A stretch of 64,000 nt of DNA. It comes from Variovorax sp. IB41. Its GTDB lineage: Bacteria > Pseudomonadota > Gammaproteobacteria > Burkholderiales > Burkholderiaceae_C. A model generated the notes under the pieces. The model searched no databases and was not told the origin of the DNA. It was given only the letters and a program-made list of their open reading frames with translations. The DNA lies in NCBI RefSeq assembly GCF_016405905.1, contig NZ_JAEFCB010000005.1, positions 186,001-250,000 of the forward strand, in the 5' to 3' direction. Positions 1-64,000 of the stretch are shown here, piece by piece; the stretch's first letter is position 1, and each line of letters begins with the position of its first letter. The translations under genes were made by a program, and so were the position numbers.

Positions 1-381
1 GAACGTGAAGGTCGTGCCGCCCTCCAAGACCAACGGGTCGCGCGCGTGGTGCGTCAGCACGAACACCGGGTGGCGAAACGGCGGCGTGTCGCCCCACCAG
101 CCGTTCCACGGATCGGTCTCGCTCCACGGACCCGGCCCGCTGCCGAACATGTTGCGGCCCATGATGGTCGCGCCGATGTTGGCGAGCTCTTCCTCCATCA
201 CCGGCGTGCTCTCGTTCGCCACGCCGCCCTCCATGCCATGCGGGCGCCGCCATGCCTCCAGTTGAAACACCCACTCGTGCAATCGCTCGCCGCCGGTGCC
301 CAGCGGCTCCTTCAAACTCTGGTTCGGACCGGCGACATAACCGTCCAGCGACATCGAAATTCTCAAGCGAAGCTTTGACAT
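1..381 (-). CDS. Dihydrofolate reductase family protein (RibD C-terminal fold), 3' end cut by window edge
   Basis: The reading frame is open from an ATG at 381 to the left edge, so only about 127 N-terminal residues are visible. It begins MSKLRLRISMSLDGYVAGPN, the typical first strand and loop of the dihydrofolate-reductase-like (RibD C-terminal) fold, followed by IMGRNMFG, which matches the conserved GRxT/MxG region that binds NADPH. A good Shine-Dalgarno (AAGGAGTG) lies a few bases upstream. Such stand-alone proteins are presumed cytoplasmic NADPH-dependent reductases of unknown substrate. They are not the essential FolA, which is shorter and begins differently. Confidence 0.85.
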   Translation of the reverse strand, partial: MSKLRLRISMSLDGYVAGPNQSLKEPLGTGGERLHEWVFQLEAWRRPHGMEGGVANESTPVMEEELANIGATIMGRNMFGSGPGPWSETDPWNGWWGDTPPFRHPVFVLTHHARDPLVLEGGTTFTF

Positions 382-609
382 GCGGATCACTCCTTGGTGC
401 AGGGCATTGAGGAAACAAGAAGGGCGACCGACTTGTTCGGATTGCGGATCGAGCGGCGAGTCTAGAAGTTGCGGATTCGAGTGGCAATGACAACGAAGCC
501 ACGGTTTCTGCCAATGGGCGGCACACCCCGTCGTCTACCAGTTTCTTGGGATAGGCAGCGCCCGCCTCGCTGCATAGCATCCCGTAACTGAACGAAACGG
601 GACGGGCTT

Positions 610-2763
610 GTGATTCAAACGAGGAGTCTGCAGCGCCTTGCTGCGTGGAATGCGGCGTGGGTGTTCGCATGGGTGCTGGCAGCATGCGGTGGTGGAGGAG
701 GTGGGGGCGGCGGTGGTGGTGGCATCGGTCTGCTGCCCATCGTGCCGGCCACGAGCTTCAGCATCGGCGGCAGCGTCTCGGGCTTGAGCGGCACGCTGGT
801 GCTGCGCAACAACGGCAAGGGCGATCTCACCCTCCAGGCCGACGGCGCCTTCAGCTTCGCCGACCCGGTGACGGCCGGCAACCCCTATGCAGTGAGCATC
901 GCCCAACAACCCGAGGGCCAGACCTGCGCGGTGAGTGCGGGCCAGGGCACGGCCACGGCCAACGTCACGGATGTGCGCGTGGCATGCGCGGCCGCCACGC
1001 ACACGGTGGGCGGCACGCTCTCGGGACTGGCTGGTGGAACGCTGGTGCTGCGCAACAACGGCGCGGACGCGTTGAGCCTCACGGCCGATGGCGCTTTCGC
1101 GTTCGCACAGGCGCTGCCCCAAGGCACGATGTACGACGTGACCGTGCACACGCAACCGGCCGGGCAGCTTTGCATGCTCTCCAGCGCCAGCGGCACGGTC
1201 GATGCGGCGGTCGCCTCAGTCGTGGCGCTTTGCGCCGCCGACCCGCTGTCGGTACCGCCGCCGATTCCCGCGCCGCCGACCGTGGGCTATTCGCCCAAGT
1301 CGTTCCTGTTCAGTTGGCCGGCCATCGCCAACGCCACCTACTACCGCCTGGGCGAAGACCCGGGTGCCACAGGCAGCTTCACCGTGCGGGCCGACAACCT
1401 CGGCAGCACCACCTATGCGCTGCAGGACCTGGCACTGACCCAGCCGCCGGCCGCCTGGCGCTATGCCCTGCAGGCCTGCAATGCCAATGGCTGCAGCCCG
1501 TGGTCGCTGCCGGTCACGGCAGATGGCAACAAGGCGATCGGCTATTTCAAGCCAGAGGCCTCCACCGGCATCCGCAACTTCGGTCAAGGCATTGCTTTGT
1601 CCCCCGATGGCAGCTTCATGGCCGTCGGCGCTTCGGCCACCGTGGAACTGTTCACGCGCAGCGGGGGCCGATGGCAATGGGCGCAGACGCTGAGCTTCCA
1701 GGTCGCGAGCTATCCCAGGCCCGTGATCTCGGACGACGGCACGTTGCTGTTGGGCATGTTCGGCCACGATGGCGCGTTTGGCGATCAGGGCCTGGTACAG
1801 GTGTTCTCCAAGACCCCATCGGGCTGGACGCAGGCCGACGAATGGAATCCGCCAGTGCCTCGCTCCCTCGGCAATTTCGGCGCGTTCCTCGGCATCTCGC
1901 GGGACGGCACGGTGGCCGTGGTCGGAGAGTACGTGAGCGCCAAGGGCGGAAGCTTTCACGTGTACCGCAAGACAGGCGGCACGTGGGCCAGAGAGACCAC
2001 CATCGAGCCCGAGCATTCGCAGCCGGGCGGGCTGTTCGGCGTGCAGGCCAAGATCTCGGCCGATGCCAGCACGATCGTGGTGGGCGCGCAGTACGAGCGC
2101 AGTGGCTCGCTCACCGATGAAACCGACACGAGCATGGCCAACGCCGGCGCGGCATTCGTCTATGGCTACGACACAGGCACAGGCACGTGGACCAAGCGTG
2201 CGTACCTCAAGGCACCGGTGCCCAGGATCGACGATCTGTTCGGGACCTCCACCGCCATCTCGGGCGATGGCGCCACGGTGGTCATCGGCGCGCGCAACGA
2301 GTCGGTCGGCGGCGTGATTCGCGCGGGCGTCGCCTATGTGTTCCGGCGCAACGCGGGCGCCTACACGCTCTCCCAGACGATTCCGTCGCCCCAGCCCACG
2401 CCGAATGCCACCTTCGGGGGTTTCGGCATGGCGCTCACGCCAGACGGCACTGTCATGGCGATCGCCGCGCGCGGCGACTCGAGCAGTGGAACAGGGGTCG
2501 ACGGCGACGCGACGCAGGGCGCGGCCCCGACGGCCGGCGCGGTCCACCTGTACAGCCTGGCAGGCGCGCAGTTCGTCCACACGAGATACCTGAAGGCCCC
2601 CAACACCGGAAGCGGCGATTTGTTCGGCGACGTGCTCGACCTCACGGCAGACGGCCGGACGGTCGCGGTGGGGGCGACGGGAGAAGCCAGCGCCGCGAGC
2701 GGCATCGGAGGCAGTCAAACGGACAACAGCGCTCTTAACAGAGGGGCGGCGTACCTCTACTAG
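610..2763 (+). CDS. Polyglycine lipoprotein with fibronectin-like and FG-GAP-like repeats
   Basis: 717 residues from a GTG start. A signal peptide ends in a lipobox (LAAC, about residues 23-26) followed at once by twelve glycines, a spacer seen in many betaproteobacterial surface lipoproteins. Residues about 50-210 hold two copies of a beta-rich repeat (GGxxSGLxG..LVLRNNG) ending in Cys. Residues about 215-305 look like a fibronectin type III domain (YYRLGEDPGATGSF). The rest contains at least five FG-GAP/integrin-like blades of the form (A)LSxDGxxMAVGA. YLKAP..DDLFG recurs between blades. It probably forms a lipid-anchored beta-propeller at the cell surface; no enzyme motif is visible. The 13.9 kb locus carries a fragment of a related gene. 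Confidence 0.85.
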   Translation: MIQTRSLQRLAAWNAAWVFAWVLAACGGGGGGGGGGGGIGLLPIVPATSFSIGGSVSGLSGTLVLRNNGKGDLTLQADGAFSFADPVTAGNPYAVSIAQQPEGQTCAVSAGQGTATANVTDVRVACAAATHTVGGTLSGLAGGTLVLRNNGADALSLTADGAFAFAQALPQGTMYDVTVHTQPAGQLCMLSSASGTVDAAVASVVALCAADPLSVPPPIPAPPTVGYSPKSFLFSWPAIANATYYRLGEDPGATGSFTVRADNLGSTTYALQDLALTQPPAAWRYALQACNANGCSPWSLPVTADGNKAIGYFKPEASTGIRNFGQGIALSPDGSFMAVGASATVELFTRSGGRWQWAQTLSFQVASYPRPVISDDGTLLLGMFGHDGAFGDQGLVQVFSKTPSGWTQADEWNPPVPRSLGNFGAFLGISRDGTVAVVGEYVSAKGGSFHVYRKTGGTWARETTIEPEHSQPGGLFGVQAKISADASTIVVGAQYERSGSLTDETDTSMANAGAAFVYGYDTGTGTWTKRAYLKAPVPRIDDLFGTSTAISGDGATVVIGARNESVGGVIRAGVAYVFRRNAGAYTLSQTIPSPQPTPNATFGGFGMALTPDGTVMAIAARGDSSSGTGVDGDATQGAAPTAGAVHLYSLAGAQFVHTRYLKAPNTGSGDLFGDVLDLTADGRTVAVGATGEASAASGIGGSQTDNSALNRGAAYLY

Positions 2764-2775
2764 AAAACGGATACG

Positions 2776-2798
2776 GGAGCGCGGAGGTCGAGCGCTCC
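2776..2798. terminator. Hairpin between convergent genes
   Basis: A 7-bp perfect stem (GGAGCGC / GCGCTCC) with a 9-nt loop lies in the 44-bp gap between the convergent lipoprotein and response-regulator genes. Read on the minus strand it is followed by a short TTTT run, so it may end the minus-strand transcript best. The T-tract is weak, so this is tentative. Confidence 0.4.
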
Positions 2799-2807
2799 GG
2801 CCCACGG

Positions 2808-3536
2808 TCAGCCAGAACTGTCTTGCGCTTCGGACCTGCCGGAAACGGAGTCCACAGCGGAAAGAATGTAGCCATGCCCGTAGGCGGCCTGAAGAATGAA
2901 TCCGTTTTCCGCACGCAGATCGAGCCTTCGACGCACGTTGGTCACGCACACGTCGATCGTCCGGTTCTTTCCTTGGGGTGGCGGCGTCGTCTTCCAGACG
3001 GTTGCCCACAGCCAGTCGCGGCTGACGATCTTGCCGACGTTGCGAAACATCGCCTGGGCCAGGCCGAACTGACGGGGCTGCAGGCTGATCGGGCGGCCTC
3101 GAAGCAGCACGACCTGCTCCGCTTCGAGAAACTGGTAATGACCCATGGTGATGCTGCGCTTGTGCAGTTCCTGCGACACGGCCCGAGCGTTTTTCAGCAA
3201 TGCGTCGATGCGCCATCTCAATTCGCTCTCGGACATCTGCGAAGTGACGATGTCGACGAGTTGACTGTTCGAGGCTCGTTCACAGAGGGCAGGCCATCCC
3301 GACGGCTGGGCAACGAGAAGGACAGGCAAGTGGAGCGCTTCGCTCACGGCGTGCACGTTGTGCAAGGAGGTCTTGTCGGCGCGAAAGCTCGTGAGGACAA
3401 GATCGAAGCGCTGCCCGCAGACAAGGGCGCCCAACAGTTCGACGATGTCGGCGAAGTACTGCGGCGAATGACCCAGCGCTTCGATCTTTGGTCCAAGCTC
3501 GCAGCGCTGGAGCTCCGGGTCATTGACCACGGCCAC
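2808..3536 (-). CDS. Response regulator with winged-helix output and atypical receiver domain
   Basis: OmpR/PhoB-type architecture: a receiver-like domain of about 120 residues, then a C-terminal winged helix (about 145-230) with the RTIDVCVTNVRRRLD recognition helix and HGYIL wing. In the receiver the usual phospho-acceptor Asp of the DLVLLD strand is replaced (DLVLTSFRAD) and the acidic pair is reduced to ND, so it is probably not phosphorylated in the standard way. The frame stays open to 3665, but the upstream 43 codons look like Arg/Ala-rich non-coding sequence; I chose the GTG at 3536 that opens the first beta strand. A strong AAGGAAAAG motif precedes an ATT codon at 3560, a possible rare start. 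No sensor kinase is adjacent. Confidence 0.8.
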   Translation of the reverse strand: MAVVNDPELQRCELGPKIEALGHSPQYFADIVELLGALVCGQRFDLVLTSFRADKTSLHNVHAVSEALHLPVLLVAQPSGWPALCERASNSQLVDIVTSQMSESELRWRIDALLKNARAVSQELHKRSITMGHYQFLEAEQVVLLRGRPISLQPRQFGLAQAMFRNVGKIVSRDWLWATVWKTTPPPQGKNRTIDVCVTNVRRRLDLRAENGFILQAAYGHGYILSAVDSVSGRSEAQDSSG

Positions 3537-3842
3537 GGATGACGGCTCTGCAAGAGGAATGACTTTTCCTTGATTCCTTGAGGGTGACGAGGTGCAAGCA
3601 GGTGCAGTGCACGTGCGGCGGGCGCGGCGCGGGTGCGCAGCGCGCATCCCAGGCTTCCGGCGCAATGCACGGAAGCAGGCTTGAACGAATCAACTTTGCC
3701 GCAATCCGGCGCGGTGGAAAAGTATCAGTTGCGCGATGATTTTGCGGCGCAGGAGAATGGTTCTCATCTGTCGTGTTCCGACGCTCCGCCGCGCTTCACC
3801 GAGCGGAACGCAGCGCCTCAAACCCCGATCCCTTTTCGGACC

Positions 3843-5114
3843 TCACTCCGCATCGAGCCGGTCCCTTCGCATGGCACGCCAGAGCGCGAGGTCGTAGGCG
3901 ATCTTCAACAGCCCGCATGCGATGAGCGGCAGCGAAATCCATCCGGCTGCGAAGAGCGCGCCGCTCAAGGTCGGGCTGAGGGCCGCCGCCAGGCTGCGGG
4001 GCACCGCCGTGAAGCTGGCGGCCGCCGCGCGCTCTGGCGGCGTCACGACGGCCATCACGTAGGCAGTGCGCGTGGGAACGTCCATGGACGAGAGCGCGCT
4101 GCGGATCGTCAACAGCCCCAGCGCGATCGGCAGGTTGGGCGACAGCGCCGCGAGCACGAGGCAGACATTGGCCGGCAGGTGCGTGAAGACCATGGTGTTG
4201 AGCAACCCGATGCGCTGCGCGACCACCGGTGCCGCCAGTTGCGATGCGGCTCCCAGCAAGCCGGTCCAGAAGAAGAACACGCCGGCCTGCGTGAGAGAAA
4301 AGCCGAATCGCTCCAGGAGCCACAACGACATGAGCGCGTTGACCACCAGCCCGCCGGCGAACGCGTCGATGCTGAAGAGCGCGGCCAATCGAATCACGAC
4401 GGGGCGCGAAGGCCCCAGCGGTGCCGGCGCCACCGGCACGCGGCCCCCATCGTTCGCGCCGGCCTGGGCTGGAAGGCGCCGATAGATCCAGAAAACGATC
4501 AGGCCGATCACGGCATACACCACGAACATGCCGCGCAGTGCATCGATCCGCGCAAGCGCGCTGTGCCGCGCCAGCCAGTCCGGCACGGCAGCGGCCAGCG
4601 CGCCGAGCGCCGCGCTCAGCGCGCCCAGCAGGCTGTAGCGCGCGAAGAGGGCGGTCCGCGCATGGCCTTGGGCGGCCGCGGCGAGGCGGGCGTGCTCCAG
4701 GGGAAGAAACACGCTCACATCGCCCGAGCTGGGGTTGAGCGTGCCGACCAGCGCCACGACCAGCAGCGGCCAGAACGAGGACAGGCCCGCAAAGCCCAGG
4801 CCGGTGGCGGCCATCAGCAGCGCCGCGCCGCGCAGCAGTCGGCCGCCAGCGAACCGGTATCCCCAGGCGCCGACCGCGAGCGTGGCGAGCGCCGAGCCCA
4901 GCATCGTCGCGGTGCTGACGATGCCTACCTCCAGCGTCCCGAGGCCGATCGACAGCAGGTAGGCCGGCAGCAGCACCGCCATGTACCCGTCGGCGAAGGC
5001 GCGAAGCCCGCGCGCGACCAGCAAGGGCAGCGCCTCGGGGTCCACGCCGGGAGGCAGCAGGCGCGCGAGACCCGTGCGCGCGCGAGGCTCGGTAAGGGTG
5101 CGCATCGAAGGCAC
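3843..5114 (-). CDS. MFS transporter, second gene of the chrA operon
   Basis: 423 residues with about twelve hydrophobic segments and the major facilitator layout of two six-helix halves joined by a polar linker near residues 205-225. The ATG lies immediately after the stop codon of the upstream chrA gene (stop 5117-5115, ATG 5114-5112), so the two are surely co-transcribed and probably translationally coupled. The substrate cannot be read from sequence. The link to ChrA suggests an efflux role in oxyanion or metal stress, but this is inference from position only. Confidence 0.85.
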   Translation of the reverse strand: MPSMRTLTEPRARTGLARLLPPGVDPEALPLLVARGLRAFADGYMAVLLPAYLLSIGLGTLEVGIVSTATMLGSALATLAVGAWGYRFAGGRLLRGAALLMAATGLGFAGLSSFWPLLVVALVGTLNPSSGDVSVFLPLEHARLAAAAQGHARTALFARYSLLGALSAALGALAAAVPDWLARHSALARIDALRGMFVVYAVIGLIVFWIYRRLPAQAGANDGGRVPVAPAPLGPSRPVVIRLAALFSIDAFAGGLVVNALMSLWLLERFGFSLTQAGVFFFWTGLLGAASQLAAPVVAQRIGLLNTMVFTHLPANVCLVLAALSPNLPIALGLLTIRSALSSMDVPTRTAYVMAVVTPPERAAAASFTAVPRSLAAALSPTLSGALFAAGWISLPLIACGLLKIAYDLALWRAMRRDRLDAE

Positions 5115-6500
5115 CTAGCGCAGCACGGGCAGCCACAAGGTCACCGCCAACCCGATGGCCGCGCAGGCACCGAGCAGCGGCATCACGCCGACCTTGAAGC
5201 GGAACAAGGCAACGGCCGCCGCGACGGCAATCACCGCGGACACCGCGTCGAAGCGGCCGCCGAAGCCCTGCGGCCAGAGCACGTGGTACGCGAAGAAGAG
5301 CGCCAGGTTCAGGATCACGCCGACCACCGCCGCCGTGATCGCCGACAGCGGCGCGGTGAAGCCCAGCTTGCCGTGCGTGGCCTCGATGGCGGGCCCGCCC
5401 GCGAGGATGAAGACGAACGACGGCAGGAAGGTGAAGAAGGTCACGACCGTCGCGGCCAGCGCGCCCGCCAGGAACAGCGAATCCGGCCCCAGCACTTGTT
5501 GCAGCCATCCGCCGACGAAGCCGACGAAGGCCACCACCATGATGAGCGGACCGGGCGTCGTTTCGCCGAGGGCGAGCCCATCGATCATCTGTGCGCCCGA
5601 CAGCCACTGGTGGTGTTCGACGGCGCCCTGGTAGACGTAAGGCAGCACGGCGTAGGCGCCGCCGAAGGTCAGCAAGGCCGCCTTGGTGAAGAACCAGCCC
5701 ATCTGCGTGAGCGTGCCTTGCAGCCCCTGCGTGGCGATCAGCACGCCCATGGCCAGCAGCCACAGCGCAAGCCCGATCGCGAGCACCTTGAGCAGCCGCG
5801 CACGCGAGAAGCGCGCGTGCGGCGGCGTGGGCGTGTCGTCGTCGATCAGCGCCGGACCGTAGCTGTGTTTCGCGCTGCCATGCCCGCCACCGAGCGCGAA
5901 AACCCCGGGCGCCCAGCGCGCGCCGAAATGACCGATCAGGCCGGCTGCCAGCACGATCGCCGGAAAGGGCGTGCCGAACGCGAAGATCGCCACGAACGCG
6001 GCGGCGGCGATGCCCCACATCCACCGGTTCTTCAACGCGCGGCCGCCGATGCGATGCGCCGCGTGCAGCACCAGCGCGGTGACGGCCGGCTTGATGCCGT
6101 AGAAGATGCCGGCCACCACCGGCACATTGCCAAAGCGCAGGTAGATCCACGACAGCGCGATGAGGATGAACAGCGAAGGCAGCACGAACAGCACGCCCGC
6201 AACGATGCCGCCGCGCGTGCGGTGCATGAGCCAGCCGATGTAGGTGGCCAGCTGCTGGGCCTCGGGGCCGGGCAGCAGCATGCAGAAGTTCAGTGCGTGA
6301 AGAAAGCGCTTCTCGCTGATCCAGCGCCGCCGCTCGACCAGCTCGGTGTGCATGATCGCGATCTGCCCGGCAGGGCCGCCGAAGCTGATGAAGCCGAGCT
6401 TCAGCCAGAAGCGCAGGGCGTCTGCGAAGGAAACGGATTGGAGGGGCGCGGAGGGCGCGGGGGAGGCGTTGGTCGAGGCGTCGGGCGAGGCGGTGTCCAC
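5115..6500 (-). CDS. chrA: Chromate transporter (CHR family, two-domain)
   Basis: Inner-membrane CHR-family protein of about 461 residues. Both homologous halves show the family signature: first half GFISFGGPAGQIAIMH with LLPGPEAQQLATYIG, second half ALLTFGGAYAVLPYVYQG with GETTPGPLIMV. The long form with two halves is the classical proteobacterial ChrA, which expels chromate using the membrane potential. The frame is open to 6647, but a GTG at 6500 preceded by GGAG at good distance is the best start; upstream residues are low-complexity. It is first in an operon with an MFS gene. No chrB regulator or superoxide dismutase is next to it. Confidence 0.88.
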   Translation of the reverse strand: MDTASPDASTNASPAPSAPLQSVSFADALRFWLKLGFISFGGPAGQIAIMHTELVERRRWISEKRFLHALNFCMLLPGPEAQQLATYIGWLMHRTRGGIVAGVLFVLPSLFILIALSWIYLRFGNVPVVAGIFYGIKPAVTALVLHAAHRIGGRALKNRWMWGIAAAAFVAIFAFGTPFPAIVLAAGLIGHFGARWAPGVFALGGGHGSAKHSYGPALIDDDTPTPPHARFSRARLLKVLAIGLALWLLAMGVLIATQGLQGTLTQMGWFFTKAALLTFGGAYAVLPYVYQGAVEHHQWLSGAQMIDGLALGETTPGPLIMVVAFVGFVGGWLQQVLGPDSLFLAGALAATVVTFFTFLPSFVFILAGGPAIEATHGKLGFTAPLSAITAAVVGVILNLALFFAYHVLWPQGFGGRFDAVSAVIAVAAAVALFRFKVGVMPLLGACAAIGLAVTLWLPVLR

Positions 6501-6686
6501 GGAAGGCTCCGTTGTGAGGTCACCAGCGCTTGGACGGGACACCGTCTTGCTTTGCAGACCGGGAGGCTGTTTTCCCGATGGGCGGGATCGTAGCAGACCC
6601 GAAATAGCGAACCGCGATGCGTGCGGATCGCTCGGTCGCATCGGCAATGCGGGCGCGAAAGGAGCGCTCCTTCATGCCGATCTCGA

Positions 6687-8114
6687 TCACGCAGCACGAC
6701 CTTTCGCCGGGCTTCTGAGCAAGCTCACCACACTCCCTGCCAACGCAGCCAGAGCCCCCACCGCCAACCCCCAATGCACCGCGCTGTGCGACGGCATCAG
6801 CCCGAACATCAAGCTCATCAACAGACTGCCGAGCGTCAACCCCGTGAGCCGCGCAGTGCCTTGCGCGCCACCGGCCGCGCCGCTGCGTTCCTTGGGCGCC
6901 GAGAGCAGCATGTTCTGGTTGTTCGGCGTCTGAAAGAAACCGAAGCCCAGCCCTGCGAGGCTCGTGAAAATCGCGATCGGCAAGCCCGTGTTGCCATGCA
7001 GCGGCCACAACGCACACAGGGCCAGGCCGCTCGCGAAGCAGGCGCCTCCGGCCGCGCACAGCCAGGCGCTCGGCACGCGCTGGGCCAGGCGCGCCGACAG
7101 CGGCGCGGCCAACATCACCGCCAGCGGCCAGGGCGTCATCAGGAGGCCGGCGGTCACCGCGCTCTGGCCGAGTTCGTGCTGGATGTAGAACGGCAGCGCC
7201 ACAAGGGCCGCCATCTGGCCGGTGAAGCAGCACACCGAGGCAACGACCGAGACCCGAAACGAATGCACGCGCAGCAGGTCGAGCGGGATCAACGGTGCGG
7301 CCTTGGGCATCTCGCGCCGGACCAGCAGCACCATGCAAACGACCGACAGCACGAGCAGCGCGCCGCCGTGCAACGGTTGCGTCATCAGCCGGTCGCTCCC
7401 CAGCACGAAGGAAGCGAACATGACCGCGTTCAGCGCGATGCTCCACACATCGATGGAGCGCTCCGAGCGCGGCGGGTTGGGCAACCCTGCGCAGGCGGCG
7501 AGCACGAGCAGCCCGATCGGCAGATTCACCGCAAAGAGCCACGGCCAGCTCGCCGCGGAGAGTATGAACGCGCCAAGAGTCGGGCCCGCCGCCGAAGCGG
7601 CCGCGACGGCGAGCGCATTCCAGCCGATCGAGCGCGCCAGCAATCGGCGCGGATAGGTGAAGCGCAACAACGCCAGCCCGAGCGGCATCACGGCCGCGCT
7701 GCCCAGGCCCTGAAGGCACCGCGCGGCCACGAGCCATGGCAGCGACGGGGCCACCGCGCACAGCACCGATGCCGCGGTGAACAGCGCGACGCCGCCGGCG
7801 AACACGCGCCGGTACCCGAACCGCTCCCCGATGGCGGAAGCCGGCAACAGGAACATGACGACAGCCAGCTGGTAGGCCGTGATGATCCACACGGCATCGG
7901 CCGGTGTCGCCTGCAATTGCTGCGCGATGTTCGGCAGCGCGATGTTGGCGATGGCGCCGTCGAGTACCACGAGCACACCCGCGCCCAGGATCGCGGCGAC
8001 GGCGGCGAAGCGCCGCGGCAGGGGCAGGCCGTCGGCGTCGTTCACCGCTGGGGGTTCGACGGTGCGGGCAATGGCGGAAGAAGAAGGGTTGGTTCGAAAC
8101 GTGGATGACAACAT
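6687..8114 (-). CDS. MFS drug transporter, DHA2 (EmrB/QacA) family
   Basis: 475 residues with about fourteen predicted membrane helices. Motif A is seen as GERFGYRRVFAGG, and the N-terminal segment LDGAIANIALPNIAQQL is the hallmark of the 14-helix DHA2 drug:proton antiporters. The ATG at 8114 is preferred; the frame runs on to 8300 without a better start. It is divergent from a LysR gene 140 bp away, so that regulator is the likely controller. Probable function is proton-driven export of a toxic organic compound; the substrate is unknown. No EmrA-type adaptor gene is nearby. Confidence 0.88.
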   Translation of the reverse strand: MLSSTFRTNPSSSAIARTVEPPAVNDADGLPLPRRFAAVAAILGAGVLVVLDGAIANIALPNIAQQLQATPADAVWIITAYQLAVVMFLLPASAIGERFGYRRVFAGGVALFTAASVLCAVAPSLPWLVAARCLQGLGSAAVMPLGLALLRFTYPRRLLARSIGWNALAVAAASAAGPTLGAFILSAASWPWLFAVNLPIGLLVLAACAGLPNPPRSERSIDVWSIALNAVMFASFVLGSDRLMTQPLHGGALLVLSVVCMVLLVRREMPKAAPLIPLDLLRVHSFRVSVVASVCCFTGQMAALVALPFYIQHELGQSAVTAGLLMTPWPLAVMLAAPLSARLAQRVPSAWLCAAGGACFASGLALCALWPLHGNTGLPIAIFTSLAGLGFGFFQTPNNQNMLLSAPKERSGAAGGAQGTARLTGLTLGSLLMSLMFGLMPSHSAVHWGLAVGALAALAGSVVSLLRSPAKGRAA

Positions 8115-8254
8115 GGTGTGACGACTGGAGGAGGCACGCTCAATCGCGCCAGGCCAGCTTAGGACCGCACCCATCGCTTGCACAGCGCGTGGCGCGCAAG
8201 GTGTCCCTGCATGCGGCGCCTGTCGAAACCGGCGCGGCCGTGCTAGCTTCGGGC

Positions 8255-9181
8255 ATGCCAACGGATGCCGACCTGAACCTGCTGTTTGCGCTGAACGCAC
8301 TTCTCTCCGAAGGCAGCGTCGCCAAAGCCGCCGAGCGCGTGGGCCTGAGCGAGTCGGCCATGAGCCGCGCGCTTGCGCGGCTGCGCGAATCGACCGGCGA
8401 CGAGTTGCTCGTGCGCGCGGGCCGCGCCATGGTGCTCACGCCGCATGCGATGGCGCTGCGCGACCGCGTGAGGGAACTGGTGCAGGAATCGCGCGCGGTG
8501 CTTCAGCCCGCCGACGCGCGCATGGACCCCCGCACGCTTCGGCAGCTGTTCACCATACGGGCCAACGATGGCTTCATCGAGGCTTTCGCGCACCAGTTGG
8601 TGGCACGCGCCGCGCACGAAGCGCCCGGCGTTCGCCTGCGCTTCGCGCCCAAGCCCGACAAGGACGTGCGGCCCTTGCGCGAAGGATTGCTCGACCTGGA
8701 CGTCGGCGTTCTCGGCGAATCGGGCCCGGAGGTGCGCGTGCAGATGCTCTATCGCGACCGGTTCATCGCGGTGGTGCGGCAGGGCCATCCGCTGCTCGCC
8801 GAACCCGAGGTCACCGCCGAGCGCTACGCCGCCTGCGACCACGTGGTCACGTCGCGCCACGGCCGCACCGTCGGGCCGGTGGACGACGCGCTCGCAGCGA
8901 TGGGCCTCGCGCGCAACACCGCGGTCGTGGTGCCCAGCTTCAGCACCGCGTTGTCGGTCGCGGCCGCGACCGATCTGGTGGCGTTGATACCGTCCTCGTA
9001 CTTCGAATACCAAAGGGCGCGGGGCACGCTGTGCGCGTTCCCGCTGCCGGTTGCCACGGCGCAGATCACCGTGTCGCAGATGTGGCATCCGCGCCTGGAC
9101 CGGGACCCTGCGCACCGGTGGCTGCGAGGCCTCGTGTTGCAGGTGTGCCGGCCGCCGGATGAGCAGGCGGGCCCGGCGTGA
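8255..9181 (+). CDS. LysR-family transcriptional regulator
   Basis: 308 residues. The N-terminal winged helix-turn-helix (DLNLLFALNALLSEGSVAKA, then GLSESAMSRALARLRE) is followed by a periplasmic-binding-protein-like effector domain from about residue 90. The start is the ATG at 8255, which places the HTH at the normal distance from the N terminus. It is divergent from the DHA2 transporter across a 140-bp control region, the standard arrangement for a LysR activator/repressor and its target. The effector is presumably a transporter substrate; it cannot be deduced here. Confidence 0.9.
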   Translation: MPTDADLNLLFALNALLSEGSVAKAAERVGLSESAMSRALARLRESTGDELLVRAGRAMVLTPHAMALRDRVRELVQESRAVLQPADARMDPRTLRQLFTIRANDGFIEAFAHQLVARAAHEAPGVRLRFAPKPDKDVRPLREGLLDLDVGVLGESGPEVRVQMLYRDRFIAVVRQGHPLLAEPEVTAERYAACDHVVTSRHGRTVGPVDDALAAMGLARNTAVVVPSFSTALSVAAATDLVALIPSSYFEYQRARGTLCAFPLPVATAQITVSQMWHPRLDRDPAHRWLRGLVLQVCRPPDEQAGPA

Positions 9182-9202
9182 GTGCATGCGCCATGGCCCA
9201 GG

Positions 9203-10162
9203 TCAATGCCGGTGCGCCGGCACTGCGTAGCCCAGCGGTGCGAGCGCGGCCTGGATGCGCCCCATCTGTGCCGCGCTGACCAGCTGGCCCAGCAGCTTCT
9301 GGAAGCGCGGCTCCAGCGTGCCCGAGACGATGTACTGCCAGCGGTAGGCCTTGAGCACCGTCGCGTGCACCTGCTCTGCGCGTGCGCCGTCCTGCGCCAT
9401 GCCGCTCGCTGCCAGGAAATACGCCGCATCCGCCCGGGCCTGCGCCTGCAGTATTCCGTCGACGCCCGCGACCAGTGCGATCAGGTCGTCCACCGCCGCA
9501 TCGCGCTGTGCGTCGGAGGCCAGCTTGCCGTCTTCGCGCTCCCATTCCAGCTCGTCGATGATCGCGTGCTGCGACTCCTCGCGCCAATGGAAAAGGAACA
9601 CATCCTTGAACAGCGGCGACAGGTCCGTGGCCGCATCGATGCTCGCGCGGTAGTGCGCCTGCGAGAACAGCTCGATGTGGCAGGTCAGCGCAAGCACGGC
9701 CCAGGTGCACTTGCCCAGCACGAACGCCGCCACGTCGTTGGGCGACACGTCGAAGCGGTAGCCTGCCGGCATGTCGCGGCCCGCGAGCTGTTCGATGCGG
9801 CGAAAAAGCGCCTGGTGCTTGAGCTCCTCGTCGGTGAAGCGCACGATGGCTTCGAGGGCGGTCTGGTCGCCGAGCCAGTGGTCGCGGCTCACCTCCAGCA
9901 TCTTCGCGCCGATGAAGCGCTCGACCAAGCCGAACATGTTGGCGTAGGTGCGGCCCTGCACCTGGCTGAAGAAACGGTGCTCGGCCGGGGCCAGGAAAGG
10001 CAGCTCGTCGGCCAGCGAGAGGCCATCGGGCAGGAAGGTGTGCGCCAGGTCGAAAGTGCGGCCGCGGATCACGTCGCGGTCGATGTCCCAGCGGATGCGC
10101 TTGGAGGCCTCGATGGTCCGGGCGTAGCGGGAGACTTCGGCAGGGGCGGGGTGGGTTTGCAT
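9203..10162 (-). CDS. Ferritin-like diiron oxygenase
   Basis: 319 residues, mostly helical. Two EExxH motifs (DEELKHQALF near residue 112 and REESQHAIIDE near residue 202) together with upstream Glu residues give the 2-His/4-carboxylate diiron site of ferritin-like oxygenases. It resembles the AurF-type N-oxygenase/diiron oxygenase families, which oxidise amines or other small molecules with O2. The ATG at 10162 follows a reasonable spacer. It is divergent from a hydrolase-LuxR fusion gene (start 10320), which may control it. It lies tail-to-tail with the LysR gene, 21 bp apart. Substrate unknown. Confidence 0.75.
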   Translation of the reverse strand: MQTHPAPAEVSRYARTIEASKRIRWDIDRDVIRGRTFDLAHTFLPDGLSLADELPFLAPAEHRFFSQVQGRTYANMFGLVERFIGAKMLEVSRDHWLGDQTALEAIVRFTDEELKHQALFRRIEQLAGRDMPAGYRFDVSPNDVAAFVLGKCTWAVLALTCHIELFSQAHYRASIDAATDLSPLFKDVFLFHWREESQHAIIDELEWEREDGKLASDAQRDAAVDDLIALVAGVDGILQAQARADAAYFLAASGMAQDGARAEQVHATVLKAYRWQYIVSGTLEPRFQKLLGQLVSAAQMGRIQAALAPLGYAVPAHRH

Positions 10163-10319
10163 GGCAGTTCCTTTCGAGCGAGAGCCGTCGGGTCGACGTG
10201 ATCGAAGGATTCACCCGCGCGGGCGGCGGCGCATGGGGCGCCTGTCCCACGCCCGCGATAGGAAAAGATCGCTCACACACCCGCCTGGGACCGATGGCCC
10301 AGGCGCGAGACAATCGGCC

Positions 10320-11414
10320 ATGCCCGGTGTACAGCGTCCACCTTCGCTTCCGCGCCAGAGCCTGCGCTTTTGCACCGCGGCCGACGGCACCCGCATCGCG
10401 ATCGCGTCGATCGGCTCTGGCGCGCCGCTGGTGCGTTGCGCGCATTGGCTCAGCCACGTCGAGCACGACCTGCACAGCCCCGTGTGGCGGCCGTGGCTGG
10501 CCGAGCTCGCGCGCGATCACCAGTACATCCGCTACGACCAGCGCGGCTGCGGCCTGTCCGACAGCACGGTGACCGACTTCTCGCTCGACGCCTGGGTCGG
10601 CGACCTGGAGGCCGTGATCGACAGCCTGGGCCTGCGTCGCTTTCCGCTGATCGGGATGTCGCAAGGCGGCGCGGTGGCGATCGCCTACACGGTGCGCCAT
10701 CCCGACAAGGTATCGCACCTGGTGCTGCCCGGCGCCTACGCGCGCGGCGCGCTGCAGCGCGCCACCGGCAGCGCCGAGCGCCTGGAAGCCGAGACCCTGG
10801 TCAACCTGATCCGGCTGGGCTGGGGGCGCGACAACGCCGCCTTTCGCCAGGTGTTCACCAACCAGTTCATCCCCGGCGGAACGCCCACGCAGCACCAGTG
10901 GTGGAACGAGCTGGAGCGCCTGACCGCCAGCCCCGAGAACGCCGCGCGCACGCTCGAGGCGTTCCACCGCATCGACGTGACCGAGCTCGCGCGCCAGTTG
11001 CGCGTGCCTACGCTGGTGCTGCATGCCCGCGGCGATGCGCGCGTGCCGTTCGACGAAGGGCTGCGGCTGGCGGCGCTCATCCCGGGGGCACGCTTCGTGC
11101 CCCTGGACAGTGACAACCACGTGCTGCTCGACACCGAACCGGCGTGGGCCACCTTCCTGGCTGAACTTCGTGCCTTTCTGGGCACCCACCCGGCCGATGC
11201 CGAGGCTGGCGAGAGCGTCGGCGATGCAGCGCTGACCCGGGCCGAAAGCGAGGTATTGCGCCTCGTGGCCACGGGCCTGGACAACCATGCCATTGCCCGG
11301 CACTTGCACAAGAGCGAGAAGACGGTGCGCAACCAGTTGTCGAGCATCCTCGACAAGCTGGGTGTGCATACCCGCGCCGAAGCGATCGTCTGGGCCCGCG
11401 ACCGGCCGATGTGA
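10320..11414 (+). CDS. Alpha/beta hydrolase fused to a LuxR-type DNA-binding domain
   Basis: 364 residues. Residues about 20-280 form an alpha/beta hydrolase: RYDQRGCGLSD, nucleophile elbow GMSQGG, acid in HARGDARVPF and catalytic His in DSDNHVLLD, so the triad is complete. Residues about 300-360 are a LuxR/FixJ helix-turn-helix (LTRAESEVLRLVATGLDNHA, KTVRNQLSSILDKLGV). The enzyme half may act as the sensor by binding or cleaving a ligand. The ATG at 10320 is chosen because upstream residues are Arg-rich and dispensable. It is divergent from the diiron oxygenase gene, the most likely target. Confidence 0.85.
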   Translation: MPGVQRPPSLPRQSLRFCTAADGTRIAIASIGSGAPLVRCAHWLSHVEHDLHSPVWRPWLAELARDHQYIRYDQRGCGLSDSTVTDFSLDAWVGDLEAVIDSLGLRRFPLIGMSQGGAVAIAYTVRHPDKVSHLVLPGAYARGALQRATGSAERLEAETLVNLIRLGWGRDNAAFRQVFTNQFIPGGTPTQHQWWNELERLTASPENAARTLEAFHRIDVTELARQLRVPTLVLHARGDARVPFDEGLRLAALIPGARFVPLDSDNHVLLDTEPAWATFLAELRAFLGTHPADAEAGESVGDAALTRAESEVLRLVATGLDNHAIARHLHKSEKTVRNQLSSILDKLGVHTRAEAIVWARDRPM

Positions 11415-11602
11415 CCCCATCAGGTGATTCGAGCCACCACAAAAATCGTGAAATAAGTCTCAAAATTCAAGAATTGCCCGGCTCGATGTAGTCCATTGGT
11501 ATTGGTCTTGCGTACTTAAGGCTCGGCTTCGGTTTCGAAGCGCACGCGCCTCATGAGGGCGCCAACCCAAGGGAACACTGTCAAAAAGACGGTCAAAGAC
11601 CA

Positions 11603-11857
11603 ATGACGCACGAAGATCAAATACGGGCCGCCGAGGCCGCCGGACGGCTCGGTGACATCGATGTCCTGGACACGCAGATATCCGGCATCTGCTCGATGCT
11701 CCACGCCCTCTACATGGCGCATCCGGCACCCGAACAAGTCCGCCAGCAGTTCGATGGGCTTCTTTCCAAACTGCTCAACTCGCCCTACGTGGCGGACGAA
11801 CCCGATCGCGCGCTCGTCCTGCAAGCAACGGCTGCCGCGCTGTTGAGGAATAGCTAG
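11603..11857 (+). CDS. Small hypothetical protein, helical, 84 residues
   Basis: Begins MTHEDQIRAAEAAGRLGDID and is predicted mainly helical, with no signal peptide or membrane segment. I do not recognise a family. It stands alone after a 188-bp AT-richer spacer and is convergent with the AraC gene. No strong Shine-Dalgarno is visible, which lowers confidence, but codon use and composition look genuine. Confidence 0.55.
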   Translation: MTHEDQIRAAEAAGRLGDIDVLDTQISGICSMLHALYMAHPAPEQVRQQFDGLLSKLLNSPYVADEPDRALVLQATAAALLRNS

Positions 11858-11896
11858 GAGCGAAAGCCCAGTCGGCCTGTTCGAAAGGGATCACTC

Positions 11897-12910
11897 TCAG
11901 GCTGGCGCATCCACCGTCTTCTGCTGCATGCGCCGCCACGCCGCTGGCGGCAGGCCGGTCGCCCGCTTGAAGGCACGCGCGAACGCCGCCTCCGACTCGT
12001 AGCCCACTTCCAGCGCCACCGCGGCCACGGGCGAATGGCTTTCGCGCAGCAGGCGGGCGCCGCATTGCATGCGCCAGTTCGTGAGGTACTGCATGGGCGC
12101 CAAGTGGGTCAGCGCCACGAAACGTTCATGCAGCGCGGAGCGCGACAGGCCCACCTGCCGTCCCAGGTCCTCCACCGTCCAGTGCGCGGACGGGTCGCCG
12201 TGCATCAGCCCGATCGCACGCCCGATCTGCCGGTCGCGCAGCGCACCGAGCCAGCCCTGCGCCTCCTCTGGCAACGACTCCAGATAGCGCCGCGCGCCAT
12301 CGACGAAAACCATCTCGCTGATGCGTTGCAGCAGCGCCGCGCCGCCCGCGCGCGCGTCCACGGATTCGGAGGCCGCATGCGCCAGCATCGGCGCCACCCA
12401 GGCGCCCACGCCCTCGGCGCGCAGGTGCAGCAGCCGGGGCAGGGCGTCGATCAGCGGATTGAACGGCCGCAGGTCGCAGGCGATGAAGCCGCACACGATG
12501 ACGGTGCTGGCCTCCTCGGGCGGCAGCAACCCCAGCTCGACCATGTTCCCGCGGTAGGTCACCGGCAGCGGCCGGTCGTCCTTGCGCATCTGGAACAGCC
12601 ACTCGCCGCCGGCCTCCGGCTTGAGGCCCGGCGCGCTGGAGACCACGTGCGCGTCGCCGTGGGGCAGCATGACGATGTCGCCGGCAGCCAGCCGCAGCGG
12701 CGGCTCGCCGTGCACCGCGATCCAGCCCTCGCCCTTGACGAACAGGTGGTACTCGATGACGTGCTCGGCCCCCGGCATCACGGCCGGCGCGAGCTCGCGC
12801 GAATCCGGCGCCATGGCGGCCCACTGGTCGCGGCAGCTGACGTGGAAAAACACCGAACCCCGCAGCCGCACGCTGCGCAGCACGTCGGACAGCGGATCGA
12901 TCGCTGTCAT
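11897..12910 (-). CDS. AraC-family regulator with cupin sensor domain
   Basis: 337 residues. The N-terminal part (about 1-190) is a cupin-like AraC ligand-binding domain (HVSCRDQW, IEYHLFVKGEGWI, LAAGDIVMLPHGDAHV), as in the AraC_binding/cupin_6 families. The C-terminal double helix-turn-helix (about 230-330) has WTVEDLGRQVGLSRSALHER and VGYESEAAFARAFKRATGLP. It is divergent from a SAM-dependent methyltransferase gene across 144 bp, so it probably controls that gene. No operator could be identified by eye. Confidence 0.88.
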   Translation of the reverse strand: MTAIDPLSDVLRSVRLRGSVFFHVSCRDQWAAMAPDSRELAPAVMPGAEHVIEYHLFVKGEGWIAVHGEPPLRLAAGDIVMLPHGDAHVVSSAPGLKPEAGGEWLFQMRKDDRPLPVTYRGNMVELGLLPPEEASTVIVCGFIACDLRPFNPLIDALPRLLHLRAEGVGAWVAPMLAHAASESVDARAGGAALLQRISEMVFVDGARRYLESLPEEAQGWLGALRDRQIGRAIGLMHGDPSAHWTVEDLGRQVGLSRSALHERFVALTHLAPMQYLTNWRMQCGARLLRESHSPVAAVALEVGYESEAAFARAFKRATGLPPAAWRRMQQKTVDAPA

Positions 12911-13054
12911 GGGCCCGCCGCGCCCCTATCGGCGGACGCACGGGCAAACCGGCGCGACAACGGGTGAAGTGCCCGAGGGCGCCGGCGGGAATCATCGGCA
13001 TACCGACTGCGGCTGCAGCGGCATTCAACGTCCACCTCGAAGGAATTCATCATC

Positions 13055-13915
13055 ATGTCCACCATGACCGCTCCCTCGTCCACCCCCGCCGCTGTTGCGG
13101 CTCCTGCGGCTGTCCCGGACTATGCCGCCATCAAGCAGCGCCAGCAAGCCACCTGGGCCAGCGGGGACTACACCGTCGTGGGCACCACGCTGCAGATCGT
13201 GGGCGAGACCCTGGCCGAGGCGGCCGATGTGCGCGCCGACGAACGCGTGCTCGACGTGGCGGCCGGCAACGGCAATGCGACGCTGGCCGCCGCGCGCCGC
13301 TTCGCCCGGGTGACCTCCACCGACTACGTGCAGGCGCTGCTGGACAAGGGGCGCGCCCGCGCCGCCGCCGAAGGGCTGGACGTCACCTTCGAGATCGCCG
13401 ACGCCGAGGCGTTGCCCTATGCGGACGCCACCTTCGACGTCGTGCTCTCGACCTTCGGCGTCATGTTCGCGCCCGACCATGCGAGCGCCGCACGCGAAAT
13501 GCTGCGCGTGGTGCGCTCCGGCGGGCGCATCGCGCTGGCCAACTGGACCCCGGAGGGCTTCATCGGCCGCCTCTTCAAGATCATCGGCACCCACGTGGCA
13601 CCGCCCGCGGGCGTGCGCTCGCCCGCGCTCTGGGGCTCCGAGCCGCACCTGGTCGCGTTGTTCGGACCGCGCGCCCGCGACCTGCACGTCGCGCACCGGA
13701 AGTTTCACTTCCGCTACCGCTCGGCCGCGCACTTCGTGCAGGTCTTCCGCGAGTTCTACGGGCCGACGCACAAGGCCTTCGGCGCGCTGGATGCGGCGGG
13801 GCAGGCGGCGCTGCAGCGGGACATCACTGCGTTGCTCGATGAACTGGACATCGGCGGCGGGCGCGGCCTGGTGGTGCCCAGCGAATACGCGGAGGCCGTG
13901 ATCACCGTGGCGTGA
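13055..13915 (+). CDS. Class I SAM-dependent methyltransferase
   Basis: 286 residues with a Rossmann-like fold. Motif I is VLDVAAGNGNATLAAA (about residues 65-80). Motif II/III elements are DVTFEIADAEALPY and TFDVVLSTFGVMFAP, and LRVVRSGGRIALANW is the usual post-motif strand of the Methyltransf_11/UbiE-like group. The methyl acceptor is unknown; small-molecule targets are usual for this group. An unrelated 27-residue Ala-rich N terminus precedes the domain. The divergent AraC gene is its likely regulator. Confidence 0.85.
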   Translation: MSTMTAPSSTPAAVAAPAAVPDYAAIKQRQQATWASGDYTVVGTTLQIVGETLAEAADVRADERVLDVAAGNGNATLAAARRFARVTSTDYVQALLDKGRARAAAEGLDVTFEIADAEALPYADATFDVVLSTFGVMFAPDHASAAREMLRVVRSGGRIALANWTPEGFIGRLFKIIGTHVAPPAGVRSPALWGSEPHLVALFGPRARDLHVAHRKFHFRYRSAAHFVQVFREFYGPTHKAFGALDAAGQAALQRDITALLDELDIGGGRGLVVPSEYAEAVITVA

Positions 13916-13960
13916 AGGCTTACCTCAAGGCGCCAGTACCCGGAGTCGACGATCTGTTCT
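13913..13960 (+). pseudogene. Fragment of an FG-GAP lipoprotein gene
   Basis: Immediately after the methyltransferase stop, the plus strand encodes KAYLKAPVPGVDDLF. This matches RAYLKAPVPRIDDLF inside the lipoprotein at 2197-2241; at DNA level about 33 of 39 aligned bases agree by eye. No start, signal peptide or remaining blades are present, so this is a relic of a homologous gene left by deletion or recombination. Confidence 0.6.
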
Positions 13961-14000
13961 GTCGCCACGACGAACGATTGCGGCGCGTACGCACGCCAGC

Positions 14001-14486
14001 CTACTTCTTGCGCCCCTGCTTGCTGAACCCTTCATGGTCGGTGTGCGAGACCTTCTCGCCCACCGAGCACTGGCTGCTGAACGTGATCTTCTGCGAGTCG
14101 CCGAAGTAGGTGGCGTACAGGTGCCACAGCTGGCCGTCCAGGCCGAAGGTGATGTGCAGCTGGTAGTTGGAGCCCCCGCGCCGGCCGGCCGTGCCAGGTT
14201 TCTCGACCCACTGGTGCAGGCCCTTGATGACGATCACGTCGCGCGAATCCGAATTCACATAGTCGCCCAACTTGCTCGCGCCGGGGCCGCCCGGGTAGCA
14301 GTTCTGCGCGCCGGGGCGCGCGAACAGCTCCTTCATCTTGGCTTCGTTGTTGTAGTCGTCGATCAGCAGCCTGTCGTAGCTGCGGCCGGGGTTCAGGCCC
14401 AGCAGCGCGGTGTTGTTCCAGCCCCTGTGGCTGGTGTAGTTGCGGTAGAGCAAGTTCGTTCCATCGTGGAAAGTCACGGACATCAC
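14001..14486 (-). CDS. Hypothetical protein, 161 residues
   Basis: Starts MMSVTFHDGTNLLYRNYTSH and contains many aromatic and polar residues (GLNPGRSYDRLLIDDYNN, YQLHITFGLDGQLWHLYATY), suggesting a beta-rich globular protein. No signal peptide, membrane segment or known catalytic motif is seen, and I do not recognise the family. It ends in a basic tail (KQGRKK). It is on the same strand as the dioxygenase-like gene 130 bp upstream. Confidence 0.65.
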   Translation of the reverse strand: MMSVTFHDGTNLLYRNYTSHRGWNNTALLGLNPGRSYDRLLIDDYNNEAKMKELFARPGAQNCYPGGPGASKLGDYVNSDSRDVIVIKGLHQWVEKPGTAGRRGGSNYQLHITFGLDGQLWHLYATYFGDSQKITFSSQCSVGEKVSHTDHEGFSKQGRKK

Positions 14487-14616
14487 GGCACTCCAGAGAA
14501 CCCGAAGGGGTGGATTCTTATCGTGTTCTTTTGGCGGATGAAGTCGACCGAACGGCCTATCTCCACCGGCTTGCAGGCCCGCCGCGCCGGCCGCGCCGCA
14601 CGCGTCGGCAACGCGT

Positions 14617-15321
14617 TCAGGTGTTGAAGAAGCAGCGCGCCGTGGCCATCATCCGCACGTTCTTCGTCGCGTTGACCGATGGCGTGTGCAATAGGCGAAG
14701 GTCCATCAGGAACACGTCGCCCGCGCGGCCTGACATCTCGACGATGCCGATGCCCAGCTGCGCAAGATCGCGCGCCATGTCTTCGTTTGTTGCCTTCAAC
14801 ACCTCCCGGAGCCGGGAGGCCGAAGGCCGCCCCGGCATGTCGACGCGATGCGATCCGGCCAGCGCCAATGTCGCGCCGCCACCGGGCGCCACGTCGTCGA
14901 TCAGGAAGAAGGCCTGCACGCCCGGCAACGGGCCCTGCGGCCTCGCCGCGATGTCCACATGCCAGTTCAATCCCTCGAGCGTCCAGGTGCCTTGATGGGG
15001 CGGGGACAGCAGCAGCTGCGTGTCCTGGATGCCCGTCGGCGCGCGCCCGCCCAGCTGGGCGACGCGCTCGATGAGGCTCGGCGTCACCAGCGCCGCATGC
15101 AAGCCCGGCACCTTCACCAGCGCGGAGAGCTTTCCGATCTGCTGGAAGACAGGCAGCTTTTGCAGCGAACCCAACGGGCTCTTTCCGCCGGGCAATGCCT
15201 TCAGCCGCTTGAGCTCGTCGAGCAGCTTCTGCCGGATGCCCGCGACCTGCTTCTTCGGATGGAAGCCTTCCAGCCGCAGGTACCCTTGGTCAACGAAGAG
15301 GTCGGTTGGCGATGCGTTCAT
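14617..15321 (-). CDS. Phytanoyl-CoA dioxygenase (PhyH)-family protein
   Basis: 234 residues. Fe(II)/2-oxoglutarate oxygenase features are in order: FVDQGYLRLEGF at the N terminus, the metal HxD in LNWHVDIAA, PGGGATLALAGSHR typical of the PhyH core, and the distal metal His in LLHTPSVNAT followed by an Arg (VRMMATARCFF) that would bind 2-oxoglutarate. Such enzymes hydroxylate small molecules in the cytoplasm; the substrate is not known. The start at 15321 gives the normal N terminus. Confidence 0.8.
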   Translation of the reverse strand: MNASPTDLFVDQGYLRLEGFHPKKQVAGIRQKLLDELKRLKALPGGKSPLGSLQKLPVFQQIGKLSALVKVPGLHAALVTPSLIERVAQLGGRAPTGIQDTQLLLSPPHQGTWTLEGLNWHVDIAARPQGPLPGVQAFFLIDDVAPGGGATLALAGSHRVDMPGRPSASRLREVLKATNEDMARDLAQLGIGIVEMSGRAGDVFLMDLRLLHTPSVNATKNVRMMATARCFFNT

Positions 15322-15471
15322 TCATTGCTTGAAGCTGCAGCGGTTCGCCCATAAAGTCGAGCCGCATGGAGATGAGGATACGGGCGTCGAACAACAGCCG
15401 TCGAGCCCGGTTCGCGAAGTTTGGCATGCAGAATGCGAGCGATCGAGCCGCGAATATCTGGAGGAAAAAAG

Positions 15472-15816
15472 ATGTCGAGAGCCTGGTGCAGAACCATGGT
15501 GGTGGCGACGACGAGCGTCATCATCATGAGCGCAGCCGCAGCGCAAACCAACGAGCCGCCCCCGGTATTCACCCGCGCGCGCCTCGCGTCTTCGTTCGAC
15601 GAGCCCGGCGGAAAGCACTACGTGCGATTGAAGCTGCTGCCCAGGTCCAAGATGCCCTTCACGACGCAGACCTTCAGGCTGCCCGACCGCTCGCTGCTGG
15701 CCGATATTCCTGAGGGCACCTGGGTCAAGTTCACCTCCAGGCACATCGACGGTGAGAACACCGTGACGTCGATCCACACCGTCGCGGAGTGCCAGCGCTT
15801 TCAGCCGTGCGACTGA
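15472..15816 (+). CDS. Secreted CusF-like (copper-binding family) protein with degenerate ligands
   Basis: 114 residues preceded by an excellent ribosome site (GGAGG). A signal peptide (TMVVATTSVIIMSAAAAQ) predicts periplasmic export. The mature part (RLKLLPRSKMPFTTQTF, then LPDRSLLADIPEGTWVKFTS) follows the OB-fold pattern of CusF/CopK-type copper proteins, where WPAMTMxF would carry the metal ligands. Here the Trp and both Met positions appear changed, so copper binding is doubtful. Two C-terminal Cys (ECQRFQPC) could form a disulfide. No Cus efflux genes are adjacent. Family assignment is from memory of the pattern. Confidence 0.6.
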   Translation: MSRAWCRTMVVATTSVIIMSAAAAQTNEPPPVFTRARLASSFDEPGGKHYVRLKLLPRSKMPFTTQTFRLPDRSLLADIPEGTWVKFTSRHIDGENTVTSIHTVAECQRFQPCD

Positions 15817-15850
15817 AGTCGGCCACGAGCCGCCACTCACCGCACATTCC
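15815..15850 (+). repeat. Intergenic GTCGGCCA-type repeat, first copy
   Basis: AAGTCGGCCACGAGCCGCCA followed by CTCACCGCACATTCC resembles the copies at 20806, 21489 and 22771. It lies in the 42-bp gap before the first gene of the small-gene array. Confidence 0.5.
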
Positions 15851-15858
15851 AATTCAGC

Positions 15859-16506
15859 ATGCAAAAGAAACTCAGCAAACTCGCAACAGAATCCGCCGAT
15901 AAGGGCCGTTGGGCCCTGGCCGCAGCGGCCACACGCGCTTCAGTCAGCGACACCGTCGACGACCATATCAACGTGCTCGGCGCCATGCACGAAGTCGGCC
16001 TCTTGAAGAACAGCCTCGCGCCATTTGCCAAGGTCTGGCGCGACAACGCATCGGCTTTTGCCGCCGCCTGCGCAACGCGGCTCGACCAAGGAGATGCGGA
16101 CTACTGGGCGCTTGCCGCGCTGCTCGGCATGAAGATTTCTGACGTCGTGCCCGCGTTCATCGGCATGGGCTTCGAACTGCAGGCCATCACGCACGTTCCG
16201 GCATTCAAGGACCCCGAGCTGCACGTCGCAACGCTCGCCCGTCGCCAGGCCGGCAGCCCCGAAGTGCTGACGGCACCCATCGACCTGGGCTGGAACACGA
16301 AGACAGGCGAGTTGTTGGACGTGAGCCGCTGGCGAGCGGTCATTCTGGATGAATACACACGAGAGGCACCGCAATTGAGCGGCAGCGGGTTTGGCAGTTA
16401 CTACATGCGCGCCAAGCTGCCGTTCGGTTGCTGGCGTGTGCTGCACGACAAGTTTTCGCTGAACGCGGATGCCGCGGTCGTGCCTGATTCAACGCTCTGG
16501 AAATGA
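15859..16506 (+). CDS. Hypothetical protein, 215 residues, first of a small-gene array
   Basis: Begins MQKKLSKLATESADKGRWAL. The N-terminal half is helical and Ala-rich (HINVLGAMHEVGLLKNSLAP); the C-terminal half is more beta-like (APIDLGWNTKTGELLDVSRW). No signal peptide or enzyme motif. I do not recognise it. It heads a run of small same-strand genes that continues for 8 kb, with 21 bp to the next gene, so an operon start or an orphan immunity-type gene is plausible. Confidence 0.65.
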   Translation: MQKKLSKLATESADKGRWALAAAATRASVSDTVDDHINVLGAMHEVGLLKNSLAPFAKVWRDNASAFAAACATRLDQGDADYWALAALLGMKISDVVPAFIGMGFELQAITHVPAFKDPELHVATLARRQAGSPEVLTAPIDLGWNTKTGELLDVSRWRAVILDEYTREAPQLSGSGFGSYYMRAKLPFGCWRVLHDKFSLNADAAVVPDSTLWK

Positions 16507-16527
16507 ATGGACGAAAGGCAGTGACGC

Positions 16528-16815
16528 ATGTCTCGAATGAGCCTCTACACATTCGTACTTGAATTTGAAGGTGGGACCTATGTGTCCCAAGCGGAGGCCG
16601 TGTCGGTCGAACTGGCACCATCTGCATGGGCAGAGGGCATTGCGCCTGGGACGATTCGAGGAATGGCCGACGCTTCTGTTCGAGAATTGCGTGAGGCAAT
16701 TGCAGAGGAAGTGCCGGTGCAACTCGACGGGCTGCAAGAGGTGTGGTGTATCAGCACGCTCGTTCGCGGCCGAATGGCCCTTGTTCATTTCGTGTCGACC
16801 GCGCGAAAATTTTGA
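16528..16815 (+). CDS. Hypothetical protein, 95 residues
   Basis: Starts MSRMSLYTFVLEFEGGTYVS and consists of alternating strands and one amphipathic helix (ADASVRELREAIAEEV). There is no signal peptide. The 21-bp spacer before it and the 9-bp spacer after it suggest co-transcription with both neighbours. Size, acidity and setting are those of a cytosolic immunity-like protein, but I cannot name a family. Confidence 0.65.
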   Translation: MSRMSLYTFVLEFEGGTYVSQAEAVSVELAPSAWAEGIAPGTIRGMADASVRELREAIAEEVPVQLDGLQEVWCISTLVRGRMALVHFVSTARKF

Positions 16816-16824
16816 CTGCGATCG

Positions 16825-17310
16825 ATGCGTGATTCAACTTCGGCTTCTGCGGCGAATTTCTTCTTCGTTTCGCGAGGATTTCTGAGTGCGTTGGCTCTCT
16901 GTGCGGTCAGTCTTGGTGCAAGTTCTCAGAACACTGTTGCGGCGAAGAATTGTGATCTGTCGGCGCCGCCTCGCGCAGCTGCGGTCAACTCAATCCATGG
17001 CCAGTTCATCTTCATCTACCCCCGGGAAATTGAGAAGGAATACAGCGGCTGCAGAACCGTGTGGACTCACCTCAATGCTGTGCTTGCACAGACGAGGTTC
17101 AGCCGCGGGCAATTGAACTCCGTCGAGTTATTCGAGCCTGGGAGTGGCAAGGTGGCCATCAGCTGCACCTATGCCAACGGAGCTCTTAGAACGCGAAATG
17201 CCGATTGCCCCGCATATGAAGATGCGAGACAGGGCTTCAGAACGATGCCTGTCGACGTAGAGCTAAGTGTCCTGCCCGTGCCACCCGAGCAGGACCCCCG
17301 CCGCGACTAG
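16825..17310 (+). CDS. Secreted hypothetical protein, 161 residues
   Basis: An N-terminal signal peptide is clear: a hydrophobic stretch (FLSALALCAVSLGASSQ) after a short polar leader. The mature part contains four Cys (KNCDLS, SGCRTV, ISCTYAN, NADCPAYE) suited to two disulfides in the periplasm. No known domain is recognised. It begins 9 bp after the previous stop. Confidence 0.65.
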   Translation: MRDSTSASAANFFFVSRGFLSALALCAVSLGASSQNTVAAKNCDLSAPPRAAAVNSIHGQFIFIYPREIEKEYSGCRTVWTHLNAVLAQTRFSRGQLNSVELFEPGSGKVAISCTYANGALRTRNADCPAYEDARQGFRTMPVDVELSVLPVPPEQDPRRD

Positions 17311-17372
17311 ACGACCCGGGCGGCCCACTTCCTCCAGCGATCCAGATCAGCAAACAGCATGAGAGCGTCAAC

Positions 17373-17855
17373 ATGACAAGCGCCGAAGAACCTCTGAGCC
17401 GGAGCGATGACTCGATCCTTGGCGAACTTTCCTGGAATGAATCCGCTTGGGTTGGCACCGTCGAACTCGGCGCGCATCGCGTTCGCCTTGTCATCGATCT
17501 GGATGAAGAGAACCCCGTCCGCGCGCAGCAGGCCGAATCCATCGAGTACGCCAAGGCGCTGCTTGCCAAAGTGCTGAAGAACGAGGCGAGCCTCAGACTG
17601 CAGTGTGCGCAGGAGATTGCAGAGGCCGCAGGCTCCCAGGCCTCGGAGGAGGACCGGCACAGGTATCTGGCCGAGGTGCCGTCGGCTGCGGCCTCCATGG
17701 CGCCGCAAGTGCTTTGCATCGAGTTTCCCGAGGGTGGTCATCTGGGGTACCGGGACGCGAGCGAGAAGTTCTACGGCAATTCGATTGTCGTGATTCGCTT
17801 TGACAGCAAGGGCCAGTATGAAGAAGCCGAAGTCGAACTCCCGGACCACGAATAG
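17373..17855 (+). CDS. Hypothetical protein, DUF2262/DUF6985-like, 160 residues
   Basis: The N-terminal region LGELSWNESAWVGTVELGAH followed by VRLVIDLDEENP is the pattern I associate with DUF2262/DUF6985-type cytosolic proteins, often found as orphan immunity-like genes. A central helix (EYAKALLAKVLKNEASLRLQ) and a C-terminal beta segment (HLGYRDASEKFYGNSIVV) follow. Acidic, with no signal peptide or membrane segment. The family assignment is tentative. Confidence 0.6.
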   Translation: MTSAEEPLSRSDDSILGELSWNESAWVGTVELGAHRVRLVIDLDEENPVRAQQAESIEYAKALLAKVLKNEASLRLQCAQEIAEAAGSQASEEDRHRYLAEVPSAAASMAPQVLCIEFPEGGHLGYRDASEKFYGNSIVVIRFDSKGQYEEAEVELPDHE

Positions 17856-17939
17856 GCTCTTTGGGCGGAGAGTGCGCTCGGTGTCTCTTCGGAGGCATTT
17901 CGCAGAAACCCGGGCATCGGGTACGTTCGGATCAAACAC

Positions 17940-18290
17940 ATGAACGAAGCCAATCCTTACTGGGAAAACCTTGAGGCGGCCCTGTCCGACACGTCGGGGA
18001 TCATCGTTCCCAAGGGGGAAGATGAAGCGACGTACTTTGAAAGCCTTCGTTCGAGCATTCGAGTGCACGCAACTGCCGCGCAGAAGGTGTCGGCCACAGT
18101 TGTCGAACCTGGATTTGACCATCGGCAGCTAGGGTCCAGGATTACTGGATACCTCCTTGCGAAATCGGAGGGCTACTGGTTGGTCTTCGAGCCCGATGAA
18201 GGCGAGTACTACTGTTTTTGGGGACCGGATGCGGACAGCCTTGGCGCCTACGGCGTCTGCGGCAATCCGCTTTATTGCTGGTGGGATTGA
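17940..18290 (+). CDS. Hypothetical acidic protein, 116 residues
   Basis: Starts MNEANPYWENLEAALSDTSG and ends in an aromatic, Cys-containing tail (GYWLVFEPDEGEYYCFWGPD, NPLYCWWD). Strongly acidic and probably a small alpha/beta cytosolic protein. The composition and the array setting suit an immunity-like protein, but no family is recognised. Confidence 0.6.
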   Translation: MNEANPYWENLEAALSDTSGIIVPKGEDEATYFESLRSSIRVHATAAQKVSATVVEPGFDHRQLGSRITGYLLAKSEGYWLVFEPDEGEYYCFWGPDADSLGAYGVCGNPLYCWWD

Positions 18291-18457
18291 GGATCGGGTC
18301 GCGAGCAGCTTGAGAGGGCTTGAAGTTGGTCGCCGCTGTCAGCGGCCGTGGTCGGCCAGAACCAGACATTGCCGAGGTGGCCGAATTCGCGTGAAGCCGA
18401 CGTTCGCGGCGCATTTACACCAAGAGGATGAGGGGCTCGGAAACGCGGCGTTATTTT

Positions 18458-19033
18458 CTACACCGCATCTTCCGGCATGCCATCAACACCAAATTCCACA
18501 CCGCGCTCTTCCAGCTTCGCGCGCGCTGCGTGGTGCACTACGCCGCGTTTGCGCGTATCAGGCTCCAACAGCCTGCGCAGGGTGGCCTGGCTGACGTTGG
18601 CATTGCGCAGCACTTCCATTCGTACGCCCCAGAATTTGTCATTCGCGAAACGATCCAGAATCTCTGCGTCTGCAACCGGGTTCATGGCCGCCACGGAGCG
18701 GATGGATTGATTGGGGTCCGTCAAAAATGGCTCAAGCTCAACTGCATTGGCTGCACCACTGGCAGCAACGTAGCGACGCTCCTCTGCATTTTTCTGTTCG
18801 GTTGTCTTTTTGACCATTGCGCACTCAAAGGGATGAACGCATCCAGCTTCGCATAAGCCATGGCTGATGCATACGAATTCCGGTTGCGCCGGTCGGATAA
18901 CCATCCCGAGGTTGGACCCGTCATCCAAGGATTCGATTGACCGCTGTACGCCCTCGACGATGACGGGTGGCACTTTCGCGACGGCGCCGCGAGCGCCATG
19001 GTGGCGGGCGTCCAGCCCGCAGTGCGGCCGCAC
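18458..19033 (-). CDS. HEAT/leucine-rich-variant repeat protein with upstream Cys cluster
   Basis: The secure part (from the ATG at 18817, 119 residues) contains two to three short helical repeats: AVELEPFLTDPNQSIRSVAA, ADAEILDRFANDKFWGVRME and VLRNANVSQATLRRLLEPD. This is the pattern of leucine-rich-variant/HEAT-like proteins. The frame with matching codon use extends upstream to a GTG at 19033 and encodes four Cys in CISHGLCEAGCVHPFEC just before the repeats. LRV proteins can carry an N-terminal 4Fe-4S domain, so this could be a metal site. The start is uncertain. It runs opposite to its neighbours. Confidence 0.65.
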   Translation of the reverse strand: MRPHCGLDARHHGARGAVAKVPPVIVEGVQRSIESLDDGSNLGMVIRPAQPEFVCISHGLCEAGCVHPFECAMVKKTTEQKNAEERRYVAASGAANAVELEPFLTDPNQSIRSVAAMNPVADAEILDRFANDKFWGVRMEVLRNANVSQATLRRLLEPDTRKRGVVHHAARAKLEERGVEFGVDGMPEDAV

Positions 19034-19223
19034 ATTCGGACCCGTTCAAAAAAATGCGCGCCAGGGACATGGTTTGCGTTTGCGGGAGTCGCCGGAGGCA
19101 AGCTTGCTCATAACGTGCGATCCGCAGGCAGTCCGGGCCTGCCCGATCGCCTGAGCGTCAGCGGTTTGATCGAGAAAGGCCACAGCATCCCCGTTTAGTG
19201 ACGCCCCTGAAGAACCCACCCCC

Positions 19224-19553
19224 ATGAAGCTATCGACACGACATCACCCTGAAGAGATGGAGAAAGACCAGGTATTCGAGGCCCGCCATGCGACGCGCGG
19301 CGCGTTCTGGAAGAACAAGCTCATCGCGGCTTCTGTGCCGGTGCTTGTCGCCAGCATCCTCATGTCGTGGGGCGCCTACGAGCTGCGGATGCTCTGGACC
19401 AGCTACGCATCCGCACTCAGTTCCAATCGCTCGGGGGCGGCGAGCATGTCATTTCGCAACGTCGCGATCCGCGGCGCTTTGACAACGCTCGGCCAACGCA
19501 AAGTGGCGCCAGCTGGCCCCTTCCGCGCATCGTTTCAGACCAACCGTCCTTGA
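19224..19553 (+). CDS. Hypothetical single-pass membrane protein, possibly with altered C terminus
   Basis: 109 residues, with a hydrophobic segment near residues 36-55 (LIAASVPVLVASILMSWGAY). The last ~30 codons run into sequence resembling the intergenic repeat (CTCGGCCAACGC), so the original gene may have been truncated or joined to repeat DNA. A weak start region and lack of homologues that I can recall keep confidence low. Confidence 0.4.
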   Translation: MKLSTRHHPEEMEKDQVFEARHATRGAFWKNKLIAASVPVLVASILMSWGAYELRMLWTSYASALSSNRSGAASMSFRNVAIRGALTTLGQRKVAPAGPFRASFQTNRP

Positions 19554-19653
19554 GGTGATGCTGTACTGGCAGATGGTGGACTCATCCTCGCGGCTGGTGC
19601 GGATGTTGAACAGGTACATTCGGCCAGAAGCAGACGTTTACAGGGGACCCAGC

Positions 19654-19965
19654 ATGACCACCGAGCCGCAGAGTTGGCCGTTCAACAGTCCACCCAATGT
19701 GGTTTGTTTCACGGTGCGGTCCATCGTTGATGGCGAAAAGCCCGTCCTTATGGCATCACGCGATGCAGACGATGGAGGATGGCAGTTCCTGACGGGGGAT
19801 GCGTTCCACATCGCAGAAGCAATGCTGGTCACTTTGGAGAGCATGGTCGCGCGGGACCAGACGCTGCTTGAGCTTGCTGCAATGCAGCCAGGCTGGATGG
19901 CTTGGCGTGCGGCGCCCGATGCTCCTTGGAGCCGCCAGGCCGAAGCCCAGCAAACAGAAGAGTAA
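19654..19965 (+). CDS. Hypothetical protein, immunity-like, 103 residues
   Basis: Starts MTTEPQSWPFNSPPNVVCFT at an ATG preceded by AGGGG. The central GGWQFLTGDAFHIAEAMLVT and the C-terminal LLELAAMQPGWMAWRAAPDA are conserved-looking segments that I associate with DUF2185-type and similar cytosolic proteins found near SUKH genes. No signal peptide. Function unknown; the family link is weak. Confidence 0.6.
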   Translation: MTTEPQSWPFNSPPNVVCFTVRSIVDGEKPVLMASRDADDGGWQFLTGDAFHIAEAMLVTLESMVARDQTLLELAAMQPGWMAWRAAPDAPWSRQAEAQQTEE

Positions 19966-20050
19966 GGCAGCGGACACAACGCGGCCAAAACCAGCCAATT
20001 AGCTGGTCACTTCAATAAACCCCTTAACCCTTGACCGAGGGCAGGACTTG

Positions 20051-20671
20051 TCAGTTTGCGCGTCGCTGCCCGCCAGCCTGCTCCACGTACTCTACAAACC
20101 CGTCGAAGGCATCCAACAAGGGCTGGAACCGCGCCGCACCGCCTTCCAGTTGGCACAAGGCATAGCAGGTCGCCTCCAGCGTGGACAGCTGGTCGGGCCC
20201 ATGGGCTTTGCGGATGCGGTAGTGCGAAGGCGGCAGGTTGCGCAGGGCCAAGCGGGGCAACTGTTGCAGTGGCGGGCTTTGGTAGAGCATCTTTCGGCTT
20301 TTGCGCCAGGTGCCGTCCAGCACGACCAGGCGCAAGCGCGACTGGGCTTGCGTCCACTCGGGCGGTAGCGGGGGTGGTGTCCGCAGGTCCGGGGCGGTAT
20401 CTTGCAGACTGTCCGGGTACAGCAGCAGCGTGTGCTTGCCGTCCACCGGCCAGACTGGCACGGCAAATGCCTCACCCACCACCACGCGGCAGTGCGCCAA
20501 GCTGAGGTGCAGCAAGCGGGCACTGCCTTTGGCCTGGTGTACCTCCAGCGGGTGCTGCAGCACCAGCACCTCCACCGCGTGGGCGGTGGGCGCGACCCAG
20601 CGGCAGATGCAGGCACTGAGCGGGCGCAGGCAAGCGGTGCACTGAGGGCGTGGGACTAAAGCGGGGGACAT
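20051..20671 (-). CDS. tapT: tRNA-uridine aminocarboxypropyltransferase (DTW domain)
   Basis: 206 residues with the DTW-domain signature LDGTWRKSRKM at residues 118-128 (D119, T121, W122). An N-terminal Cys cluster (C11, C14, C21, C23) fits the zinc knuckle of the family. TapT/YfiP proteins transfer the aminocarboxypropyl group of SAM to a uridine in tRNA, making acp3U. The gene is a housekeeping-like RNA modifier placed opposite to the small-gene array around it. The symbol rests on domain identity only. Confidence 0.8.
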   Translation of the reverse strand: MSPALVPRPQCTACLRPLSACICRWVAPTAHAVEVLVLQHPLEVHQAKGSARLLHLSLAHCRVVVGEAFAVPVWPVDGKHTLLLYPDSLQDTAPDLRTPPPLPPEWTQAQSRLRLVVLDGTWRKSRKMLYQSPPLQQLPRLALRNLPPSHYRIRKAHGPDQLSTLEATCYALCQLEGGAARFQPLLDAFDGFVEYVEQAGGQRRAN

Positions 20672-20971
20672 CGCCGGATTTTATTCAGCGTGCCTGGCTG
20701 GACGATGCATGGAAGGAGATGTCGCTTAGCGTTGGCGCGACGGCCGGCAGCTTTGGACAATGTCGGAAGACCGCAGTTGGCCCTTTGCGCCAACGGTGCG
20801 TGAGGCTACAGTCGGCCAAGAGCGGTCGCTCGTTGGTCCGGCAGAATGCGGCCCAACGCGATCCTTCATCGGGGCGGAGTTCAGCCCTTATCAAGCTTTC
20901 AGGGCAGACCCAATGCCCCGCAGCAATTTCAAGTATTTGACGTTGGCACTGCCGACCAAGAGGAACGCTCT
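20672..20971. other. 300-bp gene-free stretch holding an intergenic repeat
   Basis: No credible gene. It holds CGGCAGCTTTGGA (20745-20757), seen again at 24086-24098, then a GTCGGCCA-type repeat at 20806-20850 and the ribosome site (AGGA) of the next gene. Confidence 0.5.
20806..20850 (+). repeat. Intergenic GTCGGCCA-type repeat
   Basis: CTACAGTCGGCCAAGAGCGG then TCGCTCGTTGGTCCGGCAGA. The CTACAGTCGG and CGGCAGAAT blocks recur in the copy at 21489. GGCCAA and TTGGTC can pair as a short stem. Confidence 0.6.
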
Positions 20972-21403
20972 ATGGGCATACTTTCGGATTTTGTTATCGC
21001 TGATAGCGGCTCCGGCGTCCAGATTGGTGAAAGCGTCAGCCCCATAGATAGTTGGCCTACTTTGCAGGCGAAGGGGGTGGAAACAATAATGCTGGCGACG
21101 CTGTATTGCGCCATAAGTGGCAAGGACTATCACAACGACCTTCAGAAATCGTTCGAGCTCGTTGGCGGCGACAAGGACGAAGGCCCTTGGGTGTTTGAAT
21201 TTCCGCGCGACATCCTCGGTTGCATCGCAGGTCTAGATGCTTCGAATGTTCACGACGTTGCACAAACATGGCAAGCAACAGAAGAGGTTCAGATGGATGG
21301 ATGGTCTGTTGACGAAGCATCTGAATTTATTCACGCACTTTCAGTCCACGCTAGCAATGCCGTGACTGCCGAAAGATCTTTGTACTTGTGGCTGTCTCTA
21401 TGA
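20972..21403 (+). CDS. Hypothetical acidic protein, 143 residues
   Basis: Starts MGILSDFVIADSGSGVQIGE with an AGGA ribosome site upstream. Helical central part (PTLQAKGVETIMLATLYCAI), acidic overall, no export signal. The segment GPWVFEFPRDILGCIAGLDA suggests a compact cytosolic domain. The family is unrecognised. Like its neighbours it is flanked by the GTCGGCCA-type repeat and fits an orphan immunity-like gene. Confidence 0.6.
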   Translation: MGILSDFVIADSGSGVQIGESVSPIDSWPTLQAKGVETIMLATLYCAISGKDYHNDLQKSFELVGGDKDEGPWVFEFPRDILGCIAGLDASNVHDVAQTWQATEEVQMDGWSVDEASEFIHALSVHASNAVTAERSLYLWLSL

Positions 21404-21488
21404 CACGCTACGAAAACAGGGGTGGATCTGAGTAGCCGATTTCAGCGATTCAAGCGAACGCTTCGGCCCCTCGCACCATTCCCTCGTG

Positions 21489-21535
21489 CGGCTACAGTCG
21501 GCTAGGAGCCGTCATTCACTGCTGCGGCAGAATCG
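21489..21535 (+). repeat. Intergenic GTCGGCCA-type repeat
   Basis: GCGGCTACAGTCGGCTAGGA then GCCGTCATTCACTGCTGCGG and CAGAAT. Aligned by eye it shares most positions with the copy at 20806. It lies 29 bp before the next start codon. Confidence 0.6.
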
Positions 21536-21563
21536 AACTGAGGGCGGATATTGGAGCAAGGCA

Positions 21564-22034
21564 ATGAAGTCATTCAGGGTCATGCACTGTGCAGTCGATG
21601 GGGAACTGCTGGAGAGTTCGACCTTGCACGTAGATGCACTGTCGAAGAAGTGGCTCGCATACTGCCAAGACCTCTTGTGCGGCGGACCAATCGTCGCCAT
21701 CCACTTGGATGGTCCGTTGACTTCTTGGAGCGTGGAGTGCGCAGCGGGAAAGTGCAACTTCAGCATTGGCGACCATGTTGTCTATGCTTGCGCGATTCTT
21801 CGCTCAGGCGCTGAGCTGCAGAACAAGCAGCTCCTGGATTCACTTAGTTCACCCATTTGGCAGAGCGTCCGGGCTCAAGCCTCCGATGAACGACCACTTT
21901 TCATCGTCATAAATCTCTTTCCCGAGGATATTTCCAGCAAAGACAGCGAGGCCATGTTCCAGCTCGCGTATCACTTCGCGGCGGCATATTTGAATTGGTT
22001 TGAGAACGACCATGCAGTCTCGCCGATAAGCTAA
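21564..22034 (+). CDS. Hypothetical protein, 156 residues
   Basis: Starts MKSFRVMHCAVDGELLESST after GGAG. Mixed alpha/beta: KKWLAYCQDLLCGGPIVAIH and a beta segment (CNFSIGDHVVYACAILRSGA), then a C-terminal helix rich in aromatics (FQLAYHFAAAYLNWFENDHA). No membrane or export signal. The family is unrecognised; the setting is that of the immunity-like array. Confidence 0.6.
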   Translation: MKSFRVMHCAVDGELLESSTLHVDALSKKWLAYCQDLLCGGPIVAIHLDGPLTSWSVECAAGKCNFSIGDHVVYACAILRSGAELQNKQLLDSLSSPIWQSVRAQASDERPLFIVINLFPEDISSKDSEAMFQLAYHFAAAYLNWFENDHAVSPIS

Positions 22035-22137
22035 AGGCAGGACGCGGCCAAATGCAGACGGTCGAACTCAAGGCAGAATTCGAGCAGAAGTAGCCCACAG
22101 GTCAGGTCGGCCACTCGTTAAGCAGAACAAGGAAGCT

Positions 22138-22746
22138 ATGTTCAAGCGTCTCGCCACTCTATTTCGCCTTGAGGCGGAGCCGCAGCATCAACAACCATCC
22201 GCGAATCCCACTCCCAGCGAAGCGCCGGACATCGTCGGAGCTCGGCCAACGCATGCTCAGACGAAGGATGCGTTGCAGCGCTTCATGCATTTAGTGACCG
22301 CACACCTGGATTCACGTGAGGGCCGACGCCTCTCCGACGCCGTGGCAACCGGCTTTGACTCGTGCGGTGACGCGGCGGAAGCGTTCGAGGACGGGGTCCT
22401 CGGCGAAGAGGGTCAGAGGCACGGTCGGTGGCTCGTGATCCAAGTTGATTGGAAAGCCCACGAAGAGATTGAGTGGCAGGTCGCTGAGGTTGCGACCAGC
22501 TTCAGCATTCGTGAGCGCTGGAACTGGACAACCCCACTGGAGACCAGAACAGTGCCTGCTGGTCTTTGCGCTGTTGCGAGTTGGGCCGCGGCGCTCGGAT
22601 ACGAACTGCTGCATCTTGACCTCGGCCACGACGCTTACTACGCGCTCATGGTCAACGGAGAAGACGCAGAGGATGCGCATCAGGCTGCAATGGCCGCCGG
22701 GCTGAGCGTGCTTGGCACGGCCGAGTTCGCGAGGCTCAACTCGTGA
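22138..22746 (+). CDS. Hypothetical protein, DUF6630-like, 202 residues
   Basis: After a low-complexity N terminus (residues 12-40) comes a domain with GRWLVIQVDWKAHEEIEWQV, and later LGYELLHLDLGHDAYYALMV. I associate this pattern with the DUF6630 group. Cytosolic, acidic, no catalytic motif seen. A diverged repeat copy precedes it (GGTCAGGTCGGCCACTCG near 22098). Family assignment tentative. Confidence 0.6.
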   Translation: MFKRLATLFRLEAEPQHQQPSANPTPSEAPDIVGARPTHAQTKDALQRFMHLVTAHLDSREGRRLSDAVATGFDSCGDAAEAFEDGVLGEEGQRHGRWLVIQVDWKAHEEIEWQVAEVATSFSIRERWNWTTPLETRTVPAGLCAVASWAAALGYELLHLDLGHDAYYALMVNGEDAEDAHQAAMAAGLSVLGTAEFARLNS

Positions 22747-22770
22747 CTCCGTCTTGCTAGCCCGTGAGAC

Positions 22771-22812
22771 ATCTCTCGGCCAATAGCCGCCGTTCGCACG
22801 CAGGTCGGATTC
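22771..22812 (+). repeat. Intergenic GTCGGCCA-type repeat
   Basis: ATCTCTCGGCCAATAGCCGC then CGTTCGCACGCAGGTCGGAT. It shares the CGGCCAAnAGC and C(G/A)TTCGC blocks with the other copies and lies between two small genes. Confidence 0.5.
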
Positions 22813-22856
22813 ACATCCATGGCACGAGTCCGGCGAAACATACCTATGGCACTGCG

Positions 22857-23471
22857 ATGGATCTGAAAAATTGCCGATCGATCTTGGAAAACGCTGGTGT
22901 CGCACTCGCTCCCGGCTTGTCCGCCTTGGAGGCGAACGAGGCTGAGCAGAGGTTCGGATTTGTTTTTCCGGAAGACCTGCGCGAACTCTTGAGCAATTTT
23001 CTTCCTGTAGGAGAAGATTTTCCGAACTGGAGAAATCTAGATGATCCCTCGCTGCTGGATATGATGGCGCGCCCTATCGAGGGCGTATGGAACGCGGTTA
23101 AGTATCCGTTCGAAAATCTCGGAGGCATCTGGAACTTGAGTTGGGGACCGAAACCTGCGGATCTCGAACAAGCCATCCGTCACATGCGTGCAGTTCTTGC
23201 GCAAGCACCAAAACTCATTCAAATTTTTGCTCATCGCTATATGCCTGATCAACCCTCGAGCTCTGGCAACCCAGTGTTTTCTGTCGTCTATCCGACTGAC
23301 ATCATTTGCTACGCGGCCAACCTTGAGGAGTATCTGATGAAGGAGTTTGTCGAGCACACTAGTGACGATGTCGTCGCTTCGTGCGGTCCAACGCGTCGCA
23401 TTGATTTTTGGTCATCTTTGGTTGCTTGGAATCTAGGGTCGGAGGATGCTATCGGTGACAGTTGGAGCTGA
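22857..23471 (+). CDS. SMI1/KNR4 (SUKH)-family immunity-like protein
   Basis: 204 residues. The segment LSALEANEAEQRFGFVFPED followed by LRELLSNFLPVGEDFPNW is the classic SUKH N-terminal pattern: an acidic helix, then the FxxPxDLxxLL turn and a loop with Trp. SUKH proteins are the commonest immunity proteins of contact-dependent and polymorphic toxin systems and bind the toxin in the cytoplasm. No cognate toxin gene is visible within the window, so it may be an orphan. Confidence 0.75.
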   Translation: MDLKNCRSILENAGVALAPGLSALEANEAEQRFGFVFPEDLRELLSNFLPVGEDFPNWRNLDDPSLLDMMARPIEGVWNAVKYPFENLGGIWNLSWGPKPADLEQAIRHMRAVLAQAPKLIQIFAHRYMPDQPSSSGNPVFSVVYPTDIICYAANLEEYLMKEFVEHTSDDVVASCGPTRRIDFWSSLVAWNLGSEDAIGDSWS

Positions 23472-23583
23472 CTAAGTCCAAGCCTGCGATAAAGAGAACC
23501 CGATGTGATTGGAGTGAAATGAATGCCAGCTATAGGCGGCGGATCGCGCGTTGGACTTCGAGTTTGCGAGCGGTGTTTTAGCA

Positions 23584-23988
23584 TCAGCCCCCGATGCCGG
23601 GCGGCCAGTCCAGGTAGTAGTTACAGTTCATGGGGAGCGGGTGTCCATCCATGATGTGCGCTGCCCACGCGAACAAATTCAACATGTACCCGGCGTGCGT
23701 CGGCGTCAGGCCGCAGGACTCGGCGACTTCTGGCAATCGTGCGCGACAGACATCAAGATGGCGTCGTACGCCCTCCGATCCACCGAGATAGGCATTGAAC
23801 TCGTCGAGATCAATACCCAAACCGGAGACTCGGTAGGTGCCTGCCACGCCTGGTGCGTCCGTATAGACGGCCATGACATCGTGGCCTTCGAGAGTCGCGA
23901 CGGTCGTAAGCACTCTGCAAAAGGCATCTTTCATCCCATTGCTGATCCAAAGGTCCGCGTTGTTGTTGATCCAGATGGGGGCGCCCAT
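23584..23988 (-). CDS. Hypothetical protein, 134 residues
   Basis: Starts MGAPIWINNNADLWISNGMK and has a conserved-looking core (LEGHDVMAVYTDAPGVAGTY, LGIDLDEFNAYLGGSEGVRR). Cytosolic and mildly acidic. It is convergent with the SUKH gene. No good Shine-Dalgarno, no family recognised; the size and setting suggest another immunity-like gene. Confidence 0.55.
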   Translation of the reverse strand: MGAPIWINNNADLWISNGMKDAFCRVLTTVATLEGHDVMAVYTDAPGVAGTYRVSGLGIDLDEFNAYLGGSEGVRRHLDVCRARLPEVAESCGLTPTHAGYMLNLFAWAAHIMDGHPLPMNCNYYLDWPPGIGG

Positions 23989-24228
23989 GGCTTTGTTCTT
24001 TGATTACGACTTCGAGAGGCATCGAGGTTGTCAGGTTTCAACGATGCTGGGTGTTCTTGGCAGTGGCTACCTAAGCTGAATTCAACGGCAGCTTTGGAGA
24101 ACATGCTACTTCCGCTTCGGGCCCCATAGCCGAAGTTAACCTGCATCCAACAGAAGCGTCGAAGCCTGGTAGGGCCCTTCATAATCAAGACCTGACCCCC
24201 CGCTTGTTCAAGATGCCTACCCTTCGTC

Positions 24229-24711
24229 ATGGATAAATTCACGCTGCAACAGCAGGTGCTAGAACGGCTCGCCGAGGACCTGATGCAAGCCGAACAGGCA
24301 GTGCGGGCGGCCCATGAAACGGCGACTCACGCAGAGAACATCGCCGAAAACAAATACGACACCTTGGGACTCGAAGCCGCCTACCTGGCCACCGGCCAGG
24401 CGCGTCGCGCCGAAGCCATCCGCCAGGCAATGGCCAATTGGCGCCAATTCCGCCCACGTCCCTACGATGCCAGCAAAGGTATACAGCTCGGCGCGCTGGT
24501 CTGCCTGGTCGGTTCCGACGACAAGCAGCAACAGCTCTTTCTCGGGCCGGATGGGGGCAGCATGAAGTTGCTCAGCGGCGCTCAGCGCGTTCAGGTCATC
24601 AGCAGCGAAACACCTTTGGGCAGGGCCATGCTGGGCAAATGCGAGGGTGACGAGGTGTCGATACAGGTGGCTCTGATCCGACAGCAGTTCGAGGTGCTGC
24701 GGGTTCATTGA
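24229..24711 (+). CDS. GreA/GreB-family elongation factor-like protein
   Basis: 160 residues. An N-terminal coiled coil of about 75 residues (LQQQVLERLAEDLMQAEQAV, then ARRAEAIRQAMANWRQF) precedes a FKBP-like C-terminal domain with the Gre signature TPLGRAMLGKCEGDEVSIQV. Gre factors enter the RNA polymerase secondary channel and stimulate cleavage of backtracked RNA through two acidic residues at the coiled-coil tip; here the tip region (ENIAENKYDT) has suitable acids. It is a paralogue of the housekeeping GreA/B, which usually sit elsewhere. Confidence 0.8.
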   Translation: MDKFTLQQQVLERLAEDLMQAEQAVRAAHETATHAENIAENKYDTLGLEAAYLATGQARRAEAIRQAMANWRQFRPRPYDASKGIQLGALVCLVGSDDKQQQLFLGPDGGSMKLLSGAQRVQVISSETPLGRAMLGKCEGDEVSIQVALIRQQFEVLRVH

Positions 24712-24910
24712 GCCGCGAGCAGTTTCACGCCGAATTGGTCGAGGTCGGCAGACGTTCAGGCATCGTGAACGTGCCGGCTGGCTGGCACGGTCAGCAGTCC
24801 GTTGGCCTTCGTGCCATCTCGCGGCGAAGCGTCGACGACTGGACAGAAGCGGCGCGCGTGATGTTGAGAGTCAGTCGAAGGCGGCAGACCTCGACCTGCA
24901 TTCACGCGAA

Positions 24911-26377
24911 CTAAGGTCTCGACGAACGTTCCTCGAAGGGTGACCCCGATTGTCCAGTTGCAGATTTAAGCTGCGCGTTGGCGAGATCTCCAAGACTCCT
25001 GATCGCCCCTTCCAGGCGCGGGTCGCCGAGATATCCGTAGTTGATGCGCAGGTGCCGGGTGTATCGGCGGTCGGCTGAAAACAAATGGCCCGGCGCTACG
25101 CCTATGCCGAGCCGAAGAGCGTCCTGGTGCAGTGCGAGCGAGTCGACACCTTCTGGCAGCGCGAGCCACAGGAAATAGCCACCCTCGGGGCGCGTGACCT
25201 GCGTTCCAGCCGGAAAGTATCGATCGATCAGTCGCAAGCATGCAGCCTGCTGGCGGCTGAGCGAATGCCGCAGGGTGCGCAGGTGACGATCGAAACTCTT
25301 GTGTTGCAGGTACTCCTGCAACGCCAGTTGCGAGGGGAGTGCCGTCGCCAGCGAGCTCATCAACTTGTTCCGACCCAAAGTGGCTGCAAAGCGACCGCCC
25401 GCTACCCAACCGATGCGATATCCGGGTGCCAGGGATTTCGAGAAAGAACTGCAGTGCAGCACCCAGCCATCCCGGTCCCAGGCCTTGGCTGGTGGCGGTC
25501 TCCGAGCCCCATGCGCGAGCTCGCCGTACACGTCGTCTTCGATCAGCGGTATGGCGCGGCTGGCGAGCATGCTGACCAGTTGCTCCTTGGCTGCGTCGCT
25601 CATGGTGCAGCCCATTGGATTCTGGAAGGTCGGCATGAACCAGCAGGCCTTCACCGGATGCTGGTCGATCACGCGAGCAAGAGAGTCGAGATCTACGCCT
25701 GTTCGCGGGTGGGTCTCCACCTCGACCGCGCGAAGACCGCGCCGCTCCAGTGCCTGCAACGCACCATAAAAAGTTGGCGTTTCGATCGCCACGACGTCGC
25801 CTGGCTGCGTCACCGTTTCGAGCGCAAGATTGAGTGCTTCCATCGCCCCGCTGGTGATGACCAGTTCTGACCCAGGAACATCCATCCCGACGCTGCCGTA
25901 ACGCAGGGATATCTGATGGCGCAATACGGCGTTTCCGGGTGACAAATCCTCGACGGTCTGCCAAGGATCCATCCGCTTGAGCGCGCGCGTCAGGCCGGCG
26001 GCAAGTTGCTCGAAGGGAAACAGCTCTGGCGACGGAAAGGCCGAGCCGAGCGGGACCATATCGCGCTCGCGAGCCTGTGCAAGGACCTGAAAGACAAGCG
26101 ACGACACGTCGACCGACATGGACCGGAGCACAGGCTCGCTGGCGGCGAGCTCGTTGGCCGGTATTTCCGCGCCCGCTCGAACGAAGTATCCCGACCGCTG
26201 CCGCGCTTCGACAAGCCCTTGCGCCTCCAGCAGGTAGTACGCAGAGAACACGGTGGACGCACTGATGCCCATCTGCGACTTCAGTTCGCGCACGGAGGGA
26301 AGGCGATCGTTCGCCTTCAGGCTACCCGCGCGAATGCGCTGAGCGATGTTGTCGGCCAGCTTCTCGTAGCGATTCAT
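24911..26377 (-). CDS. MocR-type regulator: GntR winged helix plus PLP aminotransferase domain
   Basis: 488 residues from the ATG at 26377 (AGGAAGAG upstream). Residues 1-70 form a GntR winged helix (LADNIAQRIRAGSLKANDRL, PSVRELKSQMGISASTVFSA). From about 95 an aminotransferase fold type I domain follows, with the PLP-binding Lys in SSFSKSLAPGYRIGW and the aspartate motif IEDDVYGEL. MocR proteins sense PLP or an amino compound and control a usually divergent gene. Three TGATACG heptamers lie upstream. The nearest divergent gene is the small membrane protein at 26746. Confidence 0.9.
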   Translation of the reverse strand: MNRYEKLADNIAQRIRAGSLKANDRLPSVRELKSQMGISASTVFSAYYLLEAQGLVEARQRSGYFVRAGAEIPANELAASEPVLRSMSVDVSSLVFQVLAQARERDMVPLGSAFPSPELFPFEQLAAGLTRALKRMDPWQTVEDLSPGNAVLRHQISLRYGSVGMDVPGSELVITSGAMEALNLALETVTQPGDVVAIETPTFYGALQALERRGLRAVEVETHPRTGVDLDSLARVIDQHPVKACWFMPTFQNPMGCTMSDAAKEQLVSMLASRAIPLIEDDVYGELAHGARRPPPAKAWDRDGWVLHCSSFSKSLAPGYRIGWVAGGRFAATLGRNKLMSSLATALPSQLALQEYLQHKSFDRHLRTLRHSLSRQQAACLRLIDRYFPAGTQVTRPEGGYFLWLALPEGVDSLALHQDALRLGIGVAPGHLFSADRRYTRHLRINYGYLGDPRLEGAIRSLGDLANAQLKSATGQSGSPFEERSSRP

Positions 26378-26390
26378 GGGCATCTCTTCC

Positions 26391-26481
26391 TGATACGGTC
26401 TTCTGGACCGCTCCCGAGATTCTCGTATCACGCGTCGGCCTGTCCCGGAGCGGCTACCGGCCTCCCTGGGCGTCTGATACG
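26391..26481. promoter_or_regulatory. Three TGATACG heptamers, candidate MocR operator
   Basis: TGATACG occurs at 26391-26397 and 26475-26481 as direct copies and as CGTATCA at 26424-26430. All lie within 105 bp of the MocR start codon. MocR/GntR proteins commonly bind such direct and inverted short repeats and repress their own gene. No binding data. Confidence 0.5.
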
Positions 26482-26745
26482 TAAATTTTCAGCAGATCTG
26501 ATTCTGTACGTACCAGCCTGGAAGATGAACACTCGACAGCACGATGAGAGTGCTTCTGTGGTGCCGGCAGACTGCCCGCCTTTCGACCCATGTCTTGCGT
26601 GCCTTTCGACGCACTTTGCGGATGCCCATTCAGCTCACCGCAAGCGTTTCGTCAGATTGATTTTTCCATATCTTCATCGGCCTATTGAGCTACTCGCCGC
26701 ACTTTGGCACTTCGCCGTCTGTCACCCATTGATGGTTTTTAAATC
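26482..26745. other. Gene-free control region between MocR and the next gene
   Basis: Together with the heptamer region this makes a 368-bp stretch without a gene. I see an AT-richer segment but no strong promoter and no ORF worth calling. Confidence 0.4.
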
Positions 26746-26982
26746 ATGAATTCAATCCCTATCTCTTTTGTTATTTTCAAGATTCTCGTGCTCAGCGTGG
26801 GCATGTATTTAGCCGTCAAGTGGCATTACGATCGGGGACAGAAGGACAAGAATCAAAAGACAGCTGCAGTGGTACTGACATCCATCAAGGTGGGCACAGC
26901 GTTCGTCGCTTCTGCGTTCCTCATGCTGTTCCTCACCTTTGAATTTTGCAATTGGATAGGTCTGGACCTGGCCATGCGGTGA
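26746..26982 (+). CDS. Small two-helix membrane protein, 78 residues
   Basis: Two hydrophobic helices (residues about 6-24, FVIFKILVLSVGMYLAV, and 45-68, KVGTAFVASAFLMLFLTFEF) flank a basic loop with HYDRGQKDKNQK. The N terminus is probably periplasmic by the positive-inside rule. Codon use is AT-richer than surrounding genes, suggesting recent acquisition. No Shine-Dalgarno is obvious. It is divergent from MocR and could be its target. Function unknown. Confidence 0.6.
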   Translation: MNSIPISFVIFKILVLSVGMYLAVKWHYDRGQKDKNQKTAAVVLTSIKVGTAFVASAFLMLFLTFEFCNWIGLDLAMR

Positions 26983-27251
26983 TTGGAATTTTCGGTCGAT
27001 AGCCCGGATGCAATGCGACTAACGGCACGATCATTTCAGAGACGAGCCTCTGCACGACGGCGCGGTATTTGGCTGACTACGAATTGCCTGGGCCGTGATC
27101 TCGGACACGACTCGCCGGAGACGCTGGTCTTCAGAGGCGGCAATGGCGTTGACCCATCGCGTCAGTGTGCGCGTTGGTGGGGCTGGATTTTTCGCTCGCG
27201 CTGGATTGTGTTGATGAAGCGGCTGCAAGGTGAATCCTCTCGGGGAGTCAA

Positions 27252-30200
27252 TCACGGGGCGAGAGAAGTGTCGACTTCCCAGGAAGCGTGCAGACCGTCG
27301 ATGCCGAGTTGACGCTTGCAGACGGTGCGGCCTCCGGCAAGGTCCAGCGCTACTTCCAGCGTCCAGCCTTTGGACTCATCTTCTTCTTTCGCGATGCGGA
27401 CGGTCGCGAAGCCATCTGTGGTGCCTTTGGCGATGGTGGTGACATGACCGTCGATCTGCCGCTGTCCCAATCGCAGGGTCACCGGGCCGTCGAGCCAAAA
27501 GTCCTCGGGCACGGCATTGGCGAAGGGCCAGGGCGCGTACAGACCCGACGAAACGATCGAGATCACCTCGACCGTGCCATGCGCTCCTTGCATCGACAAG
27601 CTGGAGACGCTCGACATGTGGCGATCGCCGGAAAGCAGGATGACCTGGCGCGTGGGCGCATCGCGCAGCAGCTCGAGCAGGTCGAACTGCGACCGCGGAT
27701 ATCCGTTCCAGTCGTCGAGCTCCACGCATTCGGCCGTGGCGCCGAACACGGCACGACGCTGGAGCGGCAGCATGGCCACCGAGGAGGCGATGAACAGGGG
27801 CTGGTCGCCTGGCACGTTGGCCAGCAGCGCCTTCAATTGCACGGCGTCGAATGCCTTGTTGATGAGTGCCTCGGCAACGGGCTTGGCCTTCGCACTGGCA
27901 CGCAACGCCCGCGGCTGCCGAAGGCTGCGGGTGTCCAGCATGAGGAATGGAAAGCCGCCCGCGGCCAGACCGTAACTCAGTGACCCGTTCGCGAGGCCTT
28001 CGCCTTGCCATGTGTGCTGGTTGCTGCGGTATGCGTGAAGCGCTTCCCGCTCCAGGTCCGTCGTCGTCGGCCGAGGCTCCCAACCGTCCTCGACCTCGTG
28101 ATCGTCCAGCATGGGATAGGTCGGGAGCCGGCGGGTCAGGGCGCGCCAGGCCTGAAGCCCGAAGCCTTGCACGTACGCACGGTTCACGTCATCCACGCCG
28201 GCCTGGTAGAGCCCGGCTCGCTCGTCGACATAGACCTGGTCGCCCACGAGCAGGAGCAGTTGCGGGCGGCGGTCCGGGGCTGCCGCATCGATGTGATCGA
28301 CCAGGCGTTTGCACGACGCCTGCGCTGGGTCGCCGTCCAGCAGGCCCGGCGGATACTGGCAGCTGGCGATCGCGAAACTCAGCACCGTGGCCTGATCGAA
28401 AGGCAGCATGGCCGCGCCGATCCATGCCGGGTCGAGCCGGACCACGGCGGCGTCGATGTTCTTCGCGTCGAGGCTGCCTTGCACCGGATCCGGCCGCACG
28501 GTCAGGCGATCCCGGACCTTCCGCTCGATCTCGGGGTCGTCGGGTCCCATGGCGGGCAGGTCGAAGGGGCCGTCGACGATCTTCCACATCGCAACATCGA
28601 TGCTTCGTTGGTCCGGCAAGTCGTTGTGCAGCGTCACCACGGCGAAGCCGTCGTAGTCAGCCAATCGGTCGGGCCGCAGCAGCACCTGCAGCGCTTCGGC
28701 GCGGAGTTTGTCGTTCGTCGTGCTCTCGCCCACCATCTTGTCGAAGCTGAAGTTCCAGTCGCTTGCGACCCGCTTGGCCGGCACGTAGAAGACGGCCAGC
28801 GAGTTCGCGCGCGCTGGCGACGGTGCGATGGCGATCCGGCAACGCAGCCGTGCGGCCGCACCGGCGCCCTTGCGGTCCGCGCGGCCCAGTACGGGTCCCC
28901 GCCATGGCCATTCGGCGCGGTACTCGGGCGGCTCGTCCTGCGTGACGGGCGCAGCGAGGTTCTTGAACTCGTCGAGGAAGCGGACGATGCCAGGGAAGAT
29001 GTCGCGACCTGCGTTCTCGCCGATGAGGCAGTCCTGGTGCCCATACTCGGCCAGCACCATCAGCTGCTGGCGGCGGCTCGTGCTGAATCGCAGCAGATCG
29101 CCGGGCGTCGTCGGTGGTTGCTCGCGCCAGTCCTTCTTCTTGGAGAAGACTCCGCGCAGCAGGACGAAGCTGTCCCAGGCACCTTTCCAGTCGAAGACGG
29201 CGTTCTGCCTTCCATGAACGAGCAGCACCGGGAATGCGAACTGCCTGGCCAGGGACTCTTGCGTGACCACCGTGTTCATGCCCTCGGCGTCGGTGAGCAA
29301 CTGCTCGCGGGCGAAGTGACTCACCTGCGCGAGTCCCTTGACCGTGACCCACCCGTAGATGTCGGCCAGCGATCGCAGCGTCTTGGGGCCGATGTTCTTC
29401 AGGCGCATCGTCTGGCCGAAGATGCCGTCGGCGCGGTGGCGCACGGCAGCGAATTCCGATGCATCGACGGTGGGGTTCGCGTGCGCGTCGCCATCGCCGT
29501 CGGGGTACGGAAAAGTCGTCAGCACGGCGTCGACCAGGAAGGTTGCGGGCGAGCGCTCCGCGGCCACATCGAACTGCTCGACGCCGATGAACTGCTGCAG
29601 GTAGCTGGCCAGGTAGCCGCGGAACCGGTTCATCGGGCTTGCGCGCAGCAGGGGCCCTACCTGCGACAGAACCACCGCCCCGATCGATTCGTGCAGCGTC
29701 CGGTTGCGCAGGCTCTCGACGCAGAACATGGCGGACCCGATGCAATGCGCCACGACATCGACACGGGCGTCTTTCGAATCCCGCCTGACTTGCGCGATGG
29801 CCGCTGGGATGTCCAGCTTCGCGACTTCCTCGAAGGGCCAGTACGTGCGCTGCTCCAGGCCGATGCTCGTGCGCAGGTCCAGCACCCACACATGCCGGCG
29901 CGCCTCCAGCAGCGTCTGCACCAGATTGCGAGGGATGCTCGGATGGGCGAAGGTCGAGCCGCTCGCGCCGTAGCCATGGATCAGGAGCACGGGCCTGAGG
30001 GCGGCATCGGGCGATTCCGGCATTTCGGGTGTGTAGTGCGCCAGCTGGCAGCGTGGCGGGGGTTCGCTGCCGCCCGGAGTCGGGGCCGGGGCCGGGGCTG
30101 GGGCTGGGGCTGGGTTGGGGGCGTCGTGCACGTCGCTCACGTCGGGGATGACCGCGCCGACCTTTCCGGGTTTGCGCCCGTCCGATTTGGGCTGGTCGGG

Positions 30201-32771
30201 CAGCGGGGGAGGGAGGAAGTTCACCAGATGGATCCGGAGGATCACGCGCAGCAGCCACAGGGCGAGCTCGGCGAGGTCGCCCAGGGCATTGGGTGCATCC
30301 TGTTGCTTGGAGATGGTGAGCAACGGCTTCATCTGCTCGACGAAGTAGTCGAGGTCTACATGCAGGCGTCCCAGGTGTGCCATGTGCCCCAGGGAGCCAC
30401 GACCGTGAAGTTGAAGCTCGCCCTCGCTGAGCTGGCGCCATGGATTGCCGCGGTCGCCGGCGATGAGTTCCAGGCGCTTGGTCAACTCGAGCGTCTGGCC
30501 TGGTTGGAGCGGCGCCAGCGGTGATGCCGCGACGACCGTCCAGGTGTAACGGAGCAACCGGACTTCCCCGAAATGCGAAGCGAGCCGCCGTAGCAATGTG
30601 CGGGTGCAGATCGTTTCGTTCAGATCGAAATCGAGCGCGGCCTTGACCTTGTCTCGGACCAGATCCTTCACGCGCCGCACGCGCTGTCTCGGCAGCGATG
30701 CCTCGCGCGGGAGCAGCGACACGGTGCCTTCGCATCGCATCGTCGTGGACTTGCCGTCTGCTGTGGTGAGCCGAAGCTCGACCGAGGGCTGGACGAGGCG
30801 TCTTCGAAGGTGCCGCAGGTCTTGGATGTCTGCGGGCGCGAAGGCCACGTCTGCCTCCAATGCGAAGGGGGTCTTGTCGATCACGATGTCGCCGCACAGG
30901 CGCTCGACGATGGTCACGCTGGTCGGCTTGGGAGGGGACGCCTGCGACCTGTCCCGACGTGCAGGACGTGGCACAGGCTGCAGGACGGTGCTGCCGCGCA
31001 GGCGCAGCTTCCAGCTCTTGGCGAGGACCGGCAGGGCACGCTCCGCAAGCGCTGCGATCGTCAATGCGGGGTTGATGCCCAATGAGGTCGGCACGATCGA
31101 GCCGTCCAGCACGGCCAGGCCGTCCACGTAGGTCGATGCGCTGCCGGTCTCCGCATACACCCGGCCGTGTGAATCGACGACACCGTCGCCTCCGGGTTCG
31201 CTCATCGGGCAGCCTCCCAGCGGATGCACGGTGGTCGCCCCGAGTCTCAGATCGCCCAGTTCCCCGAGCTCTGGCAGCGGCTTCCACAGCGGGTTGGGCA
31301 GGACTCTGCCGCCCAGGCCTCCCAATCCCCGATGCGCCTCCCGCAAGGCAGCCATCTGCTGTTCGAACACGGCGGCCTGGGCGACGTTTCCCCAATCGAT
31401 CCGCGTACGGCCGTCGGTGAGCAGATCGTCGTTCGCGGCCAGCGCGATCTTTCCTTGTGCACCGTCGTCGCCCATCATCCCGTACACCGAGGTGTGGTCC
31501 AGCGCATGGTCGTTCACCGCCATCGGGTCGATGCCGCCGGCATGTTCGTCGTGGGTCGTTCCATCGAATTCCGGCAGCGAATGGAGGGCGTCCATCGTCG
31601 TGACGACCTCCCCGAAAAGCCGCCGCAGCGGCGCCGGTATGCCGAATTCCTCGATGACGATTGGAAGGCCCGTCGTCGCCTTGCGCAGCAGGCCGGTGAT
31701 GGTGGGGCCGACGTCGCGATCTTTCGGGGGCTCGCTTTCCATCGCGCTCGCGTGCGCGGGCCTGTTCTGGCGGTGCGCCACGGCGATGAGGTCGCCGTTG
31801 GTGGAAAAGCGTGTCCCCAGGCCGTCCGCGCGGATGGGCAGTCCCGCCGATTGCGAGCGCAGCAGGAATTCGGTGGACCCCAGGGCGCCCGCGGCAAGGA
31901 TGACGTGGCGCGCGCGCACGGTGTAAGGCCGGTCGCGATCGGCGCGTGTCTTGGCCGTGTCGGTGAGGAAGAAGTCCACCGCGTAGCCGTTCGGCACGGT
32001 CATGAGCCGGTGTGCCGTGGCGCCGCAGAAGAGGCGGGCTCCGTTGGCCTGTGCGAGGGCCAGGTAGTTGGTGTCCAGGGACTTCTTCGCGCGGTGATTG
32101 CAGCCTGTCACGCAATCACCGCACCTCAGGCACGCATGCATGTCGACGCCCGCTGGCGTAGTGCCTCCTCCGAAGTCGATGGCCAGCCAGGCCTTGCGGC
32201 GCTCGTACGCCACCATCTGGTGCCCGGCGCGCAACAGCGAATCGAGCTTCGGCACGCTGCCGGGCATCTGCTCGGGTGCCAGCATCGTCTTCGCGGCGCG
32301 GTACCCGTTCTCGAGCGCGCCGACCCGAAAATCCTTGGGCCAGTGCGGGTCCATGAAGGCATCCGCCGAGGGCTCCTCCATGACGGCCGCGTTGATGAGC
32401 GAGCCGCCGCCGAGCCCGTTGCCGAGCACGACGTTGACGTTGCCCAGGCGCAGGTCGAAGAGGCCCGTGGGGCGGCCGCGGGCGGGGCTTCCGTCCTGTT
32501 TGGAGAAGCGCACGTGGCCGGGCATCTCGGCGAAGGTGCCCGGAAACTCTCCCGGAAGGTACTCGTTGCCGCGCTCCAGCACATAGACCCGGATCGCTTC
32601 GCCGCTGGCTTCGGAAGTGGCGCCTGCCAGTCGGGCGGCCGCGACCGCGCCACCGTAACCGCTGCCGATGATCAGCACGTCGCAGTGGAAGGCCGTGGGG
32701 TCCTGTTCGATGTCCTCGATCAGCACCTCGGCGCCGGAGGACAACCAACGGTCGTGGGCTTGTACGGTCAT
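27252..32771 (-). CDS. Three-module enzyme: GMC oxidoreductase, Cys-nucleophile alpha/beta hydrolase, PhoD-like phosphatase
   Basis: 1,839 residues in one uninterrupted frame. Residues about 30-585 are a GMC (cholesterol oxidase-like) flavoprotein: FAD-binding VLIIGSGYGGAVAAARLA, HPLGGCPMS and GINPALTIAALAERA. They include an iron-sulfur-like cluster CLRCGDCVTGC (214-224). Residues about 600-860 are an unassigned beta-rich region. After a Pro-Ala linker (APAPAPAPTP, about 890-900), residues about 925-1270 are an alpha/beta hydrolase (LLIHGYGASG) whose nucleophile elbow reads AHCIGS, with Cys in place of Ser as in PHA synthases. Residues about 1460-1830 are PhoD-like metallophosphatase (GDQVYVDE, LDDHEVEDGW, LSGDRHMSS). 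No signal peptide. It lies 36 bp after the sensor kinase gene, probably in one operon. Confidence 0.85.
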   Translation of the reverse strand: MTVQAHDRWLSSGAEVLIEDIEQDPTAFHCDVLIIGSGYGGAVAAARLAGATSEASGEAIRVYVLERGNEYLPGEFPGTFAEMPGHVRFSKQDGSPARGRPTGLFDLRLGNVNVVLGNGLGGGSLINAAVMEEPSADAFMDPHWPKDFRVGALENGYRAAKTMLAPEQMPGSVPKLDSLLRAGHQMVAYERRKAWLAIDFGGGTTPAGVDMHACLRCGDCVTGCNHRAKKSLDTNYLALAQANGARLFCGATAHRLMTVPNGYAVDFFLTDTAKTRADRDRPYTVRARHVILAAGALGSTEFLLRSQSAGLPIRADGLGTRFSTNGDLIAVAHRQNRPAHASAMESEPPKDRDVGPTITGLLRKATTGLPIVIEEFGIPAPLRRLFGEVVTTMDALHSLPEFDGTTHDEHAGGIDPMAVNDHALDHTSVYGMMGDDGAQGKIALAANDDLLTDGRTRIDWGNVAQAAVFEQQMAALREAHRGLGGLGGRVLPNPLWKPLPELGELGDLRLGATTVHPLGGCPMSEPGGDGVVDSHGRVYAETGSASTYVDGLAVLDGSIVPTSLGINPALTIAALAERALPVLAKSWKLRLRGSTVLQPVPRPARRDRSQASPPKPTSVTIVERLCGDIVIDKTPFALEADVAFAPADIQDLRHLRRRLVQPSVELRLTTADGKSTTMRCEGTVSLLPREASLPRQRVRRVKDLVRDKVKAALDFDLNETICTRTLLRRLASHFGEVRLLRYTWTVVAASPLAPLQPGQTLELTKRLELIAGDRGNPWRQLSEGELQLHGRGSLGHMAHLGRLHVDLDYFVEQMKPLLTISKQQDAPNALGDLAELALWLLRVILRIHLVNFLPPPLPDQPKSDGRKPGKVGAVIPDVSDVHDAPNPAPAPAPAPAPTPGGSEPPPRCQLAHYTPEMPESPDAALRPVLLIHGYGASGSTFAHPSIPRNLVQTLLEARRHVWVLDLRTSIGLEQRTYWPFEEVAKLDIPAAIAQVRRDSKDARVDVVAHCIGSAMFCVESLRNRTLHESIGAVVLSQVGPLLRASPMNRFRGYLASYLQQFIGVEQFDVAAERSPATFLVDAVLTTFPYPDGDGDAHANPTVDASEFAAVRHRADGIFGQTMRLKNIGPKTLRSLADIYGWVTVKGLAQVSHFAREQLLTDAEGMNTVVTQESLARQFAFPVLLVHGRQNAVFDWKGAWDSFVLLRGVFSKKKDWREQPPTTPGDLLRFSTSRRQQLMVLAEYGHQDCLIGENAGRDIFPGIVRFLDEFKNLAAPVTQDEPPEYRAEWPWRGPVLGRADRKGAGAAARLRCRIAIAPSPARANSLAVFYVPAKRVASDWNFSFDKMVGESTTNDKLRAEALQVLLRPDRLADYDGFAVVTLHNDLPDQRSIDVAMWKIVDGPFDLPAMGPDDPEIERKVRDRLTVRPDPVQGSLDAKNIDAAVVRLDPAWIGAAMLPFDQATVLSFAIASCQYPPGLLDGDPAQASCKRLVDHIDAAAPDRRPQLLLLVGDQVYVDERAGLYQAGVDDVNRAYVQGFGLQAWRALTRRLPTYPMLDDHEVEDGWEPRPTTTDLEREALHAYRSNQHTWQGEGLANGSLSYGLAAGGFPFLMLDTRSLRQPRALRASAKAKPVAEALINKAFDAVQLKALLANVPGDQPLFIASSVAMLPLQRRAVFGATAECVELDDWNGYPRSQFDLLELLRDAPTRQVILLSGDRHMSSVSSLSMQGAHGTVEVISIVSSGLYAPWPFANAVPEDFWLDGPVTLRLGQRQIDGHVTTIAKGTTDGFATVRIAKEEDESKGWTLEVALDLAGGRTVCKRQLGIDGLHASWEVDTSLAP

Positions 32772-32807
32772 CGCAGGCTCCTTGCCGGCACATGCGCCGG
32801 CGGTTGT

Positions 32808-34571
32808 TCACTGTCTGGCGGAGATCGCCGCGGCGAGGGCGCCGCCCAGGGTGGGTGAGTCCACCGGTTTGCGCAGCAGCAGCAATCCTTGCCGGTCTGC
32901 GGCGGTGACCAGCGCCTCGTCGCGATCGGCACTGACCATCACCACGGCCAGGTCGGGTTGCGCATCGCGAAGGCGCGCGATGGCCGCAAATCCGTCGGCA
33001 CCGTTGCCGAGGCGGAAATCGATCACGGCGGCATCGCATGGGCTGCTGTGAATCGCATCGGTGGCTTCATCGAGGGTGGATGCGGCGAACGCGCGGCATC
33101 CCATGGCGCCCAGGGCGTTGACGTAGGCGCCGCGCACCATCGCATCGTCGTCCAGCACCAGGACTCGTCGTCCCGCCAGGCTCCAGCGCAACTCGGGTAC
33201 GTCGTCGAGGTCGTGTGTTGCGTCAGCCAGGGGCAGGGTGATCCGGAAGGTGCTGCCCACGCCCGGGGTCGAGTCCAGGTGGATCGGTACCTGCAGCAGT
33301 TCGGCCATGCGCCGCACGATGCCCAGGCCGAGGCCATGGCCTGCTGGCGCCGGTGTGCCCGCGCGCTGCAAACGAACCAGGTCCTCGAAGATCACGGCGT
33401 GGTGCTCGGTCGCGATGCCCAGGCCCGTGTCGCGGATGGCGATCTCTACATCGGCTGTGCGGGCTGAAGCGGTCAGGTCGACACGGCCGCCGCGCGGCGT
33501 GAACTTGATCGCGTTGTCGACCAGGTTGGCCAGGATGCGCCGCAGCAGGTCGGGGTCGGACACGACGGCGATGCCGTCGGGGCATTGCAGGGCGAGGCCC
33601 ACGCCCTCGTCGTGTGCGCGGGCGTTGAAGCTCGCCGTTATCGCGGTGAGCAGCCGATCCAGTTGCACGCGGCGCGGCTGCGCGAGCACGACGCCGGCGT
33701 CCAGCTTGGAGACATCGAGCAGGGCGTCGAGCATGGAGCACAACTGCGCGAGGCTCGCGTCCAGCACGTCGGATACCTCGCGCGCCTCCTGGCCCATGGA
33801 GAGGCCGCGCAGGGCTCCTGCGTTGAGGGTAAGGGCTTGCAGGGGCTGCCTCAGGTCGTGACTTGCGGCCGCGAGGAATCTGCTCTTGTCGTGGTTGGCC
33901 TTGACCGCGGTGTCGCGTGCGATGGCCAGCTGTGCGCGTTCGTGCTCGAGGCTTTTGGCCAACTCCTCGTTCTCCTGGCGGATGAGGAAGGATTCCTCGA
34001 AGGTCTGCAGGTTGCGCCGGGCGAAGCGGATCTGCACGCCGAAGAACATCAGCACCAATGCCGCGACACCCAGGCCCAGCCAGGTGCCCGAGAGCAGCCA
34101 CATGAATGCGGTGGGAACGAACAGAAAGCCCGCGTAGGCGAGGAATGCGCGCATCACGGTCGAACTGGTCGACACGGCGCCCGCGCCCCATGACACCAGG
34201 ATCATGGTGAGGACTGCATCGAGCAGGGGTTCCAGCCATCCCATGAACAGCGCCGCGGAGCCGTTGCAGGCACCGATGAGGAGGTTCCAGCGCACGACTG
34301 CCGTGAGCCGGCGGCGAATGGGGCGCTTGCGATCGGCGACCAGTCGTGCGAGGGCTTTGGCGCGCACTTCGCGGCTGACGATGACGGCCGTCACCCACGC
34401 GAGCGCGGCGATCGGATGCACGGAGTTCCAGACGATGGCAACGACGATGGTGGCCGTGAGGACGATCTGCCAGCGCAGGCCCAGGGCCTGCTCCGCCACC
34501 ACCTGCAGCCGCCTCTCGTCGAGCTCCAGTGCAGCGGAGGCCGACACGGACGGGGCCGCAGCGGCGTTCAT
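32808..34571 (-). CDS. Hybrid sensor histidine kinase with C-terminal receiver
   Basis: 587 residues. About five to six membrane helices occupy residues 30-180. A coiled coil leads to a HisKA domain with the phospho-acceptor H238 in AAASHDLRQPLQ, then an ATPase domain with the N box (LVDNAIKF) and G boxes (DTGLGI, GHGLGLGIVRR). A receiver domain follows from about 468, with acidic pair LDDD and phospho-acceptor D518 (AVIDFRLG). The ATG overlaps the stop of the upstream response regulator (ATGA), so the two are translationally coupled. It is followed 36 bp later by the three-module enzyme. The signal is unknown; no periplasmic sensor domain is apparent. Confidence 0.9.
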   Translation of the reverse strand: MNAAAAPSVSASAALELDERRLQVVAEQALGLRWQIVLTATIVVAIVWNSVHPIAALAWVTAVIVSREVRAKALARLVADRKRPIRRRLTAVVRWNLLIGACNGSAALFMGWLEPLLDAVLTMILVSWGAGAVSTSSTVMRAFLAYAGFLFVPTAFMWLLSGTWLGLGVAALVLMFFGVQIRFARRNLQTFEESFLIRQENEELAKSLEHERAQLAIARDTAVKANHDKSRFLAAASHDLRQPLQALTLNAGALRGLSMGQEAREVSDVLDASLAQLCSMLDALLDVSKLDAGVVLAQPRRVQLDRLLTAITASFNARAHDEGVGLALQCPDGIAVVSDPDLLRRILANLVDNAIKFTPRGGRVDLTASARTADVEIAIRDTGLGIATEHHAVIFEDLVRLQRAGTPAPAGHGLGLGIVRRMAELLQVPIHLDSTPGVGSTFRITLPLADATHDLDDVPELRWSLAGRRVLVLDDDAMVRGAYVNALGAMGCRAFAASTLDEATDAIHSSPCDAAVIDFRLGNGADGFAAIARLRDAQPDLAVVMVSADRDEALVTAADRQGLLLLRKPVDSPTLGGALAAAISARQ

Positions 34572-35251
34572 GGGTTGTCCAGTGCGGCGGCGGCCTGGGC
34601 ATCGAACACGCGGCACAGCGCATCGGTGCGGTTGCGCGCACCCAGGGCGCGGTAGACCATGGACAGGTGCACTTTCACGGTGCCCTCGGCGATCTGCAGC
34701 TGGCGTGCGATCAGCTTGACCGGGGTGCCGCGGATGGCCAGTGCGAGGACCTGGCGCTGGCGGGGCGACAGCTCGACGCGAAGGAAGCGGGCGAGATCCT
34801 CGCGGGGGAGCTCATCGGCTTGCCGGGCGCGTGTGACGTCGTCCGAAAGGACGAACTCCGCGGGCAGGTAGATGCGGTGACGCAGCACTACGCGCAGGGC
34901 CGCTTCCATGTCTTGGAGCCGGTAGGACTTCGGGATGAAGCCGGCGGCGCCGGCTTCGATGATTTCTCGCACCCGCGCCGGTGTCGTCTCCGCCGACTGC
35001 ATGCACACGGGGGTGCCTTCGAAGTGGGTTCTGACCGCCCGCAGTGCCTCCAGGCCGGACACCGTGGGGAGGTGGTAGTCCAGGAGGATCAGGTCGAAAT
35101 CCGCTGCATCGAACCGGCAGGCTGTCTCGACGTCGCGCACGGCCTGAAAGGCGAAGGGCTCGTCGGGTGCGAGATCGGCAGCGACCTGCTCCAGCAGCCG
35201 GCTGGTGCCGTTCCACACGATCTCATGGTCATCCACCAGCAGTATTCGCAT
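34568..35251 (-). CDS. LuxR/FixJ-type response regulator
   Basis: 227 residues. Receiver domain with MRILLVDDHE, phospho-acceptor D58 (DLILLDYHLP) and Lys in GFIPKSYRLQD. The C-terminal LuxR helix-turn-helix (LSPRQRQVLALAIRGTPVKL, then EGTVKVHLSMVYRALGARNR) spans about 160-215. First gene of the operon RR-kinase-enzyme. It is divergent from a secreted EDSGS-repeat protein across 267 bp that contain two CCTAGG palindromes, likely binding sites for this regulator. Confidence 0.92.
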   Translation of the reverse strand: MRILLVDDHEIVWNGTSRLLEQVAADLAPDEPFAFQAVRDVETACRFDAADFDLILLDYHLPTVSGLEALRAVRTHFEGTPVCMQSAETTPARVREIIEAGAAGFIPKSYRLQDMEAALRVVLRHRIYLPAEFVLSDDVTRARQADELPREDLARFLRVELSPRQRQVLALAIRGTPVKLIARQLQIAEGTVKVHLSMVYRALGARNRTDALCRVFDAQAAAALDNP

Positions 35252-35326
35252 GACTCACTCCTGCGACAGCGGGGATGCAGGCTAGCCCAAGGACTTCTGA
35301 AAAGCGAGAACTTCCGACTAAACCTT

Positions 35327-35374
35327 CGGCCTAGGCCGGGCGGTGCAGCCTGGTCGATGGAGGGGCCTAGGTCG
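35327..35374. promoter_or_regulatory. Paired CCTAGG palindromes, candidate response-regulator sites
   Basis: A perfect 12-bp palindrome CGGCCTAGGCCG (35327-35338) and a near copy GGCCTAGGTCG (35364-35374) have centres about 36 bp apart in the divergent promoter region. Spacing and symmetry fit paired dimer sites of a LuxR-type regulator. The link is inference. Confidence 0.5.
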
Positions 35375-35518
35375 TTTCCAGGCCCAGCGTGCAATGGCGG
35401 GTTGGCGCTGCGCTTGAGACAGTTCTTCCCATGCCGAGACGATCGGTTGACAGCAGTGAGGACGTCGGCGCCCACCGCATCTGCTGTCTTCACCATGGGG
35501 TGCCGCCAGGAGTGAATC

Positions 35519-35962
35519 ATGAATGCAACTCGGATCTGCCAGGGCCTCTGCGCAACCACCTTCGCGCTGTTGAGCCTCTCTGCTGCGAGCCAGTCCAACC
35601 CCGGAAATGCATCGGCCGACTACGGCGTGATGCTCGGCGAGGACAGCGGCTCGTTCTATCTGTCTCGCCAGGCGCCGACGGCGGCGGTGGCTGTCGCCGA
35701 TGTGCGCGGCGAAACGCTGCGCGCTGCGCTCACGGGCGAACTGCAGGCCTTCGTGTCGGAAGACAGCGGCTCGCAGTGGATGGCCCGCAATGCGCAGCCC
35801 GGTGTGCTCACGCGCGCCCAGGTGCTGTCGGAGCTCCAGCAGGAGGGACGTGGGTTCGGCGTCGGCTGGGCCTTCGCGGAAGACAGCGGCTCGTTCAGGC
35901 TGTCTGCTGCGCGTCAGCCGTCGGTGGGGGTCTTCCAGCAGACGGCCCAGACTGACGATTGA
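35519..35962 (+). CDS. Secreted protein with three EDSGS repeats
   Basis: 147 residues. A signal peptide (LCATTFALLSLSAASQS) predicts export. The mature protein carries three copies of a motif at regular spacing: GEDSGSFYLSRQA, SEDSGSQWMARNA and AEDSGSFRLSAAR. Between copies two and three lies LTRAQVLSELQQEGRGF, which recalls the DUF4148 pattern of small Burkholderiales secreted proteins. Function unknown; acidic repeats could bind calcium or another cation. It is divergent from the two-component operon and shares its control region. Confidence 0.75.
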   Translation: MNATRICQGLCATTFALLSLSAASQSNPGNASADYGVMLGEDSGSFYLSRQAPTAAVAVADVRGETLRAALTGELQAFVSEDSGSQWMARNAQPGVLTRAQVLSELQQEGRGFGVGWAFAEDSGSFRLSAARQPSVGVFQQTAQTDD

Positions 35963-36287
35963 GCGGTGCTGGTTGGCCTGCTGTTGGGTGCTTGTTGGTG
36001 TGGAGTCATGCGGCTGATGAGCGGCGGTGGGTGAGGGGGCTCTTTCGCGTGAGAGGGGTGGGTTGTGTGATCGCATCCCCCCCTCGACGCGCTGTTGGTT
36101 GCAGGCTCCGATGCTTTGCGTCGCTGGCGTGGCCAGCCGCTGTTTCGTGCTGCGCACCGAGCCCGCGCAGTTGCTTGTCCCGACCCGCTCGGGCTTTCGT
36201 CGCTGACGCCTTCGCACCTTGGGGTGCTGCGCCCTTCGGTTTTCGGTCGGCAGCGGCCAGAGCCGCTGAACGCCTGTCTGCCTCGGG
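35963..36287. other. 325-bp gene-free stretch
   Basis: Between the EDSGS gene and the convergent DUF1993 gene I see no ORF with coding character, no repeat and no clear terminator. The sequence is GT-rich with short simple runs. Confidence 0.4.
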
Positions 36288-36797
36288 TCAGTAGGCACCC
36301 ATATAGTCGCGCTTACCGATCTCGATACCGTTGTGCCGCAAGATGGCATAAGTGGTGGTCGCGTGGAAGAAAAACTGCGGCAGTCCATAGTGCAGAAGGT
36401 ATGCGCTTGCGGTCAGCTTCTTTTCCTTGGGGGTGCCGGGGCGCAATACGATCTCGCGGCTCTCGCTTGAATCGAATTGCTCAGGCTTGAAGGAGCCGAT
36501 ATGGGCCAAGGCTTTGGCGATCAGCGCTTGCAGGTCGGCGAAGCTCGCCTCGGTGTCGGGCCAGGACGGCACCTCGGCACCAGCCAGGCGGGAGGCAATG
36601 CCCTTGGAGAAGTCTGCGGCGATCTGTACCTGACGCACCAGCGGAAACATGTCGGGGAACAGCCGCGCCTGCAGCAGCGCATTGGGATCGATATTTTTCT
36701 GCGTCGCGTGGTCTTCGGCCTTCTTGAGCACATCGGACAGGGCGCGCAGCATCTGCTGCAGGACGGGAACGGAGGCGTTGTACAACGGGCTGGTCAT
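36288..36797 (-). CDS. DUF1993 family protein
   Basis: 169 residues starting MTSPLYNASVPVLQQMLRAL at the ATG at 36797. It is all-helical, with LFPDMFPLVRQVQIAADFSK and HYGLPQFFFHATTTYAILRH, the hallmarks of DUF1993, a DinB-like four-helix bundle. The central His of LHYGLPQFFFH suits a metal site. Function in the family is not known. Ends VDYMGAY-like (KRDYMGAY). It stands alone. Confidence 0.85.
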   Translation of the reverse strand: MTSPLYNASVPVLQQMLRALSDVLKKAEDHATQKNIDPNALLQARLFPDMFPLVRQVQIAADFSKGIASRLAGAEVPSWPDTEASFADLQALIAKALAHIGSFKPEQFDSSESREIVLRPGTPKEKKLTASAYLLHYGLPQFFFHATTTYAILRHNGIEIGKRDYMGAY

Positions 36798-37131
36798 GGT
36801 GAGTTCACTTCTAAGATTGGGCGCGATGGCCGGAGTTGGCGTGGCAGAGGCCCTGCCGACCATGCAAGGCTAACAGCACAGGGCGAACTGAATCGCGCCG
36901 GCTTTTGTGGCCAGCTTTCTTCCCGCTGGTAGCCGCAGCAGCCGCGTTGAAAGGCAGCTCACTGGCAATAAGCGGACGTCAATTGCAGCCGCACGACAGA
37001 CCGCGATCGCTGCAAAGCAGACTCTCCGTGGGACCGAACAAACGTCGGCTTCGGGGCCGTTGCGGTCCCTCGACCTCACCAAGCGCCGCCCCTCAAACGC
37101 CCGCAACCACCTGCACGCATCTCACCGGCTC
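36798..37131. other. 334-bp stretch with no intact gene
   Basis: It includes the DUF1993 promoter side and then low-complexity sequence containing AAGCGGACGTCAATTGCAGC, which resembles the intergenic repeat type of the small-gene array. It may be scar DNA left by loss of the 5' part of the SDR gene. Confidence 0.4.
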
Positions 37132-37329
37132 CACGGCTTCGACCACCCGGCCTATGCGGACCTCGTGAAGCAAACGATGGCAAGGCTGGGCGGCACCACG
37201 GGCCCGAAGACCCGCCCGCTGGATGTGGCCGAGGCCGTGTGGCGCGCGGCGACCGATCCGTCGTGCCCGATGCAGATTGCGGCCGGTGCGGATGCACAGG
37301 CGTGGGCGGCGGAGGCCGCGGCGAAGTAA
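37132..37329 (+). pseudogene. C-terminal remnant of an SDR-family oxidoreductase
   Basis: The frame ending at 37329 reads HPAYADLVKQTMARLGG, then LDVAEAVWRAATDPSCPMQI and AAGADAQAWAAEAAAK. This is the usual C-terminal tail of short-chain dehydrogenases (VAEVIYRAATDG....PAGADA). The Rossmann core, YxxxK motif and start are absent upstream, so it is a degraded gene end. Confidence 0.6.
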
Positions 37330-37363
37330 CCGTGAGGCCGTGTGGCGCAGCGCAGCGCGTTCG

Positions 37364-37750
37364 CTACGCCTCCGCTAAATCCTCGTGAATGCAGAGGTAG
37401 TTCCCCTCCGTGTCCTTGAACCACGCCGCCTTCTCCGACCCCAGCACGCACACGTGGTCGACGGTCTTGAGCCCGGGGAAGTCGTAGTCCTCGAACACCA
37501 CGCCCGCGCGCTTGAGGTTCGCGACGCTCGCCGCGATGTCGTCGACCCGGAAGCTGATCGCCGTGTGATCGGCCTTGGTGCCTTCGGGTTTGGGAAAGAG
37601 CGACAGCGTGCTGCCGCCCACTGCGTAGACGAACTTGCCGTCGGGCTTCAAGCCCCCGGGCTTCAGGCCGAGGCACCCTTCGTAGAAGGCGCGGGCGCGG
37701 TCCATGTCCTTGACGGGGAGCATGGTCGTGACGGACGAGTCGGACAACAT
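37364..37750 (-). CDS. VOC family (glyoxalase/bleomycin-resistance) protein
   Basis: 128 residues with two beta-alpha-beta-beta-beta repeats: VTTMLPVKDMDRARAFYEGC and FRVDDIAASVANLKRAGVVF. His, Glu and Tyr at typical metal positions (DHTAISF, NYLCIHED) suggest a divalent metal site. Cytosolic; the reaction is unknown. The ATG at 37750 gives a canonical N terminus. Confidence 0.85.
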   Translation of the reverse strand: MLSDSSVTTMLPVKDMDRARAFYEGCLGLKPGGLKPDGKFVYAVGGSTLSLFPKPEGTKADHTAISFRVDDIAASVANLKRAGVVFEDYDFPGLKTVDHVCVLGSEKAAWFKDTEGNYLCIHEDLAEA

Positions 37751-37903
37751 GGGAGGTCCTTTCGCACAAGTCGGCGCGCAGCGGTGGCCGCTTGGCGTGC
37801 ATCACCTTGGCTGGCCGGCCGGCAACCAGCTTACGCCGACGCCTCGCGCGATGCCATCCCCTCCGCCCGGGCGCGATGCCACTCGCTTGCGCCCCGGCGG
37901 CGG

Positions 37904-38875
37904 CTACGGAAAGAGCTTGGCCGCCACGTCGGCGAACGACGCCACATCGGTGCCGGAGTGCGTCTGGATGTACGTGGTCTCGGTCATCACGAACTGCGGA
38001 TAGCCGCGCGACCGCAACCGCTTGTACATGTCGTTCACGTTGCCGAAATTGCAGTCCCTCGGGCTGTCGCAGCGCGTGAGCACCAGCGTCGCGGGCAGGG
38101 GCTTGTTGCGGCCCCAGGCATCGAACATCCGCTGCTCCAGCGCGTTGTTCTCTGCCTCCTGCGAATCGAACGAGGCCTCGAACGCGAGGAAGTGCGAGAA
38201 CGTGAGCGTGCCGCTCGCCGCCTCCATGAAGAGCGCGAGGCCCGTCATGCTCCCGCTCCACGACAGGCCCGTGAGCAAGCGCTTGTGCGCATCGGCGCGG
38301 TACCTCGCCTCGATGAACGGCACCAGCTCCTGCACGAGGAAGTCGTGGTACGCGCGGGCGCCGGGCAAGAGGTAGTCCTGCTCACGGCGCGCGGTGCCGC
38401 CGATGCCCACGAGGATGGCCTGCGCATGCCGCTTCTCCAGGATGCGCTCGAAGTTCTCGAAGCGCGTGCCCGGCGCGTTGAAGACCGCATCGCCATCCAT
38501 CGCATAGATGACCGGGTACGCGGCCACCGAGCCGCCGTCGTACGAGGCCGGCAGGTAGATCTCGAGCGGATACGTGGCACCCGTCCTGGCCGAGGTGATG
38601 CTGCTCGCGACGACGCGGCTCGTTGCCTTGGGTGCGGCCGCCGATGGCGCGGGATCGGCGGGTGCCACAGGAACGACAGACATGGCGGGCACCACAGGCA
38701 CGAGCGCCGCCAGGCTGCCGCTGTCCGGCCCCGCGCCGCCGCCTTCGAACGCGGCCGCCGCCAGCAGCACCACCCACCCCGCGGTGGAGAGGAACCGGCA
38801 CACCAATCGTCCATTCGGCATTGCAGCTTTCAGGTTGTGAGGGTCGCGCAGGCCCCTTCGGAAAAAGGGTGCCAT
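37904..38875 (-). CDS. Exported esterase of the D/Fes-like alpha/beta hydrolase group
   Basis: 323 residues. A hydrophobic stretch at about 28-44 (LSTAGWVVLLAAAAFEGGG) predicts export. The esterase domain from about 95 has YPLEIYLPASYDGG, YPVIYAMDGD, the nucleophile region LLTGLSWSGSMTGLALF and a C-terminal His (TYIQTHSGT). This fits putative esterase/IroE-type hydrolases. The ATG at 38875 has AGGGA upstream; one at 38821 is an alternative. It is divergent from an NTF2-like gene. Confidence 0.75.
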   Translation of the reverse strand: MAPFFRRGLRDPHNLKAAMPNGRLVCRFLSTAGWVVLLAAAAFEGGGAGPDSGSLAALVPVVPAMSVVPVAPADPAPSAAAPKATSRVVASSITSARTGATYPLEIYLPASYDGGSVAAYPVIYAMDGDAVFNAPGTRFENFERILEKRHAQAILVGIGGTARREQDYLLPGARAYHDFLVQELVPFIEARYRADAHKRLLTGLSWSGSMTGLALFMEAASGTLTFSHFLAFEASFDSQEAENNALEQRMFDAWGRNKPLPATLVLTRCDSPRDCNFGNVNDMYKRLRSRGYPQFVMTETTYIQTHSGTDVASFADVAAKLFP

Positions 38876-39039
38876 GCGATCCCTGAACGGTCCGTGAAAG
38901 CGCGGTAGTTGGCAAGTGAAATATTCGTTTCAATGCGTCCCGCGGGCCGCGCGCATAGACTGCGGAGCCGGCCGGCGCCGGTCTTTCACCTCACGCGTTG
39001 CGTGAGTGCCGCACGCACCGAACCCCATGGAGATCGACC

Positions 39040-39426
39040 ATGCAAACGCAGCAGCACATCCGCTCGGCACTCGATCGCCACTGGCTCGCCTCCGCCGCGG
39101 GCGACCAGGCGGCCGAGCACGAGATTTATCACGACGATGCCGTGTGCACCTACCCGCAGTCGGGCGAGGTCATCCATGGCCGCCGCAACCTGCAGGCGCT
39201 TCGCAGCCACCACCCCGGCAAGCCCTCGGGCTTCGCGGTGCGGCGCATCACGGGGGAGGGCAGCGTGTGGGTCACCGAGTACCAGATCGACTACGCGGGC
39301 AAGAGCGCCTTCACCGTGAGCATCATGGAGTTTCGCGACGGCAAGGTGGCGCGCGAGACGCAGTACTTCGCCGATCCGTTCGATGCGCCCGCATGGCGCG
39401 CGCAGTGGGTCGGGCCAGCGGAGTGA
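39040..39426 (+). CDS. NTF2-like (SnoaL) domain protein
   Basis: 128 residues; ATG preceded by GGAG. The cone-shaped alpha+beta fold is indicated by SALDRHWLASAAGDQAAEHE, IYHDDAVCTYPQSGEVIHGR and FRDGKVARETQYFADPFDAP, the latter being the usual ending of SnoaL-like proteins. Probably a small-molecule-binding or isomerase-like enzyme of the cytosol. No catalytic certainty. Ends 8 bp before a tandem repeat. Confidence 0.85.
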   Translation: MQTQQHIRSALDRHWLASAAGDQAAEHEIYHDDAVCTYPQSGEVIHGRRNLQALRSHHPGKPSGFAVRRITGEGSVWVTEYQIDYAGKSAFTVSIMEFRDGKVARETQYFADPFDAPAWRAQWVGPAE

Positions 39427-39434
39427 TCGAGCGG

Positions 39435-39491
39435 GCGGCCCGCCACATCGCGGCCCGCCACATGCCGGCCCGCCACATCCCGGCCCACAAC
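39435..39491 (+). repeat. 15-bp tandem repeat, 3.8 copies
   Basis: Units GCGGCCCGCCACATC, GCGGCCCGCCACATG, CCGGCCCGCCACATC and a partial CCGGCCCACAAC run head to tail between the NTF2-like gene and the convergent HD-GYP gene. The unit contains no spacer, so it is a minisatellite, not a CRISPR. Confidence 0.85.
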
Positions 39492-39498
39492 TTCGCGG

Positions 39499-41043
39499 CT
39501 AGATCAACCCGCGCGTCGCCGCCTTCAACGTCGCGGCCGCGCGCGTCGAACATTCGAGCTTGATGAAAACGCGCTCCACATGCGTTCGCACCGTGCGCGG
39601 GCTGATGCCCAGCGCGCGCGCGACTTCCTTGGTGTTCTCGCCCCTGCTGATGCAGCGCAGAACCTCCAGCTCGCGCTCCGACAACGAAGGCTCGCCGCCC
39701 TTCGGCGCCACAGGCTTCGCGGGCGCATGCGACATCGCGATGGCCAGCAGCGCATCGACAACATGCGCATCGAAGCGGCCCGCCTCCGCGTCTTGCTTCA
39801 TGCAGTCGAGCGCCTCTGCTTCAGTGAACTCGGCCCGCCACGGACGCCGCGTGCGAAGAGACACCCACCGCTCGGCCGCCGCGACGAATTGCCCTTCCAC
39901 CGGCATCGCCGTGCCCGACCGCCCGCGGAAATAACCCGAGCCATCGCGCCGCTCGAACGCGAAGGAGGCAATCTCCGCTTCGTGCGCGAGCCCGTCGATT
40001 TGCCCTGCCGCGCGCGAGGTCCAGTACGGCACGAGCCGCAGCCGTTCGAGCGACGAAGCCGGCAGCGGCTCGGGCGCGTTCCAGATCGCGTTGGGCACCG
40101 ACGCGCGCCCGATGCCGTGGATCAGCCCGGCCTTGTACGTGCGGTGGCACAGCGCCGCATCGAGGCCCGCGCGCGCGCTGCCATCGCGCGCCAGCTGGGC
40201 CACGCGGCGGGAGTAGCCCGTCATCCACGGCAGCTTCAGATCGATGACGTCGCCCACGAGCTCCAGCCCGACGCGGCGAAGCATCGAGGCGGGATGGTCG
40301 GCCGCGTCTGTCATGTGGGTCCACGGCGGCGTGGGGGAATCCAGCGTCGCGAGCCACGTTGAAATCAGCGGCGCGCAGGCATCGACCAGCGCGCCCGGGT
40401 ACACGCTGTCTGCGCGACCGCGCGCCAGCGTGAGCGCTTTGTCCAGGCCGTAGAGGCGGCTGAAGATTTCGATGTCGCTCGCCAGCGCCACGACGTAGGT
40501 CGCGAGCGGCACGGCATCGCCCTGCAAAAGACCGGGCACGCCGCCGCCGTCGTAGGTCTCGAAGATGGCGCGCAGCGCCGCTTCGGTGTCGGGGCCGAGG
40601 CTCAGCGTGTTCGCGATGTCGCCGGCGATCTCGCAATGGATGTTGGCCATGGCGAGCATCGCGCCCGGGATGGCCGCGCTGCGCGGTTGCTGCTGCTGCT
40701 GTAGTTGCTGCTGCGGTGCGCGCGGCTTCTGCGATGCGAGCAGCGCTTGCCGGCCCTGCACATCGTCGTCCAGAAAGTCCGCGAACTCCTGCGCGTTGGC
40801 CGTGCAGCCCGACCAGCGCAGCAGCGCGACGTGCCGGGCGGCCTCGACCTGCGCGGGGGCGCAGCGCGCCTCGGTCGCGATCATTCCCGCGAGCCACGCG
40901 GTGCGCAGCGAATGGTCGGTCGGCTGGCCCATGCTCAGGTCGCCGATGAAGGCGAGCGCGCGGATGGCGTCGAAAACGGCGATGGTCGAGTCGTCGGACA
41001 TGAGGGGCGGAAGGGAGGAGAGGGTGGAAGCAAAAGCCAGCAT
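39499..41043 (-). CDS. HD-GYP-like phosphohydrolase with C-terminal LuxR DNA-binding domain
   Basis: 514 residues from the ATG at 41043. Two HD-GYP-type segments are visible: FETYDGGGVPGLLQGDAVPL, and HRTYKAGLIHGIGRASVP followed by FERRDGSGYFRGRSG, where GYP reads GYF. A glutamine run (QQQLQQQQQ) links them to the N-terminal part. The last 65 residues are a LuxR helix-turn-helix (LSERELEVLRCISRGENTKE, SPRTVRTHVERVFIKLECST). This is a known but poorly characterised architecture. The HD-GYP site is degenerate, so catalysis on c-di-GMP is uncertain. Confidence 0.85.
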   Translation of the reverse strand: MLAFASTLSSLPPLMSDDSTIAVFDAIRALAFIGDLSMGQPTDHSLRTAWLAGMIATEARCAPAQVEAARHVALLRWSGCTANAQEFADFLDDDVQGRQALLASQKPRAPQQQLQQQQQPRSAAIPGAMLAMANIHCEIAGDIANTLSLGPDTEAALRAIFETYDGGGVPGLLQGDAVPLATYVVALASDIEIFSRLYGLDKALTLARGRADSVYPGALVDACAPLISTWLATLDSPTPPWTHMTDAADHPASMLRRVGLELVGDVIDLKLPWMTGYSRRVAQLARDGSARAGLDAALCHRTYKAGLIHGIGRASVPNAIWNAPEPLPASSLERLRLVPYWTSRAAGQIDGLAHEAEIASFAFERRDGSGYFRGRSGTAMPVEGQFVAAAERWVSLRTRRPWRAEFTEAEALDCMKQDAEAGRFDAHVVDALLAIAMSHAPAKPVAPKGGEPSLSERELEVLRCISRGENTKEVARALGISPRTVRTHVERVFIKLECSTRAAATLKAATRGLI

Positions 41044-41201
41044 CGCACAGTCTTTCGGGCCTTGTCGGTCATTCGACCGATACCGCGGCCGGGGCGGCTT
41101 CAACAGAATGGCCTGCACCCGCCTCGCTTGAGGGGCGACGAGCTTTCTTCCTCTTTTCTCTTCTTCCTCTTTTCAACCTCGCGGCCTCCGCCGCCATTGC
41201 C

Positions 41202-41789
41202 ATGTCCAACACCAACCCCTCTGCACTTCAGCGAGCCGCGTGGCTTCGCAAGCTCTACTTCGTTCGCGCCGCGTTTTCCTTCGCGTGGGTCGCGCTCGCC
41301 TTCACCGTCGCCAAGGGCTCGCCCGTCGTGGCGACCGCGCTGCTCGTCGTCTACCCCGCGTGGGACGCGCTGGCGAACCTGTGGGACGCCCGGATGACCG
41401 GCGGCGCCAAGGCCAACCCCACGCAGGTGGCGAACGCGTGGATGAGCGCGCTGGTCACCGTGGCCGTTGCGGTTTCGCTCGGGCTCCATCTGCAGATCAT
41501 CCTGGCGATCTTCGGGGTGTGGGCGATCGTGGCGGGGCTGCTGCAACTGGCGACTGCCATTCGCCGGCGCAAGGGCGACAAGGGGCAGTGGGTGATGATG
41601 CTGAGCGGGGCGCAGTCTGCGCTGGCCGGCGGGTTCTTTGTGGCGCAGCAGGGGAGTGCGGCGCCTGTGGTGCAGACGTTTGGGGGGTATGCGGCGGTGG
41701 GGGCCGTTTACTTTTTAATTTCTGGCGCTGTGATTTGGATTCAGCGGGCCAAAGGTCGGAACGACAGATTGGCTCCCCGGGAGGTTTGA
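41202..41789 (+). CDS. Polytopic inner-membrane protein, DUF308-like
   Basis: 195 residues with about five hydrophobic segments (FVRAAFSFAWVALAFTVAKG, VATALLVVYPAWDALANLWD, ALVTVAVAVSLGLHLQIILA, IFGVWAIVAGLLQLATAIRR). The layout resembles DUF308/HdeD-like membrane proteins. It is divergent from the HD-GYP/LuxR gene across 158 bp. Function unknown. Confidence 0.75.
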   Translation: MSNTNPSALQRAAWLRKLYFVRAAFSFAWVALAFTVAKGSPVVATALLVVYPAWDALANLWDARMTGGAKANPTQVANAWMSALVTVAVAVSLGLHLQIILAIFGVWAIVAGLLQLATAIRRRKGDKGQWVMMLSGAQSALAGGFFVAQQGSAAPVVQTFGGYAAVGAVYFLISGAVIWIQRAKGRNDRLAPREV

Positions 41790-42047
41790 CATGCGCCGAT
41801 ACAGAGCGTGAAACGTCTCTTCTCTACGGGCAAGCGCTCGCTTGCAGGCGGGAGGTGCGCAGGTGCGCCGACTTTGACGAATGACGGGGCGGCATAACCC
41901 TCGGACAAGTGCTACTTCAAATTTTTATACCCAAGCGATTGGGAAAGCAGAGTTGATGTGCAAATTATCGCGCGAATGCTTTAGCCAAATGACAAAGCAA
42001 GCCAATATCGCTTGCGTTTAAAGTACGGATTTTAATCTTTGTGCCAA

Positions 42048-42635
42048 CTACCCATTTTTTGCTTCAGACGGCGAAATTTCCGGTCCGTGCGTATCTTTTT
42101 CATTAACGGAGCTCTGAGCGACCCCTTCTTTAATCTGTGACATTCGGAGAGCGTCTAAAACTTCGTTTGTCTGGTTTTGTGTCTCGCCGTTAATTCGCAT
42201 GACCGCCTCAATCGCAATTGCTTCTGAGCCCTCAATAATTTGAGATTTGGCATCGAGCATGCCGCTCGCCGGTGGCAAAGGCTGCCGATGAAGTAATTCA
42301 ACCAGTCGAACTAGGCCGGCAACACTTTCTGATGATCGCAACGTCCGGGTGTCGGTTGAAATCAAAGTCCCGTCTGATGTGGTGACTGCCGTCGGATGTG
42401 CTTGATCCAAATCAGCGTCAGATTGGGATTTTAACCATCCGTATAAGGACGCGCCTAGTGCTGCGAAAGCAAACAATAATAAAGCCAAACCTGCCATATT
42501 ACCCGTGGCTAGCAGAATGGTCGTGCAAATAAGAGAAATGGCAGCGACGCCAATAAGAGCCACAAGTACAACTTGGCTGCGAATTGGTTTTACTCCAACA
42601 TGCGCCTTGAAATCTGCGGAGGCGTTTGCGTCCAT
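42048..42635 (-). CDS. Two-helix membrane protein, last gene of a low-GC operon
   Basis: 195 residues. Two adjacent hydrophobic helices (VVLVALIGVAAISLICTTIL and NMAGLALLLFAFAALGASLY, about residues 22-65) are followed by a polar cytoplasmic domain with LRSSESVAGLVRLVELLHRQ and EAVMRINGETQNQTNEVLDA, probably coiled coil. AT-rich codons differ from neighbouring blocks. The start codon overlaps the stop of the upstream gene by one base (TAATG), which implies coupling. Family unrecognised. Confidence 0.7.
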   Translation of the reverse strand: MDANASADFKAHVGVKPIRSQVVLVALIGVAAISLICTTILLATGNMAGLALLLFAFAALGASLYGWLKSQSDADLDQAHPTAVTTSDGTLISTDTRTLRSSESVAGLVRLVELLHRQPLPPASGMLDAKSQIIEGSEAIAIEAVMRINGETQNQTNEVLDALRMSQIKEGVAQSSVNEKDTHGPEISPSEAKNG

Positions 42636-43156
42636 TATTCGCCTCGATCTTCCAGGGAGATACCACCTGAGCTATGTTGCGTTGCAATAAATGGCTGAGG
42701 AAAATGGAGATGAGCCCATTCGTACTTACTCAGAAAAAGCTGCAGGACTTTTGATAGGCCGCCCGCATATCGAATCGAAGTGGTCTTATCGATAACGCAA
42801 TTTGTCATTTCAAAATTTGTCGATGCCATAATTAGCACGCAATTATCGAATCGACAGCCAGAAAATCTGTAACCGTCTAAGTGGATGGTCTTTCCATTAA
42901 AGTACAAGCCCGTTGCTTCAGGGCGGGCAAGTGCATTCAATAAACCGAAATTAGTTGGAATATTTTCGCGATTATTTCTGGTGCTCGCTTGAAGAAATTT
43001 CGCCAGATTGTTTGCGTTTTCGTTCGTCAATTTTTCCTCACTCTGTTTCACGTGGCGCCGATTCTGCCTCCTGCGGCGCATAGCACCTAGCATTATTTGG
43101 TCGTGCCACATACGCCGTATGAACGCGAAGTGATCGGGATCTGTTGAACCAAACAT
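42635..43156 (-). CDS. Pentapeptide-like single-coil protein, middle gene of a low-GC operon
   Basis: 173 residues. A basic N terminus (GAMRRRRQNRRHVK) is followed by ENANNLAKFLQASTRNNREN, then a beta-helix turn IHLDGYRFSGCRFDNCVLIM, with NFEMTNCVIDK in the next rung. Phe/Leu every fifth residue and stacked Cys mark a short pentapeptide-like beta helix. The C-terminal LSKVLQLFLSKYE resembles the tail of this family. It is coupled to the downstream two-helix protein. Function unknown. Confidence 0.7.
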   Translation of the reverse strand: MFGSTDPDHFAFIRRMWHDQIMLGAMRRRRQNRRHVKQSEEKLTNENANNLAKFLQASTRNNRENIPTNFGLLNALARPEATGLYFNGKTIHLDGYRFSGCRFDNCVLIMASTNFEMTNCVIDKTTSIRYAGGLSKVLQLFLSKYEWAHLHFPQPFIATQHSSGGISLEDRGE

Positions 43157-43224
43157 TTACGTTCATTCTTCTGCGTAGTCGTGCGTCCACAGCAGCACGT
43201 CGTCGTCACTGAACCGGATTCAGA

Positions 43225-44331
43225 TTATTTGCTAGGGGCTAGATTTTTTACAAGATTCATTAACTGCTCCGCACCCTCAAAGGTTGGCGGTATTTTTTCA
43301 TCTGAACCGACAATGCTGGAAAAAATAATGGCATCAAACTTATTCAGAAGTTCGTTGTTGGTTTTTCTCGCTTCTATGGCAAATTTTGTATAGCTTTCTA
43401 CAAACTGACACAGCGTGAGTCGCAACTCAAGTTGAAGTATTTGGGAGCGAGTTGAATCCGAATTGCGCATGACAATTCTAAAGAAATAAAGAAATATCAA
43501 AACTAAAGAAATTGCTGGAATAGTCGTTGCAGCCAGCATCGGCCATTGTGAAATTATATTAATATTATTTGATGTAATGTGATGAAATTCAAATCCAATT
43601 GGGGCAAGGACTAATATCCCAAAAAAAGCTATTAGACCCCTGAGTATCTTTAGCTGGGAGTTTTTCTTCTTCAGTAAGCTTTTAAAACCGTCGGCTAGCC
43701 CTACAAAGTTTAGCTCCTGTTCATGGCGAGATAGATTTTTTTGAAGCACATCGACTTTTTGAGTGCTGTTTGTCAGGATTTTTTCCCAGTCCGTAAATTT
43801 GCTCTCAATTTCTGCAGAGTATTGCCGCAGGTTCCTGAAATTTTTTAGATCTGGGTCATTTAGTACAAATTTGGCAACTAAAAGGCTAATGCGTTCTTCC
43901 AGTTTTTTAATTTGATTTGCGTATTGCGGCAGAAAATTTTCAACCGTCGCCTTCATAAACTCATTAAATGAGCTAAGCTCTGAGGGAAGTTCATCGGCTG
44001 GTGAATAAGTGAGATCAAATTCCAGTGATAGTCGGTATAAATGAATAGCAAGCCGTTCTAGCCAATCTCCGAATTCATTTCCACTTCTAGGTTTCAAGGC
44101 GCCAAGAAACGCTTCTTTGCCGTTTTGGATTGAGTATTGGCATGCGTCATCGAATGCGGCTGCATTGGCTTCACCTGTGAGGATGCGTAAGAAAATTGAA
44201 ACCTGGTTGGCCAGCCCTTGAAAAAAGTCATTGCCCGAGATTTGCTTTTCAATCGCCTCCACTTCTGTCAGTGCCCGGTTGATAGCTAAGCGAGTATCTG
44301 GATTCACGAAGAAATCTTGTTTTGTTGTCAT
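43225..44331 (-). CDS. Coiled-coil protein with two central membrane helices (low-GC island)
   Basis: 368 residues, strongly AT-rich codons. Residues 1-150 are helical (RLAINRALTEVEAIEKQISG, then LSLEFDLTYSPADELPSELS). Residues 140-230 contain long coiled coils (NQIKKLEERISLLVAKFVLN, FTDWEKILTNSTQKVDVLQK). Two membrane helices follow at about 235-255 (LRGLIAFFGILVLAPIGFEF) and 270-290 (MLAATTIPAISLVLIFLYFF). The last 80 residues are again helical. No enzyme motif is seen. The architecture fits membrane effectors or sensors of defence modules, but that is a guess from shape only. Confidence 0.75.
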   Translation of the reverse strand: MTTKQDFFVNPDTRLAINRALTEVEAIEKQISGNDFFQGLANQVSIFLRILTGEANAAAFDDACQYSIQNGKEAFLGALKPRSGNEFGDWLERLAIHLYRLSLEFDLTYSPADELPSELSSFNEFMKATVENFLPQYANQIKKLEERISLLVAKFVLNDPDLKNFRNLRQYSAEIESKFTDWEKILTNSTQKVDVLQKNLSRHEQELNFVGLADGFKSLLKKKNSQLKILRGLIAFFGILVLAPIGFEFHHITSNNINIISQWPMLAATTIPAISLVLIFLYFFRIVMRNSDSTRSQILQLELRLTLCQFVESYTKFAIEARKTNNELLNKFDAIIFSSIVGSDEKIPPTFEGAEQLMNLVKNLAPSK

Positions 44332-44738
44332 GGTTGATCTGTTTGGGTTGGGCCTAATTGACGGGAAAGCAAAAGGGATTTAGGGCTGAGGCGTTGTGTT
44401 GTTTCGCCTTGAATCATCGATCTTTTTTCAACGGTCCTATTGTCTGCTCACGCGGGCGGGGCGTTGACCTCGAATTCTTGAAAGTAACGTGACCTAGATT
44501 GAACGACCGACAGTGCTAATTGGCTAGCGGATGCGCGGGTTGGCTCAAGCCGAATGGCCGCGTGCTCGGGGAACTCAGCGCTTTCGGGTGCTTTCGGCGC
44601 GACATCGCAAAGCGCATTCGCAAGGCGCACAGGACGTGCGTGCGAGGATTTCTAGTTCGAGAGGCGCCGAGCGCATTTAACAGTGCGTCGCATGCGCTGG
44701 CGCTTGCGCATTTCGTTGTCAGCCCGCGTTTACTGAAA
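44332..44738. other. 407-bp stretch without a credible gene, right edge of the low-GC DNA
   Basis: Base composition rises back toward GC-rich near 44.45 kb. The weak ORFs here have rare-looking residues and no ribosome site. I see no repeat or hairpin worth calling. Confidence 0.4.
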
Positions 44739-45026
44739 TCAGTTTGGCCCGGCCCGCTCGCGCTCAGCCCGCTGATGCAACTCCCCCGCCTCATCCACCA
44801 GATCCGCAATCAGCCAGATCACGTTATCCAGATGCTTCGGCCCCACGTCGCCGAACCAGTCGATGCTGTCGCCGTAGCAGCACGCCAGCAGCGATTTCAG
44901 CTGCGTCAGCCTGTTCTCAAGAAGATCCGCCGCGCTGGGCCCGTCCGGGGGAGTGGTCGAGTTGCCGTGGGATGCGGGCGTGGAACGCCCGGCGATAATT
45001 TGCTTAGCCATTTTGATGTGTGCCAT
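44739..45026 (-). CDS. Small accessory protein, 95 residues, with long structured upstream region
   Basis: Starts MAHIKMAKQIIAGRST (a second ATG five codons on is also possible). The core NRLTQLKSLLACCYGDSIDW followed by LDNVIWLIADLVDEAGEL is predicted helical. From memory it resembles small phage- or island-associated proteins of Burkholderia and Xanthomonas with this L..L....GD...F..L......W...DL..EA pattern. The family has no known role. It lies upstream and on the same strand as the low-GC three-gene cluster, so it could be part of the same module or its regulator. Confidence 0.6.
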   Translation of the reverse strand: MAHIKMAKQIIAGRSTPASHGNSTTPPDGPSAADLLENRLTQLKSLLACCYGDSIDWFGDVGPKHLDNVIWLIADLVDEAGELHQRAERERAGPN

Positions 45027-45481
45027 TTAAAAGATTGCACGTCAGGTGGTTAGACGGTCGGGGTGTGTCAGCACCCCGGCCGTCGCCTTTTGTGCCCCGC
45101 GTTTTTTCATCGAATGCATATCGCACCGATGGCCCGCCGCGAGGCGAAGCGGTTCATCCGACAAAGCGTGTTGTGTGTGATGCCTTCCTTGCCCACGGTG
45201 TGGGTCGTTGAGTGACGAGGCATCCACTTTAGAGAGAGCCGGCGCGTGCGGGGAAACTGAATGCGCTAGTAATTCTCGGAACGCGCAGGTTTCGCTTCAT
45301 CGCTGCAAATTGCTAATGTTTGCGAGGCGAGGGCGCACAGATTTCCGCGTCATTGCGCGCTGGCAGAATCACCCGGTTTTTTCGCCGCGCAGGTTCAGCC
45401 CCGAGCAGCGGCATCAGCGGCATTGCGCGCGTTCGCGAGCCGCAGCGAATCGAACACAGACACCCCCCGGGAGGCAGCACC
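45027..45481. other. Upstream region with strong hairpin and conserved-looking leader
   Basis: 455 bp without an accepted gene. A 12-bp stem (ACGGTCGGGGTG / CACCCCGGCCGT, 45054-45083, 6-nt loop, one non-canonical pair) lies 28 bp upstream of the small minus-strand gene. On the minus strand the hairpin is preceded by a purine-rich segment (ATGAAAAAACGCGGGGCACA). The block recalls leaders I have seen before small phage-associated genes in related bacteria. It could be a structured 5' leader or operator. A 61-codon minus ORF (45227-45042) spans it. The plus-strand ribosome site (GGGAGG) of the LRR gene is at its right end. Confidence 0.45.
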
Positions 45482-46480
45482 GTGCGACACCACTTCGGCG
45501 ATTTTCTGGACCGCGAGGGCAGCTACTGGACCATCGTTCCCAACCGGGAGCGCTACGCCCATCGCATCGACGACGTGCCCGAGGCGAGCGCCGACGTCAC
45601 CATCCTCACGATCAGCAAGGACGACCCGAACTGGCAGCGCGTTCTCGCGTTCCCCCACCTCGTCGAGCTCACGCTGCATGAGCCCTCGGCAGAGCAGCTG
45701 GCGGCCATCGGCGCGCTCCCGTCGGTCCAGCGCCTGCGCATCACGCATGCGCGGCCGAAGACGCTCGATTTCATCCGCCCGATGCATGCGCTGCAAGAGC
45801 TCGTGCTGGAGTACGTCTCGGGCTTCAGCGACCTCTCGCCGCTCGGCGCGCTGCCCAACCTTCGCGCGGTGCACATGGAAAACCTGCGCAGGGTGTCGAG
45901 CTTCAGCGGCCTCTCGGGCTCGACCAGCCTCAAGTACCTTGCGATCCACGGCACCACCGATTGGGAACAGCCGATCGAGGACTTCGAGTTTCTTCGCGGG
46001 CTCGCGCAGCTGGAGGTGCTGGCGCTGTGGCAGGTCAAATGCCGCGCGCCGTATCCCGCGCTGCTCCCCGCGGTTCACCTGCGTCAACTCAAGAAGCTGA
46101 ACGTGCACAGGAGCTATCTCGCGACGGACGAATACGCGTTGCTGGAAGAGGCGCTGGCCGGCGTCGAAGGCGTGGGGTGGGGCCCGTGCGGGACGGTGGC
46201 GCGCTCGGAGATTCCGCTCCCGGCCAGCGACCCGCGCGCGCGGCTTTCGGATGACGTCATCCGTTCGGATCATCCGGAGGTGGTGTTGCACTACACCGGC
46301 CGGCGCTTCATCGGCGACCCCGCTTCGCAATGGTTCGAGTTCACGGGGCGAGGGGCCGGACGGGTGAAATGCAGCAGCGCGTCCGCGGAAGCGAAGCGCC
46401 TGGAGAAGTCGCAGCGCTACGAGGCCATGAGGCTGCAGGCGCGGGCGCTTGTGGCGCAAGAGCGGGCGCGCACCGCGTAG
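45482..46480 (+). CDS. Leucine-rich-repeat protein, 332 residues
   Basis: GTG start with an ideal GGGAGG upstream. Residues about 50-220 hold LRR units: FPHLVELTLHEPSAEQLAAI, LPSVQRLRITHARPKTLDFI, MHALQELVLEYVSGFSDLSP, LPNLRAVHMENLRRVSSFSG, STSLKYLAIHGTTDWEQPIE and LAQLEVLALWQVKCRAPYPA. The N terminus (HHFGDFLDREGSYWTIVPNR) and C-terminal domain (HPEVVLHYTGRRFIGDPASQ) are unassigned. No signal peptide, so probably cytosolic; protein-protein binding is the likely role. A basic C-terminal helix ends the protein. Confidence 0.75.
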   Translation: MRHHFGDFLDREGSYWTIVPNRERYAHRIDDVPEASADVTILTISKDDPNWQRVLAFPHLVELTLHEPSAEQLAAIGALPSVQRLRITHARPKTLDFIRPMHALQELVLEYVSGFSDLSPLGALPNLRAVHMENLRRVSSFSGLSGSTSLKYLAIHGTTDWEQPIEDFEFLRGLAQLEVLALWQVKCRAPYPALLPAVHLRQLKKLNVHRSYLATDEYALLEEALAGVEGVGWGPCGTVARSEIPLPASDPRARLSDDVIRSDHPEVVLHYTGRRFIGDPASQWFEFTGRGAGRVKCSSASAEAKRLEKSQRYEAMRLQARALVAQERARTA

Positions 46481-46506
46481 CGTGCGGGGTGGCGCCTTGG
46501 TAGTGA

Positions 46507-46540
46507 GTTGGGGGTTGGGGGTTGGGGGTTGGGGGTTGGG
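46507..46540 (+). repeat. (GTTGGGG)n tandem repeat, about 4.9 copies
   Basis: Four full 7-bp units and a partial fifth lie 26 bp after the LRR stop codon. Runs of five G separated by TT give high potential for a G-quadruplex on the plus strand and so in the transcript's 3' end. Confidence 0.9.
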
Positions 46541-46690
46541 CGCGTCGCGCAGCAGCCGGTAACCGCGGTGTGCCTGTAATGACGTGAAATGGATCGGCGC
46601 ACGAAGAAGCGCCACAGTGCGGCTCATCCATTCATCGACCGATCCACTCGTTCGTTCACTCGTTCACTCACTCAAGCAAGGAGCACTGCC

Positions 46691-47704
46691 ATGTCTTTCA
46701 AGATTCTCTGCTGCGACGGCGGCGGCATTCGCGGCGTCATCACCGCGCTGCTGATCCAGGACCTGGACCGCAGCTTCGGCATCGTCAAGGGCGCGAACGG
46801 TTTCGCCGGCACCTCCACCGGCGGCCTGATCTCGCTGGGGCTGGTGAGCGGCGTGGGCATCGACGCCATCGTCGATCTCTACGAGAACCAGGGCGCCACC
46901 ATCTTCGAGCCCAACGGCTGGTTGCTGGAGGCCGAGGCCAAGCAGCAAGACCGCCGCCCGGCGCAGTCGACCGAAGAGCTGCTGCGCAGCGGCCCGGGCA
47001 TCTTCAAGAGCCAGTACGTCAACACCGGCTTGCAGAAGGTGGCGCAGCAGCTGGTGGGCACCGGCGCGCTGTCGTCGGCGAGCCGCTTCGTGGCCGTCAA
47101 CTCCGCGCGGCTGTGGGACGCGAGCGACAACAGCTGGGCGCCATGCACGCTCTCCAACGGCGGGAGCAACACCTACCGCGACGTGAGCATGGTGGACGCG
47201 GCGCTCGCCACCTCCGCCGCGCCGACGTACTTTCCGCCGTACCAGGTAGGCGGCTTCGGCTACTTCGCCGATGGAGGCACCTTCGCCAACAACCCCTCGA
47301 TGACGGCCGTGGTGGAAGCGATCTACCAGGGCTATGCCACCGGCACGTCGGACATCGTGATGCTGTCGCTGGGCACCGGCGCCAACCCGGTGGGCGTGCC
47401 GCCGGCCTCGGTGCCCGATCCGCTGGCCTGGGGCGTCACGCACTGGCTGTGGCCGTTCAGCAATGGCCCGGTGCCGGCGACGGCGCTGCTCAACCTCACG
47501 ATGGATGCGACCGCGCAGCTGGCGGCGATCCAGGCGCAGCAACTGCTGGGCAACAACTACATGCGCGGCAACGTGCCGCTGACCCAACCCTTCGCGCTGG
47601 ACGATTACAAGAACGTGGGCGAGCTGGTAAGCGCGACGCAGAACTATATAAAGACGGCCGAGTGGGCGGCGGTGCGCAACTGGGTGGAGCAGAACTGGGC
47701 CTGA
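46691..47704 (+). CDS. Patatin-like phospholipase
   Basis: 337 residues. Oxyanion hole LCCDGGGIRGV near residue 8, nucleophile GTSTGG near residue 42 and the catalytic Asp in FADGGTFANNP give a full Ser-Asp dyad of the patatin/PNPLA family. These hydrolyse acyl esters of membrane lipids. AAGGAG lies upstream of the ATG. No signal peptide; cytosolic or injected. Its last 130 bp are duplicated as a degraded copy at 49627-49767. CBASS and other abortive systems use patatin effectors, but no cyclase is adjacent, so a defence role is not supported. Confidence 0.9.
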   Translation: MSFKILCCDGGGIRGVITALLIQDLDRSFGIVKGANGFAGTSTGGLISLGLVSGVGIDAIVDLYENQGATIFEPNGWLLEAEAKQQDRRPAQSTEELLRSGPGIFKSQYVNTGLQKVAQQLVGTGALSSASRFVAVNSARLWDASDNSWAPCTLSNGGSNTYRDVSMVDAALATSAAPTYFPPYQVGGFGYFADGGTFANNPSMTAVVEAIYQGYATGTSDIVMLSLGTGANPVGVPPASVPDPLAWGVTHWLWPFSNGPVPATALLNLTMDATAQLAAIQAQQLLGNNYMRGNVPLTQPFALDDYKNVGELVSATQNYIKTAEWAAVRNWVEQNWA

Positions 47705-47785
47705 TTGGGCAAGGGTGCGGGGAGGGCGCGGGGAGGGTGCGAGAAGGCGCGCGCATCGCTGATGGCGGCCTTGCGACAGCGAGGA

Positions 47786-47843
47786 ATGAGGAGGTCCCGA
47801 AAGCCCTTGGCCTTCGCGCTACGTTAGGTCGAGACCTCCTCAT
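47786..47843. terminator. 11-bp inverted repeat between convergent genes
   Basis: ATGAGGAGGTC and GACCTCCTCAT flank a 36-nt loop between the convergent patatin and isochorismatase genes. The long loop and absent T-run make a classical terminator doubtful; it may mark a recombination edge. Confidence 0.4.
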
Positions 47844-47854
47844 CCCCGCTCAGG

Positions 47855-48508
47855 TCATGCCGCGTTGGCGGGCACCGGCGTGTTGAGCAACTGCTGTTCC
47901 CACAAAAACGCGATGCCGCTGCCCGCCGCATGGTGCTTGAGGATGTCGACGAACTCGGCGGTGTGCTCGGTCCGCGCGTGGTCGCGCTGCCATTCGGACA
48001 CCAGTGCGAGCCACGTCATCATGTTCGCGCCGGCCGCGATCATGCGCTGGATGGCCACCTGATGCGCCTCCGTCGAGACCGCGCCGCACGCGTCGGTGAT
48101 CACCGTCACATCCCAGCCTTCGCCCAGGGCCTGGATCACGGGCATTGCGACGCAGATCTCGGTGTACAGGCCTGCGATGACCAGTTGCTTCCGCCCCGTC
48201 GCCTTGACCGCGTCCACGACCTTCTTGTCCTGCCAGGTGTTGATGAGCGTGCGGTCGATCACTTCCTGGCCCGGGAACACATCGGTGATCTGCGGGAAGA
48301 GCAGGCCGCCGCGCTCGGCGACCACGGTGGTCAGGATGGTCGGCACGCGGTAGGCCTTGGCGGCCTTTGCCAGCGCCGTGGTGTTGTTCACCACGGCCTG
48401 CGGGTCGTGGCTGTTGAGGTTCGCGAGCTGGAATGGCTGGTGGTCGATCAGAACGAGTACGGAGTCTTCGGGACGAAGAAGCGAGGCGAGGCCATTTCGA
48501 AAAGTCAT
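47855..48508 (-). CDS. Isochorismatase-family hydrolase (YcaC-like)
   Basis: 217 residues. Catalytic Asp in VLVLIDHQPFQ (D22) and nucleophile Cys in IAGLYTEICVAMP (C119) are in place, with NTWQDKKVVDAVKATGRKQL before the latter as in YcaC. The family hydrolyses small amides or related bonds in the cytosol; the substrate is unknown. It is divergent from a LysR gene across 154 bp, so likely regulated by it. The gene pair lies between two copies of the patatin 3' end. Confidence 0.88.
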   Translation of the reverse strand: MTFRNGLASLLRPEDSVLVLIDHQPFQLANLNSHDPQAVVNNTTALAKAAKAYRVPTILTTVVAERGGLLFPQITDVFPGQEVIDRTLINTWQDKKVVDAVKATGRKQLVIAGLYTEICVAMPVIQALGEGWDVTVITDACGAVSTEAHQVAIQRMIAAGANMMTWLALVSEWQRDHARTEHTAEFVDILKHHAAGSGIAFLWEQQLLNTPVPANAA

Positions 48509-48662
48509 TGATACATCCTTGATTGCCCTCGTGGAGGGGATTGGGTTTCGTCAGGGAACATGCGCCTAAAGCGCCGTTGCCTGAATGCATTGTGTTGTTC
48601 CTTAAATCGATGCGGTAGTACCATTTCGGGGCGAGCTGTGTCGCGAAACAAGGAACGCCAAG

Positions 48663-49592
48663 TTGGACATCGAAGAACTGGAAACCTTCGTGGAAGTTGC
48701 GGATGCCGGCGGGGTTTCGGCCGCTGCGCTGCGGCTCGGCGTGGCCAAGTCGATCGTCAGCCGCCGCCTGTTGCGGCTTGAAAAGGAACTGGGTGTCCAG
48801 CTGCTTTCGCGATCCACCCGGGGGGCCGCGCTCACGGAAGCCGGGGCCACGTTCCGGGACCATGCGGCCAGGGTCTGCGCCGAGATCGACGCGGCCCGCG
48901 ATGCGATCCTGCCCGCGGGCGAATTGCGCGGGCGTTTGCGTGTGGCGGTGCCGCTTTCTTTCGGGCTGACGCACTTTGCGCCGATCCTCGCGGAAATGGC
49001 GCGGCGCCACCCGCTGCTTCACGTCCAGGCCTGCTACAGCGACCGCTTCGTCGATCTCATCGCGGAGGGCTACGACTGTGCGATCCGGGTGGGCCATCTG
49101 CAGGACTCCGGCCTCGTCGCGAGGCGCATCGGTCATCTGCGTGGGCTGCTGGTCGCGAGCCCTGGCTACGTCAAGGCGCACGGGTCGCCCGAGACCCTGG
49201 AGGAGTTCGCCGCGCACCAGGCCCTCATGCAGGGCACCGAGGCCTGGCAACTCACGGACGGCGACAAGGTCATCACGGTGCGGCCGCAGGGGCGCTTCAA
49301 GAGCGACAACGGCACGGCGCTGGTCGCGGCCGCGACGGCGGGCCTGGGCATCGCCTACCTGCCCGAGTCGCTCATCCATGAGCAGCTGGCCTCGGGGGCG
49401 CTGGTGCCGGTCATGACGCGCCATCCGCCGCCACCGGCGGGGGCCTATGTCATCCGCCCGCCGGGCCAGCATCCCGCGCGGAAGATACGTGTCCTCACGG
49501 AGATCCTGATCGAGTATTGCGACCAGTCTGCGCACCTTGCGGGGGCTGCATCGGTCGAAGCCGATCTCTCGACGACACCTTTCGCGCAGTGA
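48663..49592 (+). CDS. LysR-family regulator (TTG start)
   Basis: 309 residues. Winged HTH LETFVEVADAGGVSAAALRL with GVAKSIVSRRLLRLEKELGV, then the effector domain (LRGRLRVAVPLSFGLTHFAP). It belongs to the DsdC/CrgA-like class whose DNA-binding part is followed by the LRVAVP strand. The start is TTG at 48663 with AAGGAA upstream; no ATG or GTG in a better position is seen. It probably controls the divergent isochorismatase gene. Confidence 0.9.
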   Translation: MDIEELETFVEVADAGGVSAAALRLGVAKSIVSRRLLRLEKELGVQLLSRSTRGAALTEAGATFRDHAARVCAEIDAARDAILPAGELRGRLRVAVPLSFGLTHFAPILAEMARRHPLLHVQACYSDRFVDLIAEGYDCAIRVGHLQDSGLVARRIGHLRGLLVASPGYVKAHGSPETLEEFAAHQALMQGTEAWQLTDGDKVITVRPQGRFKSDNGTALVAAATAGLGIAYLPESLIHEQLASGALVPVMTRHPPPPAGAYVIRPPGQHPARKIRVLTEILIEYCDQSAHLAGAASVEADLSTTPFAQ

Positions 49593-49626
49593 TGACGCCA
49601 CCGCCAGTTGGGCTGCGATTGCACGC

Positions 49627-49767
49627 GCGGCGACGTACCGCTAGACCAGTCGTTCGGTTTGGACGATTTACAAGAATGTGGGCGAACTGGTAAGCGCGAC
49701 GCCGAACTACATAAAGACGCCCGCGTGAGCGGCGGTGCGCAACTGGGTGGCGCAGAACTGGGCGTGA
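49627..49767 (+). pseudogene. Degraded copy of the patatin gene 3' end
   Basis: Aligns by eye along the whole of 47565-47704. Conserved blocks include GGTAAGCGCGACGC, GCGGCGGTGCGCAACTGGGT and GCAGAACTGGGC. One inserted T (GATTTACAAG against GATTACAAG) shifts the frame and GTGAGCGG against GTGGGCGG adds a stop. It is therefore a non-functional duplicate. Confidence 0.85.
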
Positions 49768-49862
49768 GCCGCGCGGTCGCCGCATAGGGGCGGATCGGAT
49801 TGCCGCTTGCGCTGCGCTGCGTTAGCCTCCCGGCTCCAAACCACACTGCCAGGAGCCTCCCG

Positions 49863-50552
49863 ATGCCCAGTCGCTTCATTCTTTCCGCGGGCGCCGCCGC
49901 CGCCGTTGCCGCCGCCGCACTGATCGTCGGTTGCGGTGCCATGGGTTCATCATCGGGCGGCAAGCCCATGAGCTTCTTCATCACGAGCGCCAACCCCGGC
50001 AAGGGCGGGGACCTCGGCGGCCTCGCCGGCGCCGACCGCTTCTGCCAGTCGCTGGCCACGAGCGCGGGGGCGGGCAGCAAGAATTGGCGCGCCTACCTGA
50101 GCACCACCGCCGCGAACGGGCAGCCGGCCGTCAATGCGCGCGACCGGATCGGCACCGGTCCGTGGACCAACGCCAAGGGCGTGGTCGTGGCCACCGGCGT
50201 GGCCGACCTGCACAGCGCCAACGCCAAGGTCGGCAAGGACACCTCGCTCACCGAGAAGGGCGAGGTCGTCTCCGGTTTCGGCGACACGGTCAACCGCCAC
50301 GACATCCTCACCGGCTCCCGCCCCGACGGCACCCTGGCCGTGCCCGAGGCCGGCAAGGACACCACGTGCGGCAACTGGACCAAGAGCGACGGCGGCTCCG
50401 CCATCGTGGGCCACCACGACCACAAGGGGACCAATCCCGATCCGGTCGCCAATGCGTCGTGGAACTCCTCGCATGGGACGCGCGGGTGCAGCGTCGATCA
50501 ACTGAAGATGAGTGGCAGTGCGGGGCTGATGTACTGCTTCGCGGCGAATTGA
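49863..50552 (+). CDS. Lipoprotein with DUF1554/lectin-like domain
   Basis: 229 residues. Signal peptide with lipobox LIVGC near residue 25. The mature domain has SFFITSANPGKGGDLGGLAG, ADRFCQSLATSAGAGSKNWR and AYLSTTAANGQPAVNARDRI. This is the pattern of DUF1554 (collagen XVIII/C-type lectin-like) proteins, known in Leptospira and many proteobacteria. Ends GLMYCFAAN. CAGGAG precedes the ATG. Likely an outer-membrane lipoprotein; ligand unknown. Confidence 0.75.
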   Translation: MPSRFILSAGAAAAVAAAALIVGCGAMGSSSGGKPMSFFITSANPGKGGDLGGLAGADRFCQSLATSAGAGSKNWRAYLSTTAANGQPAVNARDRIGTGPWTNAKGVVVATGVADLHSANAKVGKDTSLTEKGEVVSGFGDTVNRHDILTGSRPDGTLAVPEAGKDTTCGNWTKSDGGSAIVGHHDHKGTNPDPVANASWNSSHGTRGCSVDQLKMSGSAGLMYCFAAN

Positions 50553-50674
50553 ATTCGGCGGGCGGTTGTGCGCGCGTCGGACAGGGTCCGGCCGGACACA
50601 GTGTTGGGGGCAGGCAGCGTTGAGCTTGGCCCGTGTCCCGCTCACCACTGCGAACGCTTCGACCAAGGAAATCC

Positions 50675-51106
50675 ATGGCAAAGATGATCTTCGTCAGCCT
50701 TCCCGTTGCTGACCTCCAGACCTCGATCGCCTTCTACGAGGCGCTGGGCTTCCGGCGCAACCCGAAGTTCAGCGACGACGCTTCGGCGTGCATGGTGTGG
50801 AGCGAGGCCATCCACGCGATGCTGCTGACGCACGACAAGTGGCGCACCTTCACCGAGCGACCGCTGCCGGCGCCCGGAACCGCGGGGGTGATGCTGTCGC
50901 TGTCGCTGGAGAGCCGCGACGCCGTGGACGCGATGAACCTTGCCGCAACAGCCCATGGCGGCAAGGCGGATGTCAACCCGGTGCAGGACCTGGGGTTCAT
51001 GTATGGCCGGGACCTCGCCGACCCCGACGACCACCTGTGGGGGGCGTTCTGGATGGACCCGGAGGCGGCTGGGGCTGGGGCTGGGGCTTCCGATCCCAAG
51101 CGCTGA
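50675..51106 (+). CDS. VOC family protein
   Basis: 143 residues from an ATG with AAGGAAATCC upstream. MAKMIFVSLPVADLQTSIAF, YEALGFRRNPKF and FMYGRDLADPDDHLWGAFWM are typical of lactoylglutathione-lyase-like VOC proteins. The C terminus has a GAGAGA run encoded by a GGGGCT hexamer repeat. Function unknown. Confidence 0.85.
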   Translation: MAKMIFVSLPVADLQTSIAFYEALGFRRNPKFSDDASACMVWSEAIHAMLLTHDKWRTFTERPLPAPGTAGVMLSLSLESRDAVDAMNLAATAHGGKADVNPVQDLGFMYGRDLADPDDHLWGAFWMDPEAAGAGAGASDPKR

Positions 51107-51256
51107 ATGCGGGTGTCGGCCGCCGCCCGCGATGCGCTTGTGCTTGTGCTTGTATTCGGCCTGAAGCGAGAAGGCTTGCAAGGCCGCAGGCCCCCGTCCG
51201 ACGCCTCCGGCGCGCAGTGGCCGGTACCTTGCCAGCGAACTTCCGGAACCGCCACC

Positions 51257-51844
51257 ATGAAACGTGCGCCTTCGCAATTCGCCAAGCCGACCATCCTGCT
51301 TGCCGCGGCCTTCTTCACGGCGCTGTTTGTCGCCGGCTGCGCCGTGTCGCCGAACGTCACGATCCGGCCGGTGCCGCAGGTCGACCTGCAGCGCTTCGCT
51401 GGCGACTGGTATGTGATCGGGAACATCCCCACGCGGCCTGAGCGCAACGCCTTCAACGCGGTCGAGTCGTACACGCTGCAGCCCGACGGCAAGATCGCCA
51501 CTCGGTTCCGTTACCGCGAAGGCGCGTTCGACGGCGAGCTCAAGACGATGAACCCCGTCGGCACTGTGGTGCCCGGAACCAACAACGCGGTCTGGGGCAT
51601 GCAGTTCGTCTGGCCAATCAAGGCCGAATACGTGATCGTCGACATCGACCGCGATTACCAGCTGACCATCATCGGCCGCAGCGATCGCGACTACGCCTGG
51701 ATCATGGCGCGCACGCCGCAGATCTCCGAGGCGTCCTACCAGATGGCGGTGGCGCGCCTGAAGGAACTGGGCTATTCGGTGGACAACCTGCGCCGTGTGC
51801 CGCAGCGCTGGCCGGAGGCGCCCGCGGCGGGTGCAAGGCCGTAG
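51257..51844 (+). CDS. blc: Bacterial lipocalin (Blc-like lipoprotein)
   Basis: 195 residues. A signal peptide with lipobox VAGC near residue 28 anchors it in the outer membrane. The lipocalin core follows: DLQRFAGDWYVIGNIPTRPE (first conserved GxW block), VESYTLQPDGKIATRFRYRE and DRDYQLTIIGRSDRDYAWIM. Blc-type lipocalins bind lipids or lysophospholipids in the periplasm and help in membrane stress. The ATG at 51257 is chosen because the upstream frame has no signal features. Confidence 0.88.
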   Translation: MKRAPSQFAKPTILLAAAFFTALFVAGCAVSPNVTIRPVPQVDLQRFAGDWYVIGNIPTRPERNAFNAVESYTLQPDGKIATRFRYREGAFDGELKTMNPVGTVVPGTNNAVWGMQFVWPIKAEYVIVDIDRDYQLTIIGRSDRDYAWIMARTPQISEASYQMAVARLKELGYSVDNLRRVPQRWPEAPAAGARP

Positions 51845-51973
51845 CGCCTGACGCGTTCCACGTCGGGCAACCATCTCTGCGCCAGCCTGACTCGTGCGAT
51901 CGGCCGGCGGGCCTGCTGAACGAGTTTTCCAGTCTGGGCGCCCATTCGCCGGTGGGCTGAGAGGGCGCCGCGG

Positions 51974-52354
51974 TCAGCGTTTCTGCGCAGCAGCCTCGCC
52001 CTGCAAGGACCCCTCGATGACGAACGCATGCAGTTCAGCCATCGCGCCCTCGCGAAAGCGCCACACATCGCAGTAAGCGTGGCGCGTGTCCTTGCCCGCT
52101 TCATCCTTCAGCGTGATCTCGCCGAAGGCCGCGACGATGTCGCCCTCCGCGATCAGGCGATGCACCTCGAACTTGGGCGGCGCCTTGTACGCGGTCGCCA
52201 TCCACTGGCGAACGGCCGCTTTGCCGTTGAGCGTTTGCTCGCCCACGAAGGTCCATTGCGTGTCCTCGGTGCAGAGCGCGAGGAACCCTTCGTAGTCGCC
52301 TTGGACGATGGCCGCGTTGGCCTTTTCCAGAATCGCTTTGTTTGCCACTGGCAT
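51974..52354 (-). CDS. SnoaL/NTF2-like protein
   Basis: 126 residues with CAGGAG upstream of the ATG. AILEKANAAIVQGDYEGFLA, LCTEDTQWTFVGEQTLNGKA and YCDVWRFREGAMAELHAFV match SnoaL/ketosteroid isomerase-like proteins. The active-site residues are not certain. It is downstream of and on the same strand as the DAHP synthase, 67 bp away. Confidence 0.85.
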   Translation of the reverse strand: MPVANKAILEKANAAIVQGDYEGFLALCTEDTQWTFVGEQTLNGKAAVRQWMATAYKAPPKFEVHRLIAEGDIVAAFGEITLKDEAGKDTRHAYCDVWRFREGAMAELHAFVIEGSLQGEAAAQKR

Positions 52355-52421
52355 CCGGGACTCTCCTGCGTGCGGCCCGCGTACCCCATGCACCGGTGCC
52401 TCGCAAAAAGAGTAGGCGCCC

Positions 52422-53552
52422 TCAGGCCGGGCGCTTTGTCAGCCGCCGCCGCGTCTTGACCGCAGAAGCCAGTCCCTCGAGCACCGGCACGGTCTGCGCG
52501 AAGCCGATGCACGCATCCGTGATCGAGACGCCGTGCTTGAGCGCCACGCCGGGCTTCAGATCCTGCCGGCCCTCTTCGAGGTGGCTCTCGATCATGAGGC
52601 CCGTGATGCGCCGCTCGCCGCCCGCGATCTGCGCGGCCACGTCCTCGGCCACCACGATCTGGCGCTGGTGCTGCTTGCTGCTGTTGCCGTGCGACACGTC
52701 GATCATCACCTGCGGCCGCAGGCCATTCGCGAGCAGCGCCTGGCAGCTGGATTCGACATCCGCGGCCGAGTAGTTGGGCGCCTTGCCGCCGCGCAGGATG
52801 ACGTGGCAGTCGTCGTTGCCGCGGGTCTCGAAGATCGCGGCCATGCCCATCTTGGTCATGCCCATGAAGGCATGCGGCGCGCGGGCCGCGAGGATGGCGT
52901 CGGCCGCCACCTTGACGCTGCCGTCCGTGCCGTTCTTGAAGCCCACCGGGCAGCTCAGGCCCGAGGCCAGTTGCCGGTGGCTCTGGCTCTCGGTGGTGCG
53001 CGCGCCAATGGCGCCCCAGGCGATGAGGTCGGCGATGAACTGCGGGCTCAGCAGGTCGAGAAACTCGGTGCCGGTCGGCAGGCCCAGCGTGGTGAGTTCG
53101 AGCAGCAGGCGCCGCGCGCGCTCCAGGCCTTCGTTGATCGCGAAGCTGCCGTCCAGGTGCGGGTCGTTGATGTAGCCCTTCCAGCCGACGGTGGTGCGCG
53201 GTTTCTCGAAGTAGGCGCGCATCACGATGAGCACATCGTCCTGCAGCGAGTCGGCCACCTTCTTCAGGCGCTGCGCGTATTCGATGGCCTGGTCGTGGTC
53301 GTGGATGGAGCAGGGGCCGACCACGACCACCAGGCGGTCGTCGCGGCCGTGCAGCACGTCGGCAATGGCCGCGCGGCTGCCCTCGACCAGCGCGAGCGTG
53401 TTGTCGCGCACGGGCACGCGCTCCTGCAGCAGCGCGGGGGTGATGAGGGGGCGAACGGCGCCGATGCGCACGTCGTCGATCCGGGTGGTGTCGAGCGTGC
53501 TGTCGCGGGAGCCGATTTCGGCGTCGTGGAGGGGGTCGTCGAGGCGGGGCAT
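52422..53552 (-). CDS. aroG: 3-Deoxy-7-phosphoheptulonate synthase, class I (AroF/G/H type)
   Basis: 376 residues. VVVVGPCSIHDHDQAIEYAQ, MRAYFEKPRTTVGWKGYIND, LPTGTEFLDLLSPQFIADLI, GFKNGTDGSVKVAADAILAA and MIDVSHGNSSKQHQRQ are the metal, PEP and erythrose-4-phosphate-binding segments. It makes DAHP, the first step of the shikimate pathway. The full length with an N-terminal extension of about 45 residues suggests feedback control by Phe or Tyr, though the specificity cannot be read here. The ATG at 53552 is the best start. Confidence 0.92.
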   Translation of the reverse strand: MPRLDDPLHDAEIGSRDSTLDTTRIDDVRIGAVRPLITPALLQERVPVRDNTLALVEGSRAAIADVLHGRDDRLVVVVGPCSIHDHDQAIEYAQRLKKVADSLQDDVLIVMRAYFEKPRTTVGWKGYINDPHLDGSFAINEGLERARRLLLELTTLGLPTGTEFLDLLSPQFIADLIAWGAIGARTTESQSHRQLASGLSCPVGFKNGTDGSVKVAADAILAARAPHAFMGMTKMGMAAIFETRGNDDCHVILRGGKAPNYSAADVESSCQALLANGLRPQVMIDVSHGNSSKQHQRQIVVAEDVAAQIAGGERRITGLMIESHLEEGRQDLKPGVALKHGVSITDACIGFAQTVPVLEGLASAVKTRRRLTKRPA

Positions 53553-53682
53553 GGTCGTGGCTTTGAATTGGGTTTCGGAGGGCGCTGGTGCGATTGTCCA
53601 CGGCATAGGCCATCCGTCGAATGCACAACGGCCGGGGGCCGTCCTAGCATCCCGGGCACTGCCGCTCTCCTCGACGCCCCAG

Positions 53683-54690
53683 ATGAAAAAGCTCGCCTTC
53701 TTCGCCGCCACGGCCACGCTGGGCCTGGCCGCCTTCGCCGTCTTCGCCGCCTCCGCCGCCGCGCCTGAGAAAGACCACCCCCTCGTCGGCCGCTACGAAG
53801 GCGCGGTGCTCGACGGCACCAAGGTCATGGCCTTCGACGAGGTCGGCCTCATCAAGGAGCCGTTCCAGAACTGGGGCGGGGGCAAGCCCGAGCTGCTCAA
53901 GCTCGAGGGCAAGATCTCGCTCTATCACTACAAGCTGCCCGATGGCCGCTCGACCCTGGAGGTGCAGCGCAACTACGAGTCGAGCCTCAAGGCCAAGGGC
54001 TTCGAGGTGCTCTTCACCTGCGGCACGGCCAACGCCTCCTGCTACAAGAAGCGGCCCAACAGCGTGGACACCAACACGCCCTACGACTTTGCGCTGGCCT
54101 TCGACGACCCCGAGTGGCCGCGGCTGGGCAAGGGCGGCGACTATGTGCGCAATTATTTTTCGGTGAGCGGGCGTTATCTGCTCGCGAAGAAGACGGGCCC
54201 CACGGGCACCGTGTACGCGAGCATCGCGCTGGCCGAGCACAACGCCGATGTCGGCAACCATGCCTTCGTGCGCGTGGTCGAAAGCAAGGCGATGGAGGGC
54301 GACAAGATCGTGTTCGTCGATGCCTCGGCCATGCAGAAGAGCCTGGCCGAGACGGGGCGCATCAACCTCTACGGCATCCTGTTCGACCTGGACAAGGACG
54401 TGATCCGCCCCGAGTCGCAGCCCACGCTCGACGAGATGACCAAGCTCATGCGCAACAACCCGCCCCTGAAGCTCTCGGTGGTGGGGCACACCGATGCGCA
54501 AGGGGAGGCCAGGCACAACGACGATCTCTCCAAGCGCCGCGCGGTCGCGGTGATCGGCGTGCTGGTGAAGGCGGGCGTGGACCCGCGCCGCTTCACCACG
54601 CGCGGCGCGGGTGCGGCCGAGCCGGTGGCGCCGAACGACAACGAGGCGGGGCGGGCGAAGAACCGAAGGGTGGAGCTGATCCGGCTCTGA
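53683..54690 (+). CDS. OmpA-family outer-membrane protein with DUF4892-like N terminus
   Basis: 335 residues. Signal peptide (KLAFFAATATLGLAAFAVFA). The N-terminal domain (HPLVGRYEGAVLDGTKVMAF, LEVQRNYESSLKAKGFEVLF with a Cys pair ending ASCYKK) resembles DUF4892. The C-terminal OmpA domain (about 225-335) binds peptidoglycan: LFDLDKDVIRPESQPTLDEM, VVGHTDAQGE and NRRVELIRL contain the Asp/Arg pair. It probably links the outer membrane to the cell wall. It is divergent from the DAHP synthase gene. Confidence 0.85.
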   Translation: MKKLAFFAATATLGLAAFAVFAASAAAPEKDHPLVGRYEGAVLDGTKVMAFDEVGLIKEPFQNWGGGKPELLKLEGKISLYHYKLPDGRSTLEVQRNYESSLKAKGFEVLFTCGTANASCYKKRPNSVDTNTPYDFALAFDDPEWPRLGKGGDYVRNYFSVSGRYLLAKKTGPTGTVYASIALAEHNADVGNHAFVRVVESKAMEGDKIVFVDASAMQKSLAETGRINLYGILFDLDKDVIRPESQPTLDEMTKLMRNNPPLKLSVVGHTDAQGEARHNDDLSKRRAVAVIGVLVKAGVDPRRFTTRGAGAAEPVAPNDNEAGRAKNRRVELIRL

Positions 54691-54698
54691 GCGCGGGG

Positions 54699-54844
54699 CG
54701 CTTCGACAAGTTCAGCGTGAACGGCATGTCGTTTCGGGCACAACCTAGGTCGATTTGCCAACACCGTTCGAGTTGAGCCAACACCGTTCGGGCTGAGCTT
54801 GTCGAAGCCTTGCGCGGCGCTTCGACAAGCTCAGCGTGAACGGT
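54699..54844. repeat. REP-like palindromic repeats (GCTTCGACAAGCTCAGC type)
   Basis: CGCTTCGACAAGTTCAGCGT at 54699, a partial copy near 54760, and a near-perfect hairpin at 54783-54844. In the hairpin ACCGTTCGGGCTGAGCTTGT pairs with the segment ending ACAAGCTCAGCGTGAACGGT. This palindrome type is common between genes in many proteobacteria and often lies between convergent genes, as here. Confidence 0.85.
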
Positions 54845-54883
54845 TTTGAGGTATCGAGCGCAACCGAAGCCAGCCCTCAGCCC

Positions 54884-55522
54884 TCAGCCCTTCAGCACCG
54901 CGAACGTCGTGGACCAGTTCCCCGGCGCGGTATCGACCAGCGCGTTCAGGTGCGCCTGCAGGCGCTCGGCGATGCCAGCGAGCGTCGTGCCTTCGGCCAG
55001 CGGCTCGTTGCCGCTGATGACGTCGATCCATTCGTCCGCATCTTCGGCGCCTGCTTCTTCCGGCACTTCCCATCCGCCCGCCGCGCCGAGCAGATAGCGC
55101 AGGTGGTATTCGATGGCGAAGCCGGGCTCGACCGTGCCTTCGCGGCGCACGCGCGCAAGCCGCGTGACTGCATCGGCCAGCGCCGTGCTGCTGAACGCGC
55201 GGCTCTCGGGCTCTGATGCGAGCTCGGAGCCTTCGACCGCGTAGCCCGCGAGCTCGCGCCAGTAGGCCTCGTCGTGCATGCCGTCGCGCTGCGCCATGTG
55301 CCGGCTCGCGAAGCGCGCGGCCAGGTCGATGTCGGCGATGAGCGGCGAGAGCACCAGGTCGCTCGCGAAGTCGAAGCCGAAGAAATACATCGTGCCGTCC
55401 AGCGTCACCGCCTCGATGGCGCCGACGTGGCCGTCGCGTCCGGCCAGAGGCAAGGGAACGGCGGGACCGGTCTGGACGGGCGCAGGAGCCGGCGGCTTTT
55501 TCTTCTTGAGGAAATCGAACAT
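54884..55522 (-). CDS. Hypothetical protein, 212 residues, Lys/Pro-rich N terminus
   Basis: MFDFLKKKKPPAPAPVQTGP is followed by a globular domain of strands and helices (GAIEAVTLDGTMYFFGFDFA, DIDLAARFASRHMAQRDGMH, LRYLLGAAGGWEVPEEAG). AAAGGATC precedes the ATG. No export signal or enzyme motif, and I do not recognise the family. It is upstream of the REP-like element and downstream of the Lrp gene on the same strand. Confidence 0.7.
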   Translation of the reverse strand: MFDFLKKKKPPAPAPVQTGPAVPLPLAGRDGHVGAIEAVTLDGTMYFFGFDFASDLVLSPLIADIDLAARFASRHMAQRDGMHDEAYWRELAGYAVEGSELASEPESRAFSSTALADAVTRLARVRREGTVEPGFAIEYHLRYLLGAAGGWEVPEEAGAEDADEWIDVISGNEPLAEGTTLAGIAERLQAHLNALVDTAPGNWSTTFAVLKG

Positions 55523-55568
55523 CCGAAGATCCTTTGGGGGAGTTCAGTTCAAGGCGATGTTCGCATCT

Positions 55569-56063
55569 TCAGATGACGGGCACGCTGGTCTCCTTGAGTA
55601 CCCGAAGCACGAAGTGCGATTTGCTGTGGCGAATGCCGGGGATCTTGTAGAGCTTTTCGCGCAGGAGCCGCTCGTAGTCGCGCGTGTCGCGCACGGCGAT
55701 GCGGATGTAGTAGTCGTAGTCGCCCGAGACGAGATACGCCTCCTGGATCTCTGGAATGGTGGCGAGCACGCGGCCGAAGTCGTAGAGGGTCTCGTCGGTG
55801 TGGCTCTCCAGCGTGACCTGCACGATCACCGAATCGTGATAGCCGAGCTTGGCCGGATCGATGGCGACGGTGTAGCGCTTGATGACGCCGTGGGCCTCCA
55901 GCTTCTTGATGCGCGTCCAGCAACTGGTGGGCGAGAGGCCCACCTCGTTGCCGATTTCCTGCAGGGTCTTGCGCGAGTCGAGCAGCAGCACGCGGAGGAT
56001 GGCCATGTCGATCTTGTCGAAAGATCCTTCTTCGGAAGTGGCGGTTTTCCGATTGGTTTTCAT
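55569..56063 (-). CDS. Lrp/AsnC-family regulator
   Basis: 164 residues. N-terminal HTH (DKIDMAILRVLLLDSRKTLQ, EIGNEVGLSPTSCWTRIKKL) and RAM ligand-binding domain (SVIVQVTLESHTDETLYDFG, EAYLVSGDYDYYIRIAVRDT). Such proteins sense amino acids as octamers. It is divergent from an acetolactate synthase gene with only 65 bp between, so it very probably controls branched-chain amino acid synthesis or its own gene. Confidence 0.92.
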   Translation of the reverse strand: MKTNRKTATSEEGSFDKIDMAILRVLLLDSRKTLQEIGNEVGLSPTSCWTRIKKLEAHGVIKRYTVAIDPAKLGYHDSVIVQVTLESHTDETLYDFGRVLATIPEIQEAYLVSGDYDYYIRIAVRDTRDYERLLREKLYKIPGIRHSKSHFVLRVLKETSVPVI

Positions 56064-56128
56064 AAATTGGACCTAAAGAGCCAAAAGAAAGAAGCAAATT
56101 CTGCCTCAGAAGCGGAAGAATTGACGGC

Positions 56129-57919
56129 ATGAGATTGCTTGATCCAAACCTTCTACCCCTCACGTCTTCCCTGTCCCTTCATCCTGAAGCGCCGCCCCGC
56201 GTGCGCAACGGCGCGGAGGCCCTGCTCGATACGCTGGTCGAGTGCGGCGTCGACACCATCTTCGGCTACCCCGGCGGCGCGGCGCTGCCGCTGTACGACG
56301 CGCTGCACGGCGAGCCGCGCCTTCGCCACGTGCTGGTGCGCCACGAGCAGGCCGCGGTGCATGCGGCCGAGGGCTATGCGCGCAGCACGGGGCGGGTCGG
56401 CGTGGTGCTGGTCACCTCGGGGCCGGGGGTGGGCAACACGATCACGGGGCTGCTCGATGCCATGAGCGATTCGGTGCCGGTGCTGTGCATCAGCGGGCAG
56501 GTGGCCACGGCGGTGATCGGCACGCAGGCCTTCCAGGAGAGCGATGCGCTGGGCATGTCGCGCCCGGTGACCAAGTGGAACCAGCAGGTGCGCGCGGCCG
56601 ACGACGTGCCGGCGCTGGTGCGCCGCGCGCTGGAGATCGCATCGACGGGCCGGCCGGGGCCGGTGCTGCTCGATGTGCCGAAGGACATCCAGTTGATGCG
56701 CCTGGGTGGCGTTTCGACGCCGCTTCGTCCGCTGCGGACCAGCCGCGCGGCGCTGCCGCCCAAGGCGATGCTGCAGCGCGCGGCCGATTTGCTCTCGACC
56801 GCGCGGCGGCCGGTGCTCTATGGCGGCGGCGGGCTCATCAACTCGGGGCCCGCGGCGTGCGAGGCCTTCACGCAACTGGTGCACCGCCTGCATGCGCCGT
56901 GCACGCTCACGCTGATGGGGCTGGGCGCCTTCCCGGCATCGGACGCGAAGTTCATCGGCATGCTGGGCATGCACGGCAACCTGGAAGCCAACCTCGCGAT
57001 GCACGAGGCCGACCTCGTGGTGTGCGTCGGCGCGCGCTTCGACGACCGCGTGACCGGCAAGCTCGACGAGTTCTGCCCGCATGCGCGAAAGATCCACATC
57101 GACATCGACCCGGCGAGCATCAACAAGATCGTGCAGGTCGATGTGCCGATGGTGGGCGACTGCGCGGCGATTCTCGATGCGGTGCTGGCCCTGCTGCCCG
57201 AAGAGGGTTTTGCGCCCGAGCGGCTCGCACCGTGGTGGGCGCGCATCGAGCGTTGGCGCGCCGAAGACTGCCTGAAGTTCGAAGCGCGCGCCGATGCCAT
57301 CCTGCCGCAGCAGCTGATGACGTCGCTGCAGCAGGCCATCGGCAGCACGGGGCGCGACGCGATCGTCTCGACCGACGTGGGCCAGCACCAGATGTGGGCC
57401 GCGCAGTACCTGCGCTTCGACAGCCCGCGGCACTGGCTCACCTCGGGCGGCGCGGGCACGATGGGCTACGGGCTGCCCGCGGCCATCGGCGCGCAGGTCG
57501 GCCACCCCGATGCGCTGTGCGTGTGCGTGAGCGGCGACGCGTCGGTGCTCATGAACATCCAGGAGCTCTCCACGGCCGTGCAGCATCGCGCTGCGGTGAA
57601 GCTCGTGCTCTGCAATAACGGCTACATGGGCATGGTGCGGCAGTGGCAGGAGTTGAACCACGGCAACCGCTTGAGCCACAGCTGGAACGAGGCGCTGCCG
57701 GATTTCGTGGCGCTCGCGAAGGCCTTCGGATGGGGCGCGCGTCGCGTGTCGGACCCGGCCGAGCTCGAAGCCGCGCTGGCCGAGTGCCTGGCGAGCGAAG
57801 GGCCGTTCTTTCTCGACGTGCAGGTGGCGGCGCAGGAGAACTGCTTTCCGATGATGCCGTCGGGGCATGGGCATCACCGGGTGATGCTGGCGAAGGACAG
57901 GTGGTACGAGGAGGCGTGA
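56129..57919 (+). CDS. ilvB: Acetolactate synthase large subunit
   Basis: 596 residues. TPP-dependent enzyme fold: catalytic Glu in [21 protein letters not shown]/central domain with [19 protein letters not shown], and the TPP-Mg motif [16 protein letters not shown]-terminal [20 protein letters not shown] matches biosynthetic acetohydroxyacid synthases, not the catabolic type. It condenses pyruvate with pyruvate or 2-oxobutyrate. No small subunit gene follows, so regulation by IlvH would need the copy elsewhere. The divergent Lrp regulator is its likely control. Confidence 0.88.
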
Positions 57920-57933
57920 TGCATTGCCTTTCT

Positions 57934-58047
57934 CTCTCCCCCGCTGGGGGAGGGCAGGGGTGGGGGCAAGCGGCGTTCGATCAAGCGCTGCGATGCGTTG
58001 GAGGCCGTCGTGCCCCCACCCCAACCCTCCCCCAGAGGGGGAGGGAG
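57934..58047. repeat. Inverted C/G-rich repeat pair
   Basis: CTCCCCCGCTGGGGGAGGG with GCAGGGGTGGGGGCA on the left and TGCCCCCACCCCAACCCTCC with CCCAGAGGGGGAGGGAG on the right. The two halves form inner small hairpins and one long stem over a 40-nt loop. It lies between the convergent acetolactate synthase and antiporter genes. The right arm type (CCCTCCCCC-AGA-GGGGGAGGG) is a common intergenic repeat in related bacteria and may terminate transcription. Confidence 0.8.
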
Positions 58048-58069
58048 CAATGCAGGCAGCGCGCAGGCG

Positions 58070-59629
58070 CTACACGCTCTGCAACCGCACATCGTTCGCC
58101 GGAATGGCATTGAGCTCCGCCCAGTCCATCTCCTCCTCGAGCCGGTGGTACGTGTCGTCCTCGATCTCCCCGCTCTCGCGCAGCACCTCGAGCGCCCGGC
58201 GCTGCGCGCGGATCGCCGTGGCGCGCAGGCGGTCGTGCGCGGTGCGGGCCTGCGGCTCGCGCTCGTCGGCGGCGATGGTCCGCGCGGCGCGGTATTCGTC
58301 GCGCACGGCACCGGCCTCGCCGCCGGGCTCGGCTTCGAGTGCCGAGAGCGCCGCATCCATCATCGCGATGCGCGCGAGCGAAACTTCCTTGTCCTGCGAT
58401 GCGTCGGGCTCGATCTTCAGCGCCCGGATGAGCGGCCCGATGGTGAAGCCCTGGATCACCAGCGTGCCGAGCACCACCGCGAACGCGCTCAGCACGATGA
58501 GGTCGCGCCCCGGAAAATCCGCCGGCAGCGCGAAGGCCGTGGCCATGGTCACCAGCCCGCGCATGCCCGACCAGCCGACCAGAAAGCCGATGCGCTTCGA
58601 AGGAATCGAGATGCCCTTGGGCTTCAACCCCAGCCGGTGCTTCACCGTGCGCATCACCGCCCCGTAGAACATCACCCACGCCACCCGCACCGCGATGACC
58701 AGCGCGAGCACGAGGCCCGCGAACTGCAGCGCATGCACGAGCGCGGGGCCCGAGAGGCGATCCAGAATGCCGCGCGCCTGCAGCCCCATCAAAAAGAACG
58801 CGAGCACGTTGAGCGTGAACACCACCGCGCCCCACACCGCATACGACTGCACGCGGTCGCGCGGCGCGCTGCGGCTGGGTGCGTACTGCCCCAGCTTCAT
58901 GCCGAAGGCGACCACCGAGATGATGGGCGAGAGGTGCAGCCGCTCGGCCACGATCCACGCGGCGAAGGTCATCACGAACTGGAAGATGATGGCCGAGCGC
59001 GTGCCCGCGAAGAGCGGGCCCACGAGCTGCAGGTAGATCTTGCCGAGCAGGAGGCCGGCCACCGCGCCGCCCGGCACCGCGACCAGCAGCATCGGCAGCG
59101 AGCTGGAGATGGGCGCATGCCCGGCGCCCGCGGCCGACACCGCCACGCCGAACACCAGCAGCGCGACCGCGTCGTTGAGCAGGCTCTCGCCGTTGATGAG
59201 CGAGAGCGTGCGCCGCGGAATGCGGAACTGCTGCATCACCGCCGCCGCGGCCACCGCATCGGGCGGCGCGACGATGGCGCCGAGCGTGATGGCCGCGGCG
59301 ATCGGCAGCCCCGCGAAGGCCCAGCCGGCCCAGGCCACCACGGCGGTGGTGAGGAGCACCGCCACCAGCACCAGCGAGACCAGCGGCATCCAGTTGCGGC
59401 GCAGCTCGCGCGGCGAGGTGTCGAAGGCCGAGTCGAGCAGCGCGGGCGCGATGAAGAGCGCGAGCGCCAGGTGCGGATCGAACTGGATGTGCGGCACCCA
59501 CGGCATCGCACCCAGCCCGACGCCGGCCAGCGCCAGCAGCGACGGGTAGGGCAGCGCGAGGCGGCGCGAGAGCTGCAGCAGCAGGCAGGCCGCCACCAGC
59601 ATGAGAAGGACGTTTTCGAAGATGTCCAC
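58070..59629 (-). CDS. CPA1-family Na+(K+)/H+ antiporter
   Basis: 519 residues: about 12 membrane helices in the first 410 residues, then a polar C-terminal tail of about 110 residues. The ND motif region reads SLINGESLLNDAVALLVFG with Asp for ion exchange, and SGMRGLVTMATAFALP is the second conserved segment. It exports Na+ or K+ in exchange for protons in the inner membrane. The tail is a likely regulatory domain. It ends in the C/G-rich repeat region. Confidence 0.9.
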   Translation of the reverse strand: MDIFENVLLMLVAACLLLQLSRRLALPYPSLLALAGVGLGAMPWVPHIQFDPHLALALFIAPALLDSAFDTSPRELRRNWMPLVSLVLVAVLLTTAVVAWAGWAFAGLPIAAAITLGAIVAPPDAVAAAAVMQQFRIPRRTLSLINGESLLNDAVALLVFGVAVSAAGAGHAPISSSLPMLLVAVPGGAVAGLLLGKIYLQLVGPLFAGTRSAIIFQFVMTFAAWIVAERLHLSPIISVVAFGMKLGQYAPSRSAPRDRVQSYAVWGAVVFTLNVLAFFLMGLQARGILDRLSGPALVHALQFAGLVLALVIAVRVAWVMFYGAVMRTVKHRLGLKPKGISIPSKRIGFLVGWSGMRGLVTMATAFALPADFPGRDLIVLSAFAVVLGTLVIQGFTIGPLIRALKIEPDASQDKEVSLARIAMMDAALSALEAEPGGEAGAVRDEYRAARTIAADEREPQARTAHDRLRATAIRAQRRALEVLRESGEIEDDTYHRLEEEMDWAELNAIPANDVRLQSV

Positions 59630-59706
59630 GCGGGCTCCTCAGGTCTTCATGTTGTCCGGCGAATACTAAGAGGAGCCTGCGGGTCAATGGGGGCATTGCG
59701 CAGTTC

Positions 59707-59736
59707 AGGACACATCAGTCCGGAATTTCCTATACT
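59707..59736 (+). promoter_or_regulatory. Candidate sigma-70 promoter of the tetR gene
   Basis: AGGACA (59707-59712), an 18-bp spacer and TATACT (59731-59736). The start codon is 9 bp after the -10 box, so the transcript could be almost leaderless. GGAATTTCC in the spacer is an imperfectly centred inverted repeat (GGAA-T-TTCC). Confidence 0.35.
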
Positions 59737-59744
59737 CCGTGCCC

Positions 59745-60323
59745 ATGGCCCGACCCAAAGCATTCGACCGTGAAACCGCCCTGCAGGGCGCGATCCCTGT
59801 GTTCTCCGACCTCGGCTACGACGGCACCTCCACCGAGGTGCTGCTCAAGGCCATGGGCATCAGCCGCCAGAGCATGTACGACACCTTCGGGGACAAGCGG
59901 AAGCTCTACCTCGAGGCGCTGCAGTACTACGTCGCGGGCAGCGTGGCCGAGCAGATCCGCGTGCTCAATGGCGCGAGTTCGCCGCTCAAGGGCATCGAGG
60001 CGATGCTCAACGCGATGGCCGCCAAGCCGAGCACCGATGCGGAGCCCGGCTGCCTGGGGATCGGCGCCATCTGCGAGTTCGGCCGCTCGGATGCGGAGGT
60101 GTCGCTGCTCACCGATACGGCAGGGCGCACCTTGCTCTCGGCCATCGAGCGGCGCATTGCCGAGGCGAAGGCGGCGGGCGACATCGGCAAGGCGGTGGAC
60201 ACGCGGGATGCCGCGCAGTTCGTGTCGGCCACGCTTTCGGGGCTGAAGATCGCGGCGCGTGGCGGTGCCTCGGCCGAGACGCTGCGCGGCGTGGTGAAGG
60301 TGGCGGTTCGCAGCCTCAAATAG
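59745..60323 (+). CDS. TetR-family repressor
   Basis: 192 residues. The HTH (GYDGTSTEVLLKAMGISRQS, MYDTFGDKRKLYLEALQYYV) is at residues 25-60; the C-terminal ligand domain contains ADAEPGCLGIGAICEFGRSD, typical of the class with Cys near the pocket (TetR_C). ATG at 59745. An intrinsic terminator follows the gene and a palindrome lies just before the next gene, an SDR, which it likely represses. Confidence 0.92.
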   Translation: MARPKAFDRETALQGAIPVFSDLGYDGTSTEVLLKAMGISRQSMYDTFGDKRKLYLEALQYYVAGSVAEQIRVLNGASSPLKGIEAMLNAMAAKPSTDAEPGCLGIGAICEFGRSDAEVSLLTDTAGRTLLSAIERRIAEAKAAGDIGKAVDTRDAAQFVSATLSGLKIAARGGASAETLRGVVKVAVRSLK

Positions 60324-60346
60324 GCGGCGGGCGGGCAGATCAAGGA

Positions 60347-60369
60347 GCGCCCTTATGGGCGCATTTTTT
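60347..60369 (+). terminator. Intrinsic terminator after tetR
   Basis: GCGCCC-TTAT-GGGCGC stem-loop followed by ATTTTTTGG: a perfect 6-bp stem, 4-nt loop and six T. It separates the tetR transcript from the SDR gene. Confidence 0.85.
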
Positions 60370-60380
60370 GGCTCTATTCT

Positions 60381-60394
60381 GGATCGAACGATCC
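60381..60394. promoter_or_regulatory. Palindromic operator before the SDR gene
   Basis: GGATCGAACGATCC is a perfect inverted repeat (6-bp arms, AA centre) just downstream of a possible -10 (TATTCT, 60375-60380) and 22 bp upstream of the SDR start codon. It is the likely site of the adjacent TetR repressor. Confidence 0.6.
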
Positions 60395-60415
60395 GCTAAA
60401 AAAGGACGAAACATC

Positions 60416-61156
60416 ATGACTGGAACATTGAGCGGCAAAGCCGCACTGGTCACGGGCGGCTCTCGCGGCATCGGCGCGGCCATCGTGCGCCGCCTGGCGA
60501 AGGATGGCGCGGCCGTTGCGTTCACCTATGCGGCGTCGGAAGAAAAGGCGAAGGCGCTCGCGGCCGAGATCGCATCGCAAGGCGGCAAGGCCCTGGCCAT
60601 CCAGGCCGACAGCGCCGACCCGAAGGCGATACAGCAGGCGGTGTCGCAAACGGCCGAGGCATTCGGGCGGCTGGACATCCTCGTCAACAGCGCCGGCATC
60701 CTGATTCCGGGCACGGTGGACGCCTATGACCTTGCCGACTTCGACCGCATGGTGGCCGTCAACGTGCGCGCCGTGTTCGTCGCCACGCAGGCCGCGGTGC
60801 CGCACCTGCGCGAGGGCGGCCGCGTGATCACCATCGGCAGCGTGACGGCGGACAGGAGCGGCTTCGCGGGCTCGTCGGTCTACAGCATGACCAAGGGCGC
60901 GGTGGCTTCGCTCACGCGCGGCCTCGCGCGCGACCTGGGCCCGCGCGGCATCACGGTGAACGTGGTGCAGCCCGGGCCGACCGCCACCGACATGGCGCCC
61001 GAAGCGGTGATCGGCGAGCGCATGAGCGCGCTGATGGCGCTCGGGCGCATGGGGAAAGACAGCGAGATCGCCAGCCTCGTGGCCTATCTCGCCGGGCCCG
61101 ACGCGGGCTTCGTGACGGGCGCGGCGCTCACCGCGGACGGTGGGTACCTCGCCTGA
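60416..61156 (+). CDS. Short-chain dehydrogenase/reductase
   Basis: 246 residues. GGSRGIGAAIVRRLA (NADP-binding TGxxxGIG), NSAG (residues about 90), catalytic Ser in ITIGSVTAD and YSMTKGAV (Tyr-Lys). TDMAPEAV and AALTADGGYLA close the fold. It is a classical 3-oxoacyl-ACP-reductase-like SDR; the substrate is unknown. AAAGGACGAAACATC precedes the ATG. Likely regulated by the upstream TetR. Confidence 0.92.
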   Translation: MTGTLSGKAALVTGGSRGIGAAIVRRLAKDGAAVAFTYAASEEKAKALAAEIASQGGKALAIQADSADPKAIQQAVSQTAEAFGRLDILVNSAGILIPGTVDAYDLADFDRMVAVNVRAVFVATQAAVPHLREGGRVITIGSVTADRSGFAGSSVYSMTKGAVASLTRGLARDLGPRGITVNVVQPGPTATDMAPEAVIGERMSALMALGRMGKDSEIASLVAYLAGPDAGFVTGAALTADGGYLA

Positions 61157-61180
61157 CGCCGCATCGGACGGCTCACTCGA

Positions 61181-62188
61181 TCAGGACTTGATGAACGCCA
61201 GCAGGTCGGCGTTGAACTTGTCCTTGTGCGTGTCGGTCAGGCCGTGCGGTGCGCCCGGGTAGACGATGAGCTTGTTGTTCTTCACCAGCTTGGCCGAGGC
61301 CAGGCCCGCGGCGCCGATCGGCACGATCTGGTCGTCGTCGCCGTGCACGATGAGCGTGGGCACGTCGAACTTCTTCAGGTCTTCGGTGAAGTCGGTTTCC
61401 GAGAACGCCTTGATCGAGTCGTAGGTGTTCTTGTGGCCGCCGATCATGCCCTGCGCCCACCACGAATCGATGAGGCCTTGCGACGACTTCGCGCCGGGGC
61501 GGTTGAAGCCGAAGAAGGGGCCCGAGGGCACGTCCTTGTAGAACTGCGAGCGGTTGGCCAGCTGCGCGGCGCGCAGGCCGTCGAACACCTCGATGGGCAG
61601 GCCGCCGGGGTTGGCCGCGGTCTTGAGCATGAGCGGCGGCACGGCCGAGATGAGCGCGGCCTTGGCCACGCGCTGGGTGCCATGGCGGCCGATGTAGCGC
61701 GCCACTTCGCCGCCGCCGGTGGAGAAGCCGACCAGGACGATGTTCTTCAGGTCCAGCGTCTCGATGACGGTGGCCAGGTCGTCGGCGTAGGTGTCCATGT
61801 CGTTGCCGTTCCACGGCTGGCTCGAGCGCCCATGGCCGCGGCGGTCGTGCGCGACGGTGCGGTAGCCCAGCGAGGAGAGGAAGAGCATCTGCGATTCCCA
61901 GCTGTCGGAATTGAGCGGCCAGCCGTGGCTGAAGACGACGGGCTGGCCGGTGCTGGGGCCCCAGTCCTTGAAGTAGAGCTGGGTGCCGTCCTTGGTGACG
62001 ATGGTGTTGCTCATGACTTGCTTTCCTTTGAATGAAGAGGCCGCGCCGGCCTTCGGCGCAGCGGTGGATGCGGCGGATGCCGCGGTGGAGAAGCCGGTGC
62101 CCACGAGGGCGCCGGCTGCGACGGAAGCGCTGCCGAGCAGCAGGTTGCGGCGGGTCGGGGTAGCGGTCAAGTTCTTTGCGTGTGACAT
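61181..62188 (-). CDS. Tat-exported alpha/beta hydrolase, non-haem chloroperoxidase-like
   Basis: 335 residues. N terminus [20 protein letters not shown] carries a twin-arginine signal, then an Ala-rich linker to about residue 57. The hydrolase core starts [17 protein letters not shown] and has oxyanion HGWPL, nucleophile S156 in GFSTGGG, acid in [12 protein letters not shown] and His in APHGLTD. Chloroperoxidase-like hydrolases are bacterial perhydrolases/esterases; export by Tat fits a folded enzyme in the periplasm. Two AT-rich palindromic segments upstream suggest control by the adjacent MarR. Confidence 0.9.
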
Positions 62189-62248
62189 GGTGCGTTCCTT
62201 CGGTGACGGGGTGGAGATGGGCTGGAGAAATTTATATCGTATGGATTA

Positions 62249-62264
62249 ATATCGCATGCGATAT
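62249..62264. promoter_or_regulatory. Palindrome ATATCGCATGCGATAT, candidate MarR site
   Basis: A perfect 16-bp palindrome 60 bp upstream of the chloroperoxidase-like gene and beside a candidate minus-strand -10 (TATAAA, 62236-62231). Its core ATCGCATGCGAT is identical to the core of the palindrome at 62800-62821. Confidence 0.75.
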
Positions 62265-62304
62265 AAAAGGCATGAAAAAACAGGAGGGCGGATGCAGCGG
62301 GCCA

Positions 62305-62790
62305 TCACGCGTTCCTGTCGAGGTTCGAGCGCAGGGCGAGCAGTTCGTCGCGGAGCCGGCCGATGTCGCCGGGCTCCAGTGCCATCGCTTCGGCCACGCA
62401 GGCGGGCAGGGCGCGCGCCTTCTTGTGCAGGGCGCGGCCTTCGGCGGTGAGGGACACGATGACCTGGCGTTCGTCCGATGCGGAGCGCACGCGCTGCACG
62501 AGGCCGCGCGCTTCGAGGCGCTTGAGCAAGGGGGTGAGGGTGGTGGTCTCCAGCGAGAGCCGCGTGCAGATCTCGGAGACGTTGATGCCGTCGCGCTCCC
62601 ACAGCACCAGCATGACCAGGTACTGCAGGTAGGTGAGGTCCAGGTCGTGCAGCAGGCCGCGGTATACCTTGTTGAGGCTGAGCATCGTCGAGTACACGGC
62701 GAAGCAGAGCTGCTCGTCGAGCGCCAGGGGATTGGCCTTGGCGGCTTCGGCGGGTGCAACGGGTCGTGCGGCGGGGCGCTTGGAAGGCAT
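62305..62790 (-). CDS. OhrR-like MarR-family regulator
   Basis: 161 residues from the ATG at 62790. Near the N terminus [20 protein letters not shown] carries a Cys at the position of the peroxide-sensing Cys of OhrR. The winged helix ([40 protein letters not shown]) follows. OhrR repressors are inactivated by organic hydroperoxides and derepress a detoxifying gene. The adjacent Tat hydrolase and the shared palindrome suggest it is the target, rather than Ohr. Confidence 0.88.
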
Positions 62791-62799
62791 GGGCCGGAT

Positions 62800-62821
62800 A
62801 TTAGATCGCATGCGATCTAAT
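62800..62821. promoter_or_regulatory. 22-bp perfect palindrome upstream of the MarR gene
   Basis: The segment reads ATTAGATCGCA followed by its exact reverse complement. It lies 10 bp upstream of the MarR start codon and contains the same ATCGCATGCGAT core as the site at 62249. Autorepression is the simplest reading. Confidence 0.8.
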
Positions 62822-62856
62822 CGCAAGAGATATTTTTCGGTGATCCCGCGAGCTGC

Positions 62857-63840
62857 TCAGTCTGGCGATCTGCGGTAGGCGCCCGGTGGTGTTCCGAAGT
62901 GGCTCCTGAAACAGCGGCTGAAATGGCTCGCATCGCCGAAGCCGTTGCGGTAAGCGATCTCCGAAACGCTCAGGTGATCGAGCCTGCGGTTCTCCAATTC
63001 TTCCTTCGCGCGTTCGAGGCGGCGCGCCTTCAGGTACGCACCGTACTGCGTGCGCTGCATCTCGAAGAGGCGGTGCGTGAGCCGCTTGGAAATACCCAAC
63101 TCCCTGGAGACCGCATCGACCGACAGCTCCGCATCGCCCAGGTGCGCCTCGATGTAGGCCACGAGCCGCTGCCAGCGGTCGCGCTCGCGGCGCTTGCCCT
63201 CGGCGGCATCGTCGTCCATGGACTCGCACGATTCGCAATACGTCGCGGCCAGCAGCGAGACGAAGGACTGCTCCGAGAAATAGGCGAGCGCCGGCGTGCC
63301 CTGCACCGGGCCGGGGAACACATGGCCCATGTGCGTGCGCGCGGCCTCGGCCAGCCGCGAATCGGCCCTCGCGAGCGTGGGCACGAAGCGCTCGTGCAGG
63401 TCCGCATGGATGCCGAAGAAGCGCCCGGCCGGCACGCGCAGCATCACCAGCTTGCCGGGCGTCTCGAGCGTGCACATCGAAGGCATGCGCGTGGTGCGAA
63501 AGGTGATGTCGCCCGCACGAAAGGGCATGCGCCGGCCGCCCTGGTCGATGGTGCCTTCGCCCTCGACGGCGATCATCGCGAGCACGTCGCCCGTACCGCT
63601 GGGCGAGGCGAACGCGGTGTCATGGCGCACCGCGAGCGGTGTCGAGGTGAAGCTGATGGCGAAGCCGCCGCCCACGAGGCGGCAGGCCTCCAGGCTCATG
63701 CGCGGGTTGCTGTCCTGCACGCTCAGTTCGCCCGGGTAGACGAGCGAGTCGAGCGCGCTGGAGTAGCCCTGCACGTCGCCCGGATAGAACGGGCGAAAGC
63801 GCGGTGCAAAGCTCAGGTCGGATGCGGTGTCGTGGTGCAT
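62857..63840 (-). CDS. AraC-family regulator
   Basis: 327 residues starting MHHDTASDLSFAPRFRPFYP with AGGAG upstream. The N-terminal sensing part (to about 210) is an AraC_binding_2-like domain (VGGGFAISFTSTPLAVRHDT, MPFRAGDITFRTTR). The C-terminal HTH pair has DAVSRELGISKRLTHRLFEM and IAYRNGFGDASHFSRCFRSH with the FG(T/x)PPGAYR ending. It may control neighbouring genes to the right, beyond the window, or the MarR/hydrolase unit. Confidence 0.9.
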   Translation of the reverse strand: MHHDTASDLSFAPRFRPFYPGDVQGYSSALDSLVYPGELSVQDSNPRMSLEACRLVGGGFAISFTSTPLAVRHDTAFASPSGTGDVLAMIAVEGEGTIDQGGRRMPFRAGDITFRTTRMPSMCTLETPGKLVMLRVPAGRFFGIHADLHERFVPTLARADSRLAEAARTHMGHVFPGPVQGTPALAYFSEQSFVSLLAATYCESCESMDDDAAEGKRRERDRWQRLVAYIEAHLGDAELSVDAVSRELGISKRLTHRLFEMQRTQYGAYLKARRLERAKEELENRRLDHLSVSEIAYRNGFGDASHFSRCFRSHFGTPPGAYRRSPD

Positions 63841-64000
63841 GGTGGGGCTCCTGCGGTTGGCCCGCACGCTTCGTGCCAAGCGACCGCAGTCTAGGTCTCG
63901 GCCCGGCTCGCAACGATCGAGACTTTCCACTAGTGCGCCGTCCCGGTTGGCGCGCCGGGTCAATCGGCGTGCGCTCACGCACAAGAGCAAACCGCGCCTT

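Follow-up and report, generated by a model that had tools for sequence, protein, structure and literature searches.

The window analysed here, a stretch of 64,000 nucleotides from Variovorax sp. IB41, raises the question of whether three enzymes (a GMC flavoprotein, an alpha/beta hydrolase with Cys in its nucleophile elbow and a PhoD-like phosphatase) are truly joined in a single protein, and whether alcohol oxidation, acyl transfer and phosphoester cleavage could then act in sequence on one lipid-like substrate, as had been proposed from the sequence alone (the original prediction).

A fusion protein of four regions

ORF 27252-32771 lies on the minus strand and runs for 1,839 residues without interruption, from an ATG at 32771 with AAGGAG seven bases 5' of it; its coding sequence (27255..32771, minus strand) is conserved in homologues. 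The predicted order of enzymes was confirmed by a Pfam domain search that identified GMC_oxred_N/C (E 1e-11/8e-13), Abhydrolase_1 (3e-8) and PhoD (1e-16), all above cut-off, but the three-enzyme description had omitted a fourth region without annotation (residues ~600-905, the middle domain or MID); the full order is GMC-MID-ABH-PhoD, ABH being the alpha/beta hydrolase. The motifs lie at residues 214-224 (CLRCGDCVTGC, GMC part), 1008-1013 (AHCIGS, elbow of ABH), 1510 (GDQVY), 1556 (DDHEVEDG) and 1715 (GDRH); the predicted Cys cluster and elbow Cys are both present and, like the fusion itself, are kept among homologues. The possibility of a sequencing error joining frames, or of another frame artefact, is ruled out by conservation: homologues 50-96% identical, in 12 named Variovorax records as well as further genomes, have the same order and no internal stops. 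Recurrence of these parts in distant bacteria, whether fused or in adjacent genes, is a further reason to consider the fusion real. No description of a GMC/ABH/PhoD fusion was found in the open-access literature, and no phage families were found. AlphaFold models of residues 1-925 and 640-1839 had pLDDT values of 45 and 43, respectively, and active-site geometry (triad, cluster) was therefore not read from them.

The GMC flavoprotein domain (residues 27-585; 31017..32693, minus strand) belongs to the GMC oxidoreductases by virtue of its FAD GxGxxG motif (GSGYGG, of which GSGYG is invariant) and of Pfam matches to the GMC N and C domains that exceed the cut-off, and its active-site pair, His516 and Asn567, is invariant in the homologue alignment (A4). 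Its nearest solved relative is cholesterol oxidase; assignment to that enzyme (NCBIfam NF058674, ChoxAB) was rejected at 139.7 bits, against an equivalog cut-off of 850. The Cys loop CLRCGDCVTGC (32100..32132, minus strand) provides four probable Fe-S ligands, C214, C217, C220 and C224, which are invariant among fused proteins, and some stand-alone GMC relatives lose the second Cys only, leaving C-x5-C-x3-C. The [3Fe-4S] ligands of the Burkholderia glucose dehydrogenase BcGDH are Cys212/218/222 (PMC6719666). BcGDH-like Fe-S GMC dehydrogenases were defined by C-x5-C-x3-C near position 212 and a bound cluster within about 13 A of the FAD; the fusion protein has this spacing in C214, C220 and C224. 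Compared with 4Fe-4S ferredoxins, the loop profile matched a multi-cluster protein best (3e-7) and a clostridial-type ferredoxin at 0.003, and two homologues have weak Fer4 Pfam matches. Given the BcGDH-like spacing, the ferredoxin-like loop and the lack of any Cys at the loop position in Streptomyces-type cholesterol oxidase, an Fe-S-relay dehydrogenase appears likelier than a plain oxidase for the GMC part.

MID (residues 600-905; 30057..30974, minus strand), a domain of ~300 residues between GMC and ABH, belongs to no Pfam family, and a Pro-Ala linker encoded by a tandem 12-base repeat (30081..30114, minus strand) lies at its junction with ABH. Elsewhere, MID is found as a gene of its own, fused to a patatin-like phospholipase, and, in a Rhodococcus polyketide cluster, as a weak match (30-32 bits) in the terminal part of an acyl carrier protein (ACP)-thioester reductase whose gene adjoins that of an ABH. 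Its partners, patatin phospholipase and ACP-thioester reductase, suggest that MID binds a lipid or acyl chain. The MID profile matched no PDB sequence at E 10; a Foldseek search with the model of residues 1-925 gave a weak match of MID to a GID4-type barrel, which is a lead only because the underlying model is of low confidence. The polyketide clusters of Rhodococcus plasmids (L125, 6605-9969, and L127) comprise ACP-thioester reductase, a Cys-Asn hydrolase of the ABH family, crotonyl-CoA carboxylase/reductase and glycosyltransferases.

The PhoD-type phosphoesterase domain (residues 1456-1839; 27255..28406, minus strand) scores 61 bits against a Pfam cut-off of 27 and, by comparison with PMC4223295, has most of the Fe and Ca ligand motifs: the Fe-ligand Cys and Tyr (C1471, Y1514) along with D1511, D1556, D1557, D1716 and H1718. 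Of the PhoD motifs predicted to be intact, GDQVY and GDRH are present, but DDHEVEDG has Gly where other PhoD-bearing homologues examined have Asn/Asp, the Asn-Asn (or Asp/Asn) Ca ligands that follow DDHE elsewhere being D1562-G1563 in the window protein. Gly at this probable Ca-ligand position (1563) is shared by the window protein and L002, a 96% sister and its nearest relative, alone; the other full homologues examined have Asn or Asp. Assigned by spacing only, D1562-G1563 corresponds to Asn271/272 of Bacillus subtilis PhoD, and Gly1563 to N272; the C180A, D265A, N271A, N272A and D436A variants of that enzyme lose activity (PMC4223295). The PhoD part of the window copy may, on the evidence of its residues, be weakened. 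Exemplars of the PhoD family act on teichoic acid and phospholipids. Features of Tat export are not seen: PhoD is here an internal C-terminal domain, and the N-terminus of the protein (MTVQAHDRWLSSG) has no signal by eye.

A cysteine-asparagine alpha/beta hydrolase

The ABH domain (residues 915-1285; 28917..30029, minus strand) resembles acid lipases by Pfam and profile matches, the best among solved structures in hmmsearch being gastric lipase (E 6e-17) and lysosomal acid lipase (5e-14). In an alignment to dog gastric lipase (residues counted), the nucleophile-elbow Cys1010 (AHCIGS; codon 29742..29744) falls on Ser153, Asn1190 (HGRQN; codon 29202..29204) on Asp324 at the catalytic-acid position, and His1245 (YGHQD; codon 29037..29039) on His353, all three codons being on the minus strand. 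Ser153, Asp324 and His353 form the catalytic triad of gastric lipase. Full membership of the acid lipase family was rejected: the core homology is present, but Cys1010 replaces the Ser nucleophile and Asn1190 the Asp acid. Of the 57 distinct full ABH sequences, 56 carry the combination Cys-Asn-His-Asp, as do 19 of the 20 clusters formed at 50% identity; the sequences represent Pseudomonadota, Actinomycetota, Bacteroidota and Spirochaetota. The Asp two residues past the His also occurs in Ser lipases, and is therefore by itself no substitute for the lost acid. A stand-alone ABH paralogue of 390 residues (L118/L130, in G784) has Gly at the nucleophile position and retains the Asn, His and Asp, and is possibly a pseudoenzyme.

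A Cys elbow alone is not new, because PHA synthases and dienelactone hydrolases are already known as Cys enzymes of the alpha/beta hydrolase fold, with Asp, which PHA synthases use as the acid. PHA synthase was rejected as an assignment for ABH, as TIGR01836 gives 15-20 bits against 365 in two homologues and does not appear among the window protein's matches at E 0.001, and Asn occupies the acid position. For the acid-lipase branch, no description of Cys paired with Asn was found in the open-access literature. Papain-type proteases possess Cys-His-Asn (PMC6642262). Tentatively, and at rather less than an even chance, the ABH proteins may be natural cysteine lipases or acyltransferases of the acid-lipase branch, with a papain-like Cys-His-Asn triad, housed within an Fe-S flavoenzyme/phosphoesterase megaenzyme.

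Distribution, stages of fusion and operon context

A protein scan of genome contigs identified 13 loci, all in Variovorax, 12 of which span nearly the entire protein at 50-96% identity. Among ~60 same-genus genomes, the full PhoD-bearing fusion is present in about 11 and GMC-MID-ABH without PhoD in about six more; the fusion gene is an accessory gene, patchy within the genus. The full fusion is also encoded on Ensifer plasmids and in other proteobacteria, and public annotation labels such proteins 'alpha/beta fold hydrolase' or 'GMC oxidoreductase'. GMC-MID-ABH proteins are found in Leptospira, Bernardetia, Rhizobium, Azospirillum and others, the majority without PhoD; PhoD is the next gene in G511 and, weakly, in G301. 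Separate adjoining genes encode ABH, MID and GMC (G340), GMC and MID-ABH (G081), or ABH, an acetoacetate-decarboxylase-like protein, patatin-MID and GMC (G784). The existence of the domains as separate genes had been expected to count against the original prediction, and such homologues do exist, but the genes adjoin, so their separation supports a functional link or shared pathway. A phosphoesterase is also a recurrent partner, since calcineurin-type genes adjoin unfused forms in Azospirillum (weak match) and G274. Unfused clusters (L131, 4921-10267; L103, 6094-9741) contain ABH, an acetoacetate-decarboxylase-like protein (Pfam-tested in L131) and patatin-MID, with GMC in L131. The family offers natural stages on the way from separate genes to one fused, multi-enzyme protein.

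In a tree of 38 rows, all PhoD-fused proteins are on one branch (SH-aLRT 100), the sole non-fused row there being that of G511, with PhoD as the next gene, and label changes number 2, versus 12.7 in shuffles. A single origin of the PhoD fusion is likely on this tree, but not proven, because the midpoint root serves the drawing alone, two of the rows sit on long branches and the search was quick. The predicted phosphoester cleavage is thus not a general part of the sequence of reactions, PhoD being limited to one clade.

The fusion is the last gene of a conserved operon, all on one strand, that begins with a LuxR-type response regulator (34568..35251, minus strand), followed by a hybrid sensor histidine kinase with HisKA, HATPase and receiver domains (NahK/ErcS-like; 32808..34571, minus strand), which has about six hydrophobic segments by eye and a start overlapping the regulator's stop (ATGA), and then by 36 bases. 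All 12 Variovorax loci with sufficient flanking sequence have the regulator/kinase pair. Diverged pairs lie beside full fusions in G014, G092 and G243, and also beside some two-part homologues; beside the full fusions of G259 and G040, only the kinase was seen. Across 37 same-genus genomes, a close response regulator (81% or more) occurs only in three, all with a close fusion; the others have at most 46%. A promoter scan gave nothing above chance. Expression is probably set by the upstream response regulator and membrane sensor kinase. Elsewhere in the window, three minus-strand ORFs at 42048-44331 have 43.6% GC within a region of ~67% GC, probably a foreign insertion, and positions 4001-8000 have strong AT skew (0.33 and 0.25) at 68-71% GC.

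This arrangement also allows that the fusion makes or removes a lipid-like signal sensed by the kinase, signal enzyme and sensor being encoded in one operon. The shared orientation of the fusion, the regulator and a hybrid kinase bearing several hydrophobic segments, the ATGA overlap and the recurrence of the pair with diverged homologues in other genera are consistent with such a role, yet it is unlikely: the Ensifer homologues have no such pair but an adenylate-cyclase/AAA type neighbour, or none seen, many two-part homologues are without the pair, and sensors of catabolic substrates would appear identical.

Possible functions and comparison with known systems

The recurrence of the same parts, fused or adjacent, in distant bacteria indicates that the fusion probably processes a lipid. 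That it is a cytoplasmic, regulated or inducible, multi-step lipid-processing protein is the preferred reading, with chances we consider even; confidence in any particular substrate is lower. The GMC part, as an Fe-S-containing FAD alcohol dehydrogenase, would oxidise a hydroxyl of a lipid-like substrate and pass electrons via the Fe-S cluster to an acceptor; MID would hold the lipid between active sites; ABH, as a cysteine-type relative of acid lipases, would use its Cys-His-Asn triad to cleave or transfer an acyl group by way of a Cys acyl-enzyme; and the PhoD part would remove a phosphate or head group. The lipid-like character of the predicted substrate accords with the nearest solved relatives, cholesterol oxidase and acid lipase, and with the fusion of MID to patatin phospholipase and, weakly, its presence in thioester reductase; that a single such substrate serves all sites is possible. 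The family may couple Fe-S GMC chemistry with acyl chemistry and with phosphoester cleavage.

The same relatives could instead point to degradation of sterols or steryl esters, in which ABH frees the sterol from its ester, as expected of a relative of gastric/lysosomal acid lipase (cholesteryl ester hydrolase), and GMC oxidises the 3-hydroxyl like cholesterol oxidase. Although ChoxAB is the best NCBIfam match, its score of 140 against a cut-off of 850, the replaced acid-lipase triad and a phosphoesterase left unexplained make this role quite improbable. None of 29 Variovorax genomes yielded a squalene-hopene cyclase, which makes an endogenous hopanoid substrate unlikely as well. Least probable is the breakdown of beta-hydroxyacyl esters or polyesters (oxidation of the beta-hydroxyl by GMC, cleavage of an acyl or C-C bond by the Cys enzyme as in PHA-type enzymes, and completion by a decarboxylase in unfused clusters). 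In its favour, an acetoacetate-decarboxylase-like gene separates ABH from patatin-MID in one unfused cluster, ABH matches PHA synthases weakly, and in Rhizobium a gene for a PHA synthase subunit lies at a distance of about 6 kb; but every PHA family match is far under cut-off, no PHA gene was found beside the Variovorax operon, and PhoD is again unexplained.

The fusion has partial counterparts in several known systems. The alpha subunit of the B. cepacia FAD glucose dehydrogenase (6A2U; PMC6719666) is likewise a GMC enzyme with Cys 212/218/222 in the same spacing as, and at nearly identical positions to, 214/220/224, but the fusion has an extra Cys217, giving CxxCxxCxxxC, and no hitchhiker or cytochrome subunit gene was seen beside it. 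The GMC-type cholesterol oxidases (1MXT, 1COY) and ChoxAB share the GMC family and the HPLGGC and NP motifs and provide the best PDB match, but 1MXT-type proteins are without the Cys loop. B. subtilis PhoD and Streptomyces chromofuscus phospholipase D (2YEQ; PMC4223295) have the Cys, Asp, Tyr, Asp-Asp and terminal Asp/His motif residues in common with the window protein, in which, however, PhoD is a C-terminal fusion part with no visible Tat signal and the second Asn-Asn ligand is Gly. Gastric and lysosomal acid lipases (1HLG, 1K8Q, 6V7N), the best profile match of ABH, share its DVWL..R, D-x-PA and H-x-D motifs and its His, whereas ABH has Cys for Ser153 and Asn for Asp324, sits in a larger redox fusion and has no secretion signal that could be seen. 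PHA synthases are similar in their Cys nucleophile on an alpha/beta hydrolase fold, with weak sequence matches to ABH. A cysteine-lipase derived from CALB by laboratory evolution (Cen et al., 2019; PMC6642262), whose authors asked whether nature has such enzymes, also has Cys in a lipase elbow, but it is laboratory-made and Cys-His-Asp, whereas the ABH family occurs in nature, carries Asn in place of the acid and supplies many candidate natural cysteine lipases, with the accompanying Asp-to-Asn change, in cultured soil bacteria.
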